From Zwartia panacis (lineage in GTDB: Bacteria > Pseudomonadota > Gammaproteobacteria > Burkholderiales > Burkholderiaceae_B), in assembly GCF_030410395.1 (NCBI RefSeq), contig NZ_JAUHHF010000011.1, positions 1-64,000 on the forward strand: a stretch of DNA of 64,000 nucleotides, in the 5' to 3' direction. A program made the translations under genes and the position numbers. The notes below the pieces were generated by a model. That model was not told the origin of the DNA and did not search any database. It worked only from the letters and a program-made list of their open reading frames with translations. This document shows, one piece after another, positions 1 to 64,000 of the stretch. The number at the start of each line of letters is the position of its first letter. Position 1 is the stretch's first letter.

Positions 1-46
1 CAATGGCTAATCCAGGCAGTCCTAGGATAGAATCGACGTGGGACAT
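1..46 (-). CDS. Possible 5' end of an unidentified gene (partial)
   Basis: Reading leftward, an ATG at 46-44 opens a frame that runs off the window edge (about 15 codons, beginning MSHVDSILGLPG). A GGAG Shine-Dalgarno-like tetramer lies nine bases upstream (complement of 56-59). The start pattern vaguely recalls an ISL3-type transposase N-terminus, but this is a guess from very little sequence. It would fit the decayed genes next to it. Confidence 0.3.
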   Translation of the reverse strand, partial: MSHVDSILGLPGLAI

Positions 47-143
47 CGGTATGATCTCCATTAAAAATGTTTCTTCGCAAAAACAAGTTTAATGAATACC
101 GTTGTCCCCCGTTAATGATGTAGAGCCTACTCATCGAACACGG

Positions 144-710
144 CTAATTAGCCAGAGTTTTTTCTATGAAATTTTTTATTAAGCCCGCTGTCTCAGCAGT
201 CGCCTCGTTGTACATGTGACGGCCAGTATGGATTGGATCGCCGTTGGGAATATCTCGCCCACCCTCTACCCAGCTTTGCTCTGTAGACGAAGAATTGCTC
301 TGTTTTAAAGATTTAAATAGACGCTCGGCTGATGAGGGTGTGGTCCAGCGATTTGAATCTGATTTGTGATGCAGAACCAATACGGGAACAGATATTTTCT
401 GCTTCACCTCTGTCTCGTTTCGGCTCCCGCTGAAGATCAGTCCGCTGATAAGTTTCTGGTTTTCAGGGGATTGATTTAGGAGCTCTGCAAGGCTTAGAGT
501 GCCATTGCTATGTCCGATCAAAAAAACAGGTTTTCCAAATTTTTTTCGATAGTATTCGACGGTGTGCTTGATGCTCTCTATGTGACGACTCTCACGCCTG
601 GCTGACCATCTTGAGTATGGATCTCCGAAATCCGCCTGGAGGGAGTGGTGACTATCCATAAATACAAGGTTGATAGATGCATCAGATGACTGATAAAGAT
701 CTTTAAATAT
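144..710 (-). pseudogene. Truncated or frameshifted alpha/beta hydrolase
   Basis: The clean reading from an internal ATG at 659 gives 171 residues. The same frame stays open and protein-like upstream to about 710 (strand-like segment ending INLVF just before MDSHHS), where it meets a TGA at 711-713. No ATG, GTG or TTG is available between 710 and 659, so the natural N-terminus is missing. Visible hydrolase features are the nucleophile elbow GHSNG (Ser51 of the 171-residue reading), a late SVPVLVLHH strand followed by an Asp, and a C-terminal His region. The N-terminal oxyanion-loop part is absent in frame. I infer a decayed esterase/hydrolase gene; a functional short protein from the 659 start is less likely. 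Confidence 0.55.
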
Positions 711-851
711 TCATGTGGGTGAAGGGTTAGGTTCTTTGGTGAGACCAAAGCTTCCATTGCCACTGGGCAGAGTATCCGATAACAATTACTAAAAATATAT
801 TCATTCTCCACGTATTGTTTCGATACCTAAGCCCTAGGTAAAATTTGAACT

Positions 852-1046
852 ATGCAAACACGAATCGCCCGCATTGAAGCAATCATTCCCACCCTTGCTA
901 CGCGCGAGGATCTTGCTCGCTTAGAAGGGCGTATGAGTCGCGCAATTCAACACGTTGAAAGCACCCTTCATCAGGAGCTCACCAGTCAAACGTGGCTAAT
1001 CGTAAAGTGGGTTTCGGGTTTGTTAGTCACTCTTTTGCCAAGTTGA
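852..1046 (+). CDS. Small coiled-coil protein with hydrophobic C-terminus, possibly truncated
   Basis: The 64-residue product has an amphipathic, charged helix (residues 1-45, heptad-like pattern around TREDLARLEGRM) followed by a hydrophobic tail (about 47-62) that could be one membrane helix. I do not recognise a named family; small helical proteins with one C-terminal membrane segment of this kind are common in Burkholderiales. No good ribosome binding site precedes the ATG, an in-frame stop lies directly upstream, and the tail ends abruptly, so this may be a remnant. It sits between a broken hydrolase and the mlrC-like gene. Confidence 0.4.
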   Translation: MQTRIARIEAIIPTLATREDLARLEGRMSRAIQHVESTLHQELTSQTWLIVKWVSGLLVTLLPS

Positions 1047-1087
1047 TCTTTGAACAAAGAATTAAACGTTTTGAGATCCTGAATTAA

Positions 1088-2575
1088 TCAGGGCCTCGTT
1101 CGGGTCGTTTTTGCGAGTTTCGTCCAAGGTAAATCTGCCGGGTCTGCGGCCATCGGACCGGCAGCCTTTGCCACCAAAATATGCGAGGCAATCGGTGTGA
1201 AATCCGCCCGAAAATGGTTGGAGCTTTTGACGACCAACACTTTCATGGTTTCGGGGTGAACGCCCAGCATTCTGAATAATTCGCGATCCAACAGTTGCTT
1301 TTTCCCGCTTGCGACCGCCACCAGAACACCTTCGATTTCAAGCAAGGCGCACGGACCAAGCGCAATCGTCGAGCCGGTCATCATGGGTCCCTTGAGCGTG
1401 ACTTTGCCATCCGACAGAGCCTTGACTTTAAAAGTGCCCTGAATCGGTGGGTCGCTGAGTTGACCTGTAAAGGTTGGCACAGCGGTACCGATCGAGGTTG
1501 TGATCGAGGCGCCTAAGCCTGCCTCATGGGCCATGCTTGCTGTTGCAGGATCAAAAAGCAGGCCGAGGGCGACTTTACCTGGTAGTCGTTTGCCGGCGCC
1601 TTTTTCAAGCAAGGCCCGCAACAGCCCTGTCGTATTGCTGTCTCCACCAGCGCCTGGGTTGTCTTGTGTGTCTGCAATCACCACAGGTTTTTCATTCGTC
1701 TCGCCCAGTATGCAAGCGCGCTCGACTGCATCGCGTGCCGAATACATTTCCAGTTTCCACTGGGTAGGCTCACTGACCTGTTCATACAGTCGCTTGACTG
1801 CAGCCTCGGCACGCTCACCGTAGCCCCATACCATGGGAGCACACTCCGCAATGTCGGATGCTGGAAATGCCATGCAAAAGCTCAGAACAGTATCAAACTC
1901 TCGGTCCATTGCGGTAAGCTCTTCGTAGCGCGACTTTGCAGGTTCGAGCCAAGTGCTTTGAGCATTGAGTGGAATCAGATAGGGTAGGCGATGATAAGCC
2001 AACTGCTCTTTCGAGCCGCGCTTGAGGCGGCGTTTTAATAGCTTTGCGGCGAGTTCGCCTGTTTTGGCCATATCCACATGTGGGTAGGTGCGATACGAAA
2101 CTAGGGCGTCCGCCTCAATCAACATGCGGTGCGTCACGTTCGCGTGCAAATCCAAACTCGCGATAATCGGCATTTTAGGACCGACGACTGACCGGATGCG
2201 CGAAATGAGTTCGCCCTCTGTATCATCAATGTGCTCAGCCACTGCCGCCCCATGTAAGTCGAGATAAACGGCATCAAAGCCGCCTTGACGGATGTCGGTC
2301 AATATCGAATCACTGATGCGCTCGAAGGCATCGCGCGTCACGTGTGCAGACGGAATCGCGCCGCACCAGGAGCCTGGCACGAGCTGCCATCCTTCGAGAC
2401 GCGCAGCTTCCATGAATCCGGCAATGGGAATATTGACGTCTCTCAAACTGTCCAGCATCGGCTGGCCTTTGATAAAGGCAGGAAAGGATTCTCCACGGTT
2501 AAACGCGGCCCAGTCTGCTTTGGTGGGTGCAAACGTATTCGTTTCGTGTTGATAGCCAGCCACATAGATTTTCAA
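1088..2575 (-). CDS. mlrC: M81 family metallopeptidase (microcystinase C / MlrC-like)
   Basis: The 495-residue protein matches the MlrC family over its full usual length. The N-terminus has the family signature QHETNTFAPT (His10). The mid-region has SLDLHANVT followed by YRTYPHVDM, and the Asp-x-His and second His are 22 residues apart, as in the described Zn site of Sphingomonas MlrC. The C-terminal half corresponds to the MlrC C-terminal domain. Founding members cleave linearised microcystin fragments, but most homologues lie in non-degraders and probably act on other small peptides or amides. No signal peptide is visible, so it is probably cytoplasmic. It appears to be a single-gene unit. 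The gene symbol is by homology only; the substrate is unknown. Confidence 0.85.
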   Translation of the reverse strand: MKIYVAGYQHETNTFAPTKADWAAFNRGESFPAFIKGQPMLDSLRDVNIPIAGFMEAARLEGWQLVPGSWCGAIPSAHVTRDAFERISDSILTDIRQGGFDAVYLDLHGAAVAEHIDDTEGELISRIRSVVGPKMPIIASLDLHANVTHRMLIEADALVSYRTYPHVDMAKTGELAAKLLKRRLKRGSKEQLAYHRLPYLIPLNAQSTWLEPAKSRYEELTAMDREFDTVLSFCMAFPASDIAECAPMVWGYGERAEAAVKRLYEQVSEPTQWKLEMYSARDAVERACILGETNEKPVVIADTQDNPGAGGDSNTTGLLRALLEKGAGKRLPGKVALGLLFDPATASMAHEAGLGASITTSIGTAVPTFTGQLSDPPIQGTFKVKALSDGKVTLKGPMMTGSTIALGPCALLEIEGVLVAVASGKKQLLDRELFRMLGVHPETMKVLVVKSSNHFRADFTPIASHILVAKAAGPMAADPADLPWTKLAKTTRTRP

Positions 2576-2707
2576 AATATCACTCCCCGGGAATCGCGTG
2601 ATTTGATCGATGAATTATAGGTGCTATATGTAAATGTGATTGACTCGCTATCTGTGGGCATGTTATCAGTGACGTAGACAAGTATTTATAAATTTTTGGA
2701 GTTGTAT

Positions 2708-3226
2708 ATGGCTGCCATCATTAAATTCGCGATGTTCAACTTCACGCTCACATTTTTTGTCATGGCGATGTTATTTGCGGCAGTCCAAATAATGAAGGCA
2801 CATCCAGCCCAACGAAACTCCTCTTATGTTTACGAATCAGTTTTCAGGTGGTTTTTATTCTTCTGTGTTGGCGTGAGTTACTTCTATAACTTTGTTGTCC
2901 ACACTTTTTTTGGCGAAGTGTCCGCGCAGTATATTGGCTGGGCGAATAGTCCATTTCAACTCGAAGTTGGTTTTGCGAGTCTAGGCTATGCAGTGGTTGG
3001 TTTTATTGCATTTAGAAAAAATTGGTGGCTCAGAGTGGCAGCGGTTGTGGGTCCCGGATTGTTCATGCTGGGGGCTGCGGGAGGGCATGTGTATCAAATG
3101 ATCGTTGCCCATAATTTTGCGCCAGGCAACGCGGGGATCATGTTTTATTCCGATCTCTTTCTGCCGGCTTTCGGAGTGATGATGTTGTTTCTGACCAAGC
3201 CCAACAACCTGTCGAGCGAAGATTAA
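2708..3226 (+). CDS. DUF6790-type integral membrane protein
   Basis: The predicted product has about 172 residues and four to five hydrophobic helices, with conserved-looking aromatic stretches (FYNFVVHTFF, then IGWANSPFQLEVGFASLGY) that fit the DUF6790 family. I prefer the ATG at 2708 to an in-frame TTG at 2696 because GGAG (2698-2701) sits six bases before the ATG. The function is unknown. It ends two bases before the histidine phosphatase gene, so the two are probably co-transcribed and translationally coupled. Confidence 0.7.
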   Translation: MAAIIKFAMFNFTLTFFVMAMLFAAVQIMKAHPAQRNSSYVYESVFRWFLFFCVGVSYFYNFVVHTFFGEVSAQYIGWANSPFQLEVGFASLGYAVVGFIAFRKNWWLRVAAVVGPGLFMLGAAGGHVYQMIVAHNFAPGNAGIMFYSDLFLPAFGVMMLFLTKPNNLSSED

Positions 3227-3228
3227 TC

Positions 3229-3939
3229 ATGAAACGATTTCTCATTGCATTATTCCTTTTATCAGTCGCGCACTCAGCTATCGGAGCGCCTTCGCGCATT
3301 GTTGTTCTCAGACATGGTGAAAAGGAAAATGCCTACGCACTCTGTGATGTGGGTCAGCAGCGTTCTCTTGCTTTGAAAGCTCAGTATCTTGGCAAAGGTG
3401 CCGAGAAATCTCTTTTCCCTCACGCTGCACCTACCGCTTTTTTTGCGATCACGTTGCATACTTTGGAGTTAGTCGCACCCTCAGCGGACTCTTGGGGCTT
3501 GCCAGTTATGACATATTCAGTCGTACCACTGCCGGGAATGAGCGATGCGGCCTCGACAGACTGGCTCAATCGTCAAACACAACGTGCGGCTACAGAGGTC
3601 ATGAACGATTCACGCTGGCGCGGTCAGACGGTGGTGATGGCGTGGGAGCACAAACATATCGCCAACCAAAAGCTAGAAAAAAATAATCCGGATGCGCTGG
3701 TTGAATTACGAGAGTTACTCAAGCTGGATCAATTGCCAGAAGCTGACAAAAAGCGTGTGCCTAAGACTTGGAGTGGAAGCAACTACAACTTTTTCTGGAT
3801 TATTGATTACAACGATTCAGGTCAACCCGTCGCGTTCAAAGAGATTCGGCAGGATTTCACGGGCCAGTTCTCATCTGTACCCAATAATGCCTGGGACGCA
3901 CCCGAGGGTTTGTCTAAAAACAGTCGTTGTAAACAATAG
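3229..3939 (+). CDS. Periplasmic histidine phosphatase superfamily protein
   Basis: The 236-residue protein starts with a classical signal peptide (about 1-20, ending AIGA). The branch-1 phosphatase signature LRHGEKE follows at once (catalytic His29), and a second conserved His lies in the AWEHKHI stretch. The family transfers phosphate through a phospho-His intermediate; this subgroup of exported proteins has no settled substrate. The ATG lies two bases after the preceding membrane-protein gene, so coupling is likely. The role together with the DUF6790 protein is not known. Confidence 0.75.
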   Translation: MKRFLIALFLLSVAHSAIGAPSRIVVLRHGEKENAYALCDVGQQRSLALKAQYLGKGAEKSLFPHAAPTAFFAITLHTLELVAPSADSWGLPVMTYSVVPLPGMSDAASTDWLNRQTQRAATEVMNDSRWRGQTVVMAWEHKHIANQKLEKNNPDALVELRELLKLDQLPEADKKRVPKTWSGSNYNFFWIIDYNDSGQPVAFKEIRQDFTGQFSSVPNNAWDAPEGLSKNSRCKQ

Positions 3940-3945
3940 GTTGAG

Positions 3946-4791
3946 CTAGGTGTTTAGGCGATCAAGAAATCGCGAGATGATCGCCATATATTCATCTGGT
4001 TTTTCAACATTCGGAAGATGTGAACAACCTTGCATCATGATCCAGTCTGAGTTTGAGAGTCCATCTTTTAGTACTTGATTGACTTTGGGTGTCGACTCGT
4101 CAAACTCGCCGGAGATAATTTGAATGGGCAGCTTGATCTGGTGCAAATCTTTCATGCGATCCCAGTCTTTCAAATTTCCCGTGACGGTAAATTCATTTTT
4201 ACCCCACATCACTTCATAGACTTGATTCGTTTCTTCCATCTTTTCCAGGATCTTTTTTGGAAAAGGATCAATTCGAAGGATATGCCTTGAGTAAAACTCC
4301 ATGACAGTATTTTCGTCAGGGATGGATTTGGCGCCAAGCATCTCGTGCAGCAGTCTCTGGATTTCAGCACTCATCACGGGTGCGCTCGATAGCGAGTTTG
4401 ACAGAATACCCCCTCGCACACCTTTGGGATTGGTCAGGAAGTACTCAAGAGCGAGCATCCCTCCCCAGGACTGACCCAAAATCACGACTTCTTCAAGATG
4501 AAGCGCTTGTCTGACAAAATCGACCTCCGCCACAAAGCGCGGAACTTTCCAGCGTTTTGGGTCGTCTGGGGTGTCGGATCTGCCGCAACCTAACTGGTCA
4601 TAAAAAACGACTTTTTGTGTATCGGAAGCAAGTGCTTCCAGATTTTCCAGATAGTCATGCGCCATCCCGGGACCGCCATGAAGCACCAGCAGGGGAGCCC
4701 GCGCGTGTTTGGACTCTCCGCCTATGGATCGTGTCCAGACTTTGTAACCGTCCTCGACATTGATGAAAGTTTCAGTTGCGGATACCGTCAT
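3946..4791 (-). CDS. Proline-iminopeptidase-like alpha/beta hydrolase (peptidase S33)
   Basis: The predicted protein has 281 residues. It carries the HGGPG oxyanion motif of the S33 proline iminopeptidase group (residues 38-42), the nucleophile elbow GQSWGG (Ser108), a late Asp in GEFDEST and a terminal catalytic His in GCSHLPN. S33 enzymes usually remove N-terminal proline or hydrolyse amino-acid amides. The ATG at 4791 is chosen over a GTG at 4797 because AGGAG lies five bases upstream. It converges with the phosphatase gene and is divergent from the TRIC gene. No signal peptide is visible. Confidence 0.8.
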   Translation of the reverse strand: MTVSATETFINVEDGYKVWTRSIGGESKHARAPLLVLHGGPGMAHDYLENLEALASDTQKVVFYDQLGCGRSDTPDDPKRWKVPRFVAEVDFVRQALHLEEVVILGQSWGGMLALEYFLTNPKGVRGGILSNSLSSAPVMSAEIQRLLHEMLGAKSIPDENTVMEFYSRHILRIDPFPKKILEKMEETNQVYEVMWGKNEFTVTGNLKDWDRMKDLHQIKLPIQIISGEFDESTPKVNQVLKDGLSNSDWIMMQGCSHLPNVEKPDEYMAIISRFLDRLNT

Positions 4792-4892
4792 GATCACTCC
4801 TGTTCATTGAATGGCGCGACAATTGAATTTTCATCTGCAATATGATGAATTTGTTAAAATTTAACAGGTGTTAACGTAAACGAGAATTAAAA

Positions 4893-5531
4893 ATGGTAGA
4901 GACAATGCCGACATTGCCGTTATGGGTTGATGTCACTGCGATGGCGACCACGGCGATCTACGGTGCCGCGACAGCCCGCAGCAGGAATGTGCCTGTGTCT
5001 GGTACTTTATTCGCGGGTATTTTGGGCGGCGCGGCTGGCGGTATCGTTCGCGATCTGTTGCTTGGCCTTGAGCCTGTCGCGATTACCGGACCCTATTACT
5101 TTCCCTGGATTTTATTGGCGACTGTTTTCGGCGCATTTTTCTTTTACAAATTTATTTCGCAAAAAGTCCCTTTCCTCGTTCTCAAGGGTGTCGCGATCGG
5201 CTTGTTGATTTCCATTGGCTGTCAAAAGGCGCTGATGCACGATGTGCCGTTTGTCTCGATCATTCTGTGTGGCGTTTTGACTGCGACAGTCGGCGGGATG
5301 GCGATCGATACCTTGACGCGTCACCGAGCAGCCGTCTTTAGTCAGGCGCATTGGTTTGCGACCGCACTTATCATTGGCAGCCTCGTTTTTTATGGTCTGA
5401 CGATGACCACTAATTTTTACCTCGCGACTGCGGGTGCGACACTGACCGCTGCCGTACTGTATGTCACCAGCGTTCTTCGCAACTGGCCATCTCCTATGTG
5501 GCCAAAAGAAGATACCGATATGTCTGCCTGA
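4893..5531 (+). CDS. TRIC-family channel (UPF0126 / YadS-YicG group)
   Basis: The 212-residue protein has about seven membrane helices arranged as two TRIC repeats. Repeat 1 has an intact GG-x-x-R-D motif (GGIVRDLLLG). In repeat 2 the same site reads GGMAID, so the conserved Arg is replaced by Ile while the Asp is kept. Eukaryotic and prokaryotic TRIC proteins are trimeric monovalent-cation channels, and some bacterial relatives have been assigned glycine transport. It is followed 23 bases later by the double nitrilase gene, probably in one operon, which suggests a coupled substrate or ion. The second-repeat change may alter gating or selectivity. Confidence 0.8.
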   Translation: MVETMPTLPLWVDVTAMATTAIYGAATARSRNVPVSGTLFAGILGGAAGGIVRDLLLGLEPVAITGPYYFPWILLATVFGAFFFYKFISQKVPFLVLKGVAIGLLISIGCQKALMHDVPFVSIILCGVLTATVGGMAIDTLTRHRAAVFSQAHWFATALIIGSLVFYGLTMTTNFYLATAGATLTAAVLYVTSVLRNWPSPMWPKEDTDMSA

Positions 5532-5554
5532 TATCAATTACAAGGAAAAAAAAC

Positions 5555-7399
5555 ATGCCTGTTGTGAAAGAAGCGTTCAAAGTCGCAGCCATTGAGTTCA
5601 ATCCAGAGTTCATGGAGCTCGATAAAAATATTGTGGCAGCCACTGCGATCGCGGAAGAGGCTGCAAAAAATGGTGCGCGACTGATTGTGATGCCTGAGGC
5701 GGCCGTATCGGGTTATATCTATCGGGATCTTGAGCAGTTTTTACCCTATATGGATACGGTTCCTGGCAAGACAACGGATTCGCTTTTAACAGTCACCAAA
5801 AAATATAACTGCTACATTGCAATCGGTATCGCGGAAATTGATCGTGACACAGGTTTGACATACAACACGGGTGCCCTGGTTGGTCCAAATGGTCTCGTGG
5901 GTAAGTATCGTAAAAATGGTTTAAATCCCTCCGATGTATTGTGGTTCGTGCCTGGAAATACTGGTTATCCTGTGTTTGAGACCGAACTCGGTCGTATCAC
6001 GATGATCATTTGCTATGACGATACTTACTGGGAGCCCGCGCGCGTAGCTGCCGTCAAAGGGTGTGATGTAATCGCCTACATATGCTCGTCCGATCGTTTG
6101 CTCCCCCAGTTGGGCGAGCAAGCGGCAGGTAAACACTCCACGATTGCCGCTGTCCAGCATCAAAGTGCCTGGAACGGTCTGGCGATGGTGGCCGCTGATC
6201 GAAATAATGCGGAGAGTAATCCTACGACAGGTGTCACGGTGACCTACGGAGGCTCGGCTTCGATCTGGCAGGCCGATGGTGAGCGTATTGCGCATGCGTC
6301 TTCGACAGACTATACAAAGACAATGACCAACAAGCCTTCGATCATCTATGGCATGATCGATCCGACACGTTTTGATAACGAACAAAAGCGCACGCTTGAG
6401 CGTCGTCGCCCTGAGCTCTACAAGGAGCTGGCTTTCTATCGCGCGCCGACCGACACGGCAGCGACAAAACATGCTTCCGAGGTGATGGCTGCAGCAGTCC
6501 AATATTGCCTGGATGCAAATGATTTCGAAGGGAATTTAAATCGTTGCGATGCATTGATTAAAAAAATGCAGGGTGATACGACGACATTTAATTTAGTGGT
6601 GTTGCCTGCATGTTCATTTAGCGGTCCCGCATCAAAGGACAATGTTGAAAGCATTGCAGAAAAAGCGCTTGGGAAATCCACGCAGGCTGCGAGTGATTTC
6701 GCAGTCCGTCTCAAAACACATCTTGTCGCAAGTTTTATTGAAAAAGAAGGTGACCGATACTTCCACACGGCGGTCTTGTTAGCTCCTGACGGAAAGGTGC
6801 TTGGTCACTACCGCCAAACACACCTTGATCCGGCGGATGCTGCATTTTTAACCCCGGGTGATGACTTACCTGTTTTCGAGACTGCGATCGGTAGGATTGG
6901 AATGTTGCTGAACGATGATTTCCGCTTTCCTGAAGCCTCTGGCATGTTAGCCATGCGTCGTGCGGATATCATTGCCGCACCGGTAAGCTGGTCCGGACAA
7001 TATGGTGGAAGGATGCAAGATGCTGCGGGTCTGTTTGATCATCCCTATGCCGCCAATACGATGGTGTTTTGGTATGCCGCGGCGAAAACTTCTCAAGCCT
7101 ACACTGTGGTGGCAAACTCCGTCGGTAATGGCTGTTTGGGCTCGAGTGGTGTATTTACGATCAATCCAATTGATTCGCTTGAAATTCCTGTCGTGGGATC
7201 AATTGATCACGAAGAGATCGTGTCACTGAAGTTCACCACGCTCGGCAATGCCTACTGGATGAATCAAAGCAAGCTACTCGCCGGCCGTCGCGCTGATCTC
7301 GCTTCGCCTTTGGTTTTTCCTGCAGATTCCAAGGCATTGCAGCAATGGAAGAGCGTGTCAGGTTTCGCGATCGATGCCTGGACTGCTTACAAACAATAA
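5555..7399 (+). CDS. Tandem carbon-nitrogen hydrolase (nitrilase fold); second domain catalytically degenerate
   Basis: The 614-residue protein contains two consecutive nitrilase-superfamily domains (about 8-290 and 308-590). Domain 1 has the full Glu-Lys-Cys triad: Glu48 (MPEAAVSGY), Lys120 (KYRKNGL) and Cys153 (IICYDD). In domain 2 the aligned positions are Ala352 (VVLPACS), Gln421 (HYRQTHL) and Asn453 (MLLNDD), so all three catalytic residues are lost while the flanking motifs are retained. Domain 1 should hydrolyse an amide or nitrile; domain 2 is probably structural or a ligand sensor. The ATG at 5555 is chosen because AAGGA lies eight bases upstream. The neighbours are a TRIC channel and a K+-channel-like protein. 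The substrate is unknown. Confidence 0.85.
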   Translation: MPVVKEAFKVAAIEFNPEFMELDKNIVAATAIAEEAAKNGARLIVMPEAAVSGYIYRDLEQFLPYMDTVPGKTTDSLLTVTKKYNCYIAIGIAEIDRDTGLTYNTGALVGPNGLVGKYRKNGLNPSDVLWFVPGNTGYPVFETELGRITMIICYDDTYWEPARVAAVKGCDVIAYICSSDRLLPQLGEQAAGKHSTIAAVQHQSAWNGLAMVAADRNNAESNPTTGVTVTYGGSASIWQADGERIAHASSTDYTKTMTNKPSIIYGMIDPTRFDNEQKRTLERRRPELYKELAFYRAPTDTAATKHASEVMAAAVQYCLDANDFEGNLNRCDALIKKMQGDTTTFNLVVLPACSFSGPASKDNVESIAEKALGKSTQAASDFAVRLKTHLVASFIEKEGDRYFHTAVLLAPDGKVLGHYRQTHLDPADAAFLTPGDDLPVFETAIGRIGMLLNDDFRFPEASGMLAMRRADIIAAPVSWSGQYGGRMQDAAGLFDHPYAANTMVFWYAAAKTSQAYTVVANSVGNGCLGSSGVFTINPIDSLEIPVVGSIDHEEIVSLKFTTLGNAYWMNQSKLLAGRRADLASPLVFPADSKALQQWKSVSGFAIDAWTAYKQ

Positions 7400-7411
7400 A
7401 GAGCGGTTTAA

Positions 7412-7867
7412 ATGATGAAAGAGACTGCCGCGAATTACGTTTTCAATTTCGATGCATTGATACTGGGATGTGCCACGATCCTGCTTTGCTTGATTATTCA
7501 GGCATTGTTTGTGATGCTCGTCACATCCAAGTTCAAGACTGGTGTACGGAATCTGATCAATGGTGATCGCTGGATGCTTGCGCAGGTTGTATTTTTTGCA
7601 GGAATCCTGATGCTGTTGATTTCACATCTGGTGCAAATCTATGTGTGGGGTCTTGCTTTGACGTTGTTTGACATTATTCCCAATCAGCATCAGGCGATGG
7701 TGTTTGCCGGTAGTACTTATACAACGGTCGGCTTTGTGACAGATCCGCTACCAGTGCACTGGCAATTGATCGCTGTTATCATGGCAGCCTCAGGATTTTT
7801 CTCTTTTGGCTGGAGTACTGCAGTCATGTTCCTGCTTTCCCAGGCGCTTTTTCCATCGGAAAAATGA
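7412..7867 (+). CDS. Small K+-channel-like membrane protein
   Basis: The 151-residue protein has an N-terminal membrane helix (about 14-37), a second around 57-85 and a third around 116-145. Between the last two lies a pore-loop-like segment ending STYTTVGF (residues 101-108), close to the TTVGYG filter of two-helix potassium channels but with F and V replacing Y and G. No RCK domain is present. It follows the double nitrilase by 12 bases and is probably in its operon. Its 3' end overlaps the 3' end of the convergent flavoprotein gene by 44 bases. Channel function is inferred from the loop only. Confidence 0.55.
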   Translation: MMKETAANYVFNFDALILGCATILLCLIIQALFVMLVTSKFKTGVRNLINGDRWMLAQVVFFAGILMLLISHLVQIYVWGLALTLFDIIPNQHQAMVFAGSTYTTVGFVTDPLPVHWQLIAVIMAASGFFSFGWSTAVMFLLSQALFPSEK

Positions 7868-8942
7868 GAGATCCCCTTCTTTTCCAAAAGGGTTCCTCTG
7901 CATAGCGTTGTACTGATCGATATTTTTGCAAAAGTTCAGTTTGATAAGCTTTTATCGCCAAAGACATGGTTTGCCTGAGTTGATCGATCGCTGAATAATC
8001 ACCGTTGATGCTTTTGATGCAGGCCTCGGCTGCTCTGCATCCAGACCATAATGCTTGGGTCATCCCATGTGATGACAATGGGTCCAGAGAGACAAGAGCA
8101 TCTCCCGCTGCCACCCAGTGTCGTCCGGATATATCTTCCTGGATGAGCATGCCGGCATCAACCGCTACAGGAGCCTCCTGTACTAGGTAACCTGCAGACT
8201 CTACACGTCGAGAGGTGAGAGGCGCTTGGTAAACGACTGACAGCCAAGCCTTGAGATCTCGGTTTAAATGTTGAGGAACTAAATCTGGATAGGTATACAA
8301 AGAAATAATCATTCGATTATCAGGTAATACAGCGGAATACCACCATCCATATGCAACTGCTTCAACCATGATCCCGATAGTGGGGTCGATCTCTGTATCA
8401 CTTTGCTTGATAAAGTTGTAATAGCAGATCATATTGTCGACACGATGACGTTGACTGAAGCGGCGCCCAATGACTGCGGAACGTCCGGAACAGTCGATGA
8501 CAAATCTGGCTTGTATGACTGTGTGATCGTCAAGTTCGAGCGAGAGACCATCGACATTCTCACTGCAATTTTGAATTTTATTCAATAGTCTTCGTTGATA
8601 ACTATGATTTGCATGTGACCTTAGGAAGTCCTCGAAGTCTCTTCGATCGATGGACCAGTTCGATCCTTCCCCAGCAGAGAATCTGGACTGTCTAGTCAGC
8701 GATGAGTTTTCCCACGCTGAGAAAACAGTGTCGTGGATGAGATATTTTCGGGATAAAAATAACTCCCAAATTCCAAGCTCTTTGATGATTCGATTCGCGG
8801 AGCAAGAAAGCGTTTCACCGATTTTTTCTGAAGCTTTTTCTGGCGGTGCGATTTGAATGACAGAGTATCCCGATTGTCTGAGATAGAGCATTGCTGCCGA
8901 AGCGGCGATACCAGATCCTGCGACAACGATGTCAGCATTCAT
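7824..8942 (-). CDS. LodB-like FAD-dependent oxidoreductase, predicted quinone-cofactor maturase
   Basis: The 372-residue flavoprotein has an N-terminal dinucleotide fold (VVAGSGIAAS, residues 6-15), a mid DCSGRS motif and a late GDALVSLDPLSSHG motif (280-293), the pattern shared by LodB proteins and flavin-dependent halogenases. LodB is needed to form the cysteine-tryptophylquinone of LodA by modifying the precursor tryptophan. Its ATG overlaps the stop of the LodA-like gene (ATGA), so synthesis is coupled and the pairing supports the maturase role. It has no visible signal peptide, so it should act in the cytoplasm before any export of the partner. A general tryptophan hydroxylase or halogenase role is the alternative. 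Confidence 0.8.
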   Translation of the reverse strand: MNADIVVAGSGIAASAAMLYLRQSGYSVIQIAPPEKASEKIGETLSCSANRIIKELGIWELFLSRKYLIHDTVFSAWENSSLTRQSRFSAGEGSNWSIDRRDFEDFLRSHANHSYQRRLLNKIQNCSENVDGLSLELDDHTVIQARFVIDCSGRSAVIGRRFSQRHRVDNMICYYNFIKQSDTEIDPTIGIMVEAVAYGWWYSAVLPDNRMIISLYTYPDLVPQHLNRDLKAWLSVVYQAPLTSRRVESAGYLVQEAPVAVDAGMLIQEDISGRHWVAAGDALVSLDPLSSHGMTQALWSGCRAAEACIKSINGDYSAIDQLRQTMSLAIKAYQTELLQKYRSVQRYAEEPFWKRRGSLIFPMEKAPGKAGT

Positions 8943-10975
8943 ATGTCCATGGAGCCGCGTTCAGTTTCGACGTATAGAAAATCCGGCAGCGCACCAGGGC
9001 CCGTGGTCAATGATTTCGGGGTGGGTTTTTTAACGACAAAACCCAAGCGTTCCCAGAGATAAATCGCACGATTCAAGCCATCAAAATAGCTGCCGTTGGC
9101 GTGATAACCGATACCTGCAGCGCCTCTGGACCACGCTGCCCGAACTGAAGCGAATTTGAGACGTTCCTCTCGTGTCAGATCTTCGCGAATAATCCTTTGG
9201 TAGGCGAACTCTGGGAGAACGTCAACGGGTAAATTCGCCGGCCACCACACGACAGTTGGATAATCTTGTGGATAGTTGACGCTTTGACAGCTAAACGCAT
9301 CGGGCTGCCAGGGTAAGCCCATCCAGCGAGTCAAGTCGCCGGGCATTTGCGGACCTATGGGCGATTGTTGCGGGGTAGAGTCCGCTGACTGGGGTAGCGT
9401 ATTTTGAGGGGTGATCAAGGGACCAAGATTTTGCACTAAAGAAGTTCTGTTCCCAACCGCGATTCTGAAAGGATGCAGGTCATCAAATAACTCGGGCCTT
9501 TCAAGTATCCAGGTGAGTTCAACGCCAGGATGAAAGTTACCACCTGACAACGGTTCGAGAGCTGCGCGAGTCAAGGCTGCAGGTTGATCCTGGAGTGGTA
9601 AGTCAGAAATTTTTGGAGACTGATTCTGTCTGACATTATTTTGAGAAAGAAACTGTTGCCAGTCATCGACATAGTTTCCTTCATTCCATTGCGTCAGGAT
9701 CCAATATTGCAGACTCGTCATCTGAAACCAGTGCGCGTTCACACCTTCGAAATCAACACCTCCACCTAACATAAAGGGTAGTCGATATTTTTCTTCATCT
9801 TTTGCGCGCGGGTTTCTGAATGCAGAGAAGACTTTTTGGCGAAGATCCTTTTGATCTTTTTTTGCAAGCTGACCGATGAAAGTCTGGTCTGAAAAGTTAG
9901 GGATATCGATCCAGCCAGTCTGTAATTGTGCGGCACTTGAGACCCATTCCATTTGAGCCATTCGGTGAAAGAGTGGATAGATATCTCTGGAAAATGAAAG
10001 CGGTAATGCAGGTTTTTTCGGAGGTTGAACAACCTTGCTCAAAGCTGTTTCATCCCAATTTTCATATTTCTTGACCAGATTGTTTTGAATCGAGTCGTAC
10101 ATCGAAGTGAAAGGCGTGATGTCAGGTGCATAGTCAGGACCGCAGCAGACAACCCAGGCAGGGAGCGCTTGTATGCGCTTGCCGTTTCGAAGGGTGATCG
10201 AAGCGTTGACCGTGCCATCACACCAGTCGTCATACCAGGCATCATTTTTTGTAAAGTCCACGATGGGATTATTGGGAATCACTGGCGAGGAAATACCATC
10301 AGCCGGAAGGACGATGAGTCTTCCTGCCTCGTCCGTTGCCAAGTCTCCCAAACTGACCTTGAGATCTTCGCGCCAAAAATGACCGGAAAGTTTGTATTGC
10401 TGTGCTTGCGCGGAGCGATTAATGCTTTTTCCCTCAATGCCGATCACGCCTGAGTCGATAATCAGGCGCTTTTCACGTTCAGTGACTGAGCGGACGCCTT
10501 GGTTACGTAACTTGGCTGGTATGCCGGGGACGTCAGGTCCCAGATTGAATGGATTGTTGAAGCCATACCAGGCCGCCTTGGTGTTGGCTACTCTAACCTT
10601 CCATTCGATTTGTGCATCATCCGCTGTGATTTCTTTGACGACTTGTCCTGACTGGTTAAAGCCATATAGATAAAAACGCTGAGCCTGTTTTTTGATTTTG
10701 GAAGTTCCGTCTTTGAATCCGTCAACGGGTTCAGGCGATATGCCTGGCACCTCCGGGGCGTAAAACGCGTGTTCAACCGAAGCACTGCCAACGCGTGAAA
10801 TCCCGATGGGTGGATAGATACCGATGTAGCTGATTTCCTGATCCAGAACTTTTTGACCAGCACGTGCAGAGGCGGCCAACACAGGTAAAGGCAATGAACA
10901 TGACAGTAAGCCTAGGTGTGCGGTCGCGGCAAGAAAGTCTCGCTTGCTGCGATTCAAGGGGATATTTTTGTTCAT
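8939..10975 (-). CDS. LodA-like oxidase with predicted cysteine tryptophylquinone cofactor
   Basis: The 678-residue protein resembles LodA (L-lysine epsilon-oxidase) and GoxA (glycine oxidase) along its length, including the YIGIYPPIGISRVG start of the fold. The cofactor region reads PWQPDAFSC (Asp559, Cys563) followed by VVWWPANLP (Trp577/578). The Asp-to-Cys spacing equals that of Asp512/Cys516 in Marinomonas LodA, but Cys and Trp are only 14-15 residues apart, against 65 in LodA. The enzyme should deaminate an amine or amino acid with O2, releasing ammonia and H2O2. The N-terminus has a KR-type Tat-like stretch (SKRDFLAA) and a hydrophobic segment up to about residue 36, so export is possible. 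The partner LodB-like gene overlaps downstream. Confidence 0.85.
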   Translation of the reverse strand: MNKNIPLNRSKRDFLAATAHLGLLSCSLPLPVLAASARAGQKVLDQEISYIGIYPPIGISRVGSASVEHAFYAPEVPGISPEPVDGFKDGTSKIKKQAQRFYLYGFNQSGQVVKEITADDAQIEWKVRVANTKAAWYGFNNPFNLGPDVPGIPAKLRNQGVRSVTEREKRLIIDSGVIGIEGKSINRSAQAQQYKLSGHFWREDLKVSLGDLATDEAGRLIVLPADGISSPVIPNNPIVDFTKNDAWYDDWCDGTVNASITLRNGKRIQALPAWVVCCGPDYAPDITPFTSMYDSIQNNLVKKYENWDETALSKVVQPPKKPALPLSFSRDIYPLFHRMAQMEWVSSAAQLQTGWIDIPNFSDQTFIGQLAKKDQKDLRQKVFSAFRNPRAKDEEKYRLPFMLGGGVDFEGVNAHWFQMTSLQYWILTQWNEGNYVDDWQQFLSQNNVRQNQSPKISDLPLQDQPAALTRAALEPLSGGNFHPGVELTWILERPELFDDLHPFRIAVGNRTSLVQNLGPLITPQNTLPQSADSTPQQSPIGPQMPGDLTRWMGLPWQPDAFSCQSVNYPQDYPTVVWWPANLPVDVLPEFAYQRIIREDLTREERLKFASVRAAWSRGAAGIGYHANGSYFDGLNRAIYLWERLGFVVKKPTPKSLTTGPGALPDFLYVETERGSMDI

Positions 10976-11009
10976 GACAGCGACCGAAAAATAATTGATT
11001 CAAGGGATT

Positions 11010-12257
11010 TTAATCAATAAGGACGTGACTTTCTCTTTCAAGCCTTTCCCGATGTTCGGGATGTGCAATGGCGATCATGGCTCTGGTTCGTTCAGCGACT
11101 GATTTTCCGCGTAGCTCGGCGGCACCCCATTCGGTGACGACAACATCCGCATCGCTGCGCAGGCAGGTAACGGGCCCATGCTGAATCTGACTGACGATAC
11201 GACTCGTACTGGTGTCTTTCGTCGTGGAGGGGAGCGCGATAATCGAACGTCCGCCGCGCGCTGCGAGTGCACCGCGTACAAAATCTACCAGTCCGCCCGT
11301 TGCCCCGACGTAGCGACCATTCGCCCACTCTGCGTTGACTTGGCCTGTCAAATCTACCTCGATAGCCGAATTAATGGCTGTAAAGTCTTGAAGACGGCAA
11401 ATATTGTGATGCGCATGCGTATATGCATATGGTCTGAGTGCAAGGTCAGCATTTTCACGACCAAACTCATACAGTTTTTGGGAGCCAAGCAGTGATGCCG
11501 TTACGATTTTGCCAGTATCGAGTGATTTGAAGGCATTGGTGATGACCCCTTGTTTGACCAGCTCAATGGACGCATCACCGAGCACACCTGTGTGAATCCC
11601 CAAGTCGCGTCTGTCCGAGAGCATTCCTAGGATTGCCTCCGGAATCGCACCGAGACCGAGTTCGAGAACCGCACGATCTTCAATATAAGAAGTGGCAATG
11701 TGTGCAATCTTCTTTTCTGTATCGCCGATTCGGGCAGCAGGTAATTCCAATAGTGGACGATTGCTGTGGACTTGCGCATGAATGGTGAGGCCTTCCATCA
11801 TTGAGGAAGTATCCGTCCAAGGCATTTGAGCATTGACTTCCGCGATGACGACGCGTGCCCGTCGTGCAGCTTCGATCATATAGTCCGCAGAAATCCCCAG
11901 GCTGTGCTTGCCATCCGGTCCAAGTGGACTGAGTTGCAGCATCGCCACATCACAAGGGATGACACCTTTTGTAATCATGGCGCCGATTTCGGAACAGTGG
12001 AGCGGAATTACATCCAGGGCATGGGCATCAATCAGACGACTATTGAATCCAAACCCACCGAAACTTGAGAGATGGAGAAAGTCTTTGTATTCAGGTTGCA
12101 ATGTATGCGAATACGTTGCACCAATGAACGCTGAGCAATGCCCGATCGTATGGCGTTGAGAAATGAGCGCCTCAGTGAGCGTCAAAGGCTCCGCTGTGGT
12201 CTGCGTCCAGACTATCGCATCACCGGACCGAATGTATTGCGAGAGGTCGATCTCCAC
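11010..12257 (-). CDS. Acetyl-CoA hydrolase/transferase family protein (CoA-transferase family I)
   Basis: The protein shows the Cat1/4-hydroxybutyrate CoA-transferase fold, with the catalytic Glu in the NSAIEVDLTGQV motif and a C-terminal GRSIIALPST segment. It should move CoA between acetyl-CoA or another acyl-CoA and a carboxylic acid. I favour a GTG start at 12257, three bases after the stop of the upstream reductase gene. A longer frame from ATG 12314 would add 19 residues lying entirely over the neighbour and unlike the family. Neither start has an ideal ribosome site, so the exact N-terminus is open. The operon context with two other CoA genes points to organic-acid activation. Confidence 0.8.
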   Translation of the reverse strand: MEIDLSQYIRSGDAIVWTQTTAEPLTLTEALISQRHTIGHCSAFIGATYSHTLQPEYKDFLHLSSFGGFGFNSRLIDAHALDVIPLHCSEIGAMITKGVIPCDVAMLQLSPLGPDGKHSLGISADYMIEAARRARVVIAEVNAQMPWTDTSSMMEGLTIHAQVHSNRPLLELPAARIGDTEKKIAHIATSYIEDRAVLELGLGAIPEAILGMLSDRRDLGIHTGVLGDASIELVKQGVITNAFKSLDTGKIVTASLLGSQKLYEFGRENADLALRPYAYTHAHHNICRLQDFTAINSAIEVDLTGQVNAEWANGRYVGATGGLVDFVRGALAARGGRSIIALPSTTKDTSTSRIVSQIQHGPVTCLRSDADVVVTEWGAAELRGKSVAERTRAMIAIAHPEHRERLERESHVLID

Positions 12258-12259
12258 GT

Positions 12260-13243
12260 TTAAAACGTCACGACTGCACGTCCGCGAATACCCGCTTGCA
12301 TCACCTTGGCGCAATGCTCCAGCAAGTTTTCAAACTTGATTGGATAGGCGATTTGATGAAGGTGTTTTGGGTGTAGGTCTCCGCCCTTGGCCATTCTCGC
12401 CCATGTCTTCCCCCGTTGTGGAACAGGATGGTTGCCGTTGATTCCAACCAGTGAAACTGATCTGAGAATGAAGGGATAAATTGATGTGGTGAGGGTTTCG
12501 CTCGCGGCATTACCAAAGGCGCAAACAACAGCATGTTTTTTGGCGGATCTTAAAACTGCATCCAGAGGCGCACCACCGACAGCATCAATGGCTCCCGCCC
12601 AGCGCTGTTCTTCGAGGGGTTTGTCGCCTCCGGCGATTTCATCGCGACCAATCACACGGGTTGCACCGATTGACTTGAGATATTCTTCTTCGGACTTTTT
12701 ACCTGTGCTGGCCACGACCTCGTAACCCAGACCCGCGAGCATATCAATCGCAAAGGAAGAGCTACCGCCCGTTCCTCCGGTGACGATGATGGGGCCATCG
12801 GTCGTTTTGACGCGACGTTCGATCTCGACGACTGCGACAGCAGAGGTGTACGCGGCAAGCCCCATGGCGACGATATCAAAGGGATCTGTGCCCGCCGGAA
12901 CACGACCGACCCAGGCCGCAGGGACGCGGACGTACTCGCTGTAGGCTCCATCGCGCCGCATACCGAAATCACGGCCACCTTGAACGGTTACCAAGTCCCC
13001 GGGCTTAAAGTCTGGATGACTGGACTCGGTCACGGTGCCCGCCATTTCAATGCCAGGTATGCATGGGAAGCGACCAATCACTTTGCCTACACCCATGACT
13101 CCTCGGGCGTCTTTGTAGTTCACGGCGGCATATTGGGTTTTGATGACAACTTCACCCGGATCCAGATCCTCGATGTTGAGCTCGACTAAGCGACTGATGC
13201 GCTGATCATTTTCAAGAAATTGTTTGATCGCTTTAAATGACAT
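12260..13243 (-). CDS. acuI: AcuI/YhdH-like acrylyl-CoA reductase family MDR protein
   Basis: The 327-residue zinc-free medium-chain reductase has a GroES-like N-terminal domain (QYAAVNYKDARGV), the FPCIPGIEMAGTV segment and a Rossmann motif VTGGTGGSSS for NADPH. Length and motifs fit the YhdH/AcuI group, which reduces acrylyl-CoA to propionyl-CoA or acts as a quinone reductase. It lies between a CaiB transferase gene (32 bases upstream) and a family I CoA-transferase gene, which favours a CoA-thioester substrate. The symbol is by homology; the substrate is not proven. Confidence 0.75.
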   Translation of the reverse strand: MSFKAIKQFLENDQRISRLVELNIEDLDPGEVVIKTQYAAVNYKDARGVMGVGKVIGRFPCIPGIEMAGTVTESSHPDFKPGDLVTVQGGRDFGMRRDGAYSEYVRVPAAWVGRVPAGTDPFDIVAMGLAAYTSAVAVVEIERRVKTTDGPIIVTGGTGGSSSFAIDMLAGLGYEVVASTGKKSEEEYLKSIGATRVIGRDEIAGGDKPLEEQRWAGAIDAVGGAPLDAVLRSAKKHAVVCAFGNAASETLTTSIYPFILRSVSLVGINGNHPVPQRGKTWARMAKGGDLHPKHLHQIAYPIKFENLLEHCAKVMQAGIRGRAVVTF

Positions 13244-13275
13244 GCTGTCTATCCCCTGAATATTTATTTATATAT

Positions 13276-14502
13276 TTATTTGTCTGTTTTTCTTTGCACA
13301 ACGATCCCGTCATCCAACAGCGCTTTGATTTGTGCTTCAGTCAAACCATACTCAGTCAGCACCTCACAGCTGTGTTCGCCCAAAGTCGGAGGGCCATAGC
13401 GCACGCGTGATTGGGCATTCCGGTCCCCCACTGCGAGACCAGGCATCTTGACAGTCCCCGCGATGGCATTGGGCGTCTCAACGATCAGACCGTTATGTTT
13501 GAGTTGTGGCGAATCCATGACCATGTCGTAATCGGCGATTGGGCCACAAATGATGTCTTCCGCTTCCATGAGTGCTTGCCACTCTGCCGACGTCTTGGAG
13601 GCAAGCAATACGGTGAGTTCTGTCATCAGCTTTTTACGATTCGCCACTCTGAGCGGAATTGTCGCAAAATCTGGGTGTGTAGCCAGGTCAGGTTTGTTCA
13701 AGAGTTTGCACAACGCGGGCCAGCGGTCATCGTGATAGGCCGCAATCATGATCCAGCCATCCTTGGTGGGATAGGCTTCGTTGGGAGCGGAGTAGGGTGC
13801 AGCTGTTCCAATTCGAATCGGTTTTTCGCCGCTTGACAGATATGAAGCGATGGCGGATTGCTGAAACATGATCGCACTGTTGTAGAGCGACATATCGAGG
13901 TGCTGTCCCAGGCCTGTCGATTCCACGACGCGTAACGCAGCCATGACAGTACTCGTTGTTAAAAATCCTGTCACCATATCCACTGCGGGAACCAGTACTT
14001 TCATCGGAGGCGAGTTTTCATCGCCGATGTTGCTCATCAGACCTGAGACTGCTTGGACGATGCCATCCACACCTGGCTTGTCGCGCCATGGTCCCGTTTG
14101 GCCGTAGGCGGAAACTGAAGCAAACACGATTTTTGGATTGATTGCGCGAAGCGCCTCGTAGCCGATTCCGAGTCGATCCATGACACCTGGACGAAAACTT
14201 TCGAGAACGACATCAGAGGTTTTGGCCAGTTCTTGAATCAGTGCCGCGCCACCAGGTTTCTTCAGATCAACAATCAAGGAGCGTTTGTTTCTGTTAAAAC
14301 ACATCGACACAACGGATTCACCATTTTGCCAAGGCGGACCGAGTTTGCGGCCGATATCTCCGCTTGGGGCTTCAACCTTGATCACTTCGGCCCCCATATC
14401 ACCCATCTGCATACCCGCTAAGGGACCAGCGCCGATTTGCGTAAAGTCGAGGACGCGCACGCCCTCTAATGCCTTGTTAATCGAGGGCATTGATTCAGAC
14501 AT
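13276..14502 (-). CDS. CaiB/BaiF family III CoA-transferase
   Basis: The 408-residue protein has the interlocked-fold family III transferase pattern: RVLDFTQIGAGPLAG near the start, the RNKRSLIVDLK segment and a nucleophilic Asp175 in VPAVDMVTG, with the C-terminal LGEHSCEVL motif. Family III enzymes pass CoA between acids and CoA-thioesters such as succinyl-CoA. It is 18 bases downstream of a Bug receptor gene and upstream of an AcuI-like gene, so the operon probably binds, activates and reduces one organic acid. Confidence 0.85.
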   Translation of the reverse strand: MSESMPSINKALEGVRVLDFTQIGAGPLAGMQMGDMGAEVIKVEAPSGDIGRKLGPPWQNGESVVSMCFNRNKRSLIVDLKKPGGAALIQELAKTSDVVLESFRPGVMDRLGIGYEALRAINPKIVFASVSAYGQTGPWRDKPGVDGIVQAVSGLMSNIGDENSPPMKVLVPAVDMVTGFLTTSTVMAALRVVESTGLGQHLDMSLYNSAIMFQQSAIASYLSSGEKPIRIGTAAPYSAPNEAYPTKDGWIMIAAYHDDRWPALCKLLNKPDLATHPDFATIPLRVANRKKLMTELTVLLASKTSAEWQALMEAEDIICGPIADYDMVMDSPQLKHNGLIVETPNAIAGTVKMPGLAVGDRNAQSRVRYGPPTLGEHSCEVLTEYGLTEAQIKALLDDGIVVQRKTDK

Positions 14503-14520
14503 AGTGCTCTCTATTCAGTT

Positions 14521-15510
14521 TTAGTCGAGTTTCAGGCCAATGTTTTGAATGGCTTTCTGCCAATACGCGAGATCTTTTGTAATCAGCGCAGACATTTGCT
14601 CTGGATCCAGATAGCTCTCGACAAATCCTTGACGCTCCAACTGCGCTTTGGTCTGAGGATCCTTGAGTGCATCGCGAATTGAGGCGGAAATTTTTGCCAC
14701 GATATCTTTCGGTGTATTAGCGGGTGCCAACACTGAATACCATAGGGGAACGTTATAGCCTTTGAGGCCACCTTCTTCGATTGTGGGGATATCAGGCATC
14801 GCGGGGGAGCGCTGAGGCGTGGAGACCGCAATAGGACGGACTTTACCCGATTTCACATGTTGGTCTAATGAAGCCATTGTGCCAAGCGTCGCCTGTACCT
14901 GACCACCGATTAAATCCACAATGGAAGGGGACGTACCCTTGTATGGCACGTGCGTTACTTTGACGCCCGCATCGAAATTAAACACTTCAAAAGCGATATG
15001 CTGAGGAGTCCCCAGGCCAGGTGTGCTGTAGTTCAACGATCCTGGCTTGGCTTTTGCCAGCGCAATGAATTCCTTCAGGTTTGTGGCGGGCACTTCTGGA
15101 TGAATGGCCAGGAGCATGGGCACAGAAGCAACCTGCGCGACAGGCGCGAAATCCTTGGCAATATCAAATGGAAGCTTTGAATAGATCCATGGATTCATGG
15201 TGACCTGGTTCGAGGCGATCACAATGGTGTATCCGTCCGGAGGGGATTTGGCGACAAAGTCCGCGCCGATATTGCCGCCCGCGCCAGCTCGATTATCGAT
15301 CACGACTTGCTGACCAAGGATCTCAGACATTTTTGGAGCCAGCGCGCGTGCCAGGATATCGTTACCGCCTCCGGGCGGGAAGGGCACAACAAAGCGAATG
15401 GGTTTGTTAGGGAAGGCCTGTGCTGCGGACTGGGCTGTGGTTTGCGCACCGACTAAAGACGAGCTTAATAGCGTCGCGATAGATACCGCACATAACATTA
15501 TTTTTTTCAC
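14521..15510 (-). CDS. TctC/Bug-family periplasmic solute receptor
   Basis: About 329 residues with a signal peptide (KKIMLCAVSIATLLSSS onward) and the Bug family pattern: FPNKPIRFVVPFPPGGGND, VVIDNRAGAGGNIGAD and the VTHVPYKGTSPS loop that binds carboxylates. GGAG six bases before a GTG at 15510 favours that start over the GTG at 15522. Bug proteins bind organic acids or aromatic carboxylates for TctAB-type importers or for sensing; no TctA or TctB gene is in the window. It heads the minus-strand CoA-transferase operon, suggesting it captures the acid that those enzymes activate. Confidence 0.88.
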   Translation of the reverse strand: MKKIMLCAVSIATLLSSSLVGAQTTAQSAAQAFPNKPIRFVVPFPPGGGNDILARALAPKMSEILGQQVVIDNRAGAGGNIGADFVAKSPPDGYTIVIASNQVTMNPWIYSKLPFDIAKDFAPVAQVASVPMLLAIHPEVPATNLKEFIALAKAKPGSLNYSTPGLGTPQHIAFEVFNFDAGVKVTHVPYKGTSPSIVDLIGGQVQATLGTMASLDQHVKSGKVRPIAVSTPQRSPAMPDIPTIEEGGLKGYNVPLWYSVLAPANTPKDIVAKISASIRDALKDPQTKAQLERQGFVESYLDPEQMSALITKDLAYWQKAIQNIGLKLD

Positions 15511-15563
15511 GTTTGTCTCCACTCTGATGGTGTTTGAATGTTGGATACATTCAATTTGACATA

Positions 15564-18131
15564 TTAGCGAAAATTTTCCGATGCGCTATAAAAATGAATA
15601 TAGTTTCTGCCAGTCGCTTTTGATTCATACATCGCGATATCTGCTCTGTTGAGCAGCTGGTTTTGATTCAATTCTTTGCCTAAAAATAATGTAATACCGA
15701 TGCTGGCGGTACAAGTGTGCCAGGGACTGGCGTTTTCTTCGTGGGCGTTGCCACTCTTGATGAGATAAGGCTCGGAAACTGTTGAACGAATTTTTTCGGC
15801 GATATGAAGTGCATGTTGCCGGGCAACGCTCTCGTCGTCCGACAGCGATTCCAATAAGATTACAAACTCATCTCCACCCAGACGCGCGACGGTATCGATT
15901 TCTCTTACACAGGACGTCAGTCTGTGTGCAACATCAATCAAGAGCTGATCGCCTGCAGCATGACCGTGCTCATCGTTTAGAGGTTTGAAGTTGTCCAGAT
16001 CAAGCATCAGCAGCGCGCCATAGAGTCCGCTTCGCTGGCTGGTCGCCATGGCAAGTGTCAAACGTTCGTTGAGTTTCTGGCGGTTGGGAAGCTGGGTCAG
16101 CGTATCGTGCAACGCAAGCTGTTCGAGTCGAAGCTGCTGCTGTTTTTGCAGACTGATATCAGAGAACATCGCAACGAAGTGGCGGATTCCGCCATCGTCC
16201 GAATGTACAGCGCTGACTTTGAGTTGTACCGGAATCGTATCCCCTTCTTTGCGTTTGAGTTCAATCTCTCCCGCCCAGTGACCGATCACCTGCAGATGCG
16301 AAAGGATCTGATCGAATAAATGAACATCATTGTCTGTAAACCCAATGGCTTTTGAGCTTTTGCCAATCACTTCGTGTTTTTCAAAGCCAATGATTTTTGT
16401 ATAGCTTTCATTGACGTCCGTGATGACGCCTTCGGGATCGGTCAGAACGATGGCTTCGAGTGCCGCGGTAAAAACGCTTGCGGAGATTTTTAATTTTTCT
16501 TCTTGCTGTTTGCGTAAACTGATGTCACGGATCAACATCAAGGTAAATGTTTTACCTGCCCATTGAGCATGACTGATGGAGAGCTCAGCAGGATATTGTG
16601 AACCATCTTTGCGTCGGTGTACGGTCTCAATGACTGAGCTGTTGAGCGCGAGTTGATTGATTTGCTCCATATACTTGTTCGAGGAGAAATTGCTATCCCA
16701 GTCAGATATATTGAGACGCATCAATTCAATCTCACTGTAGCCAAGCATCCTCAGGATTTGTGGGTTTGCTTCCAAAATTTGGCCATCTTCGCTCAAAACC
16801 AGCACGCCATCCGTCACGCTGTTGAATATTGCTCGCCGACGCGAGGCTTCGTCACTGATGACTTGCTGAGCTGAGATTTGGTCTTTTTCCTGTCTGGTAA
16901 TGATGTCGAGCAACTCGTTGACGTTGATTGCCAAGGCACCAAGTTCATCGCGTCTTTGGATATGATCGATGCGCGCGAGTCGGTTGCCTTGTCCAAACTC
17001 ACTCATGACTTCGATGATGTCTTTAATTTTTCTAACGATTGCACGCCCAGCATTCAGGTAGGTAATCGAGATGATCAGCATGATCAGACCGAGCATGGTA
17101 CTGACGATCGCTAAAAGCAACCACGCAGTGTCTGTGTAGGGCGCCAGAGGAAATCCCACCGCGAGAGCGGCGATCATTTTCTCGTCTCCGTTTGTGATGG
17201 GAGAGACCGCAAGTCCAAAATTGATCCCGCCAATTTTTTGTGTGCCATACCTGTTAGGATTGGTCACTGAATAGTCATTGGGGCTTAAATCTGGCTCGAG
17301 TATTGCAGCGTCCGAGGCCAATGTTTTCAGTCGGCTATTCACGATGCTTTGATCGTCGACAAATATCCCGACAAATCCCTCTGCTTGGTCAGGTAGTTTG
17401 CCGGCAGGGTAGATGATTTCTCGCATGTGCTCGATCAGCACAGTATTTTGATTAATGAACAGGCCACCCATTAATACTGCGTCTTGTTCTGTCACCGACA
17501 ATGGGAAATGCGCGGCAGCGTTCAATAGAGTGATTTTGACTGTCGAGTCTTTATTGATCGCGATCAGTTGTTTGGCGCGAGCTGGCGATAACGCGAAAAG
17601 TTGTCCAAGCGTGAATTGTTCGAAACCGGAACTTGCAACACCGATTTGTGCTTGTTTGATGACATAAGAATCAGGTACGCGTTCGTGGTCAGACACGGCG
17701 CTACTGGAGCCCAGGACAGTTCCATTCCGATCAACAATGAGTAAAAAGTCGAATCCACTGCCTCTTAGCGTCGCGGAGAGTGCCTGATCGATTTCATGTC
17801 GCGCGGTTTTTTCCTGAACGAGTTTGGTCACGCGTTCAGACTGAACCAGGTCTGTGATCCGGGATTGAAGTTCTTTTTGTACGACACGCAAATAGTTTTG
17901 CGCGCCTGACAAGTTGCTGTTGAGTTGCCCCTGAACGAGTTCGCTGAGCTGCGCACTACCGGAAATGCCGAGAGACAGTAAAACGATTGGAAACGCGAGC
18001 AGCAAAGGCATCAGTCCGAGCCACAACAGCCTGAAGCGCAAGGAGTGGCTCCAGGAGTGAGACAGGCGACGAAAGAGGGATTCGTGACCTTGTGAGCCTT
18101 TGCGCCCTGTTTTATGGATGATGAATCGCAC
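15564..18131 (-). CDS. Membrane diguanylate cyclase with Cache-HAMP-PAS-PAS-GGDEF architecture
   Basis: The 855-residue protein has a membrane helix (about 36-57), a periplasmic double-Cache-like sensor region (60-330), a second helix (about 333-358), a HAMP-like linker, two PAS domains (about 430-535 and 545-665) and a C-terminal GGDEF domain with the intact motif GGDEF at 752-756. The product-inhibition site RxxD (REID, 743-746) lies five residues before it. No EAL domain follows, so it should make cyclic di-GMP. It is divergent from an orphan amino-acid-type binding lipoprotein 113 bases away, a possible periplasmic sensing partner (inference). Confidence 0.9.
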   Translation of the reverse strand: MRFIIHKTGRKGSQGHESLFRRLSHSWSHSLRFRLLWLGLMPLLLAFPIVLLSLGISGSAQLSELVQGQLNSNLSGAQNYLRVVQKELQSRITDLVQSERVTKLVQEKTARHEIDQALSATLRGSGFDFLLIVDRNGTVLGSSSAVSDHERVPDSYVIKQAQIGVASSGFEQFTLGQLFALSPARAKQLIAINKDSTVKITLLNAAAHFPLSVTEQDAVLMGGLFINQNTVLIEHMREIIYPAGKLPDQAEGFVGIFVDDQSIVNSRLKTLASDAAILEPDLSPNDYSVTNPNRYGTQKIGGINFGLAVSPITNGDEKMIAALAVGFPLAPYTDTAWLLLAIVSTMLGLIMLIISITYLNAGRAIVRKIKDIIEVMSEFGQGNRLARIDHIQRRDELGALAINVNELLDIITRQEKDQISAQQVISDEASRRRAIFNSVTDGVLVLSEDGQILEANPQILRMLGYSEIELMRLNISDWDSNFSSNKYMEQINQLALNSSVIETVHRRKDGSQYPAELSISHAQWAGKTFTLMLIRDISLRKQQEEKLKISASVFTAALEAIVLTDPEGVITDVNESYTKIIGFEKHEVIGKSSKAIGFTDNDVHLFDQILSHLQVIGHWAGEIELKRKEGDTIPVQLKVSAVHSDDGGIRHFVAMFSDISLQKQQQLRLEQLALHDTLTQLPNRQKLNERLTLAMATSQRSGLYGALLMLDLDNFKPLNDEHGHAAGDQLLIDVAHRLTSCVREIDTVARLGGDEFVILLESLSDDESVARQHALHIAEKIRSTVSEPYLIKSGNAHEENASPWHTCTASIGITLFLGKELNQNQLLNRADIAMYESKATGRNYIHFYSASENFR

Positions 18132-18244
18132 GGAATTGATAATTCATTGACGCGTTCAGAATGCCTTGCATTTTGGTATTTATTATCACAGGGCTTATTA
18201 TCCTACAATAATCTTAATATTGCCTTGTTGGCTTCTAAAAGTGA

Positions 18245-19360
18245 ATGATGGAAATGAACCCGATTGCTCGCAGACTGTTCGCCCTGATTTTGGTTTTATT
18301 TCTTGCTGGTTGTGGCAAACAGGAGCCGATATTGGTTGGTTTTATCGGAGGATTGACTGGACCCAATTCTGATAACGGGCAGGCAGGCCTCAATGGCGTG
18401 ACTTTAGCAGTCGAGGAATTCAACCGCGAGGGGGGTGTGAAAGGTCGCTTGGTCGAGCTAATCGCCAAAGATGACGGCCAGAGCAAGTCTAAAGCTGAGG
18501 CCTCCACCCAAGAACTCGTCGATGCGAAGGTTCAGGCGATTATTGGACCCTTTACGAGTGGAATGGCGGAAGTTATCGTTCCGATCGCAGGAAAAGCCGG
18601 CGTGTTCGAGGTCAGTCCGACGATTACCTCGATGGATTTTTATGGAAAGGATGACAATCTTTTCCGGATTAATCGCACAACCAGAGATAACGCGATTGAT
18701 TATGCGAAGTTTCTGGCAGGGCAAGGAATCAAGCAAATTTCGGTCGCATATGACCTGAGAAACAAAAATTTCACAGAATCCTGGCTGGCAGAATTTAAAA
18801 ACGCAATGATCGCCCAAGGCGGGCAAGTTGTCGCCGAGGTTTCATATGAGTCAGGTAGCAATACGCCATTTGATAATGTGATGGAAAAGATGCTGATCGC
18901 CAAGCCACAGGGATTATTGTTCATCTCTGGCGCGCTGGATGTGGCGCGTCTGGCCCAGCAGGCGCGTCGTCAAGCTCCCGAGTTACCCATCATCGCATCT
19001 GAATGGGCCGCGACAGAACAATTGATCGATCTGGGTGGCAAGGTCGTCGAGGGATTGATCATCGTACAAAACTACGATCGTGATGACACATCCAACCGCT
19101 TTAAACAGTTCAGCGAGGCATATTTCAAACGCTTCCAGCGCTATCCCGGCTACAGCTCGGTATCCGCTTACGATGCGGCAACGGTTGTCTTGCAGGCGCT
19201 GAAAAACCAAAAGAAAGGCGAAACTGTGAAAGAGGCTGCTTTGCGTAGCGGACCGTATCCAGGTTTACAGCAAACGATTGTGTTTGATAAGAACGGCGAT
19301 ACACCAAGAAAAATATTTTTTACGAAAATCACTGACGGTCAGTATAAAAAAATTGAGTGA
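18245..19360 (+). CDS. Orphan amino-acid-type ABC substrate-binding lipoprotein
   Basis: The 371-residue protein belongs to the LivJ/type I periplasmic binding family (VGFIGGLTGPNSDNG, then GGVKGRLVELIAKDDG). It has a lipobox LAGC near residues 19-22, so it should be anchored in a membrane facing the periplasm. No permease or ATPase gene of a Liv transporter lies nearby. The divergent neighbour is a Cache-domain diguanylate cyclase. The ATG at 18245 is taken, but the ribosome site is weak and nearby ATGs are possible. It converges with the alkB gene, leaving seven bases between them. Confidence 0.85.
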   Translation: MMEMNPIARRLFALILVLFLAGCGKQEPILVGFIGGLTGPNSDNGQAGLNGVTLAVEEFNREGGVKGRLVELIAKDDGQSKSKAEASTQELVDAKVQAIIGPFTSGMAEVIVPIAGKAGVFEVSPTITSMDFYGKDDNLFRINRTTRDNAIDYAKFLAGQGIKQISVAYDLRNKNFTESWLAEFKNAMIAQGGQVVAEVSYESGSNTPFDNVMEKMLIAKPQGLLFISGALDVARLAQQARRQAPELPIIASEWAATEQLIDLGGKVVEGLIIVQNYDRDDTSNRFKQFSEAYFKRFQRYPGYSSVSAYDAATVVLQALKNQKKGETVKEAALRSGPYPGLQQTIVFDKNGDTPRKIFFTKITDGQYKKIE

Positions 19361-19367
19361 TTTCGGT

Positions 19368-19985
19368 TCATAGCGATATCGCCCTAAACGTCAAGTTCAT
19401 CCTGGGCGCAACGGGACGTTTTGTTTTCACCAGGCTATGCTGCCAAAACTGTTGAGTGGGTGCGTGCATCAGCAGCACACTGCCGTTTTCCAATATCAAC
19501 GAGACATTTGTTTTGTCTGTTTTGTGTTTGAAAGAGAACTTCCGTTCTCCGCCCAGGCTCAAGGAAGCGATGGGGGCCGACTGATCGAGTTCGGGCTCAT
19601 CATCACTATGCCAGCCCATCCCTTCGTCGCCATCGTGATACAGATTCAGCAAACAGGAATTGAATTTCCATTGCGAGATTTTTTCGAGCTGATTTTTGAT
19701 GTGTAACAGTTCAGGGGTCCAGGGTTGTGGTTCTTTTTTCACACCTGAATATTTGTAGGAGCAGCCTGCGTCCCCGACCCACGCAACTTTTCTTTTAGTG
19801 GTGACAAGTTTTCCAAACATATAGATTTGATCGACGCGCCAATCCAGGGAGTCAATCAATGCGGAAAACAGCTCAGCGCAGCGGTCAGATTCAAAAATCG
19901 AGGGAAAGTAATCTGCGCGTCCATCTTTTGATAGCACGGTCAGAGCATTGCTTGAGTCAGTCGTTTCAAACAGTTGAGTTTGCAT
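19368..19985 (-). CDS. alkB: AlkB-type 2-oxoglutarate/Fe(II) dioxygenase
   Basis: The 205-residue protein is of the AlkB fold, closest in pattern to the short ALKBH2/3-like bacterial group. The Fe ligands are visible as His126-x-Asp128 (GWHSDDE) and His183 (WQHSL), and the 2-oxoglutarate motif RMNLTFR gives Arg195 and Arg201. The preceding NLYHDGDEGM segment is characteristic. It should oxidatively remove alkyl lesions such as 1-methyladenine from DNA or RNA in the cytoplasm. It is divergent from the isoaspartyl-peptidase operon and appears monocistronic. Confidence 0.9.
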   Translation of the reverse strand: MQTQLFETTDSSNALTVLSKDGRADYFPSIFESDRCAELFSALIDSLDWRVDQIYMFGKLVTTKRKVAWVGDAGCSYKYSGVKKEPQPWTPELLHIKNQLEKISQWKFNSCLLNLYHDGDEGMGWHSDDEPELDQSAPIASLSLGGERKFSFKHKTDKTNVSLILENGSVLLMHAPTQQFWQHSLVKTKRPVAPRMNLTFRAISL

Positions 19986-20109
19986 ACTGGCATTTTAAGC
20001 CTATAGTGTTGTTGAATAGACAGTCATGACCAAAAGTTGTAGGATCGAAAAAAAACTGAGTCAATGCTTTAAATTTTTTGTAAAGCCGCATGATCAACGA
20101 GGTCGACGC

Positions 20110-21096
20110 ATGAGCGCAGTATTGGTAATTCATGGTGGCGCAGGAGCGATCAGTCGCGCCGCCATGACGACGGATAAAGAGCGTGAATATCATGCCGCCC
20201 TGAAAGAGATTTTGTTGACGGGTCAGGCTGTGTTAGCGCAGGGTGGTTCGGCACTTGACGCGGTGACCGCCGCGGTCGTTGGCTTGGAGGATTGTCCCCT
20301 GTTCAACGCCGGACGCGGGGCGGTCTTTACGAGCGAAGGCACGCACGAACTAGATGCGTCGATCATGGATGGTGCGACCCTCAAGACTGGTGCCATCGCC
20401 AATGTCCATCACGTCCGTAATCCTGTTCGCGCCGCACGCAAAGTCATGGAAGTGAGCAAACATGTATTTTTTGTGGGTGAAGGCGCAGAGCGATTCGCCC
20501 GCGAGCATGGTCTCGAGATGGTTGAGCGCTCTTATTTTTCAACGCCTGAGCGCTACGAACAGTTGTTACGTGTTCAGCGCGAAAATCCTGAAGCCGCCGT
20601 GCTTGATCATGATGGCCAGACAATGGTCGCGCGGCAAATTGCTGCGCCTGCACATCCACTGGACATGGACAAAAAGTTTGGTACGGTCGGAGCGGTCGCG
20701 CTTGATCTGCACGGTAATCTTGCGGCGGCGACATCGACCGGAGGCATTACCAATAAACAAGTTGGAAGAGTTGGCGATGCACCCATCATCGGGGCAGGAT
20801 GCTATGCGAGTAATCAAACATGCGCGGTTTCCACCACCGGTACGGGTGAAATGTACATACGCAAGGTAGCAGCTTACGATATCGCAGCCAGGATGCGATA
20901 TGCGGGCTCTTCTTTGGAGCAAGCGGCCCATGCTGTGATGTTCGAGGAGCTGCCATCGATCGGCGGGAAAGGCGGCTTGATCGCGGTCGATTCTCAGGGA
21001 AATATTGTCTTGCCTTTCAATACGGGCGGGATGTATCGCGGTTTTGCGCGGGTCGCGCAAACGCCTGTCACCGCCATTTATCCTGATAGCCAGTGA
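20110..21096 (+). CDS. iaaA: Isoaspartyl peptidase / plant-type L-asparaginase
   Basis: The protein has 328 residues from the ATG at 20110 (an upstream in-frame extension to 20026 is not protein-like). It is an Ntn-hydrolase that self-cleaves before a Thr: the [12 protein letters not shown] motif places the nucleophile at Thr192, with the VIHGGAGA start and STGGITNK segment of the family. It cleaves beta-aspartyl dipeptides and asparagine. Its last codons overlap the GTG start of gsiA (GTGA), the same iaaA-gsiABCD order as in Escherichia coli, so its products or substrates probably enter through that importer. Confidence 0.92.
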
Positions 21097-22976
21097 CCCT
21101 GCACAATCAACCCGAAAAAAGTGTTCTTGAGGTCAATGATCTCAGCGTGCGCTTCTCGACCTCCGAACGTGTGGTGGATGCTGTCCGGCATCTCTCATTT
21201 CATGTGGATCGAGGTGAAACTTTAGCGATTGTGGGCGAGTCAGGTTCTGGAAAGTCCGTGACTTCCCTGGCGCTTATGCGCCTGGTCGAGCACGGCGGTG
21301 GAAAAATCATCGATGGAGAAATGCGTTTACGCAAACGCAATGGAGAGGTGATTGATCTTAGGAGAGCTGATGCATCCATGATGCGCTCTGTTCGCGGTGC
21401 TGACATGGCGATGATTTTTCAGGAGCCCATGACATCGCTCAATCCAGTCTTTACGGCCGGAGAACAAATCGCCGAGTCCATTCGCGTCCATCAGGGTAGT
21501 TCAGCTGCAGCGGCTCGTGCGGAAACGCTTCGTTTGCTCGAACAAGTTCGTATCCCTGAAGCCCGCGCAGTCATGGGCCGTTACCCGCATCAGCTTTCAG
21601 GGGGCATGCGTCAGCGCGTGATGATCGCGATGGCGCTGGCGTGTAAGCCAGCACTTCTGATCGCCGATGAGCCCACGACAGCTTTGGACGTGACGATTCA
21701 GGCGCAGATCCTTCAGCTGATTCGTGAGCTACAACACGAAATGCACATGGGGGTGATCTTTATCACCCACGATATGGGTGTCGTGGCCGAAGTCGCCGAT
21801 CGTGTGTTGGTCATGTATCGTGGAGAAAAAGTAGAAGAAGGTGCGGCAGTGCAGGTGTTTGGTGCCCCCAGGCATCGCTACACGCAAGCACTTCTCTCCG
21901 CGGTTCCACAACTGGGATCCATGCATGATACCGACGTTCCGGCTCATTTTGCATTGACCCTGATGGAAGATGCGCCGAAAGCAGAGCCAAGGGTCAACGC
22001 GTCATCGTGCAAGTCGATCAACGCTTTGCCCTATCGTACTCAATCCCCGATCTTGAAAGTCCAGAATCTTGTGACGCGATTCGATGTGCGTTCAGGAATC
22101 CTCAATCGTGTTCGTCGTAAAGTACACGCCGTCGAGCAGGTTAGTTTCGATCTGTATCCGGGTGAAACGCTCGCGCTCGTTGGCGAATCAGGTTGTGGAA
22201 AATCTACGCTCGGTCGATCACTCCTTCGTCTTGTGGACGCTCAGTCCGGAACGATAGAGTTCGATGGTTCGGATGTAGTCTCTCTTAAACATTCTGCTCT
22301 TCAAGCATTAAGACGAAATATTCAATTTGTTTTTCAGGATCCTTTCGCTTCGCTCGATCCCAGGCTGACGGTTGGATTTTCGATCATGGAACCGTTATTG
22401 GTCCATGGCATCGCGACGCATGAACAAGCCCGTCAGCGAGTTTCCGATCTTTTGCAGCGTGTAGGGCTCGCACCTGAAATGGCCGAGCGATATCCTCACG
22501 AGTTTTCCGGCGGTCAGCGCCAGAGAATTTGCATCGCGCGCGCGTTGGCGCTTAATCCCAAAGTCGTGATTTCCGACGAGTCTGTTTCAGCGCTGGATGT
22601 TTCAATTCAAGCGCAGATCATTAATCTTTTGATCGATTTACAACAAGAGCTCGGCGTTGCATTTTTATTTATTTCGCACGATATGGCTGTGGTCGAGCGT
22701 ATCAGTCACCGCGTTGCAGTCATGTACCTAGGACAGATCGTTGAGATCGGTCCGCGCCGCGCGATTTTCCAAAATCCTCAGCATCCCTACACCCGCAAAC
22801 TGATGGCTGCCGTCCCGATCGCTGATCCGACACGTAGACATTTGTCCCGCGAGTTGCTGTCAGACGAAGTGCCCAGTCCGATCAGACTGTTGCACGATGA
22901 GCCAGTCGTTGAACCTCTGGTGTGTGTGGGACCGGATCATTACGTTGCCCGACATAAAGTTGGCGGTCTCTACTAA
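21093..22976 (+). CDS. gsiA: Double-domain peptide/glutathione ABC transporter ATPase
   Basis: The 627-residue protein has two complete ATP-binding cassettes (about 8-260 and 325-600). Walker A sites are GESGSGKS and GESGCGKS, signature motifs LSGGMRQR and FSGGQRQR. Walker B is IADEPT in the first and VISDES in the second, where Pro is replaced by Ser. Oligopeptide-type C-terminal motifs follow each ([19 protein letters not shown]). It energises the GsiC/GsiD permease. The start is a GTG overlapping the iaaA stop. Confidence 0.92.
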
Positions 22977-23051
22977 AGGGTTGCCAGGCTTTATTTAAAT
23001 GTTTGCAGTAAATGGTTGCAGTTAATTTATGTGGTCTATCAGGAGATTGTG

Positions 23052-24602
23052 ATGGCGTTTAAAAAATTTGCGGTGCGCTCACTGATTGGTGCGACGATGA
23101 CTGTGGGTGCGCTGTTCGTATCGCCCACCTTTGCTGCCAAGGATGTGACGTTTGCGGTGTCTCTCGCACTAGAAACCCTGGATCCTTACAATACAAACAG
23201 CACGTTGAACCAGGCTGCCGGAAAGGCTTATTACGAAGGTCTTTACGAGTTTGATAAAGATCTGAAAATGCAACCTAAGCTCGCAACGGAATACAGCGTG
23301 AGCCCGGATGGTCTGCAATACACGTTCAAACTGCGTCCCGGTGTGAAATTTCACGACGGCACAGACTTCAATGCCGACGCTGTAAAAGCTACGATCGATC
23401 GCGTTTCGAATCCTGAAAATAAACTCGCTCGTTACACGCAATTCAATCGCGTGGCTAAAACGGAAGTCGTTGATCCACTGACAGTACGCATTACGCTTAA
23501 AGAGCCATTTTCAGCTTTTATCAATGCGATGGCTCATCCTTCGGCCATGATGATTTCACCGACTGCTTTGGCGAAATATGGCAAGGACATCGGAATGAAT
23601 CCTGTGGGTACAGGTCCTTTCAAGTTGCTTGAGTGGAAACCTGCCGAGTATCTGCGCGTCACAAAATTTGATGGATACTGGCAGAAGGGTTTGCCAAAAA
23701 TTGACACGCTGACGTTTAGATTTGTCACCGATAACAATACACGTGCCGCGGTGATGCAAACTGGAGAGGCACAATTTGCTTACCCGATTCCATACGAGCA
23801 AATCGGCGTGCTGGGAAAAAACGATAAATTGACCGTGGTTGATGACAAAACATCCATCATGGCGCGTTATGTCTCAATGAATACGCGCGTCAAGCCGTTC
23901 GATGACCCGCGTGTCAGGCAGGCAATCAATTACGCGATCAACAAGCAAGCGCTGGCGAAGGTTGCTTACGCGGGCTTTGCGACTCCGATCGATGGCGTGG
24001 TGCCGCAAGGTGTCGATTTCGCGCACAAGATTGGCGCCTGGCCGTACGATCCTAAAAAAGCAAAAGAGCTGTTGGCGCAAGCTGGATATCCCAATGGTTT
24101 CGAGACAACGTTATGGTCTGCTTATAACGACGGGACATCTGTTAAAGCGGTCCAGTTTCTGCAGCAACAACTCAATCAAGTCGGCATCAAGGCAAGCATT
24201 GAAGTGCTCGAGCCCGGTCAACGTGTTCAACGCGTGAATCAGGTCAAATCTCCCGATGATGCGAAGGTTCGACTTTATTATGCGGGTTGGTCTTCATCGA
24301 CAGGCGAAGCCGATTGGGCGCTGCGTCCATTACTGACAACTCCAGCGCAGCCGCCCGTGATGAACAATACGGCTTATTACTCGAATCCTAAGGTTGATGC
24401 AGCAGTCATGAAGGCATTGACAACTAGCAATCGTGACGAAAAAGCCGGGTTGTACAAGGAAGCACAGGAAGTCATCTGGAAGGATGCACCCTGGGCCTTT
24501 TTGATCACCGCCAATAACGTTTCTGTTCGTTCCAAGAATCTCTCAGGTGTCTATGTTCAACCGGATACTTCGTTCTGGTACGGTGATATTGATTTGAAAT
24601 AG
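23052..24602 (+). CDS. gsiB: Periplasmic peptide-binding protein of the Gsi/Dpp family
   Basis: The 516-residue family 5 binding protein has a signal peptide ending near FVSPTFAA and the family signature [18 protein letters not shown] with [24 protein letters not shown] at 23041 supports the ATG at 23052 rather than an upstream in-frame start. It delivers glutathione or small peptides to GsiCD. In this operon with isoaspartyl, P1 and D-aminopeptidases the ligand may be an unusual dipeptide rather than glutathione (inference). Confidence 0.9.
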
Positions 24603-24615
24603 GTATTTAAGTCCG

Positions 24616-25536
24616 ATGCTTTCGTATATTGCTCGTCGTTTGCTTGGCATGATCCCCACCTTGTTGATCGTGGTGGTGATCGTGTTCTTGTTCGTGCATA
24701 TTCTCCCGGGAGATCCGGCCCGGCTTGTGGCCGGATCTGACGCAGACGAGGCGACGATCAATTTAATCCGCAAGGACTTGGGTCTCGATTTGCCTTTACC
24801 TCAGCAGTTTTTGCGTTATGTCGAGGATCTGTCACAAGGCAATTTGGGTCATTCTTTACGGACCAAGCGACCTGTTACCCAGGAAATATCCGAACGTTTC
24901 ATGCCGACATTATGGCTCACTGTCACAAGCATGGCCTGGTCGGTATTGTTTGGGATGGGGATTGGTATCTGTTCAGCTGTCTGGCGCAATCGTTGGCCCG
25001 ACCGCTTGGGAATGACGCTCGCGGTTTCAGGAATTTCTTTTCCCGCGTTTGCACTGGGAATGATCCTGATGCAGATTTTCTCGGTCCAGTTTGGTTGGTT
25101 ACCCACTGTGGGCGCGGATTCCTGGAAGCACTACATTTTGCCATCGATTACGCTGGGCGCAGCTGTCGCAGCGGTGATGGCGCGCTTTACCCGTGCATCA
25201 TTTGTCGAAGTCATTCAAGAAGATTTTGTCCGCACTGCGCGCGCGAAGGGGTTGACTGAAACCAGTGTGGTCTTTAAGCACACGCTGCGCAATGCACTCA
25301 TACCAGTTGTGACCATGATGGGTTTGCAGTTTGGGTTTTTGCTGGGCGGGTCGATCGTGGTGGAAACAGTCTTTAACTGGCCTGGTTTAGGACGATTACT
25401 GGTGGACTCTGTCAATCAGCGTGATTATCCTGTGATTCAGGGTCTGGTCTTGATGTTTTCGATGGAGTTCATCTTGATCAATCTGCTGGTTGACGTGCTG
25501 TATGGCGCGATCAATCCCAGCATTCGGTATAAATAG
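24616..25536 (+). CDS. gsiC: Peptide ABC transporter permease
   Basis: The 306-residue permease has the DppB/GsiC pattern: an N-terminal helix ([19 protein letters not shown]) followed by [11 protein letters not shown], five further helices and the EAA loop [12 protein letters not shown] that contacts the ATPase. It pairs with GsiD, seven bases downstream, in the cytoplasmic membrane. The spacing to gsiB is 13 bases, so it is in the same transcript. Confidence 0.92.
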
Positions 25537-25543
25537 GCTACGT

Positions 25544-26419
25544 ATGCAATCACAATCGTCGCCCTTGAAAGTGCGTACGCCAGTCTCGGAATTCTTACGC
25601 AAGTTCATCAAACAACGCCTGGCTGTATATGCGGGTGTTTTCGTCATCTTTTTGATTGTTGCTGCGATCGCGGCGCCTTGGCTTGTCCCCTTTGATCCCG
25701 AGAACTATTTTGATTACGAGGCGCTCAATGATGGCCCCTCGATGAAGCACTGGTTTGGTGTAGATTCCTTGGGGCGGGATATTTTCAGTCGCGTATTGAT
25801 GGGGGCTCGCATCTCACTTGCGGCCGGTTTGATATCAGTCGCAATCGGCGCGGTCGTGGGGACTTTCATGGGATTGATGGCTGGCTATTACCAGGGTTGG
25901 TGGGAACGCTTCACCATGCGTATTTCGGATGTGTTATTGGCATTTCCCGGAATGTTGCTTGCGATCGGAGTGGTGGCCGTTCTGGGTTCAAGTATGGTCA
26001 ATGTGGTTGTCGCGGTTGCCGTCTTTAGTGTCCCGGCATTTGCGCGTTTGGTGCGCGGCAATACGCTTGCCATCAAGCAGATGACATATATTGAGGCGGT
26101 ACGAAGTATCGGGGCGTCTAATTCCACGATTATTTTCCGTCATATTCTGCCGGGAACGATTTCACCCATCATGGTGTATGGCACCATGAGAATCGGGACT
26201 TCCATCATTACAGCAGCCAGCTTATCTTTCCTTGGAATGGGCGCGCGTCCTCCAACGCCGGAATGGGGAGCGATGCTCAACGAGGCGCGCTCGGATATGG
26301 TGATCGCGCCACATGTCGCGATTTTCCCGGCCCTCGCAATTTTTCTGACAGTACTTGCTTTTAATTTGTTAGGTGACGGTTTGCGCGATGCGCTAGATCC
26401 AAAGATTGATCAAAAATGA
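25544..26419 (+). CDS. gsiD: Peptide ABC transporter permease
   Basis: The permease has about 291 residues from the ATG at 25544; a longer frame from 25490 overlaps gsiC and is not needed. It has the DppC/GsiD features: N-terminal cytoplasmic part, first helix, [21 protein letters not shown] and the EAA loop [12 protein letters not shown]. It forms the membrane pore with GsiC. Its stop overlaps the ATG of the P1 peptidase gene (ATGA), tying import to peptide cleavage. Confidence 0.92.
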
Positions 26420-27456
26420 CAGTATCAACTCCTTGTCCCTGGCGTGCAGGTCGACTTCCATCTGGCGCGTTGGATACGATATGTGATGTGCCTGGCGTCA
26501 CGGTGGGGCACGCGACACTTGATGACCTTGCCATACAAACAGGTGTCACTGTGCTGCGAGCACACTCCGGCTCTCACTATGTGCATAAAGTACCTGCCGC
26601 AGCCACTGTCATTAATGGTTTTGGTAAATCAGTGGGATTGATGCAGCTTGACGAGCTCGGTGTGCTTGAAACTCCGATCGCTTTGACAAATACATTTAGC
26701 GTGCCAGCAGTCGCACAGGCGCAAATCGCTCAGGCTATTCAATTGCACTCAGAAATTGGACGCGCCTGGCCAACGGTCAATCCTCTTGTCTTTGAATGCA
26801 ATGATGGATATTTAAACGATATTCAAGCCATGCGCGTGTCTGCCAATGATTATCAACGTGCGTATACCGCGACGGATCAGATTTTTGAACAAGGTGCGGT
26901 CGGCGCAGGTCGGGGAATGTCTTGCTTTGGCTTTAAAGGCGGTATTGGCTCGGCATCGCGTTTAGCGACAATTGATTCGGTTACCTACACTGTGGGCGCA
27001 TTGGTTTTATCCAATTTTGGTAAACGGGAAAATTTAAGAGTGCTGGGTCAGTCCGTGGGACTGCAACTGTCAGGTTCGGGATCATCGATCATGCAGCCAC
27101 AGTCTGAAAAAGGGTCGATTATCATGCTACTGGCCACGGATGCGCCAGTCGATGCCAGACAGTTGCGACGATTGTCTGCCAGGGCCGCAGTCGGTTTGGC
27201 GCGCACGGGCTCTTATTTTGGTCACGGTAGTGGCGATATTGCCCTGGCATTTTCGACCGCTTACACGATTCCCGCGTTATCCGTTGAACCAATGCCCTCT
27301 GTTGCATTTCTTCATGAAACGCGATTAGAGTCTTTATTTGAGGCCGTTGCCGACGCAACCGAGCAGGCAATTCTTTCTTCGCTTTGGTATGCTGAGTCTG
27401 TGACGGGTCGATCGGATCATCGCCGCGAATCTCTTCGTACTGTTTTGCCGGGTTGA
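26416..27456 (+). CDS. P1 family aminopeptidase (DmpA/BapA type)
   Basis: The 346-residue protein matches the self-processing DmpA family: an N-terminal [13 protein letters not shown] segment, a mid GAVGAGRGM motif and the predicted processing site Gly233-Ser234 in [14 protein letters not shown], where Ser becomes the N-terminal nucleophile of the small subunit. DmpA removes D- or L-residues from peptide N-termini and BapA cleaves beta-alanyl peptides. No signal peptide is seen, so it should act in the cytoplasm on peptides brought in by GsiABCD. The ATG overlaps the gsiD stop. Confidence 0.88.
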
Positions 27457-27487
27457 TCTGGGACCCCCTTAACTGCTGGATGCAATC

Positions 27488-28303
27488 ATGAAAATTCTGA
27501 TCTCCGTTGATATTGAGGGTGTAGCGGGTGTTTTCAGTCTTGAACAAACCCGCGCCGGCAACCCCGAGTATGAACGGGCTCGCAGACTGATGACTGAAGA
27601 GGCCAACGCGGCGATTCGAGGTGCTTTCGCTGGTGGTGCGTCAGAAGTCCTTGTGAATGATTCGCATGGCCATTTCCGTAATTTGTTACCTGATTTGCTC
27701 GACAAACGTGCCAAAGCCGTTCAGGGTAAACCTCGCTATCTTGGCATGATGTCGGGGCTCGAACAAGGATGTCAGGCTGTTTTGATGATTGGGTATCATT
27801 CGCGGGCACAAGGCCGGGGCATACTGGCGCATACGATCAATAGCTTTGCGTTTGCCAAGGTTCAAGTTAACGGAAAAGAGTTAGGGGAGGCGGGATTGTA
27901 TGGCGCGCTCGCGGGCGAGTTGGGCGTTCCTGTCCTGATGGGATCAGGGGATCAAATTTTTATTGAGGAAAATCTGCCTAATTTTCCTGATGCTGTGTGG
28001 GCTCAGACAAAAATAGCCTACGGTCACTCAAGTGGCGTCTCCATGTCACCTGAGGAATCGCGCGCCCTGATTGAAGATTGCGCAAAACGCGCAGTTCAAA
28101 GGACAGCGCCTCGGCCTTTTGTCATGACTGCGCCAATTGCTTGTCAGCTCACGACTCAAAGTCCGGCCATTGCGGATTTATTTTGCACCTTACCCATCGT
28201 TCGGCGCGTAGATGGCGTCAATCTTGAATTTTCCAGTTCTACTGTTCAAGACCTGATTCGAATTTTGAATAGTTTGGCTGCTATGTCATTTATGTTGCGT
28301 TGA
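27488..28303 (+). CDS. dppA: M55 D-aminopeptidase (DppA type)
   Basis: The 271-residue protein carries the M55 zinc ligands at positions nearly identical to Bacillus subtilis DppA: Asp8 and Glu10 (SVDIEG), His60 (NDSHGH), His104 (GYHSRA) and Glu134 (GEAGLYG). DppA removes D-alanine and similar residues from D-peptides. Following a peptide importer, an isoaspartyl peptidase and a P1 peptidase, it suggests use of racemised, isomerised or cell-wall-derived peptides. It lies 31 bases after the P1 gene. Confidence 0.88.
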   Translation: MKILISVDIEGVAGVFSLEQTRAGNPEYERARRLMTEEANAAIRGAFAGGASEVLVNDSHGHFRNLLPDLLDKRAKAVQGKPRYLGMMSGLEQGCQAVLMIGYHSRAQGRGILAHTINSFAFAKVQVNGKELGEAGLYGALAGELGVPVLMGSGDQIFIEENLPNFPDAVWAQTKIAYGHSSGVSMSPEESRALIEDCAKRAVQRTAPRPFVMTAPIACQLTTQSPAIADLFCTLPIVRRVDGVNLEFSSSTVQDLIRILNSLAAMSFMLR

Positions 28304-28359
28304 TTTTCGGCTTGCCAGGGTCAGTCGAGTCGCTGTTCACATCTAAGCAAAGGATTTGA

Positions 28360-30111
28360 ATGTTGATGCGTCCATCATCGAACAGTTGGCTAAGCGCCTT
28401 GATCAGTATGTTGATAGCCTTGTTTTTTTCGGCGGGTGCCATTGCGAATGCGTCCGAAAATCCATCGGTGAGCCCAAAAGAAAACGGCAAAAAAATCACC
28501 AAATTAAGGCTTCAACTCCACAGAGATCATCAGGCGCAGTTTGCCGGATTTTACGTGGCACAGTCCAGAAATTACTTTTCGGAAGACGGTCTCGAAGTTG
28601 AAATCATTCCGGGAGGCCCCGGCATCAACCCTATTACAGAGATTCAAGAGGGCAGGGCCGATATCGCAGTGACTTGGTTGAGCAATGCATGGCGACATTC
28701 CAAGCCAGCACAGTCCGTGACGAATATTGCCCAAATCTTTATCAATAGCTCCTTATTGATTATCTGCCGCTCGAGTGCGGGGATTTATGCGCCGAGGGAT
28801 GTGATCGGCAAGAAAGTCGGTGTTTGGAATCTGGGCGATGAGTTGGTGGTCGAAGAGTGGATGCGCCGCATTAAGGTGCCAAAAGATCAAGTGGAATTTA
28901 TCGAGCAACGCCCCGGAGGAATGGATCTGATCGAGGGCAAGGTGGCCTGCTCGACCGCGATGGACTACAACGAATATTGGCAAATCATTAATGCAGGAAT
29001 TGATCCTTCGGATCTTATCGTCATCGCGGATAAAACGACTGTCCCGCATGTTGAAGATGGGTTGTACGTTTTGACAGACCGCCTGGGATCAGAACCATTT
29101 CGCGATGCCCTGGTCCGTTTCCTGCATGCGACGCGGAAAGGTTGGGATCAGGCGAACTTTTCTCCCACGTTGGCGATCGAAACCGTCACCAGAATCAAAC
29201 CCGGGCTTAATCGTGAGCATCAGCGACACATGCTGGAAAATGTGTTGAATGATATTCACTTCAATAAGGAGCTGTTCGGGTTTTTCAATCTGAGCGATTA
29301 CAACGATGCGGTGACAAAAACTCTTAAAAATGGTCAGACAAGCCTCGAGTCTTCAACTCTATGGACGCACAAAATATGGAATAGTTTGCGGGAGTTGGAT
29401 GGAGTCATGCCTCCAATCACTGCAGCTACAAAACATTATGTTTCCACCGTTTTCCATTCCAGATATTTTGGGCTGTTCTTCATGATTGGCATATTGACTT
29501 TCGCATTGTCAGGCGTACTCGAGGCCATCAATCGAGGATATGACCTGTGGGGCAGACTGGTGCTAGCCTTTATTTCGGGTCTGGGAGGTGGAGTGATGCG
29601 AGATATCTTAATCGGCGGGGATCGCTATCCGTTGGCCTTTACAAAGAACATCACGCTACTAAGTGGCATTCTGCTGATTGTTTTGATTTCAGTCATTGTG
29701 ACAATATTCAAGCGCGATTTGCACCATAGCAAGACCTTCAAGAAGGTCAAACTATTCGCTGATATTGTCGGTTTTGCGGTGCTGGCTACTGCTGGCGCCA
29801 TGATTGCGATCATATCGAATCTTCATTGGCTCTGGGCACCGATTTGTGCTGCGCTGTCTTGTGCGGGAGGGGGGATGTTGCGAGATATTGTGCTCAACAA
29901 CGAACCAGCGACATTCAAAGGCGTGATTTATGAGGAAATCGCGGTGATTGGTGCAGTTATTTTTGTATTTGGATTAATGATTTTTGCTAATCCTCTGGAG
30001 CATAGCGCCGTCCCTGTTTATTGGAGCATTGCCGCGTCACTTGGCCTCATCATAGTATTGCGCATACTCATCGCTCGCTACAACATCAAATATCCCAAAA
30101 TATTGATGTGA
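28360..30111 (+). CDS. Fusion of NMT1/THI5-like periplasmic binding domain with a TRIC channel domain
   Basis: The 583-residue protein joins two families. Residues 11-30 form a signal or first membrane helix. Residues 46-345 form a type II periplasmic binding domain of the NMT1/SsuA/ThiY kind (FAGFYVAQSRNYFSEDGLEVEI, then DIAVTWLSNAW and GKKVGVWNLGDE). Residues 370-575 are a complete TRIC domain of about seven helices with both repeats intact (GGGVMRD at 409-415, GGGMLRD at 503-509). AAGGAT six bases before the ATG supports the start, and no stop or shift lies between the halves. I infer a binding-domain-gated channel. The ligand is unknown; THI5-type domains bind pyrimidines, taurine, nitrate-like or aromatic ligands. 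It follows dppA by 56 bases and may share its transcript. Confidence 0.88.
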   Translation: MLMRPSSNSWLSALISMLIALFFSAGAIANASENPSVSPKENGKKITKLRLQLHRDHQAQFAGFYVAQSRNYFSEDGLEVEIIPGGPGINPITEIQEGRADIAVTWLSNAWRHSKPAQSVTNIAQIFINSSLLIICRSSAGIYAPRDVIGKKVGVWNLGDELVVEEWMRRIKVPKDQVEFIEQRPGGMDLIEGKVACSTAMDYNEYWQIINAGIDPSDLIVIADKTTVPHVEDGLYVLTDRLGSEPFRDALVRFLHATRKGWDQANFSPTLAIETVTRIKPGLNREHQRHMLENVLNDIHFNKELFGFFNLSDYNDAVTKTLKNGQTSLESSTLWTHKIWNSLRELDGVMPPITAATKHYVSTVFHSRYFGLFFMIGILTFALSGVLEAINRGYDLWGRLVLAFISGLGGGVMRDILIGGDRYPLAFTKNITLLSGILLIVLISVIVTIFKRDLHHSKTFKKVKLFADIVGFAVLATAGAMIAIISNLHWLWAPICAALSCAGGGMLRDIVLNNEPATFKGVIYEEIAVIGAVIFVFGLMIFANPLEHSAVPVYWSIAASLGLIIVLRILIARYNIKYPKILM

Positions 30112-30112
30112 T

Positions 30113-30451
30113 TTAGCGCGAGATCGACTCGTCATCAAATCGGAGTGCTCGTTCTTTTAAAGAGCTGCAGATGAAAAGATAAGCCGTCATTGAAATCAGC
30201 AGCTGAAAGGGGAGCAATGCAACAAGCATGATGAATCCCGTGGCCATGAAACTGCCGTAGGACTCATCCGTGGGCGCCGATAAAAGAAAGCCAATCATCG
30301 TCAGTGCGGATAGCAGCGGTCCACTCGAAGTCAGCAAAATCGTCCAGCGCCAAAAATAGGGTGGTGAATAAGGGCGCGTAGTAGTCACTGGAAGCCAGCT
30401 GAACCATGCGACAAAGCCCAAGTAGGCAACGATATAAAAGGCGCTATCCAA
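30113..30451 (-). CDS. Small hypothetical membrane protein
   Basis: The 112-residue product has three predicted membrane helices (about 4-20, 38-58 and 68-92), with a conserved-looking TTTRPYSPPYFWRW loop and a charged C-terminus. I do not recognise a family. It converges with the binding-domain/TRIC fusion gene, with one base between the stops, and stands alone on the minus strand. The membrane pattern and absence of a better gene on the other strand support it as coding. Confidence 0.5.
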   Translation of the reverse strand: MDSAFYIVAYLGFVAWFSWLPVTTTRPYSPPYFWRWTILLTSSGPLLSALTMIGFLLSAPTDESYGSFMATGFIMLVALLPFQLLISMTAYLFICSSLKERALRFDDESISR

Positions 30452-30742
30452 AATGTTGGAAATTCTTAGTAAATGGAGGGATTAATCGGCTTTGAAACAT
30501 GTCATAAATACAGGATGAGTGTAGCTGAGGCGATGTCAGGAATGAGAAGACCCCCTATGAGTTATGGGCACTCCAGCCTATCTGTTCTGGTAGGTTTAGA
30601 CAGCCCCTTTTAGTTAGTGGGAGTCATTGTCCGGCGTGAAGTGGCGCGGGTAGACTCGACGATAGCTAACTGTCGGCTAGTCGGCGGATCATGTGGGGCT
30701 GAATTGAGTGCAAATCAAAGTATTAAAAAAAGATCAATTGGT
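30452..30742. other. Intergenic region before a cyclase gene
   Basis: About 290 bases separate the small membrane-protein gene from the preferred ATG of the second cyclase gene. An in-frame GTG at 30617 could lengthen the cyclase by 42 residues, but that stretch does not look protein-like. I see no clear promoter, terminator or riboswitch. Confidence 0.4.
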
Positions 30743-32548
30743 ATGCCCTACTACGTTGGCGCAACATTTATTGTTGTGCTGATTACCTTGTTTGCGGGTT
30801 TGATCCTCTGGCAAGAAGCCAAACAGAGGCAACAGCAATCACAGATGATGATGCAAAACGCGACGACTCTGTTGTCACATCACATCGAAGGTATTTTTAA
30901 TGAAGCCGACACGCTTCTTCAGGCTGTCTCATTTCACTACCGAGATCAGCTTTTAATGGAAAAATTTAATCCCAAACGGTTTAATGATTATTTACAGCTG
31001 GCTTTATCTTGGGCCCCTGAGTTCAGCAACCTCGGTTTTCTTGATGCCAAAGGGATTTATCGTTTCGGGATTGATCAGGCGCAACCGATTGATTTGTCTG
31101 AGCGCGAATATTTCACTCTTCTACGAGACAAGCCGTCTGGATCCGCTGCGAATGGAATGATTTTTTCAGGACCAATTTTTACGAAATTGAGCCAAAGATG
31201 GGCGCTGGTATTGGCGCGAAGAGTAGATCATCCTGATGGCAGTTTTGCCGGTGTGCTGTTTGTCCGCTGGGATATCGATCGCTTAACTACCCTGTTGGAG
31301 TCCATCCATATCGGGCAGAAGGGAACGATTGAGTTGCGAACGAGCGATATGGTTCAGGTAAGTCGTTACCCTTCCATCGATCCTCCTGAGCTAGGACCCG
31401 GTAACAAAAGAGTCCCGGCGCATCTGAGTCGCATGCTGCAGATATCCCCCGAGGGTGGCTCTTATCGGGCAATCTCTGCCCTGGATCAAATTGAAAGGCA
31501 CTACACCTACCTTAAGGTTGGCGAATATCCTTTTTTGATTTCTGCAGGCTTACAAGCTGGGTATAGCTTTGAAAACTGGAGTGTCAATACAAAACTCGTA
31601 TTACTTTTGAGCGCATTGATGATATTGCTGACGGTGGCTGGAGCCAGACGCATGTACCGGCAGTCGCTGAGGCGGATTCAACAACAGCTTAATAGCTATG
31701 CCGTGCGCATTTTGACGGCTTCGCCGGTTGCGATGATGATGCTGGATTCAAATGGTCAGATTACCCATGCCAATCCCGCGGCAAAAAGATTGTTTGGCTA
31801 CCCCGGCGACTTGCTGATAGGTACTGCTGTGGTTGCGCTTCATCCTGCGAGCAGTCAACTGAGTCAGGCCCAGAGACTCAAGCAGATCGATCAAGCTAGC
31901 GAGTTGATTACCGAGGCTGAATATGTCAGGCTCGACGGCTCCCCGTTTAGTGCTTTGCAGTCACTGGCGGCACTACCTGATATGGATGGAAACGTTAATC
32001 ATTACATTGAAACAGTCGTTGATATTACCGATCTCAAGCTGGCGCAGGAACGTTTGAAAAAACAGGCTGAAACAGACAAGTTAACCGGGTTGCTGAACCG
32101 GCACTCTGGTGATCATGTCCTCACAGAGGCTGCCAGAATTGCTGAAAACACCGGCACGGCATTTTCGGTCATTATGTGTGACATTGATCACTTCAAGCGG
32201 GTGAACGACGTTTACGGTCATCCCGAAGGTGACCGAGTTTTGGTTAACGTGGCAAACATACTCAGGGATGCGGTGCGCGCCGGCGATCGCTGTATTCGCT
32301 GGGGAGGGGAGGAATTTCTGATTGTGTTGCCAGGATGTCCCTTGCCTGTCGCAACCAGTTTGGCGAAAGGGTTGTGCCTGCTGATTGCAGAATCAGACAA
32401 TGAAAAAGTCGGTCCGGTCACGATGTCCTTTGGTGTAGCCCAATGGGTTCAACATGAATCCGTCAACGAACTCATCGAGCGCGTTGATCGCGCTTTGTAT
32501 GAAGCCAAAAACTCAGGTCGTAATCGAGTCGTCATATCCGCATGTTGA
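30743..32548 (+). CDS. Membrane diguanylate cyclase with Cache-PAS-GGEEF architecture
   Basis: From the ATG at 30743 the protein has 601 residues: a membrane helix (about 4-24), a periplasmic Cache-like sensor (about 35-275), a second helix (about 283-304), a PAS domain (about 320-430) and a GGDEF-family domain with motif GGEEF at 521-525. The inhibitory RxxD site (RAGD) lies five residues before it, so synthesis of cyclic di-GMP with feedback inhibition is predicted. The upstream GTG at 30617 would add residues without a membrane or domain function. No neighbour indicates the signal. Confidence 0.88.
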   Translation: MPYYVGATFIVVLITLFAGLILWQEAKQRQQQSQMMMQNATTLLSHHIEGIFNEADTLLQAVSFHYRDQLLMEKFNPKRFNDYLQLALSWAPEFSNLGFLDAKGIYRFGIDQAQPIDLSEREYFTLLRDKPSGSAANGMIFSGPIFTKLSQRWALVLARRVDHPDGSFAGVLFVRWDIDRLTTLLESIHIGQKGTIELRTSDMVQVSRYPSIDPPELGPGNKRVPAHLSRMLQISPEGGSYRAISALDQIERHYTYLKVGEYPFLISAGLQAGYSFENWSVNTKLVLLLSALMILLTVAGARRMYRQSLRRIQQQLNSYAVRILTASPVAMMMLDSNGQITHANPAAKRLFGYPGDLLIGTAVVALHPASSQLSQAQRLKQIDQASELITEAEYVRLDGSPFSALQSLAALPDMDGNVNHYIETVVDITDLKLAQERLKKQAETDKLTGLLNRHSGDHVLTEAARIAENTGTAFSVIMCDIDHFKRVNDVYGHPEGDRVLVNVANILRDAVRAGDRCIRWGGEEFLIVLPGCPLPVATSLAKGLCLLIAESDNEKVGPVTMSFGVAQWVQHESVNELIERVDRALYEAKNSGRNRVVISAC

Positions 32549-32585
32549 GATATGTTGGCACCGCCCAGAATGGGAAAGCCATGCA

Positions 32586-32614
32586 TTGACAAGAGTAGGT
32601 GATTCTGTTGTCAT
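32586..32614 (+). promoter_or_regulatory. Possible sigma70-type promoter for fumC
   Basis: TTGACA at 32586-32591 is followed after 17 bases by TGTCAT (32609-32614), a four-of-six match to the -10 box. It lies 87 bases before fumC. Weak prediction from sequence alone. Confidence 0.3.
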
Positions 32615-32634
32615 GCAGCAAATTATTTAAAAGT

Positions 32635-32673
32635 ACATCGTTTGTAGTACCTAAATACCACTATTAACGATGT
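32635..32673. promoter_or_regulatory. Inverted repeat in the fumC leader
   Basis: ACATCGTT (32635-32642) and AACGATGT (32666-32673) form a perfect 8-bp inverted repeat separated by 23 bases, just before the fumC ribosome site (AAGGA near 32689). It could be an operator or a leader hairpin. No factor can be named. Confidence 0.35.
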
Positions 32674-32700
32674 GGGTACTTATCTTCTAAGGATGTCCGA

Positions 32701-34167
32701 ATGACCACCGAATCCGCGCCAAAAATCCTCGATTTACCAATTGGAATTTCCGCAACAGGCTTGCGTCAGGAATTCGACAGTATCGGTCAGGTTCAAGTGC
32801 CTGCCGATCATTATTGGGGCGCACAAACGCAACGTAGCTTGATCCACTTCAACATTGGCCATGACAAAATGCCCAAGGAGGTTTATCACGCTTATGGTTA
32901 CGTCAAGAAAGCTGCGGCGATCGTGAATACCCAAGCTGGCCGCTTACCTGCTTGGAAGGGTCAGTTGATCCAAAAGGTCGCTGACGAGGTCATTACAGGC
33001 AAGCTTGATGCAGAGTTTCCGTTGTATGTCTGGCAAACCGGATCGGGTACGCAGTCCAACATGAACGTCAATGAGGTGATCTCCAACCGTTGTATTCAGC
33101 TGGTTGGCGGTACTCTGGGGTCTCAGGAGCCCGTGCACCCGAATGATCACGTGAATATGGGCCAGTCGAGTAACGATACATTTCCGACCGCGATGCATAT
33201 CGCCGCCTACAAAATGGCGACGGAAAAAACCATTCCCGCGCTGAAGCGTTTGCGTGATGCGCTGGATGCGAAATCAAAGCAGTGGGCCAATATCGTCAAG
33301 ATCGGACGTACGCACCTTGAAGATGCGACTCCTTTGACGGTCGGTCAAGAGTGGTCTGGTTATGTCGGTGCCTTGAACGATGCGATCGCGGACGTCGAGT
33401 ATGCGACACAGGGATTGTTACAAGTCGCGATGGGTGGCACAGCAGTCGGAACTGGTTTGAATTCGCCCGTTGGCTTCGGTGATGCCGTCGCCGCAGAGTT
33501 GTCCAAGCTGACAGGTTTTGCCATTAAAACCGCTGACAACAAGTTCACTGCTCAGGGAACCTTGGATCGCATGGTGCGGGCGCACGCCGCTCTCAAGGCT
33601 GCCGCTGTGTCCTTATTTAAGATCGCCAACGATATGCGTTGGCTCGGCTCAGGCCCACGCACCGGTCTGATGGAAATGACTTTCCCATCCAACGAGCCTG
33701 GTTCTTCTATCATGCCCGGCAAGGTGAATCCTACGCAAGCTGAAGCTATGCTCATGGTCTGTATTCAGATCATGGGTTCGGACGTTGCTGTGCAGATGGG
33801 CGGTGCCGAGGGCAATTTTGAGCTCAATGCTTTCCGTCCGATCATTATCAGCAACTACTTGCACTCAGCTTTGATCATGGCCGATATGTCGGATCATTTC
33901 CGTGAGTACATGATTGAGGGCGCGGTGGTCAACGAGGCGCAGCTCAAAAATAACATCGACAACTCAGTCATGATGGTGACAGCGTTGTCGCCTGTGATTG
34001 GATACGATAAGGCCTCGTCGGTTGCGCACTACGCGATTGATCACAACACTACACTCAAGGCTGCGGCACTTGCCTGCGGTGTTGACGAGGCGTTGTACGA
34101 CCGCGTTGTCGTGCCGATCAATATGACAAAACCTGGTTCTGCTGACATTCCCGCTAAGAAGGCCTGA
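32701..34167 (+). CDS. fumC: Class II fumarate hydratase
   Basis: The 488-residue protein is a class II fumarase, slightly longer than the usual 460 because of about 20 extra N-terminal residues before EFDSIGQVQVPADHYWGAQTQ. The catalytic-loop signature GSSIMPGKVNPTQ is intact, as are GSGTQSNMNVNEV and GQSSNDTFPTAMH (active-site His and neighbours). It converts fumarate and malate in the citric acid cycle without an iron-sulfur cluster. The aquaporin gene begins two bases after its stop, an unusual partnership. Confidence 0.95.
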   Translation: MTTESAPKILDLPIGISATGLRQEFDSIGQVQVPADHYWGAQTQRSLIHFNIGHDKMPKEVYHAYGYVKKAAAIVNTQAGRLPAWKGQLIQKVADEVITGKLDAEFPLYVWQTGSGTQSNMNVNEVISNRCIQLVGGTLGSQEPVHPNDHVNMGQSSNDTFPTAMHIAAYKMATEKTIPALKRLRDALDAKSKQWANIVKIGRTHLEDATPLTVGQEWSGYVGALNDAIADVEYATQGLLQVAMGGTAVGTGLNSPVGFGDAVAAELSKLTGFAIKTADNKFTAQGTLDRMVRAHAALKAAAVSLFKIANDMRWLGSGPRTGLMEMTFPSNEPGSSIMPGKVNPTQAEAMLMVCIQIMGSDVAVQMGGAEGNFELNAFRPIIISNYLHSALIMADMSDHFREYMIEGAVVNEAQLKNNIDNSVMMVTALSPVIGYDKASSVAHYAIDHNTTLKAAALACGVDEALYDRVVVPINMTKPGSADIPAKKA

Positions 34168-34169
34168 TC

Positions 34170-34973
34170 TTGGACTCGAATACTCAGACTAACCTCACAG
34201 GACGCCAAGCACTGCAACAACAAGTCGGCAGTCGTTTTTATGCTGATTGGAAAAGCAATGATCATCGTGCCAGGAGACTGGTGTCCGAGTTTATCGGAAC
34301 ATCCGGCCTGACCTTTGTTTTATCAGGTGGTGCGGCGATTCTCGCAGGATATGGGGGGGGTGATTTAGCCCCTTACCAGTATGCATTTATCTTGTCTGCG
34401 ATCGCCGCCCTTTGGTTGACTGCTGCTGTGTATTTTCTGGGTGATATCTCTTCGCATTTCAATCCTGCGATGACGCTTGGTTTTGCGTTGCGAGGCGACA
34501 TGGGTTTCCCCATGGCGCTTTGCTACATGGTGGTGCAGTTCATCGCTGCGGCAGCGGGCTCTGTGACTGCCGCAGCGCTCTTTGGCACGGGGGGTAATCT
34601 CGCTGCGACTGTTCCACAGCCGGATATGCATTACCAGGCGGTGATCCTCGAGGCGATTTTGACCTTTGGTATGGTTTTGTTAATTCTCGGGATGACAGAT
34701 GGCCCCAAGCTTCTCGGTGGTTCAGTGCCACTGGCCGTTGGTGCATACGTGATGGCAATGGGGACGATGGGTGGCCCATTTGATGGTGCTGCGTTCAATC
34801 CGGCAAGAGCGTTTGGTCCTGATTTCGCAAGGGGAGATTTTTCAACATACTGGATCTATCCCTGCGGGTCACTGATTGGAGTGATCGTAGCGGTTGGTAT
34901 CGCCAGATTTCTGCGCGGTCCTGCTAAAGCGCAGGAGGCGAATGCCGCGATGGGAAATCCGCTTGATCGTTGA
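34170..34973 (+). CDS. Aquaporin/MIP family channel
   Basis: The 267-residue channel has six membrane helices and two NPA boxes (HFNPAMTLG and AFNPARAFG), with an Arg after the second NPA as in the selectivity filter. It starts at a TTG, supported by AAGAAGG about seven bases upstream inside the fumC end, so it should be translationally coupled to fumC. An aquaporin allows water or small neutral solutes through. An extra N-terminal polar segment (about 1-30) precedes the first helix. Water versus glycerol selectivity cannot be decided here. Confidence 0.88.
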   Translation: MDSNTQTNLTGRQALQQQVGSRFYADWKSNDHRARRLVSEFIGTSGLTFVLSGGAAILAGYGGGDLAPYQYAFILSAIAALWLTAAVYFLGDISSHFNPAMTLGFALRGDMGFPMALCYMVVQFIAAAAGSVTAAALFGTGGNLAATVPQPDMHYQAVILEAILTFGMVLLILGMTDGPKLLGGSVPLAVGAYVMAMGTMGGPFDGAAFNPARAFGPDFARGDFSTYWIYPCGSLIGVIVAVGIARFLRGPAKAQEANAAMGNPLDR

Positions 34974-35001
34974 AATAAAAATTAAATTGTTTTGTATGTT
35001 T

Positions 35002-35034
35002 AAAAATGTCTCGATTAAAAGTCGGGACATTTTT
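35002..35034. terminator. Bidirectional rho-independent terminator
   Basis: AAAAATGTCTCG and CGGGACATTTTT form a stem with one G-T pair around a 9-base loop. A- and T-runs on the two sides let it serve both the aquaporin gene (plus) and the convergent Bug receptor gene (minus), whose stop codon it overlaps. Confidence 0.75.
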
Positions 35035-36010
35035 ATTTGGGTGCCAAATCACTCTCGGCAATGATCCGCGCCCAGTTTTTTGAATAAGTCCTTTCGCGTT
35101 CAGAGAGAGTTTGACTGGGCATATAGTCAACGGTCAGCCCCAATCCGACGAGCCGTTGCTGCACATCGGGTATTTCCAAGACTTTTTTCAACGCATCGCT
35201 GTAGCGTTCCAGGGTCGCTTTCGGTGTGCCTTTGGGCGCGAAAATCCCGTAAAAGGGCAGATCCTCAAAGCCTTTGATGCCGAGCTCAGCGAAGGTGGGG
35301 GTATCAGGGAGTGCGGCTTGCCGCTGAGTTCCCATGACGGCGACCATGCGAAGTTTTCCTGCTTTTTGAAACTCAATGAAGTCTGGCACCGATGCTACGC
35401 CTGCGGGTATTTGCTTGCCCAACATGTCGGCGATCATGGGGGCGCTTCCCTTGTAGGGGACAGCGATCAGGTCGAGTTTGTATCGCGCAGCGAGAACTTT
35501 CACAAGAAACTCGGGTACTGATTGTGGCGCGGGCACGCCGATCGCGGCTTTGCCTTGCTGCGCTGAACGAACGGACTGAATGAATTGGTCAAGAGTCGTT
35601 TCTTTTAAATCACCAGACAAAGCGATTCCGTTGGCAAAGCTGGCAAAACCTGCGACGGGGACAAAATCCGTTTGAGGGTCGTAACCAGCTTTTTTGTTAA
35701 TCAGCGGCAGGATTGAAATCGTATGGTCGTGTGAAAGAAAGAGGACTGAACCATCGGCTGGTGCTGTTTTCAGCGCCTGTGCCGCAATCTGTCCACCTGC
35801 GCCAGCGCGGTTTTCGATAATGACTGGGTTGCCAAGATTTTTGCTCAGCTGCTCGCCAATCACCCGCGCGATAGCGTCTGTGCCGCCACCGGCGGGGAAG
35901 CCCACCATCAGTTTGATGGGGGCATTCTGCGCAAAACTCGAGGCGCTGATTAGTGCGGATGCCAAAAATAAAGAAGCCTTCCGTACTTTATACCCTTTGA
36001 TTTTGAACAT
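35033..36010 (-). CDS. TctC/Bug-family periplasmic solute receptor
   Basis: The 325-residue receptor has a signal peptide (cleavage near ASSFAQ) and Bug signatures: LMVGFPAGGGTDAIAR, VIIENRAGAGGQ and IAVPYKGSAPM. It is the last gene of the minus-strand acyl-CoA operon, 30 bases after the CoA-synthetase gene, so it probably binds a carboxylate handled by that operon. No TctAB permease is encoded nearby. The distal position, away from the other two Bug genes of the operon, suggests a second ligand. Confidence 0.88.
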   Translation of the reverse strand: MFKIKGYKVRKASLFLASALISASSFAQNAPIKLMVGFPAGGGTDAIARVIGEQLSKNLGNPVIIENRAGAGGQIAAQALKTAPADGSVLFLSHDHTISILPLINKKAGYDPQTDFVPVAGFASFANGIALSGDLKETTLDQFIQSVRSAQQGKAAIGVPAPQSVPEFLVKVLAARYKLDLIAVPYKGSAPMIADMLGKQIPAGVASVPDFIEFQKAGKLRMVAVMGTQRQAALPDTPTFAELGIKGFEDLPFYGIFAPKGTPKATLERYSDALKKVLEIPDVQQRLVGLGLTVDYMPSQTLSERERTYSKNWARIIAESDLAPK

Positions 36011-36040
36011 GACACACTCACTTAGACCGAGACGACGGTG

Positions 36041-38113
36041 TTAAACCGAGATGACGGCGTCCAGTGCAACGACCCCCGATTTTTGAACCAGAAGCGGATT
36101 GATATCGATGCTTTGTATCTCTGGATATTTGCATGCCGTTTCACTGATTTTACAGAGAACATCGACTAATGCATCGCAATCAAGAGGTTCGCTACCCCGC
36201 CATCCCTTCAGTAAAGCCGCACCTTTAACTGAATCAATCAGTTGGTGGGCAGATGCTTTGTCAAGCGGCGCGCTTGCCATGGCAACGTCTTTAAAGAGCT
36301 CCACCATGATTCCGCCAAGTCCGAACATGATCATTGGTCCGAAGACAGGATCGCGATGCATGCCAACGAGTGTTTCGACACCCTTGTTGACCATCCTGGA
36401 AATCAGCACACCCTCGAGTCGAGCGTCTGGTTTTGCCGTTTTTGCACGCTGTATAAGGGTTTCGAAGCCTTTCTCAACCTCTGTGCTGTTGGAAAGTCCA
36501 AGTAACACGCCACCAATCTCTGTTTTATGCTGAATATCCGGAGAGAGAATTTTCGCGACGATCGGGTAACCAAATTCGTTGGCAGCCTGGACGGCTTCTT
36601 TTGCCGTGAGACAGACACGCTCTTCAATGACAGGAATCCCTTCTTGTCGAAGCAATTGTTTGGCTTTTGACTCGTCACTTGGATGAATAGCCAACTTAGA
36701 CTTTTGGTTTGAGATGCTGAATGTTGGCATGCGTTCACGACGCTGGCGAATTTGACATGCGGCACTAATCGCGGCGATGGCTCTCGTCGGATCCTCGTAA
36801 ACGGGGATGCCTGCTCCCTCAAGCTCCGCTCTGACTCCGGCTTCGCTAGGCATGATGACGACGACTAATCGGTCCTTGTATGCAGCCTTGAGCTTGAGCA
36901 ATGCGTCGAGAGTATCCCGGAAAACAAGTGGCGCCAGTCCGTTGTTTGCGAGATAGAAAACTAAAGCATCGTCAGTCGTATGTTGCAAAATACACTGTCC
37001 GACATCGACAACGAGTTGTGGATTTGTGGCGACTTGAGCCGTTGTATCGTAGGGATTTCGACCTGCGCCGTACGGAAGCACCACAGCAAGTTGATCGATG
37101 AGCGCTTGTGAGAATGGTTTAATTTCCAATCCCATTCTTGCGCCATCATCCGCCATCAGAATGCCGATCCCGCCAGATACAGTGACAAGCGATAGCTTGT
37201 TATTGGCTGGCATGCGGCCATTGACCAGTAAATAAGCAATGTCGACCATTTCCTCGATGGAGCGGGCACGCCAAGCCCCTGTTTCACGCAAAATGGTGTC
37301 GTATACACGATCATCTCCAGCAAGTGAGCCAGTGTGGGTGGCGGCTGCCGCGGCACCCGCTTCCGAAGTGCCCACTTTCATCATGATGACCGCTTTGCCC
37401 GCAGAGGATGCTTTGTTAATAGCAGCGCGTAATTGGTCTCCGTTACGGCAGCTTTCCATCGAAGCGCAAATCACCTCTGTTTCGGGATCCTGAGCCAGGA
37501 AATCGATGCAATGGGCGACATCCACATCGGCTTCGTTGCCGGTCGCGAGCGTACGGCTCATACCGACTCCTCTCAGATCGGCCATGACATACGTACACGA
37601 TCCAAAAGCGCCACTCTGCGTGATAAATGCGACTTTACCGGGCTTAGGCGCTGCACCTCTTGCAAAGGAGGTTGAAAACGTCGCGAATAATCCGTTCGAT
37701 GGACTGAGCGCTCCGAGCGAGTTTGGACCCACCATCCGCATGCCAGCCTGTCGTGCGATTTCGACCAGATGATCCTGGGCGGCTTTGCCCTCAGGACCCA
37801 TCTCACCAAAACCCGAGCTCAGTACTTGGACAACTTTGACGCCCTTTTTGGCGCAGTCGCGAAGAGATTCCTCGACCCGCGTGGAGGGAACAATAATGAC
37901 AGCTTGATCGACGGGTCCGGGAATCGCTGATACCGAGGGGTAGGCGGTGAGTCCCTGAATTTCGGGTGAAGATGGATTGACAGGGTAGAGCTTTCCCTTG
38001 AAACCATAAGTTTTCATGTAATGAATGGCGCGACCACTTAATTTTTTGGGATCGCTTGAAGCTCCGACAATCGCGAGAGACTGAGGATTAAAAAGTGCGT
38101 CTAAATCGTGCAT
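36041..38113 (-). CDS. ADP-forming acyl-CoA synthetase family protein
   Basis: The 690-residue protein fuses alpha and beta parts of ADP-forming acetate-CoA ligase. It has a CoA-binding domain (about 5-125, LAIVGASSDPKK), succinyl-CoA-ligase-like domains with the phospho-His loop ATHTGSLAGD (His260), and a C-terminal ATP-grasp domain (about 465-690, ending IDINPLLV). It should activate a carboxylic acid to its CoA-thioester or run in reverse to make ATP. It sits with enoyl-CoA hydratase and two acyl-CoA dehydrogenase genes, so it likely activates the substrate of that pathway. Confidence 0.88.
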   Translation of the reverse strand: MHDLDALFNPQSLAIVGASSDPKKLSGRAIHYMKTYGFKGKLYPVNPSSPEIQGLTAYPSVSAIPGPVDQAVIIVPSTRVEESLRDCAKKGVKVVQVLSSGFGEMGPEGKAAQDHLVEIARQAGMRMVGPNSLGALSPSNGLFATFSTSFARGAAPKPGKVAFITQSGAFGSCTYVMADLRGVGMSRTLATGNEADVDVAHCIDFLAQDPETEVICASMESCRNGDQLRAAINKASSAGKAVIMMKVGTSEAGAAAAATHTGSLAGDDRVYDTILRETGAWRARSIEEMVDIAYLLVNGRMPANNKLSLVTVSGGIGILMADDGARMGLEIKPFSQALIDQLAVVLPYGAGRNPYDTTAQVATNPQLVVDVGQCILQHTTDDALVFYLANNGLAPLVFRDTLDALLKLKAAYKDRLVVVIMPSEAGVRAELEGAGIPVYEDPTRAIAAISAACQIRQRRERMPTFSISNQKSKLAIHPSDESKAKQLLRQEGIPVIEERVCLTAKEAVQAANEFGYPIVAKILSPDIQHKTEIGGVLLGLSNSTEVEKGFETLIQRAKTAKPDARLEGVLISRMVNKGVETLVGMHRDPVFGPMIMFGLGGIMVELFKDVAMASAPLDKASAHQLIDSVKGAALLKGWRGSEPLDCDALVDVLCKISETACKYPEIQSIDINPLLVQKSGVVALDAVISV

Positions 38114-38117
38114 GCTG

Positions 38118-39251
38118 TTAGTCTGCCTTTGCTATTTCTTGATGTGCGCGCTCTGCGTGAAACTGACCATCACCGAATTCAAGGTTAGTCATCAAAATCC
38201 GTTTATTGAGTCGAGTCGCCCAGAGCTCTTCAGTCATTCCCATCCCGCCATGAACTTGAATGACAGTATGGGCGAGTTTGGGGCCCACTTGGGAAAGATA
38301 GAGTTTGAGAAGAGAGAGATCGCGGTTTGGAGCCTCCCCTGTATCATTGACTTTACGAGTGAATGCGCTGACAAACGCACGAATACTTTCGTATTTAGCG
38401 TAAACATCCGCAATGTAATGACGCAGTACTTGGAAGGTTGAAAGTGTGACACCAAATTGCTGTCGTTCACTTAAGTAACGAATGGTTTGCTCTAACGCGC
38501 AAGCCATGCTTGAGACGGCCTCAACACAGGCAAAGAGCGCACCATAATTGAACATGCGGTCATAGGCTTTTGAAAAATCAGGACCAGCTGCGATGCACCA
38601 CTGATTTTTAAGCGGTTGAGCATCAAATGAGAGTGAAATACTATCGCGCGAATCAATGCGAATTTCATGACTGACTGTCAGATTGATGTCGTCTCGAGGG
38701 ATGAGCCAAAGCGAGGGCGTACCCTCATGATTTGGACAGCACAGCAGAAAATGAGAGGCATCTGGAATGCACTCAACCCCAGCCACTTTTCCACTCAGTA
38801 TTTGTAAATTTCCCTGTTGAGTGATGTTCAATGTCATTTCATGTGACATTTGTTTTAAAAATGGATCGAGCGGCTGATAAATCAGCTGAATATGAATCGA
38901 TCCATCTGCCATTGAAGATAAAAGCGATGATTTGTCTTTTATATTGAGTGGCTCCAGCAAAATGGCGGGTAGACCCATGCCGGTGCCCAAAGGCAAGGGT
39001 AGTGCGTGTGTCGCAGTGCCTTCAAGTAAGGCACAGAAATCAAGCAAAGTACCACCAAGTCCTCCAGCGTTTTCGGGAATGAGGCACGCTGCCCAACCCA
39101 ACTCAATGCATTCTTTCCATTTTTTTTCACGAAATTGTCTTTTTTGGTCGCTGGTGTGAAGACTACTGATTTCGTGTTCGGCATCTTTCGCAAAGCGAGA
39201 CGCGGATTCCTGAAACTCGGAACCGAATATGGGTGTCGCAGTAAACGTCAT
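38118..39251 (-). CDS. Acyl-CoA dehydrogenase, small-subunit type
   Basis: The 377-residue flavoprotein fits the acyl-CoA dehydrogenase fold: N-terminal GWAACLIPENAGGLGG and C-terminal RQQFGVTLSTFQVLRHYIAD and QVHGGMGMTEE motifs that bind FAD. It lacks the usual mid-region QGYSEP segment seen in its partner, as expected for the non-catalytic-type subunit of paired enzymes such as PimC/PimD or FadE26/27. It is four bases before the synthetase gene and five bases after the larger dehydrogenase gene. A heteromeric enzyme is inferred. Confidence 0.85.
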   Translation of the reverse strand: MTFTATPIFGSEFQESASRFAKDAEHEISSLHTSDQKRQFREKKWKECIELGWAACLIPENAGGLGGTLLDFCALLEGTATHALPLPLGTGMGLPAILLEPLNIKDKSSLLSSMADGSIHIQLIYQPLDPFLKQMSHEMTLNITQQGNLQILSGKVAGVECIPDASHFLLCCPNHEGTPSLWLIPRDDINLTVSHEIRIDSRDSISLSFDAQPLKNQWCIAAGPDFSKAYDRMFNYGALFACVEAVSSMACALEQTIRYLSERQQFGVTLSTFQVLRHYIADVYAKYESIRAFVSAFTRKVNDTGEAPNRDLSLLKLYLSQVGPKLAHTVIQVHGGMGMTEELWATRLNKRILMTNLEFGDGQFHAERAHQEIAKAD

Positions 39252-39256
39252 AAGAG

Positions 39257-40447
39257 TCAGTGTCCAAAAATTTCACGGGCAATCATATTTTTCTGAACTT
39301 CGTTGCTGCCACCATAGATCGTGCGCACTCTTGAATAAAAATAATTCTGTAGCCAGAGTGCGGCTTGCGCGTTCCCGTCGAATTGTGTGTGCTCATCTAT
39401 AGGCATGCTGGTTGCATACTCAGGTCCCATAACTTCCATTCCGATTTCGGTGATGGTTTGAAACAAGCCAGAGCTATTGATTTTGAGCACCGAGGGTTGA
39501 AGTCGGATCGGTTGTTTATTCATGACGGCATCGATCGCTTCAAGTCCGAGCTCCTGGATAGCCCTGAGTTCGGCTTCAACCGCAAGAAGACGGTATTCGA
39601 TATTTTGTCTGCGATGCTGATGCACTGGGGTAGATAAGCGATCTTTGATGAGTGTGCGAGTCCTTTTGAGGTATTGAAAGAGCGGCGCAGTATTGGCAGA
39701 GTTCAGTCGCTCGCGTGCCAGTAGGAATTTCCCATATTTCCAACCATCACCGATTTCGCCAATACAGTCGGCAAGTGGCACCTCAACATTATCCAGAAAC
39801 ACTTCATTCACATGGTGCCAGCCATCAATCGTTCGGATGGGTCTGACAGTAATGCCTTTGGTGCGAACGGGAATAATGAGCAGACTAATACCTTCTTGTT
39901 TTCTGGACTCAACCGATGTTCGTACAAGCGTATACATCAGGTCGGACTCTTGTGCATGCGAGGTCCATGTTTTTTGTCCATTTACGATAAACACATCACC
40001 TTCGATGCGCGCATGAGTTTTAAGAGAGGCAAGATCGGAGCCGGAATTAGGCTCTGAGTAGCCTTGACACCACCACTCCGACCCATCCAGAATGCGGGGT
40101 AAATAGCGCGCCTTTTGACTCTCGGAGCCAAATTCGATGAGTACGGGTCCTATGTGGCGCAGACCATGATGGTACTGGGGAGGGCAGTCATTTTCGGCGA
40201 GAACTTCCCCGAAGATTGCCTGTTGCCTTGGGTTCCAACCTGTTCCACCATATTCGACAGGCCAATTAGGCGCTCCCCATCCGCGTGCAAATAGAATTTT
40301 TTGCCAGCGACTCCATGGCTCTCGCGACAGCTTGCGATTGAGCGCCATGATTTCTTTGATATCTGCCGGACAGTTTTTGCTGACGAACTCTTCTATTTCC
40401 GACCTGAATGCATCGTAATCAATGTCGTCTTTCAAATCATTGCTCAT
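39257..40447 (-). CDS. Acyl-CoA dehydrogenase, large-subunit type
   Basis: The 396-residue protein has the typical WCQGYSEPNSGSDLASL flavin motif, the FIVNGQKTWTSHA segment and the C-terminal YGGSNEVQKNMIAREIFG motif. It resembles the large subunit of PimC/PimD-like enzymes acting on dicarboxyl- or branched-chain acyl-CoA. Its gene overlaps nothing but is five bases from the smaller partner gene, supporting a heteromeric dehydrogenase that passes electrons to ETF. Confidence 0.88.
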   Translation of the reverse strand: MSNDLKDDIDYDAFRSEIEEFVSKNCPADIKEIMALNRKLSREPWSRWQKILFARGWGAPNWPVEYGGTGWNPRQQAIFGEVLAENDCPPQYHHGLRHIGPVLIEFGSESQKARYLPRILDGSEWWCQGYSEPNSGSDLASLKTHARIEGDVFIVNGQKTWTSHAQESDLMYTLVRTSVESRKQEGISLLIIPVRTKGITVRPIRTIDGWHHVNEVFLDNVEVPLADCIGEIGDGWKYGKFLLARERLNSANTAPLFQYLKRTRTLIKDRLSTPVHQHRRQNIEYRLLAVEAELRAIQELGLEAIDAVMNKQPIRLQPSVLKINSSGLFQTITEIGMEVMGPEYATSMPIDEHTQFDGNAQAALWLQNYFYSRVRTIYGGSNEVQKNMIAREIFGH

Positions 40448-40468
40448 TATTCTTATTTCCAGATAGGA

Positions 40469-41242
40469 CTAACGACCCTTGTAGACAGGTTTACGTTTTT
40501 CTTTAAAAGCAAGCAACGCTTCTTTGGTATCTTCTGTTTTACCAAGCGCCACGGTCATATTTTGTTCAAAGCGGTAGCCCTCTCGGCGGGGCATCACAGC
40601 AGTCACCTGAGCAGCTTGTTTTGCATAACTCAACGCAATAGGCGCTTTGCTTGCGATATCGTTGGCGATCTCCATGACATAAGGCATGAGTTCTTCAGGT
40701 GGAAGGCTCGCCTCGATCAGACCCAGACGATACATTTCATCTGCGTCTATTTTCATACCTGTAAAGAACATTCGGCGAGCGCGTGATTTTCCAAAAATAC
40801 TTTGCAGCATCGCTGTGCCGCCGGCTAGACCTACATTGATTTCTGGCATCGAGAAGATCGCCGTATTGGATGCGACCCAAATATCGCATTGGGTCATGAG
40901 ACCAAAACCAGCGCCCATCGCTGGACCATTGACTGCGGCGATCACCGGTTTACTGCATTCAATGATCGAGTTGCCGGCTTCACGTACCAGGCGATTGTGG
41001 TGCCAGTAGGCTCCAGGCTTGTCATTGAGTCCTGGACGTTCGCTCAGATCGGCGCCTGCGCAAAATATTTTTCCTTTCCCGGTAATGACAGCGACTTTTA
41101 CGTCAGGTGCATCAGTAAAGTAGTCAAAGACCTGAATAATTTCACTCCGCATTTGCGCATTTTGTGCGTTATGAGGAGGACGATTCAAGGTGACCGTGGC
41201 AACTCCATTTGAAATGTCCAGTTCGAGTGTTTGCAGATCCAT
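40469..41242 (-). CDS. Enoyl-CoA hydratase/isomerase family protein
   Basis: The 257-residue crotonase-fold protein has the oxyanion segment FCAGADLSE (60-68) and NGPAMGAGFGL. At the two catalytic positions of rat enoyl-CoA hydratase, the second Glu is kept (Glu133 in MPEINVG), while the position 20 residues earlier is Gly113 instead of Glu. It may therefore run another crotonase reaction such as isomerisation or hydrolysis. It is 21 bases upstream of the large dehydrogenase gene. Confidence 0.85.
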   Translation of the reverse strand: MDLQTLELDISNGVATVTLNRPPHNAQNAQMRSEIIQVFDYFTDAPDVKVAVITGKGKIFCAGADLSERPGLNDKPGAYWHHNRLVREAGNSIIECSKPVIAAVNGPAMGAGFGLMTQCDIWVASNTAIFSMPEINVGLAGGTAMLQSIFGKSRARRMFFTGMKIDADEMYRLGLIEASLPPEELMPYVMEIANDIASKAPIALSYAKQAAQVTAVMPRREGYRFEQNMTVALGKTEDTKEALLAFKEKRKPVYKGR

Positions 41243-41291
41243 TTTTAACCTTAATCAGTAGGTGTTACGTAGCTTGAATTTTTATCTAGAG

Positions 41292-42263
41292 TTATTCGAC
41301 CGTGATGCTGACGCCTTCGACTTTCATCAAATTTCTGAGTCTCTTTTCCTCATCCTGCAGGAACTTGCCAAATTCAGCAGTTTTCAGACCTTGAATAAAA
41401 AGTCCTGTTTGATTGATCGCATTTTGTACATTGCTGGTTTTCATTGCAGTGTCAATTCCTTTAAGCAATTCATTCTGAATGTCTTCAGGCGTACCGGTTG
41501 GTATTAAAAATCCAAACCAGCTGCCAAAAACAAGATCAATTCCTAGCTCTTTGAATGTTGGAACATTGGGCGCCGCTGGATGTCTTTTTTCAGATGAAAT
41601 TGCGATCGCGTTGAGCGTGCCGGAGTTGACGCGCGGCATAGCCGATGGGCCGTCAAAAATCCCCATGATTTGTCCCCCAAGCAGATCGTTCATCGCGGGA
41701 CCTGTGCCTTTGTATGGTACGTGTGTAATTCGCACACCTGCTTCAGCGGCAAAGAGTTCGGCTGCGATGTGAGGGCTTGAAGCATTGCCGGAAGATCCAA
41801 AAATCAAACCACCTGGATTTTTCTTACCAAAAGCGATCATCTCCTTGACGTTCTTGAATGGAACGTTCGGATTCACGACCAGCAGGCTTGTGGAGCGGCC
41901 GAGCAGATACAAGGGGCTGAGGCTTTTAGGGTCGTATGGCAAGCTCTTTTTGAGTACAGGGTTTGAGGTAAATCCGTAGCTTGTCAGCAAAAGGGTATAG
42001 CCATTTGCAGGCGATCGGGCAACGAGTTGAGTGCCAATGACTGTTCCACCACCAGGCTTATTATCGACAACGACTGGTTGTCCCCATTGTTTTGAGAGCT
42101 CTGCGGCAATGGCTCGACCATAGATGTCAGTGACTCCGCCAGGTGGGTAGGGAATGACGATGGTGACTTGCTTATCCGGGAATTTTGCGTGCGCGAACGA
42201 GGCACAGATTGTCATCAGACAGCTGAGTAATATTTTTTTGAGTGAGGATTTAATGACTTGCAT
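41292..42263 (-). CDS. TctC/Bug-family periplasmic solute receptor
   Basis: The 323-residue receptor has a signal peptide (to about FAHA) and Bug motifs VTIVIPYPPGGVTDI, VVVDNKPGGGTVIG and VTHVPYKGTGPA. It sits between a sister receptor gene 18 bases upstream and the enoyl-CoA hydratase gene. Two adjacent but diverged receptors suggest related ligands feeding the same pathway. Downstream TctAB genes are absent. Confidence 0.88.
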   Translation of the reverse strand: MQVIKSSLKKILLSCLMTICASFAHAKFPDKQVTIVIPYPPGGVTDIYGRAIAAELSKQWGQPVVVDNKPGGGTVIGTQLVARSPANGYTLLLTSYGFTSNPVLKKSLPYDPKSLSPLYLLGRSTSLLVVNPNVPFKNVKEMIAFGKKNPGGLIFGSSGNASSPHIAAELFAAEAGVRITHVPYKGTGPAMNDLLGGQIMGIFDGPSAMPRVNSGTLNAIAISSEKRHPAAPNVPTFKELGIDLVFGSWFGFLIPTGTPEDIQNELLKGIDTAMKTSNVQNAINQTGLFIQGLKTAEFGKFLQDEEKRLRNLMKVEGVSITVE

Positions 42264-42281
42264 TTGTCGATCTCCTTTTAT

Positions 42282-43256
42282 TTATTTTTTCTCTGATGCT
42301 TTGGACTGCTCGATCACTTTTTTCCACTTGGCTGACTCGGAGCGAACGATTGCATCCATTTCTTCTGGTGTGCCGCCTTTGACATCCAGACCTGTTGCGA
42401 TCAGGCGTTGACGAACGTCAGGCATGTTCAAGACTTCATTGAGTTCTTTATTTAGTTTCGCAATGATGGCGGGTGGTGTGCCTGCGGGTGCAGTGATGTA
42501 GTTGATAGGAGAGGCGGAGTAGCCTTTCAGCGTGTCAGCGATCGGGGGAAGTTCAGGTGTCGCTGGATTTCTAGAGAGCGTCGATACGCCTAAGGCTTTG
42601 ACGGCGCCTGCCTTGATGTGTGCTTGGTATACAGACAGAGAGTCGATCGACATTTGTACTGAGCCACCAACAACTTCAGTGACCGCTGCGCCAGAGCCTT
42701 TGTATGGCACATGTTCGATATTGATTCCCGCCATGCTTTTGAAAAGCTCTCCGGCAAGGTGACTCGAGGAGCCCATGCCCGAGCTTGCGAAGTTGACTTT
42801 GTTGGGATTGGCCTTCGCATAATCGATCAACTCTTTGACCGAATTTACTGGTAAGTCCTTATTCACGACTAAAACGTTACTGCCTTCGATCAGCTGAATG
42901 ACAGGTGAAAAAGCAGTCGCCGCATCGTATGGCATTTTGTCCATGAGATACGGTGCCGTCATTTGTTGACCGGGCGTAGCGTAAAGAAGTGTGTATCCGT
43001 CTTTGGGCGATGATGCGACAAAAGCGGCACCGATCACGCCGCCAGCACCAGGCTTGTATTCGATGACCACGGGCTGCCCAAGTCGTTTGGATAAAGGCTC
43101 ACTGATGATGCGCGCCGTATTGTCGGCACCGCCCCCTGGAGCGAAGGGCACGACAAGCCGAATGGGTTTGTTTGGATAGTCCTGCGCGATCGCTGCAGTA
43201 TTGCCAAGTGCAGAGAAAACTGCGAAAGCACTGATCAAAAGCTTTTGAAGCTTCAT
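42282..43256 (-). CDS. TctC/Bug-family periplasmic solute receptor
   Basis: The 324-residue receptor has a signal peptide ending near AAIAQ and the motifs IRLVVPFAPGGGADN, VVIEYKPGAGGVIG and IEHVPYKGSGAA. It is the first gene of the minus-strand acyl-CoA operon and faces the LysR gene across a 159-base region holding a LysR-type box, so it is the most likely point of regulated transcription. Ligand unknown. Confidence 0.9.
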   Translation of the reverse strand: MKLQKLLISAFAVFSALGNTAAIAQDYPNKPIRLVVPFAPGGGADNTARIISEPLSKRLGQPVVIEYKPGAGGVIGAAFVASSPKDGYTLLYATPGQQMTAPYLMDKMPYDAATAFSPVIQLIEGSNVLVVNKDLPVNSVKELIDYAKANPNKVNFASSGMGSSSHLAGELFKSMAGINIEHVPYKGSGAAVTEVVGGSVQMSIDSLSVYQAHIKAGAVKALGVSTLSRNPATPELPPIADTLKGYSASPINYITAPAGTPPAIIAKLNKELNEVLNMPDVRQRLIATGLDVKGGTPEEMDAIVRSESAKWKKVIEQSKASEKK

Positions 43257-43358
43257 GGTTTGTCTCCTGGGGAAGGGATATTTAAATTTTTATTGATCTT
43301 TTTTTTCATCCTAAGGTACAAATCGCTATAGCAACTAATACTTGTTTGACATACCGCT

Positions 43359-43373
43359 ATGCGATTTACGCAT
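43359..43373. promoter_or_regulatory. LysR-type T-N11-A palindrome
   Basis: ATGCG-ATTTA-CGCAT is a perfect 5-bp inverted repeat that obeys the T-N11-A rule of LysR-family binding sites. It lies in the divergent region between the lysR gene (start 43416) and the Bug receptor gene (start 43256). A second small palindrome, GCTATAGC, is at 43325-43332. Assigned as a candidate operator. Confidence 0.5.
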
Positions 43374-43415
43374 GGCAGTTTCGACTTATTGATTAATTAT
43401 CACGGAGCCTGTGCC

Positions 43416-44381
43416 TTGAAGCTTCAACAATTGAAGTACTTGGTAACCGTTGTGAAGACGGGTTTCAATATTTCCGAGGCCGCTCGCTTGTTGCATACTT
43501 CACAACCAGGCGTCAGTAGACAATTGATGCAACTCGAGCAGGAGTTAGGTGTTTCTTTGTTGCGGCGCACCAAGAACAGCATCATCGGTTTAACTGAGGA
43601 CGCCCAACCTATTCTGGAGCTTTCGGTTAGAGTCTTGGCGGATGTTGAGGGAATCAAGCAGATTGCTCAAAGTATGCAGGCCGGAGAGCCTAAGTCTGTC
43701 ACAGTGGTCACCACGCATAGTTTTGCCCGCCACATGATTGCTGAACCACTTTCCAGACTCAGCGGTAGAGAGCCTTTGGTTAGGGTGACGATTAATCAAA
43801 GTTCCTCTGAGGGTGCGCTGCAACAAGTCCTTTCTGGCGAGGCTGATATCGCTCTGAATAGTAAGCGTGCCGACAATCTGGAACTGGTCTCGTTGCCGGT
43901 ATTCAAGCTGCCGAGAGTACTCGCAGCGCCTAAGGGACATCCGATTCTGGCGTGTTCAAACATTTCTTTCGAGGAAATCACCCGTCATCCTCATATCGCC
44001 TACCCCCAAGCTTTCGCAGCCCGCAGATCGCTTGACGAAGCTTTTGCAACACACCACCTTAAATGTAATGTTGTCATTACCGCTACTGATGCAGATATGG
44101 TGATGGCGTGTGTTGTCAAAGGATTGGGCATTGCCATTTTGACTACACTCAGCACGCAGGATATTGATACACGTCGAGTGAGTTTGCTGCCGCTCGATCA
44201 TTTGTTTGATCCGGTGATTGCTTACATCACAATTAGAAGAGAAAGCGTCCATAACCGCGCAGTCATGGAATTTTTACAATCTCTGATTCCTTGGTTCCGG
44301 CAAGTAGATCCGCGATTATTTTTTTTACAAGGGGCGGCAGTTCAGGAACCAAAAGTATGGCCGGACTGTCTGAATACGTAA
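43416..44381 (+). CDS. LysR-family regulator, CysB-like
   Basis: A TTG start at 43416, with GGAG eight bases upstream, gives 321 residues beginning MKLQQLKYLVTVV, the normal CysB-group N-terminus and length. The track upstream of it is not protein-like. The winged HTH (about 1-60, ISEAARLLHTSQPGVSRQL) is followed by the effector domain. It is divergent from the acyl-CoA/Bug operon and probably controls it through the palindrome at 43359. The inducer is likely a CoA-linked or carboxylate intermediate (inference). Confidence 0.85.
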   Translation: MKLQQLKYLVTVVKTGFNISEAARLLHTSQPGVSRQLMQLEQELGVSLLRRTKNSIIGLTEDAQPILELSVRVLADVEGIKQIAQSMQAGEPKSVTVVTTHSFARHMIAEPLSRLSGREPLVRVTINQSSSEGALQQVLSGEADIALNSKRADNLELVSLPVFKLPRVLAAPKGHPILACSNISFEEITRHPHIAYPQAFAARRSLDEAFATHHLKCNVVITATDADMVMACVVKGLGIAILTTLSTQDIDTRRVSLLPLDHLFDPVIAYITIRRESVHNRAVMEFLQSLIPWFRQVDPRLFFLQGAAVQEPKVWPDCLNT

Positions 44382-44423
44382 TACTGTTTAGGTCAATCCA
44401 AATCTTGAATAAGAGGGGTCGAG

Positions 44424-44696
44424 ATGCTCAGGATGATCACAATGCCTGCCTTGGCGGTCACTCTGCTAGTAAGCGGATGTGTCGTAGTAGACCCCGGCCA
44501 GCCTAGGTATGCCTATGGTGGTGGAGGTTATTACAGCGCATATGGTGGCGGAGCCTACTACGCTGCACCGCCCGTACGTTTCTTCGGCCCGACGTATTAC
44601 GCACCTCCTCCACCTCGTGTGATTGTGGTGCGGGAGCGACCATATCGGTCCAAGTCATATCGTCGATCTCACGGTCAAGGCGCTGATGGTCACTGA
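44424..44696 (+). CDS. Small Gly/Tyr/Pro-rich lipoprotein
   Basis: The 90-residue protein has a lipobox LVSGC (Cys19) after a short hydrophobic signal. The mature part is low-complexity with YGGGGYY repeats, then APPPPRVIVV and a basic tail. Similar short glycine/tyrosine-rich lipoproteins are common in Betaproteobacteria with unknown role, probably in the cell envelope. It stands alone after the lysR gene. GAGG lies about 10 bases before the ATG. Confidence 0.65.
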   Translation: MLRMITMPALAVTLLVSGCVVVDPGQPRYAYGGGGYYSAYGGGAYYAAPPVRFFGPTYYAPPPPRVIVVRERPYRSKSYRRSHGQGADGH

Positions 44697-44898
44697 AGCA
44701 AGGCATGAGCAGACTTGTTTATTTAGATTTTTAATCAAGACTTTCACAATCCGGACATAACAATCAGCTTTCTCTCGTAAATTCCATTTCACAAGAGGTA
44801 TTCTTTAGGAAAGGGAAGAGTGCGGCGGCTTCAGTTCTCAGATTGAGGCGTGCGCATCCCAATCTGCCTGAAGATGACGATATTGGAGATGGTATTCG

Positions 44899-46110
44899 AT
44901 GAACTTCACATTTACGCCAGAAGAGGAACGTTTACGCACTGAGGTGCGCGCCTTTCTTGTTGAGCATTTCACGGATGAAGTGCGCGCGGAAAATGCCGCG
45001 GGCAAGCGGGGAGAAGGCTGGGGAGAGGCCATCCGCGACTTTTTTGAAAAAGTGAATCAAAAACGCTGGTTCGCCTGGAGCTGGCCCACGGAGTTCGGTG
45101 GTGGCGGAGGTGACAGGACGGCTCAGTTTGTCATCGAAGAGGAGTTTTACCGCTATACCGGTATCACCCTGGGGGGCGGCACAGGTGCACCATCAATTTT
45201 GATGTTCGGTACAGCCGCGCAAAAAGAAGAATTTGTGCCGCGTTCGATCAAGCGCGAAATTATTTTCTGCCAGGGCTATAGCGAACCCGGTTGCGGTACT
45301 GATTTGGCGGGTATCCGTTGCCGCGCCAAGCGCGTGGGTGACAAGTACATCATCACTGGCCAAAAGATCTACACCACTAACGCGCAAAACGCGACGCATA
45401 TCTATTTGATGGTGCGTACGGATCCAGATTCTGTTCGCCATCGTGGTTTGTCGATTCTGCTGGTTCCAATGGGCATGCCTGGCATGACAGTACGCCCGCT
45501 CTGGACGGTTCAAAACGATCCTCCAGCGCCATTTGGAACAACTTACGGCGAAGAGCGCACCAATGAGGTGTTCTTTGATGACGTCGAAGTGCCAGTCTCT
45601 TGTCTGCTCGGTGAAGAAGGGGGCGGCTGGGAGGTGGCCAGACGCGGCCTGAATCTCGATCGCGTGGGCGCTTGGCGTTATCTGATTTCTGTCATGCGTG
45701 ACGAAGATATCGTCAATTGGCTCCACACCGATGGTGAGTTGCAAAACGAACTTCGCAATGATCCACAGGTTCGAGACAAGATTGCTGAAATGTGGACTGA
45801 GGCGGAAGTTTGCCGTTTGATGACGATGCGCAGTATTAGCATCGAACAGCGTGGTGGCAAATTCACCTACGAAGGGTCCGCTGAAAAGGTGTTTGCGCCA
45901 GAGCATAGTGTGCGCGCAACAGAAGCCTACAGCCAGATTCTGGGACCTTTTGCCCAACTGATGCAAGGTTCACCCGAGGCGATTGAAAAAGGAATCTTTG
46001 CGCACAATATTCTTGGCGCTTATCAGTCGACGATCAATCACGGTAGCGTTCAGGTGATGCGCGATCAGGTCGCGCGTATCGGACTTGGTTTGCCACGCGC
46101 CGCAAAATAA
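44899..46110 (+). CDS. Acyl-CoA dehydrogenase, large-subunit type
   Basis: The 403-residue flavoprotein has WSWPTEFGGGGGDR, the FCQGYSEPGCGTDLAG flavin motif and the YIITGQKIYTTNAQ segment. It resembles the large subunits of paired dehydrogenases acting on steroid- or dicarboxyl-CoA. GGAGA lies shortly before the ATG. The second dehydrogenase gene starts 22 bases downstream, so a heteromer is likely. About 200 bases before this gene hold nothing I can identify. Confidence 0.88.
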   Translation: MNFTFTPEEERLRTEVRAFLVEHFTDEVRAENAAGKRGEGWGEAIRDFFEKVNQKRWFAWSWPTEFGGGGGDRTAQFVIEEEFYRYTGITLGGGTGAPSILMFGTAAQKEEFVPRSIKREIIFCQGYSEPGCGTDLAGIRCRAKRVGDKYIITGQKIYTTNAQNATHIYLMVRTDPDSVRHRGLSILLVPMGMPGMTVRPLWTVQNDPPAPFGTTYGEERTNEVFFDDVEVPVSCLLGEEGGGWEVARRGLNLDRVGAWRYLISVMRDEDIVNWLHTDGELQNELRNDPQVRDKIAEMWTEAEVCRLMTMRSISIEQRGGKFTYEGSAEKVFAPEHSVRATEAYSQILGPFAQLMQGSPEAIEKGIFAHNILGAYQSTINHGSVQVMRDQVARIGLGLPRAAK

Positions 46111-46132
46111 TAAAGAGACAGGTGACTAGAAA

Positions 46133-47290
46133 ATGGATATTTTGCTTGATGATCAGGAAGTACAGATCCGCGAAGCGGCAGCTGAGTTTCTAGAGGGTGA
46201 GTGTACGCCTGCGCTGGTGCGCAAGGTCGAGACGGATGCTCTGCAGTATTCACCGGAGTTGTGGTCCAAGTTTGCGGAAAATGGCTGGTTGCAACTGTGC
46301 TTGTCGAATAAAGCGGGCGGGGAAGCGTTGCCTTTGCCATATCTTGGTTTGCTGTTCGAGGTGGCTGGTTACCACATTGCTCCTATCCCGCTTCATGCGA
46401 CGATGGTGCCTGCGATGATCATCGATCGTTATGGAAGTCCTGAGCAAATCAGTATGTTGCAGGCGGTGATTGCGGGTGACTTGATCATGAGCCATGCTGT
46501 GGTCGACCAGACAGGTCGCTGGTCAACCGACGCGATCGCACTGCAGGGCCGCATTGAAGGCAATGAGCTTGTTTTGAATGGCGTGAAAACATTTGTCGGT
46601 AGTTATCGCGCATCTCAGCAATGCATGGTGATTTACCGCGATGCAAGTGCGCCTGATCAGCTCGGTGTGGTGCTGGTGCCTACGGATACCAAGGGTTTGA
46701 GTAGCGAAGCGTTGATCTCCATGGCCAAGGATGGTGAATCCAATGTGCGGTTTAAAGACGTGCGTGTTCCACTGAGTGCTCGCATTGGGCATGTCCAGTC
46801 TGGCAATCTGATCGCTAGAGAATTAATGGATCTTTCTTCGGTGTTGTATGCATCGATGATTGCAGGCGCTGCACGCCGGACGTTGGATATGGCAGTCGCC
46901 CACGCAAAACAGCGGGAGGCTTTTGGTCAGCCTATTGGTGCGTTTCAGGCGATCCAGCATATGTGTGCCAACATGATGAACGCCACAGACGGCACGATGA
47001 TGCTTTCTCGCGAAGCCTTGTGGCGCATGCAAGAGAATCTGCCCTATCAGGTCAATGTCGCTCAGGCTAAATCCTTTGGCAACGAGCAGTGCATGATGGT
47101 GGTGCGCTCCGCTCAGCAGATCCATGGCGGTATGGGCTTTATCCGGGATTTTGATTTGAATCTCTGGTATCGTCGTGTCAGTTCCTGGAGCTTGAGAGGA
47201 GGCACGGCTGCTGAGCATCGCAAAACGATTGCGGCAGCTTTGATTGATCAGCCTCAAAAAGTCCGGATCGGCGTTATCCCTACAACCTGA
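46133..47290 (+). CDS. Acyl-CoA dehydrogenase, small-subunit type
   Basis: The 385-residue protein has the dehydrogenase fold with KQREAFGQPIGAFQAIQH and the C-terminal QQIHGGMGFIRDFDL motif that contacts FAD. It pairs with the upstream gene. Part of its 3' end (47102-47181) is repeated almost exactly at 52899-52978, where it forms a remnant that ends in a homologue of this protein's last residues (VRIGxIP). The gene itself is intact. Confidence 0.88.
   Translation: MDILLDDQEVQIREAAAEFLEGECTPALVRKVETDALQYSPELWSKFAENGWLQLCLSNKAGGEALPLPYLGLLFEVAGYHIAPIPLHATMVPAMIIDRYGSPEQISMLQAVIAGDLIMSHAVVDQTGRWSTDAIALQGRIEGNELVLNGVKTFVGSYRASQQCMVIYRDASAPDQLGVVLVPTDTKGLSSEALISMAKDGESNVRFKDVRVPLSARIGHVQSGNLIARELMDLSSVLYASMIAGAARRTLDMAVAHAKQREAFGQPIGAFQAIQHMCANMMNATDGTMMLSREALWRMQENLPYQVNVAQAKSFGNEQCMMVVRSAQQIHGGMGFIRDFDLNLWYRRVSSWSLRGGTAAEHRKTIAAALIDQPQKVRIGVIPTT
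47102..47181 (+). repeat. 80-bp direct repeat, copy 1 (inside acyl-CoA dehydrogenase gene)
   Basis: Matches 52899-52978 at 78 of 80 bases; the first 62 are identical. The copies are 5797 bases apart in the same orientation and bracket the lysR to DUF2848 block. Confidence 0.9.
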
Positions 47291-47300
47291 GAGCCTCCAT

Positions 47301-48188
47301 GTGATTGAAATCCGCAATCTTGAAACCTTTGTTTGGGTAGCAACACTGCGGAGTTTTCGTGCGGCGGCGCAAAAACTCAATACGACGCAACCCGCTATTT
47401 CACAAAGGATTGCGTCGCTAGAGTCTACCCTCGGTGTGAAATTATTGGAGCGCAATACTCGGGGCGTTACATTGACTGCCAAGGGCGGTGAGCTGCTTGC
47501 CCATGCTCAGGGGATGCTGGATCTTAAACAGGAAATGATGGATGCGGCACGCAGCAGCAAGACTATTGAAGGTCAGGTCAGGCTGGGGGTCTCGGAGACT
47601 ATTGTTCAAACTTGGTTACCTCGCTACTTGGAGGAAATTCATGCGCGTTATCCCGAACTAAGTGTTGAGCTTGAAGTTGATACCTCACCAGTTTTGCGTG
47701 AGCAGGTTAGATCCCATCATTTAAATTTAGCGTTTTTGATGGGGCCAGTTTTGGCTCCAAACGTTGAAAATATTCCTCTATGTCAATATCCAGTGGCTTG
47801 GCTTGCCAGTCCAATGCTTGGTTTACATCATGAGAAAGCTACGCTTGCTCAGATCGGCGAACGTCCAGTCATCACTTATCCCGCCACGAGTCAGCCGCAT
47901 CAGTTTGTTAGAGACCTATTGACTGACGCAGGTATTCATTCACCTCGTATGTACGGAAGTGCTTCACTTTCAGTCGTCGTGAGAATGACTTTGGACGCGA
48001 TCGGTGTTGCAGTCATCACGCCAGTATTTCTGCAGGATGAAATTCGAGCGGGTAGCCTGTGTGTGTTGGATGTTGCTGATTATGTGTTGCCTGACTTGGC
48101 ATTCACTGCTTCATGGTCACGCGGCCCTGATGAGCACATTGCATCTACCCTTGCAAAGCTGGCTCAACAGATTGCCCAAGATGATTAA
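47301..48188 (+). CDS. LysR-family regulator
   Basis: A GTG at 47301 gives 295 residues with the standard LysR N-terminus (MIEIRNLETFVWVATLRSF-like) and HTH (FRAAAQKLNTTQPAISQRI). The longer frame into the dehydrogenase gene is rejected. It begins ten bases after that gene and precedes the DUF1445/TRAP/DUF2848 module in the same direction, with a LysR-like box at 48215, so it probably controls that module. Confidence 0.85.
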   Translation: MIEIRNLETFVWVATLRSFRAAAQKLNTTQPAISQRIASLESTLGVKLLERNTRGVTLTAKGGELLAHAQGMLDLKQEMMDAARSSKTIEGQVRLGVSETIVQTWLPRYLEEIHARYPELSVELEVDTSPVLREQVRSHHLNLAFLMGPVLAPNVENIPLCQYPVAWLASPMLGLHHEKATLAQIGERPVITYPATSQPHQFVRDLLTDAGIHSPRMYGSASLSVVVRMTLDAIGVAVITPVFLQDEIRAGSLCVLDVADYVLPDLAFTASWSRGPDEHIASTLAKLAQQIAQDD

Positions 48189-48214
48189 TGAGACTCATTA
48201 TCTTGAGCTTTCGA

Positions 48215-48233
48215 TGATAAATTTTTCTTATCA
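48215..48233. promoter_or_regulatory. Candidate LysR-type operator
   Basis: TGATAA (48215-48220) and TTATCA (48228-48233) form an inverted repeat with seven bases between, which contains a T-N11-A arrangement. It is 83 bases upstream of the DUF1445 gene and just after the lysR gene. Confidence 0.45.
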
Positions 48234-48315
48234 GACCTGATTGTAAAGCACGATTGGACAGTTGTTGATGCCTGACGTCGAATGAGGGCTCAGAATTCTG
48301 CTTCTAGAGGATCGT

Positions 48316-49092
48316 ATGCTTGCATCGCAACAGGTTCGTCAAAACATTCGTCAAGGAATATTTACACAGCCGACTGCAGGTGCAGCACCAGGCTTTGTTC
48401 AGGCCAATTTGGTGGTGCTGCCTAAGTCTTTGGCTGCTGATTTCATGTTGTTTTGTCAACGCAACCCCAAGCCTTGCCCACTTCTATCAATATCTGATCC
48501 GGGCAGTACTTTTTTCCCGGGTTATGGAGATGACCTAGATATCCGCACTGATATCCCACGTTACAGAGTTTGGCGCAATGGAGAGTTGATTGACGAAGTC
48601 TCGAACGTTACTACCTACTGGCGAGACGATTTAATAAGTTTCGCGATTGGCTGCTCTTTTTCGTTTGAGGAAGCGCTCGTGGCTGAAGGTTTGGATGTGC
48701 GTCACATTTCATGTGCTTCAAATGTCCCGATGTATCGAAGTAATATATCTACACAGTCTGCCGGCCCATTCCACGGTCCTTTAGTGGTTTCAATGAGGCC
48801 TTTCAAACCTGCTGACGCTATTCGCGCGATTCAGCTGACCTCAAAGTTTCCTTCTGTTCATGGAGCGCCTGTACACATCGGTGACGCATCACAAATTGGC
48901 ATTAGTGATTTAAGCAAACCCGATTTTGGTGAACCAGTCGAGGTGCGTGCTGGTGAATTGCCGGTATTTTGGGCTTGTGGGGTCACACCGCAGGCGGTAT
49001 TGATGGCATCAAAACCTGAATTCTGTATCACGCATGCACCTGGTTATATGTTGGTAACAGACAAATTAAACGCTCATCTCGCAATTATTTAA
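48316..49092 (+). CDS. DUF1445 / UPF0317 putative hydro-lyase (D-glutamate-cyclase-like)
   Basis: The 258-residue protein fits DUF1445 in length and pattern ([34 protein letters not shown], then [13 protein letters not shown] and the VSMRPF segment). The mammalian relative DGLUCY converts D-glutamate to 5-oxoproline; most bacterial members are unassigned. It heads a module with a TRAP transporter and a DUF2848 protein, so its substrate probably enters by that transporter. Confidence 0.85.
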
Positions 49093-49175
49093 AAGTCAAA
49101 GCTGTTGAAAACTGTATCGATTGCATGCGGGAGATCGATCCAGGCTTTAAACCCCGTCATCTAGGAGACTCTCGA

Positions 49176-50222
49176 ATGAAAACGCTAATGATGGCAGCCT
49201 TGAGTGCTGCTGCAATAATGAACACTAATGTAGTGGCACAAGAATTACCGCGCACACAGTTAAAAGTCGTTGGTGGCTTGAGTAATTTGACTGCGTATAA
49301 GGATTTTGAACAGCCATTTTGGACTAAGACTATTCCAGAGTTGTCCAAGGGTCGCGTCACCGCTGAAATTCAGGGTTTCAATCAGATGGGATTGAAAGGG
49401 CCTGAGTTGATGCGTCTGATTGGACAAGGCGTTATTGAATTTGGTACGGCAACCTTATCGTATTTTGCTAGCGATAATCCAATTAACGAAGCGATCGATT
49501 TGCCTGGCTTGGCACCAGATGTCAAGACTGCCCGCGAAGTTACAAACTTGTTCGAACCAGTTTATGCCAAGCTTTATGGTGGCAACAACAACGTTAAGAT
49601 TCTCGGTTTGTCGCCTTATCCTGCACAGGTCATTTTTTGTAATGCGCCAATTAAAGACCTAAGCGATTTAAAAGGGTTGAAAGTCCGAACAAGCAGCCGG
49701 ACCCAAGCTGAGTTTGTTCAAGCCCTTGGTGGTACGAGCGTGACGATTGCTTTTGGTGAAGTTGTGCCTGCTCTGCAAAATAAAGTTGTGAATTGTGCCA
49801 TTACAGGTTCTCTCTCGGGTTACTCAGCCAAATGGTACGAAGTTTCTACACATTTGCTTGCGCTGCCAATCAATTGGAACCAGCAAATTCACGCTGTCAA
49901 TCAAAAGGCCTGGGACAAAATTGATCCAAAGGTTCAGGCGTTTTTGCAATCGAACATCAATAATTTGATGAATACGATGTGGAATGCCGCCAATGAGCAA
50001 ACAGAGCAGGGCTATGCCTGCAATACTGGCAAGGCAGGTTGCCCCTTTGAGGTCAAAGGAAAAATGACTCTTGTGACTCCTTCGCCAGCTGATAAGGCAA
50101 TGCTCGATAAATTGCTTGTAGATGTGATTTTGCCAAAATGGGCTGCACGTTGCTCAGCACAGTGTGTGGCTGATTTCAATGCCACGATTGGCAAAAAGTT
50201 AAACGTAGTCGCAAAGAAATAA
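49176..50222 (+). CDS. TRAP transporter periplasmic receptor (DctP family)
   Basis: The 348-residue receptor has a signal peptide (to about VVAQ). It carries TRAP features: the conserved Arg region in LKGLKVRTSSRTQAEF and the GTSVTIAFGEVVPALQN segment. AGGAGA at about 49163 supports the ATG at 49176 over an upstream in-frame start. It binds a carboxylate-like solute for the DctQM permease encoded just downstream. Ligand unknown. Confidence 0.9.
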   Translation: MKTLMMAALSAAAIMNTNVVAQELPRTQLKVVGGLSNLTAYKDFEQPFWTKTIPELSKGRVTAEIQGFNQMGLKGPELMRLIGQGVIEFGTATLSYFASDNPINEAIDLPGLAPDVKTAREVTNLFEPVYAKLYGGNNNVKILGLSPYPAQVIFCNAPIKDLSDLKGLKVRTSSRTQAEFVQALGGTSVTIAFGEVVPALQNKVVNCAITGSLSGYSAKWYEVSTHLLALPINWNQQIHAVNQKAWDKIDPKVQAFLQSNINNLMNTMWNAANEQTEQGYACNTGKAGCPFEVKGKMTLVTPSPADKAMLDKLLVDVILPKWAARCSAQCVADFNATIGKKLNVVAKK

Positions 50223-50232
50223 GAGGACGGAT

Positions 50233-50841
50233 ATGCAAACTCACCAATCGTCAGGACTCTTTTACGCTCATCGTATTTCAAGATGGGGTGTATGGGGTGG
50301 AGGAATCTTGACACTGTTGAGTGCAGGCTTAGTGTGCTTTGATGTCATTGTCAGAAAGCTTTTCTCTATCTCTATCGGAGGGGCTGACGAGCTTTCTGGC
50401 TATGCCTTTGCAATCAGCACTACATGGTCATTCGCGTTAGTGGTTCTGGAGCGTGCAAATGTCCGTGTGGATGTTTTTTATCAGCATTTTCCTGTTCGAC
50501 TTGCCGCGATTCTCGACTGGTTATCGCTTGTCGCGCTTGGCGTTTTTTTAACCTTGCTGACACGTTATGCGTACGAAGTAGTTGCCACTTCGTGGTTCCA
50601 GAGTTCGACTGCTAACACGCCTCTGGCGACACCACTCTGGTTACCCCAGGGTTTGTGGTTTATTGGTTTGGCATGGATGGTTGTTGTGCTTGCACTGATG
50701 CTTGAGCGTGCCAGCCGTGCGCTCGTCACAGGTAATTATGCTTTAGTCAATCAAATTGCAGGCGCCCGATTGTCGCAAGATGAGGCCCAAGAAGAAGCAA
50801 GTGCTGGAAAACGTCGCGTGATGGAGGATCGCCAATCATGA
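50233..50841 (+). CDS. TRAP transporter small permease (DctQ family)
   Basis: The 202-residue protein has four membrane helices typical of DctQ (ILTLLSAGLVCFDVIVRKLF, then ADELSGYAFAISTTWSFALV). It forms the transporter with DctM. Its stop overlaps the DctM ATG (ATGA), and it lies 10 bases after the receptor gene. Confidence 0.88.
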   Translation: MQTHQSSGLFYAHRISRWGVWGGGILTLLSAGLVCFDVIVRKLFSISIGGADELSGYAFAISTTWSFALVVLERANVRVDVFYQHFPVRLAAILDWLSLVALGVFLTLLTRYAYEVVATSWFQSSTANTPLATPLWLPQGLWFIGLAWMVVVLALMLERASRALVTGNYALVNQIAGARLSQDEAQEEASAGKRRVMEDRQS

Positions 50842-52124
50842 TCACGACCGCCTTGACGCTGTTGTTAGTTTTAATTGGTCTGAGTATCCCTGTTGGAGCA
50901 GCTCTTGGTGTGCTTGGGGTCGTGTTGGATCATATGTATTCAATGTTACCGTTGTCACGAGCGATGGGCGAGTTAGCATGGACGACGAATACAGAATTTT
51001 TGCTAGTGGCGATCCCTCTATTCATTCTTCTAGGTGAGTTGCTATTACGTGCAGGATTTGCAGAGCGCATGTATTCAGCATTGAGTTTGTGGCTTTCTTG
51101 GCTACCCGGTGGATTAATGCATGCCAATATTGGAGCCTCTGCACTGTTTGCAGCGACCTCTGGTTCTAGTGTTGCTACAGCGGCTACCGTGGGAACGGTA
51201 GCGCTTCCTCAAATTGCAAAGCGCGGATACAACGAATCCCTATTTCTAGGAAGTATCGCCGCAGGAGGAACCTTAGGGATACTGATCCCTCCATCTATAA
51301 ATTTAGTGATCTATGGTGTATTGACGAACTCGTCTGTCCCAAAGCTTTATCTCGCAGGAATTTTGCCTGGACTATTGCTTGCCGCCTTATTCATGTTGAC
51401 GATATTGCTAGCATGTGTCTACAAGCCTGCTTGGGGTGGTGAACGTATACAAGCAAGTTGGTCCGAGCGGATGAAATCGCTGGTCCATCTTGTGCCGCCG
51501 ATGGGAATCTTCTTGTTAGTCGTTGGTTCAATTTATGCAGGCGTTGCGACGCCTACCGAGGCAGCAGCTCTTGGTGTATTGGGTGCGATGATTTTAGCTG
51601 CGACGTATCGTCGTCTGACTTTGGCAATGGTTCGTGAATCGCTAGAAAATACGATGCGTTCATCAGCAATGATTATGCTGATCGTAGTCGGAGCGAGTTT
51701 TTTGAATTTTGTGATGTCAGCGACTGGTTTGACATCAGCTTTAACGAATGCCATTACAGGGCTGGGTTTTTCCCCTTATGTGATGCTTTTATTATTGATC
51801 GTTTTTTATCTGGTACTAGGTTGTTTCATGGAAACCTTGTCAATGATGATTACAACGATACCCATTGTCGCACCTGTGATGATGGCTCTTGGTTTTGATC
51901 CTGTATGGTTAGGGATCATCATCATTGTTTTGGTCGAAGCTGCCTTGATTACACCGCCTGTTGGCCTAAACCTATTCGTTGTTCAAAGTCTGCGGACGAG
52001 TGGATCGATGACCCCTGTCATCATAGGTTCAATTCCGTTTGTACTGGCAATGATGCTCTTGCTTTTATTGCTTGCGATATTTCCCTCGCTTGCATTATGG
52101 CTACCTAATTTATTTGCGATTTGA
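50838..52124 (+). CDS. TRAP transporter large permease (DctM family)
   Basis: The 428-residue protein has about twelve membrane helices and DctM signatures (AIPLFILLGELLLRAG, ATSGSSVATAATVG, then IPPSINLVIYG). It is the Na+-driven translocation subunit of the TRAP system whose receptor and small subunit are encoded immediately upstream. Confidence 0.92.
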   Translation: MITTALTLLLVLIGLSIPVGAALGVLGVVLDHMYSMLPLSRAMGELAWTTNTEFLLVAIPLFILLGELLLRAGFAERMYSALSLWLSWLPGGLMHANIGASALFAATSGSSVATAATVGTVALPQIAKRGYNESLFLGSIAAGGTLGILIPPSINLVIYGVLTNSSVPKLYLAGILPGLLLAALFMLTILLACVYKPAWGGERIQASWSERMKSLVHLVPPMGIFLLVVGSIYAGVATPTEAAALGVLGAMILAATYRRLTLAMVRESLENTMRSSAMIMLIVVGASFLNFVMSATGLTSALTNAITGLGFSPYVMLLLLIVFYLVLGCFMETLSMMITTIPIVAPVMMALGFDPVWLGIIIIVLVEAALITPPVGLNLFVVQSLRTSGSMTPVIIGSIPFVLAMMLLLLLLAIFPSLALWLPNLFAI

Positions 52125-52171
52125 CATTCTTGACTCTCAGGCTGTCTCAAGAGGATTTTTATGGAAACATC

Positions 52172-52858
52172 ATGCATTTGAAATTCAACCTAATAGCGGT
52201 AGATGGATCCAAGCAGGTGATTACAACCGATATCAATCAAATGGTAATCGCTGGTTGGGCCGGTCGTGATCAGGCTGCGATTGAGCATCATATCGAAGAG
52301 CTGTCTGCCATTGGCGTGCCAAGGCCAAGTTCAGTTCCACTTTTTTATCGCGTCGCGAGCCAGACTCTTACGCAGCGCTCTTCGATAGAAGTTGTTGGCA
52401 ATGAGAGCTCAGGCGAGGTTGAAGTCTTTGTTTTTATGCATCAAGGTGAGTTGCTTGTTTCTTTGACATCTGACCATACGGATCGTGGCTTGGAGACGGT
52501 CAGTGTGGCACTTTCAAAACAAGTGTGCTCCAAGCCAGTAGGATCTGATGCATGGCGTTTTCAGGATATTGCTCCGCATTGGGATCAGTTGCGTATTGAG
52601 TCATACATTAAAGAAAACAGTCAACGCGTTCAGTATCAATCGGGTCCGCTATCCGCATTACTGCATCCCTTGGATCTTATCGCTCGTTATACAAATAGTG
52701 GGCAATTGCCCGAGGGAACTGCAATGAGTTGCGGTACAGTCGGGACTCAAGGTGCGATCAGGCCAGCTGCCCATTTTGAAATGAGCTTAAATGATTCAGT
52801 GCTGAATCGATCGCTTTTCCATTCATATGGGATTGAAGTGTTGCCCAAAGTGAGCTGA
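52172..52858 (+). CDS. DUF2848 family protein
   Basis: From the ATG at 52172 (GGAA five bases before) the protein has 228 residues beginning MHLKFNLIAVDG. A longer TTG-initiated frame from 52121 overlaps the dctM end and is not needed. DUF2848 is distantly related to fumarylacetoacetate-hydrolase-fold proteins, and its reaction is not established. Gene order suggests it acts after the TRAP transporter and DUF1445 enzyme in one pathway. Confidence 0.82.
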   Translation: MHLKFNLIAVDGSKQVITTDINQMVIAGWAGRDQAAIEHHIEELSAIGVPRPSSVPLFYRVASQTLTQRSSIEVVGNESSGEVEVFVFMHQGELLVSLTSDHTDRGLETVSVALSKQVCSKPVGSDAWRFQDIAPHWDQLRIESYIKENSQRVQYQSGPLSALLHPLDLIARYTNSGQLPEGTAMSCGTVGTQGAIRPAAHFEMSLNDSVLNRSLFHSYGIEVLPKVS

Positions 52859-52898
52859 GAAGTCTCTTAAGCTCACGTTGGGTATCCAGAGAATATTC

Positions 52899-52978
52899 GT
52901 GCGCTCCGCTCAGCAGATCCATGGCGGTATGGGCTTTATCCGGGATTTTGATTTGAATCTTTGGTATCGTCTTGTCAG
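52899..52978 (+). repeat. 80-bp direct repeat, copy 2 (dehydrogenase remnant)
   Basis: Second copy of the repeat at 47102-47181; mismatches are at 52961 and 52972. It lies directly after the DUF2848 gene. Confidence 0.9.
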
Positions 52979-53000
52979 GATCGGCTCGATTCCTCAGTAA
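52899..53000 (+). pseudogene. Remnant of an acyl-CoA dehydrogenase 3' end with an internal deletion
   Basis: Frame reading gives VRSAQQIHGGMGFIRD and on to NLWYR, joined directly to LVRIGSIPQ and a TAA at 52998-53000. The intact gene at 46133-47290 has about 29 residues between these parts and ends VRIGVIPTT. The remnant is thus the tail of a homologous gene with a deletion, not only a random repeat. It has no start codon of its own in a proper context. Confidence 0.8.
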
Positions 53001-53076
53001 TTCAGTCTCGTTTTTGCACCAAAACAATGGGCTCACTGATGATAATCAACGAGCCCATTGTTTTAAATGGATATTT

Positions 53077-54216
53077 CTAAGATAGCGCGAATTGATTTCT
53101 GCCATCCTTTTTCGCTTGATATAAAGCGATATCTGCGCGGTTCAAAATTAACTCCAGTTTGTCTGCTTCCGCTGTGAGGGCAGCGATGCCTATGCTCACC
53201 GTGCATCCATTGATCGGGTCTTTTTCGATCGTTGTCATGATTCTTCTTGCGACATCTTGCGCAGTCTCGATATCTGTTTCTGGCAAGGCCACCATGAACT
53301 CGTCACCTCCGAAGCGCGAGACTAAATCCGTCGCTCTTAAAACAGATCTAATATTTTGACCGATTTCCTTCAGTACTTTGTCTCCATAGATATGACCGCG
53401 AGTATCGTTGATCTCTTTGAAGTGATCGATGTCAATCATCAGAAATGTTGTTGGATGTTGATAGCGAAGCGCGCGAGCGATTTCTTTTTGTGCTTCATTA
53501 AAAAAAGTTTTTTTGTTGAGTGTCTTGGTGAGTTCATCTTCTCTGAGTAATTGGTTGAGTCGTTGAGTCAATCGCTCGTATGCCAATACAACAAATGCGA
53601 CGGTGGCAATGGGTATCGCGAAATAGGGTGAGGCGATAATCAAGAGTTGAGAAAAACTGTTTTCAAACAAAGTCGCCGGAATTTCTTTTTCGAGAACAAT
53701 GACGATAAGCCTCATCAGTCTTGCGAGGATGAGCAAAATGACCGCAGAGGTCAAGATCATGACACCCAGACCTTTCAGGAAATTTCTGAGCAAAATTAAA
53801 AGTCCGTCGACTAGAACGATTAGGCCTGACGTTGTAAATAAAATGACTCTGACAAATAAGTTATTGTCGACATACGTAAACCATACAAAATTGATAGCGT
53901 AAAAAGTCAAGAAAACGACGAGGACAGTTTTTGAGTAAAAGATAGGGATTTGAAAGAATTTTCTGAGCCCTTGGTTCATCAGCATGAACCCTGCGATGAC
54001 CAGCATGTTTGCCATCACGATACTGAGCAGATCAGGGATGTAGTTTCTGCCCAGGAAGAGGAAGGTGGACAGGGAGAGAATCAGTAAGCCATGGGCCCAT
54101 TCAATGAGGCCATCGGCGAGATTGTTACCCTTTTTGGCGATGACGAGTAACAAGACTCCCATGATCGTGCCGGTCAGACCTGACATGACAAGTATTATTT
54201 GAAGCATCGTTGTCAT
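53077..54216 (-). CDS. Membrane diguanylate cyclase (multi-helix sensor plus GGDEF)
   Basis: The protein has about 379 residues from the ATG at 54216, chosen because AAAGG lies eight bases upstream (an ATG at 54237 is possible). The N-terminal 215 residues form about six membrane helices with no periplasmic sensor loop of note. The GGDEF domain has an intact motif at 303-307, and the RxxD site (RATD) is five residues earlier. It should make cyclic di-GMP with feedback inhibition. It is downstream of a Bug receptor gene across a terminator and is likely independent. Confidence 0.88.
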   Translation of the reverse strand: MTTMLQIILVMSGLTGTIMGVLLLVIAKKGNNLADGLIEWAHGLLILSLSTFLFLGRNYIPDLLSIVMANMLVIAGFMLMNQGLRKFFQIPIFYSKTVLVVFLTFYAINFVWFTYVDNNLFVRVILFTTSGLIVLVDGLLILLRNFLKGLGVMILTSAVILLILARLMRLIVIVLEKEIPATLFENSFSQLLIIASPYFAIPIATVAFVVLAYERLTQRLNQLLREDELTKTLNKKTFFNEAQKEIARALRYQHPTTFLMIDIDHFKEINDTRGHIYGDKVLKEIGQNIRSVLRATDLVSRFGGDEFMVALPETDIETAQDVARRIMTTIEKDPINGCTVSIGIAALTAEADKLELILNRADIALYQAKKDGRNQFALS

Positions 54217-54366
54217 TAAGGTAGCCTTTGCAATCATTAGCGATTTGATGACAAAGTATCACGAAAATCGATTGCAAAATAAGGAATTTCTTTATTTTTT
54301 TAAGTTTTTTTTGCCTCATTTTTGGCGACACACGATCAGAGCTTTGCAAAAAATTGTTTAAAAAAA

Positions 54367-54395
54367 AGCTCACTCATAACAAGTATGAGTGAGCT
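54367..54395 (-). terminator. Rho-independent terminator
   Basis: A 12-bp perfect stem (GCTCACTCATA with TATGAGTGAGC plus one flanking A-T pair) and a 5-base loop are followed on the minus strand by a T-run (complement of 54360-54366). It lies 57 bases after the stop of the Bug receptor gene (54452-55447). Confidence 0.75.
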
Positions 54396-54451
54396 CTTAA
54401 GTGTAGTGGTGAGTGAGACGAATAATTTTTGCTGATGCGCTGACTATTAAG

Positions 54452-55447
54452 CTATTCAGGTTTGATGCCGGCAGACTGAATGGTCTTGCTCCACTTCTTG
54501 ATTTCATTGTCCAGGAAAGCAGCGAACTCCTCAGGGGACATCGCGACAGGTTCCTGACCGGCTTTATTCATGGTCTCGATGACCTGGGGGTCTTTTAGGA
54601 CCTTATTGAGTTGTGCGTTAGCCTGCTTGACTGCTTCGGGTGGCGTCCCTTTCGGTGCGACAACGCCTGACCATGAATAGGCTTCATAGCCTTTGACGCC
54701 TGCGGAGGCAATGGTTGGCAGATCAGGGAAAAATACTGAAGGCTCAGGGTTGCCGACTGCAAGTGCGCGTACACGACCGGACTTGATGAAAGGAATCGCC
54801 GAAGTTGCGTCTGCAAACATCAACTGCACCTGACCCCCAACGAGATCTTGCATGGCGGGAGAGCTACCTTTGTAGGGGATATGCTGCATCTTGACACCTG
54901 CCAGGCTCGTGAAGAGCTCGCCAGCCAGGTGCGTGCCGCCGCCAGTGCCAGCCGAACTGTAGGACAGTTTGTTTGGATTGGCTTTTGCGTAGTCAATCAA
55001 CTCTTGTACGTTCTTAACGGGCAAGGAAGGATGGACCACGAGTACGATCGGATAGCGTGCGCCCATGCCGACAGGTACAAAGTCCTTTTGAATGTCATAG
55101 GGCAGCTTGCTGTTCAAGCTAGGCAGAACAGCGTGATGAATGGCTGCAAAAAAGAAATGATTGCCATCGGGAGCGGATTTGGCAGCTGCTTGTGCGCCCA
55201 CAATGCCACCTGCCCCAGCTTTGTTGTCAATCACCGCAGGTGAGGACCAGTTTTTGGCCATCGCCTGTGTTGTCAGTCTGGCTGTGGTGTCGACAGGTCC
55301 GCCAGGCGGGAAGGGCACGATGAATGTGACTGCCTTGTCTGGCCAGGTTGCCTGGGCCTGAGCTTGAACTGTTGCGGCGGCGGTGATGGCTGCAATCGCC
55401 AGAACGCATATATTGAGAAATCGGCCGAAATGGCGTGATGAGGGCAT
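54452..55447 (-). CDS. TctC/Bug-family periplasmic solute receptor
   Basis: The receptor has about 331 residues, starting at the ATG at 55447 (AAAAGGA five bases upstream) rather than the in-frame ATG at 55465. It has a long signal peptide (to about VQAQA) and the motifs VTFIVPFPPGGPVDTT, AVIDNKAGAGGIVG and MQHIPYKGSSPA. It has its own terminator and appears monocistronic, the fifth Bug receptor in the window. Ligand unknown. Confidence 0.9.
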   Translation of the reverse strand: MPSSRHFGRFLNICVLAIAAITAAATVQAQAQATWPDKAVTFIVPFPPGGPVDTTARLTTQAMAKNWSSPAVIDNKAGAGGIVGAQAAAKSAPDGNHFFFAAIHHAVLPSLNSKLPYDIQKDFVPVGMGARYPIVLVVHPSLPVKNVQELIDYAKANPNKLSYSSAGTGGGTHLAGELFTSLAGVKMQHIPYKGSSPAMQDLVGGQVQLMFADATSAIPFIKSGRVRALAVGNPEPSVFFPDLPTIASAGVKGYEAYSWSGVVAPKGTPPEAVKQANAQLNKVLKDPQVIETMNKAGQEPVAMSPEEFAAFLDNEIKKWSKTIQSAGIKPE

Positions 55448-55616
55448 AAGGGTCCTTTTAAACATAAGTGAACTGATTGCCTGTCAGGCGGATAAATTGT
55501 TATCTACGACAATATAACTTAGGTCATAAGTCGTGTTGGGGCCATATATCCTTTGGTATACAAAGCTGCTAAATTAAGCCCGCTATTCTGCTCATCTCCC
55601 CTTTCAGGAATACAAC

Positions 55617-56579
55617 ATGATTACTAGGCTTAAATTTCTTGGTGTTGGCATCGCTGCTGCCGCCTCATTCATGTTTTTACCCGCTTGGGCGCAATCGGCG
55701 CCAGACTTGGGCGTTCCGACTTTACCCGCCCCTGGGTTTAAAAAATTAAAAGTCGGTGAGATGGAAGTGATTTCTCTCAATGACGGTGTGAGTCGTCGTC
55801 CTTTAGTGGCTGAGTTTGTTAAAAATGCTCCCCTAGATGAAGTCAAAGCACTCCTGACTTCACAAAATCTTCCAACAGAGTACATCGATATTCCATTCAA
55901 TACCTTCTTGGTTGTCAATGGGAATCAGCGTTATTTGATGGATACAGGTTTCGCAAATAACGGTGGTCCAACAACGGGCAAGACGATTGAAAATATGGCT
56001 GCGGCTGGCTATAAGCCAGAGGACATCAACAATGTCATCATCAGCCACTTTCATGGTGACCACATTAACGGCCTGCTTTATAAAGACGGAAGCTTGGTTT
56101 ATCCCAATGCCAAAGTTCACGTCCCTGCGGGTGAGTATGCATTTTGGATGGACAAAGACCGCTTGGAAAAGGCTCCTGCCGGTTTAAAGGCTGCGATGAC
56201 AAACGCTCAGCGTGTCTTTAGCAAGATTCCGGCTGATCGTTTGGTGAAGTTTGAGTCAGGTTCTGAAGTCGCCCCAGGCATTACGTCTGTCGCAGCGTTT
56301 GGTCATACGCCTGGACATTCGCTTTTTACAGTGAAGTCAGGTGGTCAAACATTCATTTATGTGGCCGATATCACCAACGTCCCAGCATTGTTCGCGCGCA
56401 ACCCTGACTGGGCAGTGTCCTTTGACATGGATCCAGAGATGGCGCGTCAATCACGTCGCAAGATCTTTGACATGATCGTCAAGGAAAAAATGATGGCGGG
56501 CGGTTTCCATTTTCCATTTCCATCAATGGGTACCATCACACCTTCTGGTAATGGTTATCAGTTCAATCCGGTCAAGTAG
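55617..56579 (+). CDS. Exported metallo-beta-lactamase-fold hydrolase
   Basis: The 320-residue protein has a signal peptide ending AWAQ and the zinc motif SHFHGDH (His144, His146, Asp148, His149), a later GHTPGHS and a VADITN Asp. This is the general MBL-fold group that includes lactonases and related hydrolases; no feature fixes the substrate. AGGAA precedes the ATG. It is divergent from the Bug receptor gene and has its own terminator. Confidence 0.85.
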   Translation: MITRLKFLGVGIAAAASFMFLPAWAQSAPDLGVPTLPAPGFKKLKVGEMEVISLNDGVSRRPLVAEFVKNAPLDEVKALLTSQNLPTEYIDIPFNTFLVVNGNQRYLMDTGFANNGGPTTGKTIENMAAAGYKPEDINNVIISHFHGDHINGLLYKDGSLVYPNAKVHVPAGEYAFWMDKDRLEKAPAGLKAAMTNAQRVFSKIPADRLVKFESGSEVAPGITSVAAFGHTPGHSLFTVKSGGQTFIYVADITNVPALFARNPDWAVSFDMDPEMARQSRRKIFDMIVKEKMMAGGFHFPFPSMGTITPSGNGYQFNPVK

Positions 56580-56617
56580 GTCTGCGTAGCCCCTTCAAAT
56601 CCCGTAGCACCATTACC

Positions 56618-56663
56618 GCAAAGCCCCCTTGAGTTGGAAAAACCAAACTAAAGGGGGCTTTGC
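56618..56663 (+). terminator. Rho-independent terminator
   Basis: GCAAAGCCCCCTT (56618-56630) and AAGGGGGCTTTGC (56651-56663) form a 13-bp perfect stem around a 20-base loop that can itself pair TTGG with CCAA. It lies 38 bases after the MBL gene. A long T-run is lacking, so it could also be a processing or stabilising hairpin. Confidence 0.65.
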
Positions 56664-56716
56664 CCGTTCAAGGGTCTTACAATTATCAAATAAGAGACTA
56701 CGGGCGGGCATCAAGT

Positions 56717-57907
56717 ATGAAAACTCTAAACAATCGATTAGCCATTTTTTTCGTTCTTGGTTTGCTATTGACCGGATCTGTAGCGTCCGCCCAAACCGCC
56801 AATTTTGATTCCTGTGTCAAGGGTTTGCGCCAGTCAGTGGTTTCCCAAGGGGTCAATGGCGCAGTCTTCGATCGCGCAATGGCAGGCGTCGAGCCAGATC
56901 CTGACGTGATAAAAGCTTTTTCTTTCCAGCCGGAATTCAGAACGGCGATTTGGGACTACCTCGCGGGGTTGGTGGACCAGGAGCGTGTCGATGATGGCCG
57001 TGCCAAGCTCAAAGAGTGGTCCAAGGTTTTGGCCGAAGCAGAGCAAAAATTCGGTGTCGATCGAAATGTCATCGTCGCGGTGTGGGGTGTGGAGTCCAAC
57101 TACGGACGCATTCAAGGCAAGCGCGAATTGGTGCGTTCATTGACAACATTGATTTGTGCGGACAAGCGACAGGCATTTTTCAAAGGGGAGTTGCTTGCCA
57201 CGCTCAAGATTTTGCAAAGTGGCGACATCCCCGCTGAAGCCCTGGTGGGCTCGTGGGCCGGAGCCTTTGGTCAAACGCAATTCATGCCCACGACCTACCA
57301 GCGCCTGGCAGTAGATTTCGACGGCGATGGACGCAGGGATATCGTTGGGTCAGTCCCGGATGCTTTGGGTTCTACAGCCAATTTTTTGAAAAAAGCTGGC
57401 TGGGTCACAGGGCAGCCTTGGGGTGTCGAGGTGAAATTGCCGGCAAACTATTCTGGTCCCTCGGGTCGACGCAACAAACAGACGTTGGCACAGTGGAAGA
57501 GCTTGGGAATCCAGCCTTATGGTGCGCTCAATCTACCCGAGACAACTCAAGCTGGGCTTTTACTGCCCGCTGGACCGCAGGGACCTGCGTTTCTGGTTTT
57601 TCGTAATTTCGATGCGATCTACAGCTACAACGCTGCAGAGTCTTATGCCTTGGCGATTGCGCACTTGAGCGATCGCTTACGTGGTGGAGGCGCGTTTAAA
57701 ACAGCCTGGCCGACAGATGATCCCGGGACGAGCCGGGCAGAGCGGCGGGAAATCCAGCAAGCCTTGGCTAAAAGAGGCTACGACATCGGTGAGATCGATG
57801 GTCTGATCGGCGCGAAAAGTCGAGAGGCAATTAGCGATTTTCAAGCTAAGAACGGCATGACAGTGACGGGCCGTGCAGGACAACAAGTCCTCAAAGCCCT
57901 GCGATAA
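56717..57907 (+). CDS. mltB: Lytic murein transglycosylase B with peptidoglycan-binding domain
   Basis: The 396-residue protein has a signal peptide (to about ASAQ), a transglycosylase domain with catalytic Glu126 in VWGVESNYG and AGAFGQTQFMPTTY, and a C-terminal PG_binding_1 domain (about 340-396, REIQQALAKRGYDIGEIDG). It cuts glycan strands to 1,6-anhydro products in the periplasm. The ATG at 56717 is preferred over an upstream in-frame start. The KefB-type antiporter gene starts 10 bases later. Confidence 0.92.
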   Translation: MKTLNNRLAIFFVLGLLLTGSVASAQTANFDSCVKGLRQSVVSQGVNGAVFDRAMAGVEPDPDVIKAFSFQPEFRTAIWDYLAGLVDQERVDDGRAKLKEWSKVLAEAEQKFGVDRNVIVAVWGVESNYGRIQGKRELVRSLTTLICADKRQAFFKGELLATLKILQSGDIPAEALVGSWAGAFGQTQFMPTTYQRLAVDFDGDGRRDIVGSVPDALGSTANFLKKAGWVTGQPWGVEVKLPANYSGPSGRRNKQTLAQWKSLGIQPYGALNLPETTQAGLLLPAGPQGPAFLVFRNFDAIYSYNAAESYALAIAHLSDRLRGGGAFKTAWPTDDPGTSRAERREIQQALAKRGYDIGEIDGLIGAKSREAISDFQAKNGMTVTGRAGQQVLKALR

Positions 57908-57917
57908 AGAGGAATCG

Positions 57918-59486
57918 ATGTTAGTCACGCTTGTCGGACTTGCCTTTCTTTTTGGATTGTTGCTCAGGCGGGTAGGTTTGCCGCCGATGGTGGGCTTTTT
58001 GCTGGCGGGTTTTGTTTTCAACCTGTCGGGTTTCGAGGCGCCGGAAGGCTTGAGCATGATTTCCCAGCTCGGTGTCACCCTGCTGTTGTTTTCGATTGGC
58101 TTAAAACTCGATTTTAAAAGTCTGGCGAATAATGAAATCTGGGGAGTATCGCTTGCCCATATCGCGTTTTCGACTTTGTTTTACGCCGTAGTATTGTGGC
58201 TGGGCAAGACCCTATTTCCCTCGCCCATCTTCGACATTTCTCCGCTGGTCATCTGGCTGCTGGCTTTTGCATTCTCGTTCTCAAGCACGGTGTATGCGGT
58301 CAAGGTCCTTGAGGACCGGGATGATATGCGGGCTTTTTACGGCAAGGTCGCGATCGGTATATTGGTAATGCAAGACATTTTCGCCGTCATTTTTTTAACG
58401 GTGAGCGAAGCAAAATATCCCTCGATTTGGGCGCTGTCCTTATTGTTGCTGCCCGTGATCAGAAAGATTTTGTTCAAGTTGCTGGATGCGGCCGGACACG
58501 GTGAGTTGCTGGTGCTCAGTGGCTTGTTTTTCGCCCTTGGAGCGGGTTTTGAGTATTTCGTCTCCATCGGAATTAAAGGGGATTTGGGCGCCCTCGTGTT
58601 TGGCGCCTTGTTGGCCAATCATCCCAAAGCCAGTGATTTATCGAAATCGCTCTTCAGCTTCAAAGAGCTGATGTTGGTGGGCTTTTTCCTGTCGATCGGC
58701 ATGCAAGGTTTGCCCACTCCGGCCATCATGTTTGTCTCACTTCTGTTGTGCGGAGTCCTACTTTTTAAAACGTTTCTTTATTATGTGATTCTCGAGTGGT
58801 TTGGTCTGCGAGCGAGAACCTCTTTATTCGTTTCACTGAATCTGGGAACCTATTCGGAGTTTGCGCTGATCGTCGCTGCCCTGAGTGTTGCGAAAGGGTG
58901 GCTCCCGGTCGACTGGCTCATCATCATGGCAATTTGTGTCAGTTTCAGTTTTGCGCTTGCCTCCCCGTTTTCCTTGAGTTCCGAGCAAATCTACAAGCGT
59001 TATAAGAATTTCTGGAATTCCTTTCAAAAATCTGTACATCATCCCCGTGATCAGCTCATTCAGACGGGGGAGGCGAGAGTGTTGGTGATCGGAATGGGGC
59101 GAGTTGGATGTGGCGCCTATGACAAGCTGGGTTCACATTTCGATCACAAAATCATAGGAATCGAACACAATACCCAGCGAGTCAAGCAGCAGCGTGAAGA
59201 AGGTCGAAATGTGGTGTACGGGGATGCTACCGATACTGATTTCTGGAGCAAACTGAAGGCCGGGAGTACCCTCGAGCTGATTGTTTTAGCGATGCCCAAT
59301 CACCGAAGCAATATTTATGCGGCACAACAAATTGCCAGTAGTGGACTGGTCAGCAAAGTCGTGGCAATCGCCAAATTTCCCAACGAGGTCGATGAATTGG
59401 CGGCCCTCGGCGTCCCGTCTTTCAATATCTATTCAGAGGCAGGTTCCAGTCTTGCGCGGCATGCACTGGATGCTCTGGAGGATTGA
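57918..59486 (+). CDS. CPA2-family K+/H+ antiporter with RCK domain (KefB-like)
   Basis: The 522-residue protein has about twelve membrane helices of the Na+/H+ exchanger type (GLLLRRVGLPPMVGFLLAG, FSFSSTVYAVKVLEDRDDM) and a C-terminal TrkA-N domain (about 390-520) with the dinucleotide motif VLVIGMGRVGCG. AAAGAGG lies before the ATG at 57918. Proteins of this type export K+ in response to stress or cell pH. It probably shares the mltB transcript. Confidence 0.88.
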   Translation: MLVTLVGLAFLFGLLLRRVGLPPMVGFLLAGFVFNLSGFEAPEGLSMISQLGVTLLLFSIGLKLDFKSLANNEIWGVSLAHIAFSTLFYAVVLWLGKTLFPSPIFDISPLVIWLLAFAFSFSSTVYAVKVLEDRDDMRAFYGKVAIGILVMQDIFAVIFLTVSEAKYPSIWALSLLLLPVIRKILFKLLDAAGHGELLVLSGLFFALGAGFEYFVSIGIKGDLGALVFGALLANHPKASDLSKSLFSFKELMLVGFFLSIGMQGLPTPAIMFVSLLLCGVLLFKTFLYYVILEWFGLRARTSLFVSLNLGTYSEFALIVAALSVAKGWLPVDWLIIMAICVSFSFALASPFSLSSEQIYKRYKNFWNSFQKSVHHPRDQLIQTGEARVLVIGMGRVGCGAYDKLGSHFDHKIIGIEHNTQRVKQQREEGRNVVYGDATDTDFWSKLKAGSTLELIVLAMPNHRSNIYAAQQIASSGLVSKVVAIAKFPNEVDELAALGVPSFNIYSEAGSSLARHALDALED

Positions 59487-59566
59487 TCCTGCTTTTTGGA
59501 GTTAAATGTAGTCCTATTGCGTATTTTTAAAACGCATCATTCGTCACCATTCTTTCTGCTGCATAC

Positions 59567-60139
59567 ATGACTTCACCTGTTCAATCTCAACCCAAGTCAC
59601 TGGGCGAACTTTTCAATACTTTCAGCATGCTTGCGATCCAGGGTTTTGGAGGGGTCCTCGCATTTATCGAACGCGAACTAGTCGAAAAAAAGAAATGGAT
59701 GACGCGGGCTGAGTTTGTTGAGGAGTGGGCAATTGCCCGAACGATGCCCGGACCTCCGGCGCTGAACCTTTGCATCATGGTGGGTGCCAAATATTTTGGC
59801 TGGCGGGGTGCGCTGGTTTCTCTCGCTGGAATGTTCATGTTTCCAACGATGATCATTTTGACGCTTGCGATCGCTTATGCGCACTTTGGAAACCAGCCTC
59901 AAGTCGTCGATGCGTTGCGCGGCATGGGTGCTGTCGCGGCCGGAATGATTGGTGCGACGGGTCTGAAGTTGTTATCCGCACTCAAGACCAACCCGTTGGG
60001 CGTGAAAATTTGTGGCGTACTCGTGATCCTGAGTTTTGTGGGTATCGCGATTTTGCAATGGCGTTTGTTATATGTGTTGATTGTGCTGGGCGGGATTGGT
60101 TATGTACTTGCTTTCCTCAAGCTTAAGGATCAAGCATGA
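59567..60139 (+). CDS. chrA1: Chromate transporter family protein, N-terminal-type half
   Basis: The 190-residue membrane protein is one half of a paired short-chain CHR transporter (FSMLAIQGFGGVLAFIEREL, then ARTMPGPPALNLCIMVG). The second half is encoded by the overlapping next gene. The pair is expected to act together, possibly exporting chromate or another oxyanion; many such pairs are untested. No strong ribosome site precedes the ATG. Confidence 0.82.
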   Translation: MTSPVQSQPKSLGELFNTFSMLAIQGFGGVLAFIERELVEKKKWMTRAEFVEEWAIARTMPGPPALNLCIMVGAKYFGWRGALVSLAGMFMFPTMIILTLAIAYAHFGNQPQVVDALRGMGAVAAGMIGATGLKLLSALKTNPLGVKICGVLVILSFVGIAILQWRLLYVLIVLGGIGYVLAFLKLKDQA

Positions 60140-60729
60140 ACGAAACCTTGACGCTCGCCATGCTTTGGACCGACTGGTTCAATTTATTCAAGCATTTTGC
60201 TTCGATTTCGATCGCCTCTGTGGGTGGACCTTTGGTGCTGTTGCCAGAGATTCATCACTTCCTCGTGGAGCAGAAAAGCTGGCTGACAGACGCGCAGTTT
60301 AGTGCTTCGGTCGTGATCGCTCAGGCCTCACCCGGACCAAACGTGATGTTTGTCGCGTTGATGGGGTGGAACATCGGTTTGAATGCGGGTGGTTTTGGCT
60401 GGGCGGGTTTTTCCGCGGTGATCTGTATGTTGGGTATCTTGATGCCCAGTTCCATCCTGATTTTCGTCACCGCGCGTTGGGTGCAAAAACATCAACATTT
60501 GCGTGCTGTACGGGCTTTTAAACTGGGTCTAAGCCCTGTCGTCATCTCGATGATGGTTGCTGCTGGATGGTTGCTGGCTACAGCCAATACAGATGGGGTG
60601 CGGGACTGGCCGTTATGGCTGGTCGCGGCGATGAGTGCGGTGATCGTCTACCGCACCAAGGTGCACATGCTGTTGTTGCTTGCAATAGGTGCAGTGCTTG
60701 GCGCGAGTGGTTTGTTGGTAGTGGGTTAG
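60136..60729 (+). CDS. chrA2: Chromate transporter family protein, C-terminal-type half
   Basis: The 197-residue partner has the matching motifs (SIASVGGPLVLLPEIHHFLV, then IAQASPGPNVMFVALMGWNIG) and about six membrane helices. Its ATG overlaps the stop of the first half (ATGA). It converges with the FKBP gene, leaving two bases between stops. Confidence 0.82.
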   Translation: MNETLTLAMLWTDWFNLFKHFASISIASVGGPLVLLPEIHHFLVEQKSWLTDAQFSASVVIAQASPGPNVMFVALMGWNIGLNAGGFGWAGFSAVICMLGILMPSSILIFVTARWVQKHQHLRAVRAFKLGLSPVVISMMVAAGWLLATANTDGVRDWPLWLVAAMSAVIVYRTKVHMLLLLAIGAVLGASGLLVVG

Positions 60730-60731
60730 TT

Positions 60732-61079
60732 TTAATTGACTTCGAGCAACTCGACATCAAAAACCAATGTGGCATTGGGTGGAATCACGCCACCTGCGCC
60801 GCGTGCGCCATAACCCATTTCGGGCGGGATGACCAAGGTGCGCTTGCCGCCGATTTTCATGCCTGCCACGCCTTCGTCCCAGCCGCGGATCACATGACCG
60901 GCACCAAGTGGAAAGTCGAACGGATCACCGCGATCGCGTGAACTGTCAAATTTCGCACCTTTATTTTCCGGTGCAGAGGCATCGTGCAGCCAACCGGTGT
61001 AATGCACAGTGACGTGCGCGCCTTTGGTGGCTTCGGTGCCGCTACCGACGGCGACTTCAATTTTCTCAAGTGTGCTCAT
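60732..61079 (-). CDS. FKBP-type peptidyl-prolyl cis-trans isomerase
   Basis: The 115-residue single-domain FKBP has the classic motifs [25 protein letters not shown] and the active-site [25 protein letters not shown]. It lacks a signal peptide, so it is a cytoplasmic folding helper. It lies 21 bases downstream of lptF, where lptG would be expected. Confidence 0.93.
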
Positions 61080-61100
61080 ATGATTCCTGTGAGGAGTTGA

Positions 61101-62219
61101 TCAGGCCGTGCTTGGCAAGACCGGGGGTTTGGGTGTTTTGACACGCAAGCGATGCCAAAGCAATACGACAGTAAAAAGGGCAAACAGGCTATGCACGAGC
61201 CAGACGCCGATGCTGAAGGGCAGCTTACCCTTGATAATCCAGCCTTGCGAGATATTGATCAGATTCAGGTAAAGCATGGCGATCAAGCCGGCAATCAGCA
61301 GGTCTCCGGAGCGACCCATGCGTGGGTTGACGGCGCCGAGCGGAATGGCCATCAGGGCGAGATTCAAGGCAGCGAGCGGAACAGAAAGTCTCCACATGAG
61401 CTGACCGAGTGAACTGGGAACATTGTCTTTGACGAGAAGTTCGGTGGGCCGCGCGCGTCTGCTGGCGAGCGTTTGTTCTCGCGCATTTTCCAATGATTTT
61501 TCGCCGTCTTTACTTTCGATTCGAGCGCCGAAGCCGTCGAATTTGGAGAGACGCATCTCAGGCGAGCCTGGTTTGATGTCGTAGCGTTGACCAGGACCCA
61601 GGACAAGGAACTTGTCACCGTTGGGTTCGAAGACCGTCTCGGCCGATGAGGCCGTAATCAGCGTCAACCAGTCTGGATCCAGGATACGCATAAATACTTG
61701 ACCGAGAGGACCATCTGGCTGACTCGATCCTTCGACGAAAAAGACGCGGGCGCCACCTTCTGTTTCCAGAAACTGACCGGGCGTGATCTTGGACAGATCG
61801 GAGCGCAATTCGAATCTTGCGCGATATTCGCCGATCTGGCGGTTGGCCCAGGGCGTACCAAAAAGTGTGAGCGATGCAATCAGAATGGCGACAGGTACGG
61901 CGACACGCAGAACCGGATTCATCCAGTTCAACAGTGAGAGTCCGCTTGAAAACCACACAACCATTTCAGACTCTCTGAAGTTGCGGGTGACTGTTGTCAG
62001 GACGCCGATAAAGATGGAGACGGCCAATATGATCGGCAGGGCAGCGATCGTGGTGAAGGCGGCTAACCCAATGACGACATCCGCACCGATACGACCTGCC
62101 GCAGCTTCGCCAAGCAAGCGCACCAGCACGACGCTGAGCCATACAACGATCAGCGTCGAGAGGACGACGCTGAAGTGGTTGGTGATTTCGGAGACGACTG
62201 AACGTTTGAATAGGGACAT
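61101..62219 (-). CDS. lptF: LPS export permease LptF
   Basis: The 372-residue YjgP/YjgQ-family permease has three N-terminal and three C-terminal membrane helices around a periplasmic beta-jellyroll region (about 135-270), with the LPSSLGQLMWRLSVPLAALN-like coupling region (NVPSSLGQLMWRLSVPLAAL). It belongs to the LptB2FG complex that extracts lipopolysaccharide. LptG is usually encoded right after it, but here the FKBP gene follows. Upstream is divergent from nothing; the aldo/keto reductase gene is 88 bases before it on the same strand. Confidence 0.9.
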   Translation of the reverse strand: MSLFKRSVVSEITNHFSVVLSTLIVVWLSVVLVRLLGEAAAGRIGADVVIGLAAFTTIAALPIILAVSIFIGVLTTVTRNFRESEMVVWFSSGLSLLNWMNPVLRVAVPVAILIASLTLFGTPWANRQIGEYRARFELRSDLSKITPGQFLETEGGARVFFVEGSSQPDGPLGQVFMRILDPDWLTLITASSAETVFEPNGDKFLVLGPGQRYDIKPGSPEMRLSKFDGFGARIESKDGEKSLENAREQTLASRRARPTELLVKDNVPSSLGQLMWRLSVPLAALNLALMAIPLGAVNPRMGRSGDLLIAGLIAMLYLNLINISQGWIIKGKLPFSIGVWLVHSLFALFTVVLLWHRLRVKTPKPPVLPSTA

Positions 62220-62307
62220 TGTGCGTGATGCCTCGGGGCATCGATGAAATGGTGCGGCGCAAACAACGCCATCACCATGAATTTAGCACAATGAGAATAG
62301 TCGAGCG

Positions 62308-63261
62308 TTAGGCGTTGGGCAGGCTGTTAATGAGTTGGATCATTCTTTTGCGCATTGCAGCATCAGGCAGTCGGCCCACGCCTCCCGCCATATTGTCCAC
62401 CATATTAGACACGCGGCTGGTTGCAGGTGTAATGCAGGTCACTGCCGGGTGGCTCGCGACAAATTTCAAGAAAAATTGTGCCCAGGTCGTGGCATCAAAC
62501 TCTTTGGCCCATTCTGGGACTGTCTGGCCTTTGACGCGGCTCCACAAGCGGGTGCGACCAAAAGGCGCATAGACCAGAACGCCGATGCCGCGTTCCTGTG
62601 CCAGGGGCAGAATGGTTTGTTCGGCGAACAGGTCATCGATGGCGTAGTTTGTGCCGATGAAATCCAATTTTTGGGTACGCATGGTGTCGATCATGCTTGC
62701 GTATTGATCACTAAAGGTGGTGGTGATGCCAAGGTAGCGAATCCTGCCTTTTTCCTTTGCCTCTCGCAAAATAGGAAGCTGAGTTTGAATGTCACCCATG
62801 TTGTGGATCTGGATGAGATCGATCACAGGTTTGCCAATACGTTTGAAGGAGGTTTCTAACTGCGCGCGTGCGGCTGCGGCGTCTGCAGCACCGCCACCTC
62901 TTGGCGCCACGTTGAGTTTTGTGGCCCAGAAAAGTTTTTGCGCGATACCAAGATTTTGTGCGATCTGACCTGCTACTTCTTCGGAGGCACCATAACTTGG
63001 GGCGGTATCAAAGACGGTTCCGCCGAGTTCAACCATTTTTGCCATCACATTTTTCAGGGCCTCGCGGTCTTCTGTGCGCGCGACTTGCGCGAAGGTTGCC
63101 GAGCTACCAAGGCCGATGATGGGCAGGCGCTGGCCACTTGAGGGGATGGCTCTCGTGAGGATGGGGCCGCTGTTGGCAAGCGCCTGCGCCCAAACGTTTG
63201 GCAACGCAGTGGTGGTGACGCCCGCAAGAGCGGTTTGAAGCCAGGTGCGACGGTTCATCAT
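62308..63261 (-). CDS. Tat-exported aldo/keto reductase
   Basis: The protein has about 317 residues from the ATG at 63261 (AGGAG six bases before). The N-terminus carries the twin-arginine signal NRRTWLQTALAG and a hydrophobic stretch to about NVWAQA, so it should fold and then be exported to the periplasm. The barrel shows GTVFDTAPSYGASE and the FWATKLNV segment; the catalytic Asp and Tyr are visible in that first motif. The substrate is unknown. Confidence 0.85.
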   Translation of the reverse strand: MMNRRTWLQTALAGVTTTALPNVWAQALANSGPILTRAIPSSGQRLPIIGLGSSATFAQVARTEDREALKNVMAKMVELGGTVFDTAPSYGASEEVAGQIAQNLGIAQKLFWATKLNVAPRGGGAADAAAARAQLETSFKRIGKPVIDLIQIHNMGDIQTQLPILREAKEKGRIRYLGITTTFSDQYASMIDTMRTQKLDFIGTNYAIDDLFAEQTILPLAQERGIGVLVYAPFGRTRLWSRVKGQTVPEWAKEFDATTWAQFFLKFVASHPAVTCITPATSRVSNMVDNMAGGVGRLPDAAMRKRMIQLINSLPNA

Positions 63262-63285
63262 TCGAGTCTCCTGCATTGTGAGTTT

Positions 63286-64000
63286 TTAAAGTGAAGGTGT
63301 AGCGTTGGGATCCGTGCGTTTTGCCTGCGTGTAGCCTAGCCATAATCCCAGGCTCATCCAGATCACCGCCAGAGGCACGGCAAACCATGCCAGTCCAGCG
63401 AGTCCCATTCCCAGACGACCCAGCATGCCCTCGGTCTGAGAGCCGAGGGCGTCGCCTGTCCGGTATACAAAGGTATCGATAAACGCTTTTGCTTTGTAGC
63501 GTTCGGCGCGGGGGACGGTTGTGAAAAGGGTTTCGCGGGCGGGGCGCATGATGCCTCTCTGCACCGCGCGAAAAGATGCTTCAAAGGCAATCAGCGCTGC
63601 AAGTGAGCCCAGCAAAGCGAGACCGATGAAGCCAAAAGCGACGGTCAGTGGCAAGAGCGCCAGAGTGAAAGCGATGCCGAAGCGCTTGATCAAGTGGCTG
63701 GTTAGAAATGCCTGCAGTACAAAGGTCGCAGCTTGCGTGTAGAGGTCGATTTGGGCAAATGCCTGCGTGCGCGTATCTGTGTCCAGCGCCAGGGCCGCGA
63801 CCATTTGTAGTCGTGTGAAATACAAGAGGGTGGCAACAATCGCCAAAATCAGTACGTAAACGGAAATGCCGAGCAAGTAGGGCGAGCGTATCACCGCGGA
63901 AAAACCTTCCCATGCGCTTCCACCAATGATGGCATGGTCTGCGTCCGGCTCTTCATTGTTGCGCTGTGGGTTTTCGTTTTTGATGTGTGTGAGCCACCAT
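63286..64000 (-). CDS. MFS / Npt1-Npt2-like nucleotide-transporter family protein (C-terminal part)
   Basis: The frame stays open to the window edge (N-terminus outside); the GTG at 63894 is only an internal Val. The sequence upstream in frame is hydrophilic (IKNENPQRNNEEPDAD) and is followed by at least six helices. The segment AVQRGIMRPARETLFTTVPR and YKAKAFIDTFVYRTGDALG fits the ATP:ADP antiporter/Npt-like branch. A charged linker to the missing N-terminal half is likely. It lies 24 bases before the aldo/keto reductase gene on the same strand. Confidence 0.75.
   Translation of the reverse strand, partial: WWLTHIKNENPQRNNEEPDADHAIIGGSAWEGFSAVIRSPYLLGISVYVLILAIVATLLYFTRLQMVAALALDTDTRTQAFAQIDLYTQAATFVLQAFLTSHLIKRFGIAFTLALLPLTVAFGFIGLALLGSLAALIAFEASFRAVQRGIMRPARETLFTTVPRAERYKAKAFIDTFVYRTGDALGSQTEGMLGRLGMGLAGLAWFAVPLAVIWMSLGLWLGYTQAKRTDPNATPSL

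Follow-up and report, generated by a model that had tools for sequence, protein, structure and literature searches.

What does a periplasmic binding domain do on a TRIC channel? The question is raised by one gene in the window, by which we mean the whole stretch of 64,000 nucleotides from Zwartia panacis (contig NZ_JAUHHF010000011.1) that was analysed. Prokaryotic TRIC channels are stand-alone proteins of about 210 residues (PMC5477506, excerpt). The role of the bacterial TRIC/UPF0126 proteins is debated, as they have been regarded either as K+ channels or as glycine transporters, and a TRIC protein with its own ligand-binding domain provides a natural handle on this role. If ions cross in a ligand-dependent manner, the protein is a ligand-gated channel that works on glutamate-receptor logic with an unrelated pore; if the ligand itself crosses, TRIC is a transporter. 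The original prediction named a ligand-gated or ligand-fed channel together; these are two different mechanisms, and neither is proven here.

Architecture of the fusion gene

A single uninterrupted open reading frame encodes 583 amino acids and carries an NMT1/THI5 domain and two TRIC repeats in one frame. Neither a stop nor a frameshift interrupts it in the window sequence, as had been predicted, and no ATPase is fused to the binding domain or the TRIC protein. Its features are as follows.

28350 to 28354, forward strand: AAGGA, probable ribosome-binding site, read in the sequence
28360 to 30111, forward strand: NMT1-TRIC fusion gene, 583 aa (open reading frame and Pfam)
28360 to 28449, forward strand: probable signal peptide, residues 1-30 (hydropathy; low conservation of this part)
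28492 to 29394, forward strand: NMT1/THI5-type periplasmic binding domain, residues 45-345 (Pfam 59-269; fold 45-345)
29395 to 29466, forward strand: short linker, residues 346-369, towards TM1 (mostly helix in the model, 352-365; poorly conserved)
29467 to 30108, forward strand: TRIC domain, residues 370-583, 7 predicted membrane helices (Pfam, phmmer, hydropathy)
29587 to 29604, forward strand: first GG-x-x-R-D, residues 410-415, M2 kink (sequence and alignment)
29761 to 29763, forward strand: D468, equivalent of the SsTRIC gate residue Asp97 (alignment; role from PMC5401562, excerpt)
29869 to 29886, forward strand: second GG-x-x-R-D, residues 504-509, M5 kink, with R508/D509 equivalent to SsTRIC Arg137/Asp138 (alignment)
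29929 to 29931, forward strand: Y524, equivalent of the SsTRIC plug residue Tyr153 (alignment; role from PMC5401562, excerpt)

The profile search recovered both halves: Pfam placed NMT1 at residues 59-269 (E 3.5e-27) and found two stretches of PF03458 (E 2.8e-27), and NCBIfam gave only sub-cut-off matches beyond this result. With phmmer, residues 372-580 matched solved TRIC channels (5wtr, E 1.2e-18) and the N-terminal part matched two NMT1-type binding proteins. The solved prokaryotic TRICs comprise 5wtr/5h35 from Sulfolobus solfataricus, 5h36 from Rhodobacter sphaeroides, 5wuc-5wue and 5wuf. The two domains, their limits and the GG-x-x-R-D motifs that had been predicted were upheld, and the C-terminal part is indeed TRIC. 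The N-terminal half has both the NMT1 profile and the type II binding-protein fold of the NMT1/THI5 family (PF09084). Hydropathy showed a hydrophobic stretch at residues 11-29 followed by a cleavage-like site (ANA-S), a candidate export signal. In a structure model of the whole protein the TRIC half was poor (2 sequences deep), and the relative placing of the halves was left unused; the TRIC half modelled alone was also of low quality.

Conservation of the fusion

Among 268 genomes of the family, two, G127 and G125, both of one other genus, hold full-length NMT1-TRIC proteins with 52-53% identity; the identity to the window protein was about 53% over residues 20-582 and 16-581, respectively. 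Another full-length relative came from a different family (G368, E 2.7e-145) among 399 genomes of the order, while the 398 genomes of the phylum yielded one only in the window's own genome. The NMT1-TRIC architecture was thus found in four genomes of three genera, with the same domain order, and all four proteins matched both NMT1 and PF03458 in Pfam. That two genes were joined by chance or by an assembly artefact might be suggested by its presence in only one of the 32 genomes of the window's genus. The same join in three other genomes and the intact frame in the window rule this out, and we regard it as having practically no chance of being true.

Across four pairs, pS was 0.71-0.84, which is near saturation, and pN was 0.14-0.45 in the two domains. 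Both domains are under purifying selection, with pN well below pS in each. In contrast to the 71% identity between G125 and G127, the stretch 332-369, which covers the end of the binding domain and the linker, is only 26-32% identical between the window protein and the others. The fusion is a real conserved protein under selection, with a linker that is loose in sequence.

A single-protein scan of genome contigs found no relative, and the best 80 of 576 confirmed stretches from a three-row-alignment scan included one fusion, L097, on the same contig as that of G125. No relative was present among 60 pattern matches on viral contigs; 103 plasmid records had a match, and none of the 30 listed covers 80% of the query at a single site. 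A mobile or viral origin is unsupported by these searches.

A second type of TRIC fusion

The architecture survey upheld the predicted fusion in three further genomes and showed that the picture of a singleton was too narrow, as a second version exists with an SBP_bac_3 binding domain. Within the genus, SBP_bac_3-TRIC is commoner than NMT1-TRIC, being present in six of 32 genomes (G005, G015, G016, G025, G030 and G031). The genus of G125 and G127 also has it (G124 and G129, and a G128 copy with an internal stop). A seven-row alignment search found it in three of 398 genomes of the phylum (G788, G948 and G971) and no full-length copy in 399 genomes of the order. All 14 SBP_bac_3-TRIC proteins used in the tree pass the cut-offs for SBP_bac_3 and PF03458. 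In both types, the binding domain is followed by a short linker and TRIC, possibly of the same TRIC lineage; the binding-domain family is different.

In a TRIC-domain tree of 58 rows, 18 fused proteins (4 NMT1 and 14 SBP_bac_3) split from 40 others (99/96), and each fused type formed one group (100/99 and 100/97). The rows were the sequences retrieved by these searches, so that the fused group may in fact include a stand-alone TRIC that they missed. Before the trees were built, partial frames were removed together with the G128 copy, which is broken by a stop, and two badly aligned solo TRIC rows were left out of one comparison. Removal of five long rows left 53 rows, in which the fused/non-fused split was 98/91. 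Bootstrap support for the split was 98-99% over the two trees. AU tests on these rows gave p 0.055-0.085 for six rival groupings and did not reject separate origins. The trees therefore favour, but do not prove, that both fusion types go back to one origin.

The Zwartia panacis genome (54 contigs) has three TRIC proteins, namely the fusion, C1 (about 227 aa) and a short one in the window. The latter (4893-5531, forward strand) is a strongly diverged stand-alone TRIC of 212 aa in which F16, D97, R137 and Y153 have no equivalents, and its 3' end overlaps a CN_hydrolase reading frame listed from 5498.

The TRIC half and its gate

The seven hydrophobic helices after residue 370 form the two 3-helix repeats and seventh helix of a TRIC protein, with GGxxRD on M5 and a GG kink on M2. 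In SsTRIC, the M5-M6 stretch acts as a plug on the cytoplasmic side of the pore, where it binds Asp97, Arg137 and Asp138, and Tyr153 within this plug is a gate (PMC5401562, excerpt). All four residues are kept in the window protein as D468, R508, D509 and Y524. The equivalent of F16 is also kept, and that of F104 is Leu. The full plug consensus, PX5-7E(D/Q)XYA plus DA(T/S)XGL, is absent: P516 and Y524 stand at the SsTRIC spacing without the acidic residue and Ala, and D468 is followed by IVGF. This consensus is typical rather than defining, and SsTRIC itself fits it loosely.

A positive-inside count over the seven helices gave 12 K+R for the inner loops and the tail, as predicted, versus 2 for the outer loops. 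The binding domain is predicted to lie in the periplasm because these loop charges put the N terminus outside, a topology that agrees with the cytoplasmic M5-M6 plug described in the excerpt of PMC5401562.

The gate residues are identical in G125 and G127. Overall, three of four NMT1 fusions and 12 of 14 SBP_bac_3 fusions keep all four, the deviating SBP_bac_3 proteins being L061 and L213. The equivalents of Asp97, Arg137, Asp138 and Tyr153 in G368 are Asn, Leu, Asp and Phe; with Asn, Leu and Phe in place of Asp97, Arg137 and Tyr153, this fusion, judged by the alignment, cannot use plug contacts of the SsTRIC type. The gene in question (L193:7402-9165, reverse strand) perhaps encodes an anchor or a different pore.

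The NMT1 half and its ligand

Among free proteins, those most closely related to the NMT1 half are the binding proteins of ABC operons devoted to pyrimidine breakdown. A pyrimidine-breakdown gene lay nearby in 73 of 80 loci (the best 80 of 576), a raw count taken without a background rate. The whole binding domain is 32-38% identical to the free NMT1 proteins of the 79 free loci listed. Across two fusions and 25 free binding proteins (25 of the 34 listed), 48 columns are invariant, and the best solved relatives are titled formylaminopyrimidine-binding and thiamin-bound. Collectively, these relatives point to a pyrimidine-like compound, or a breakdown product of pyrimidine or hydantoin, as the candidate ligand.

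Compared to free NMT1 binding proteins, such as that of the hydA cluster on pSymB of Sinorhizobium meliloti, the fusion has the same whole binding domain; those proteins are free and are encoded with ABC genes, whereas the fusion sits on TRIC without an ABC partner. No fusion gene was seen in a pyrimidine operon when neighbourhoods were inspected by eye and with Pfam, and G127, whose genome is 84% complete, had no dihydropyrimidinase match.

Several other loci drew attention. In L244 (G000:C53:120000-138500), genes for a dihydropyrimidinase, an amidase of the CN-hydrolase type, a binding protein of the amino-acid type and a PreA-like protein form a cluster that may serve hydantoin or pyrimidine breakdown. 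In G125, a free NMT1 protein (L087:1-2849, reverse strand; Pfam E 6.2e-38; 37% to the fusion) is encoded next to an apparent Cache/HAMP/SpoIIE phosphatase gene and a STAS gene, with domains assigned by inspection. N-terminal NMT1 domains also appear on long PAS-sensor-like frames in L014 and L021; that of L014 is confirmed by Pfam, and the remainder was assigned by inspection.

Genomic neighbourhood

A gap of 56 bp separates the fusion gene from a preceding peptide-use operon with asparaginase, SBP_bac_5, S58 peptidase and M55 D-aminopeptidase genes (Pfam) and ABC ATPase and permease genes (by inspection). A scan of 27300-30700, which is weak evidence, found no forward promoter-like or terminator-like site, and Rfam had no match in 26000-33000. 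By inspection, the neighbourhoods in the window, in G125/G127 and in G368 differ, and no conserved operon partner was found. G125 and G127 share a nearby acyl-CoA dehydrogenase gene and an endonuclease/exonuclease/phosphatase-like gene. The G127 fusion adjoins an ABC system that, by inspection, comes with a binding protein of its own, and no ABC was seen beside the fusions of G125 and G368. Downstream of the fusion, the window encodes a PAS-GGDEF diguanylate cyclase (30617-32548, forward strand) with a sub-threshold dCache match.

The close spacing to the peptide-uptake genes, with no terminator-like or forward promoter-like site between, would fit a TRIC half that conducts little and anchors a binding protein, which either concentrates ligand or serves another transporter. 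The G368 fusion, which lacks three of the four gate residues checked, points the same way. However, the neighbouring peptide ABC (21093-26419) already has its SBP_bac_5 binding protein, the other three NMT1 fusions (window, G125 and G127) keep the gate residues, and in each of the four pairs pN of the TRIC half never exceeds that of the NMT1 half. We consider a mere sensor or anchor improbable.

Possible ligand gating or ligand feeding

We infer the gating, the ligand and the permeant of the fusion. Its best explanation, to which we would give just under an even chance, is a ligand-regulated TRIC pore that follows, by analogy, the logic of GluR0 with an unrelated pore. First, the protein would be trimeric, its three binding domains sitting over three pores. 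Second, binding of a pyrimidine-type ligand would close the cleft of the periplasmic domain, and closure would move the linker and TM1. Third, movement of TM1 would open (or close) a monovalent-cation pore behind the cytoplasmic plug, in which Y524 would face D468, R508 and D509. In this way a nutrient would trigger a K+ or membrane-potential response without an ATPase.

Several observations favour such gating. The gate is mostly the same under NMT1 and SBP_bac_3 sensors, as would suit a single permeant combined with several ligands. In the model, the short linker is mostly helical, and this suits a mechanical coupling more than a loose tether; by inspection, the linker is also short before TM1 in the SBP_bac_3 type. 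The conserved join, the selection on both domains, the outward N terminus, the kept gate residues and the pyrimidine-linked relatives of the NMT1 half also speak for this explanation. Binding-protein domains are joined to channels elsewhere, in the ionotropic glutamate receptors and GluR0 and in PBP-I-fused Cys-loop channels, which provides a precedent. On the other hand, coupling of cleft closure through a single covalent linker would be less direct than in a glutamate receptor, which has several links. The poor conservation of 332-369, the Leu at F104, the incomplete plug consensus and the lost gate of G368 also count against gating, as do the missing pyrimidine operon around any fusion and the missing dihydropyrimidinase match in G127.

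The main rival to gating is a transporter fed by its binding protein. Here the fused domain would hand a small glycine-like solute, e.g., beta-alanine or another breakdown product, to a TRIC/UPF0126 carrier, giving a one-piece importer that needs no ATP. The free relatives of the NMT1 half adjoin ABC importer genes, and the Pfam family of the C-terminal half, PF03458, is that of the UPF0126 glycine transporters and is now named Gly_transporter. We know of no solute-coupling motif that would support such a carrier, and the TRIC halves keep mostly the same gate residues whichever of the two binding-domain families precedes them. UPF0126/TRIC genes matter for glycine use, a function deduced from gene fitness data (review, excerpt), but the pore of SsTRIC narrows to 0.7-2.0 A at its constrictions, and K+ and Na+ were the ions used to record from it (PMC5401562, excerpt). 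We regard feeding as unlikely, though it deserves serious consideration.

Relation to known systems

Compared to stand-alone prokaryotic TRIC channels, the fusion has the same whole domain, two repeats, both GGxxRD kinks and D97/R137/D138/Y153; it differs in the binding domain in front, in the change of F104 to Leu and in the incomplete plug consensus. GluR0 and the ionotropic glutamate receptors are tetramers. They too join a periplasmic-binding-protein domain to a cation channel (PMC3483616, excerpt), but their pore is K+-channel-like, and that of NMDA-type receptors interrupts the binding domain (PMC549065, excerpt). In the fusion, TRIC follows an intact, continuous binding domain, and the inserted K+-channel-like pore of GluR0 is absent. 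The PBP-I-fused bacterial Cys-loop channels are likewise bacterial channels with a fused periplasmic binding domain (PMC549065, excerpt), with a Cys-loop pore and a binding domain of another superfamily.

Both halves belong to known families and binding-domain-fused channels are already known; a version with a TRIC pore was not found among the papers searched. No paper on a binding-domain-TRIC fusion appeared by title or abstract among the matches listed, which does not show absence from print. The word "fused" in the excerpt of PMC5477506 refers to bilayers and is not a report of a fusion. More tentatively than gating itself, we suggest that the fusions may be a second class of ligand-gated cation channel, independent of the glutamate receptors, in which a trimeric TRIC pore carries a type II periplasmic binding domain. 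A single lineage of fused TRICs would have taken at least two binding-domain families (SBP_bac_3 and NMT1), the sensor being exchangeable and the pore constant.

Some genomes carry several SBP_bac_3-TRIC genes. G948 has two side by side, and G971 has two side by side and a weaker third elsewhere that barely passes PF03458 (25.9 bits versus a cut-off of 23.5). The adjacent genes (L202/L211 in G948 and L201/L210 in G971, genomes of two different families) could mean heteromeric channels.
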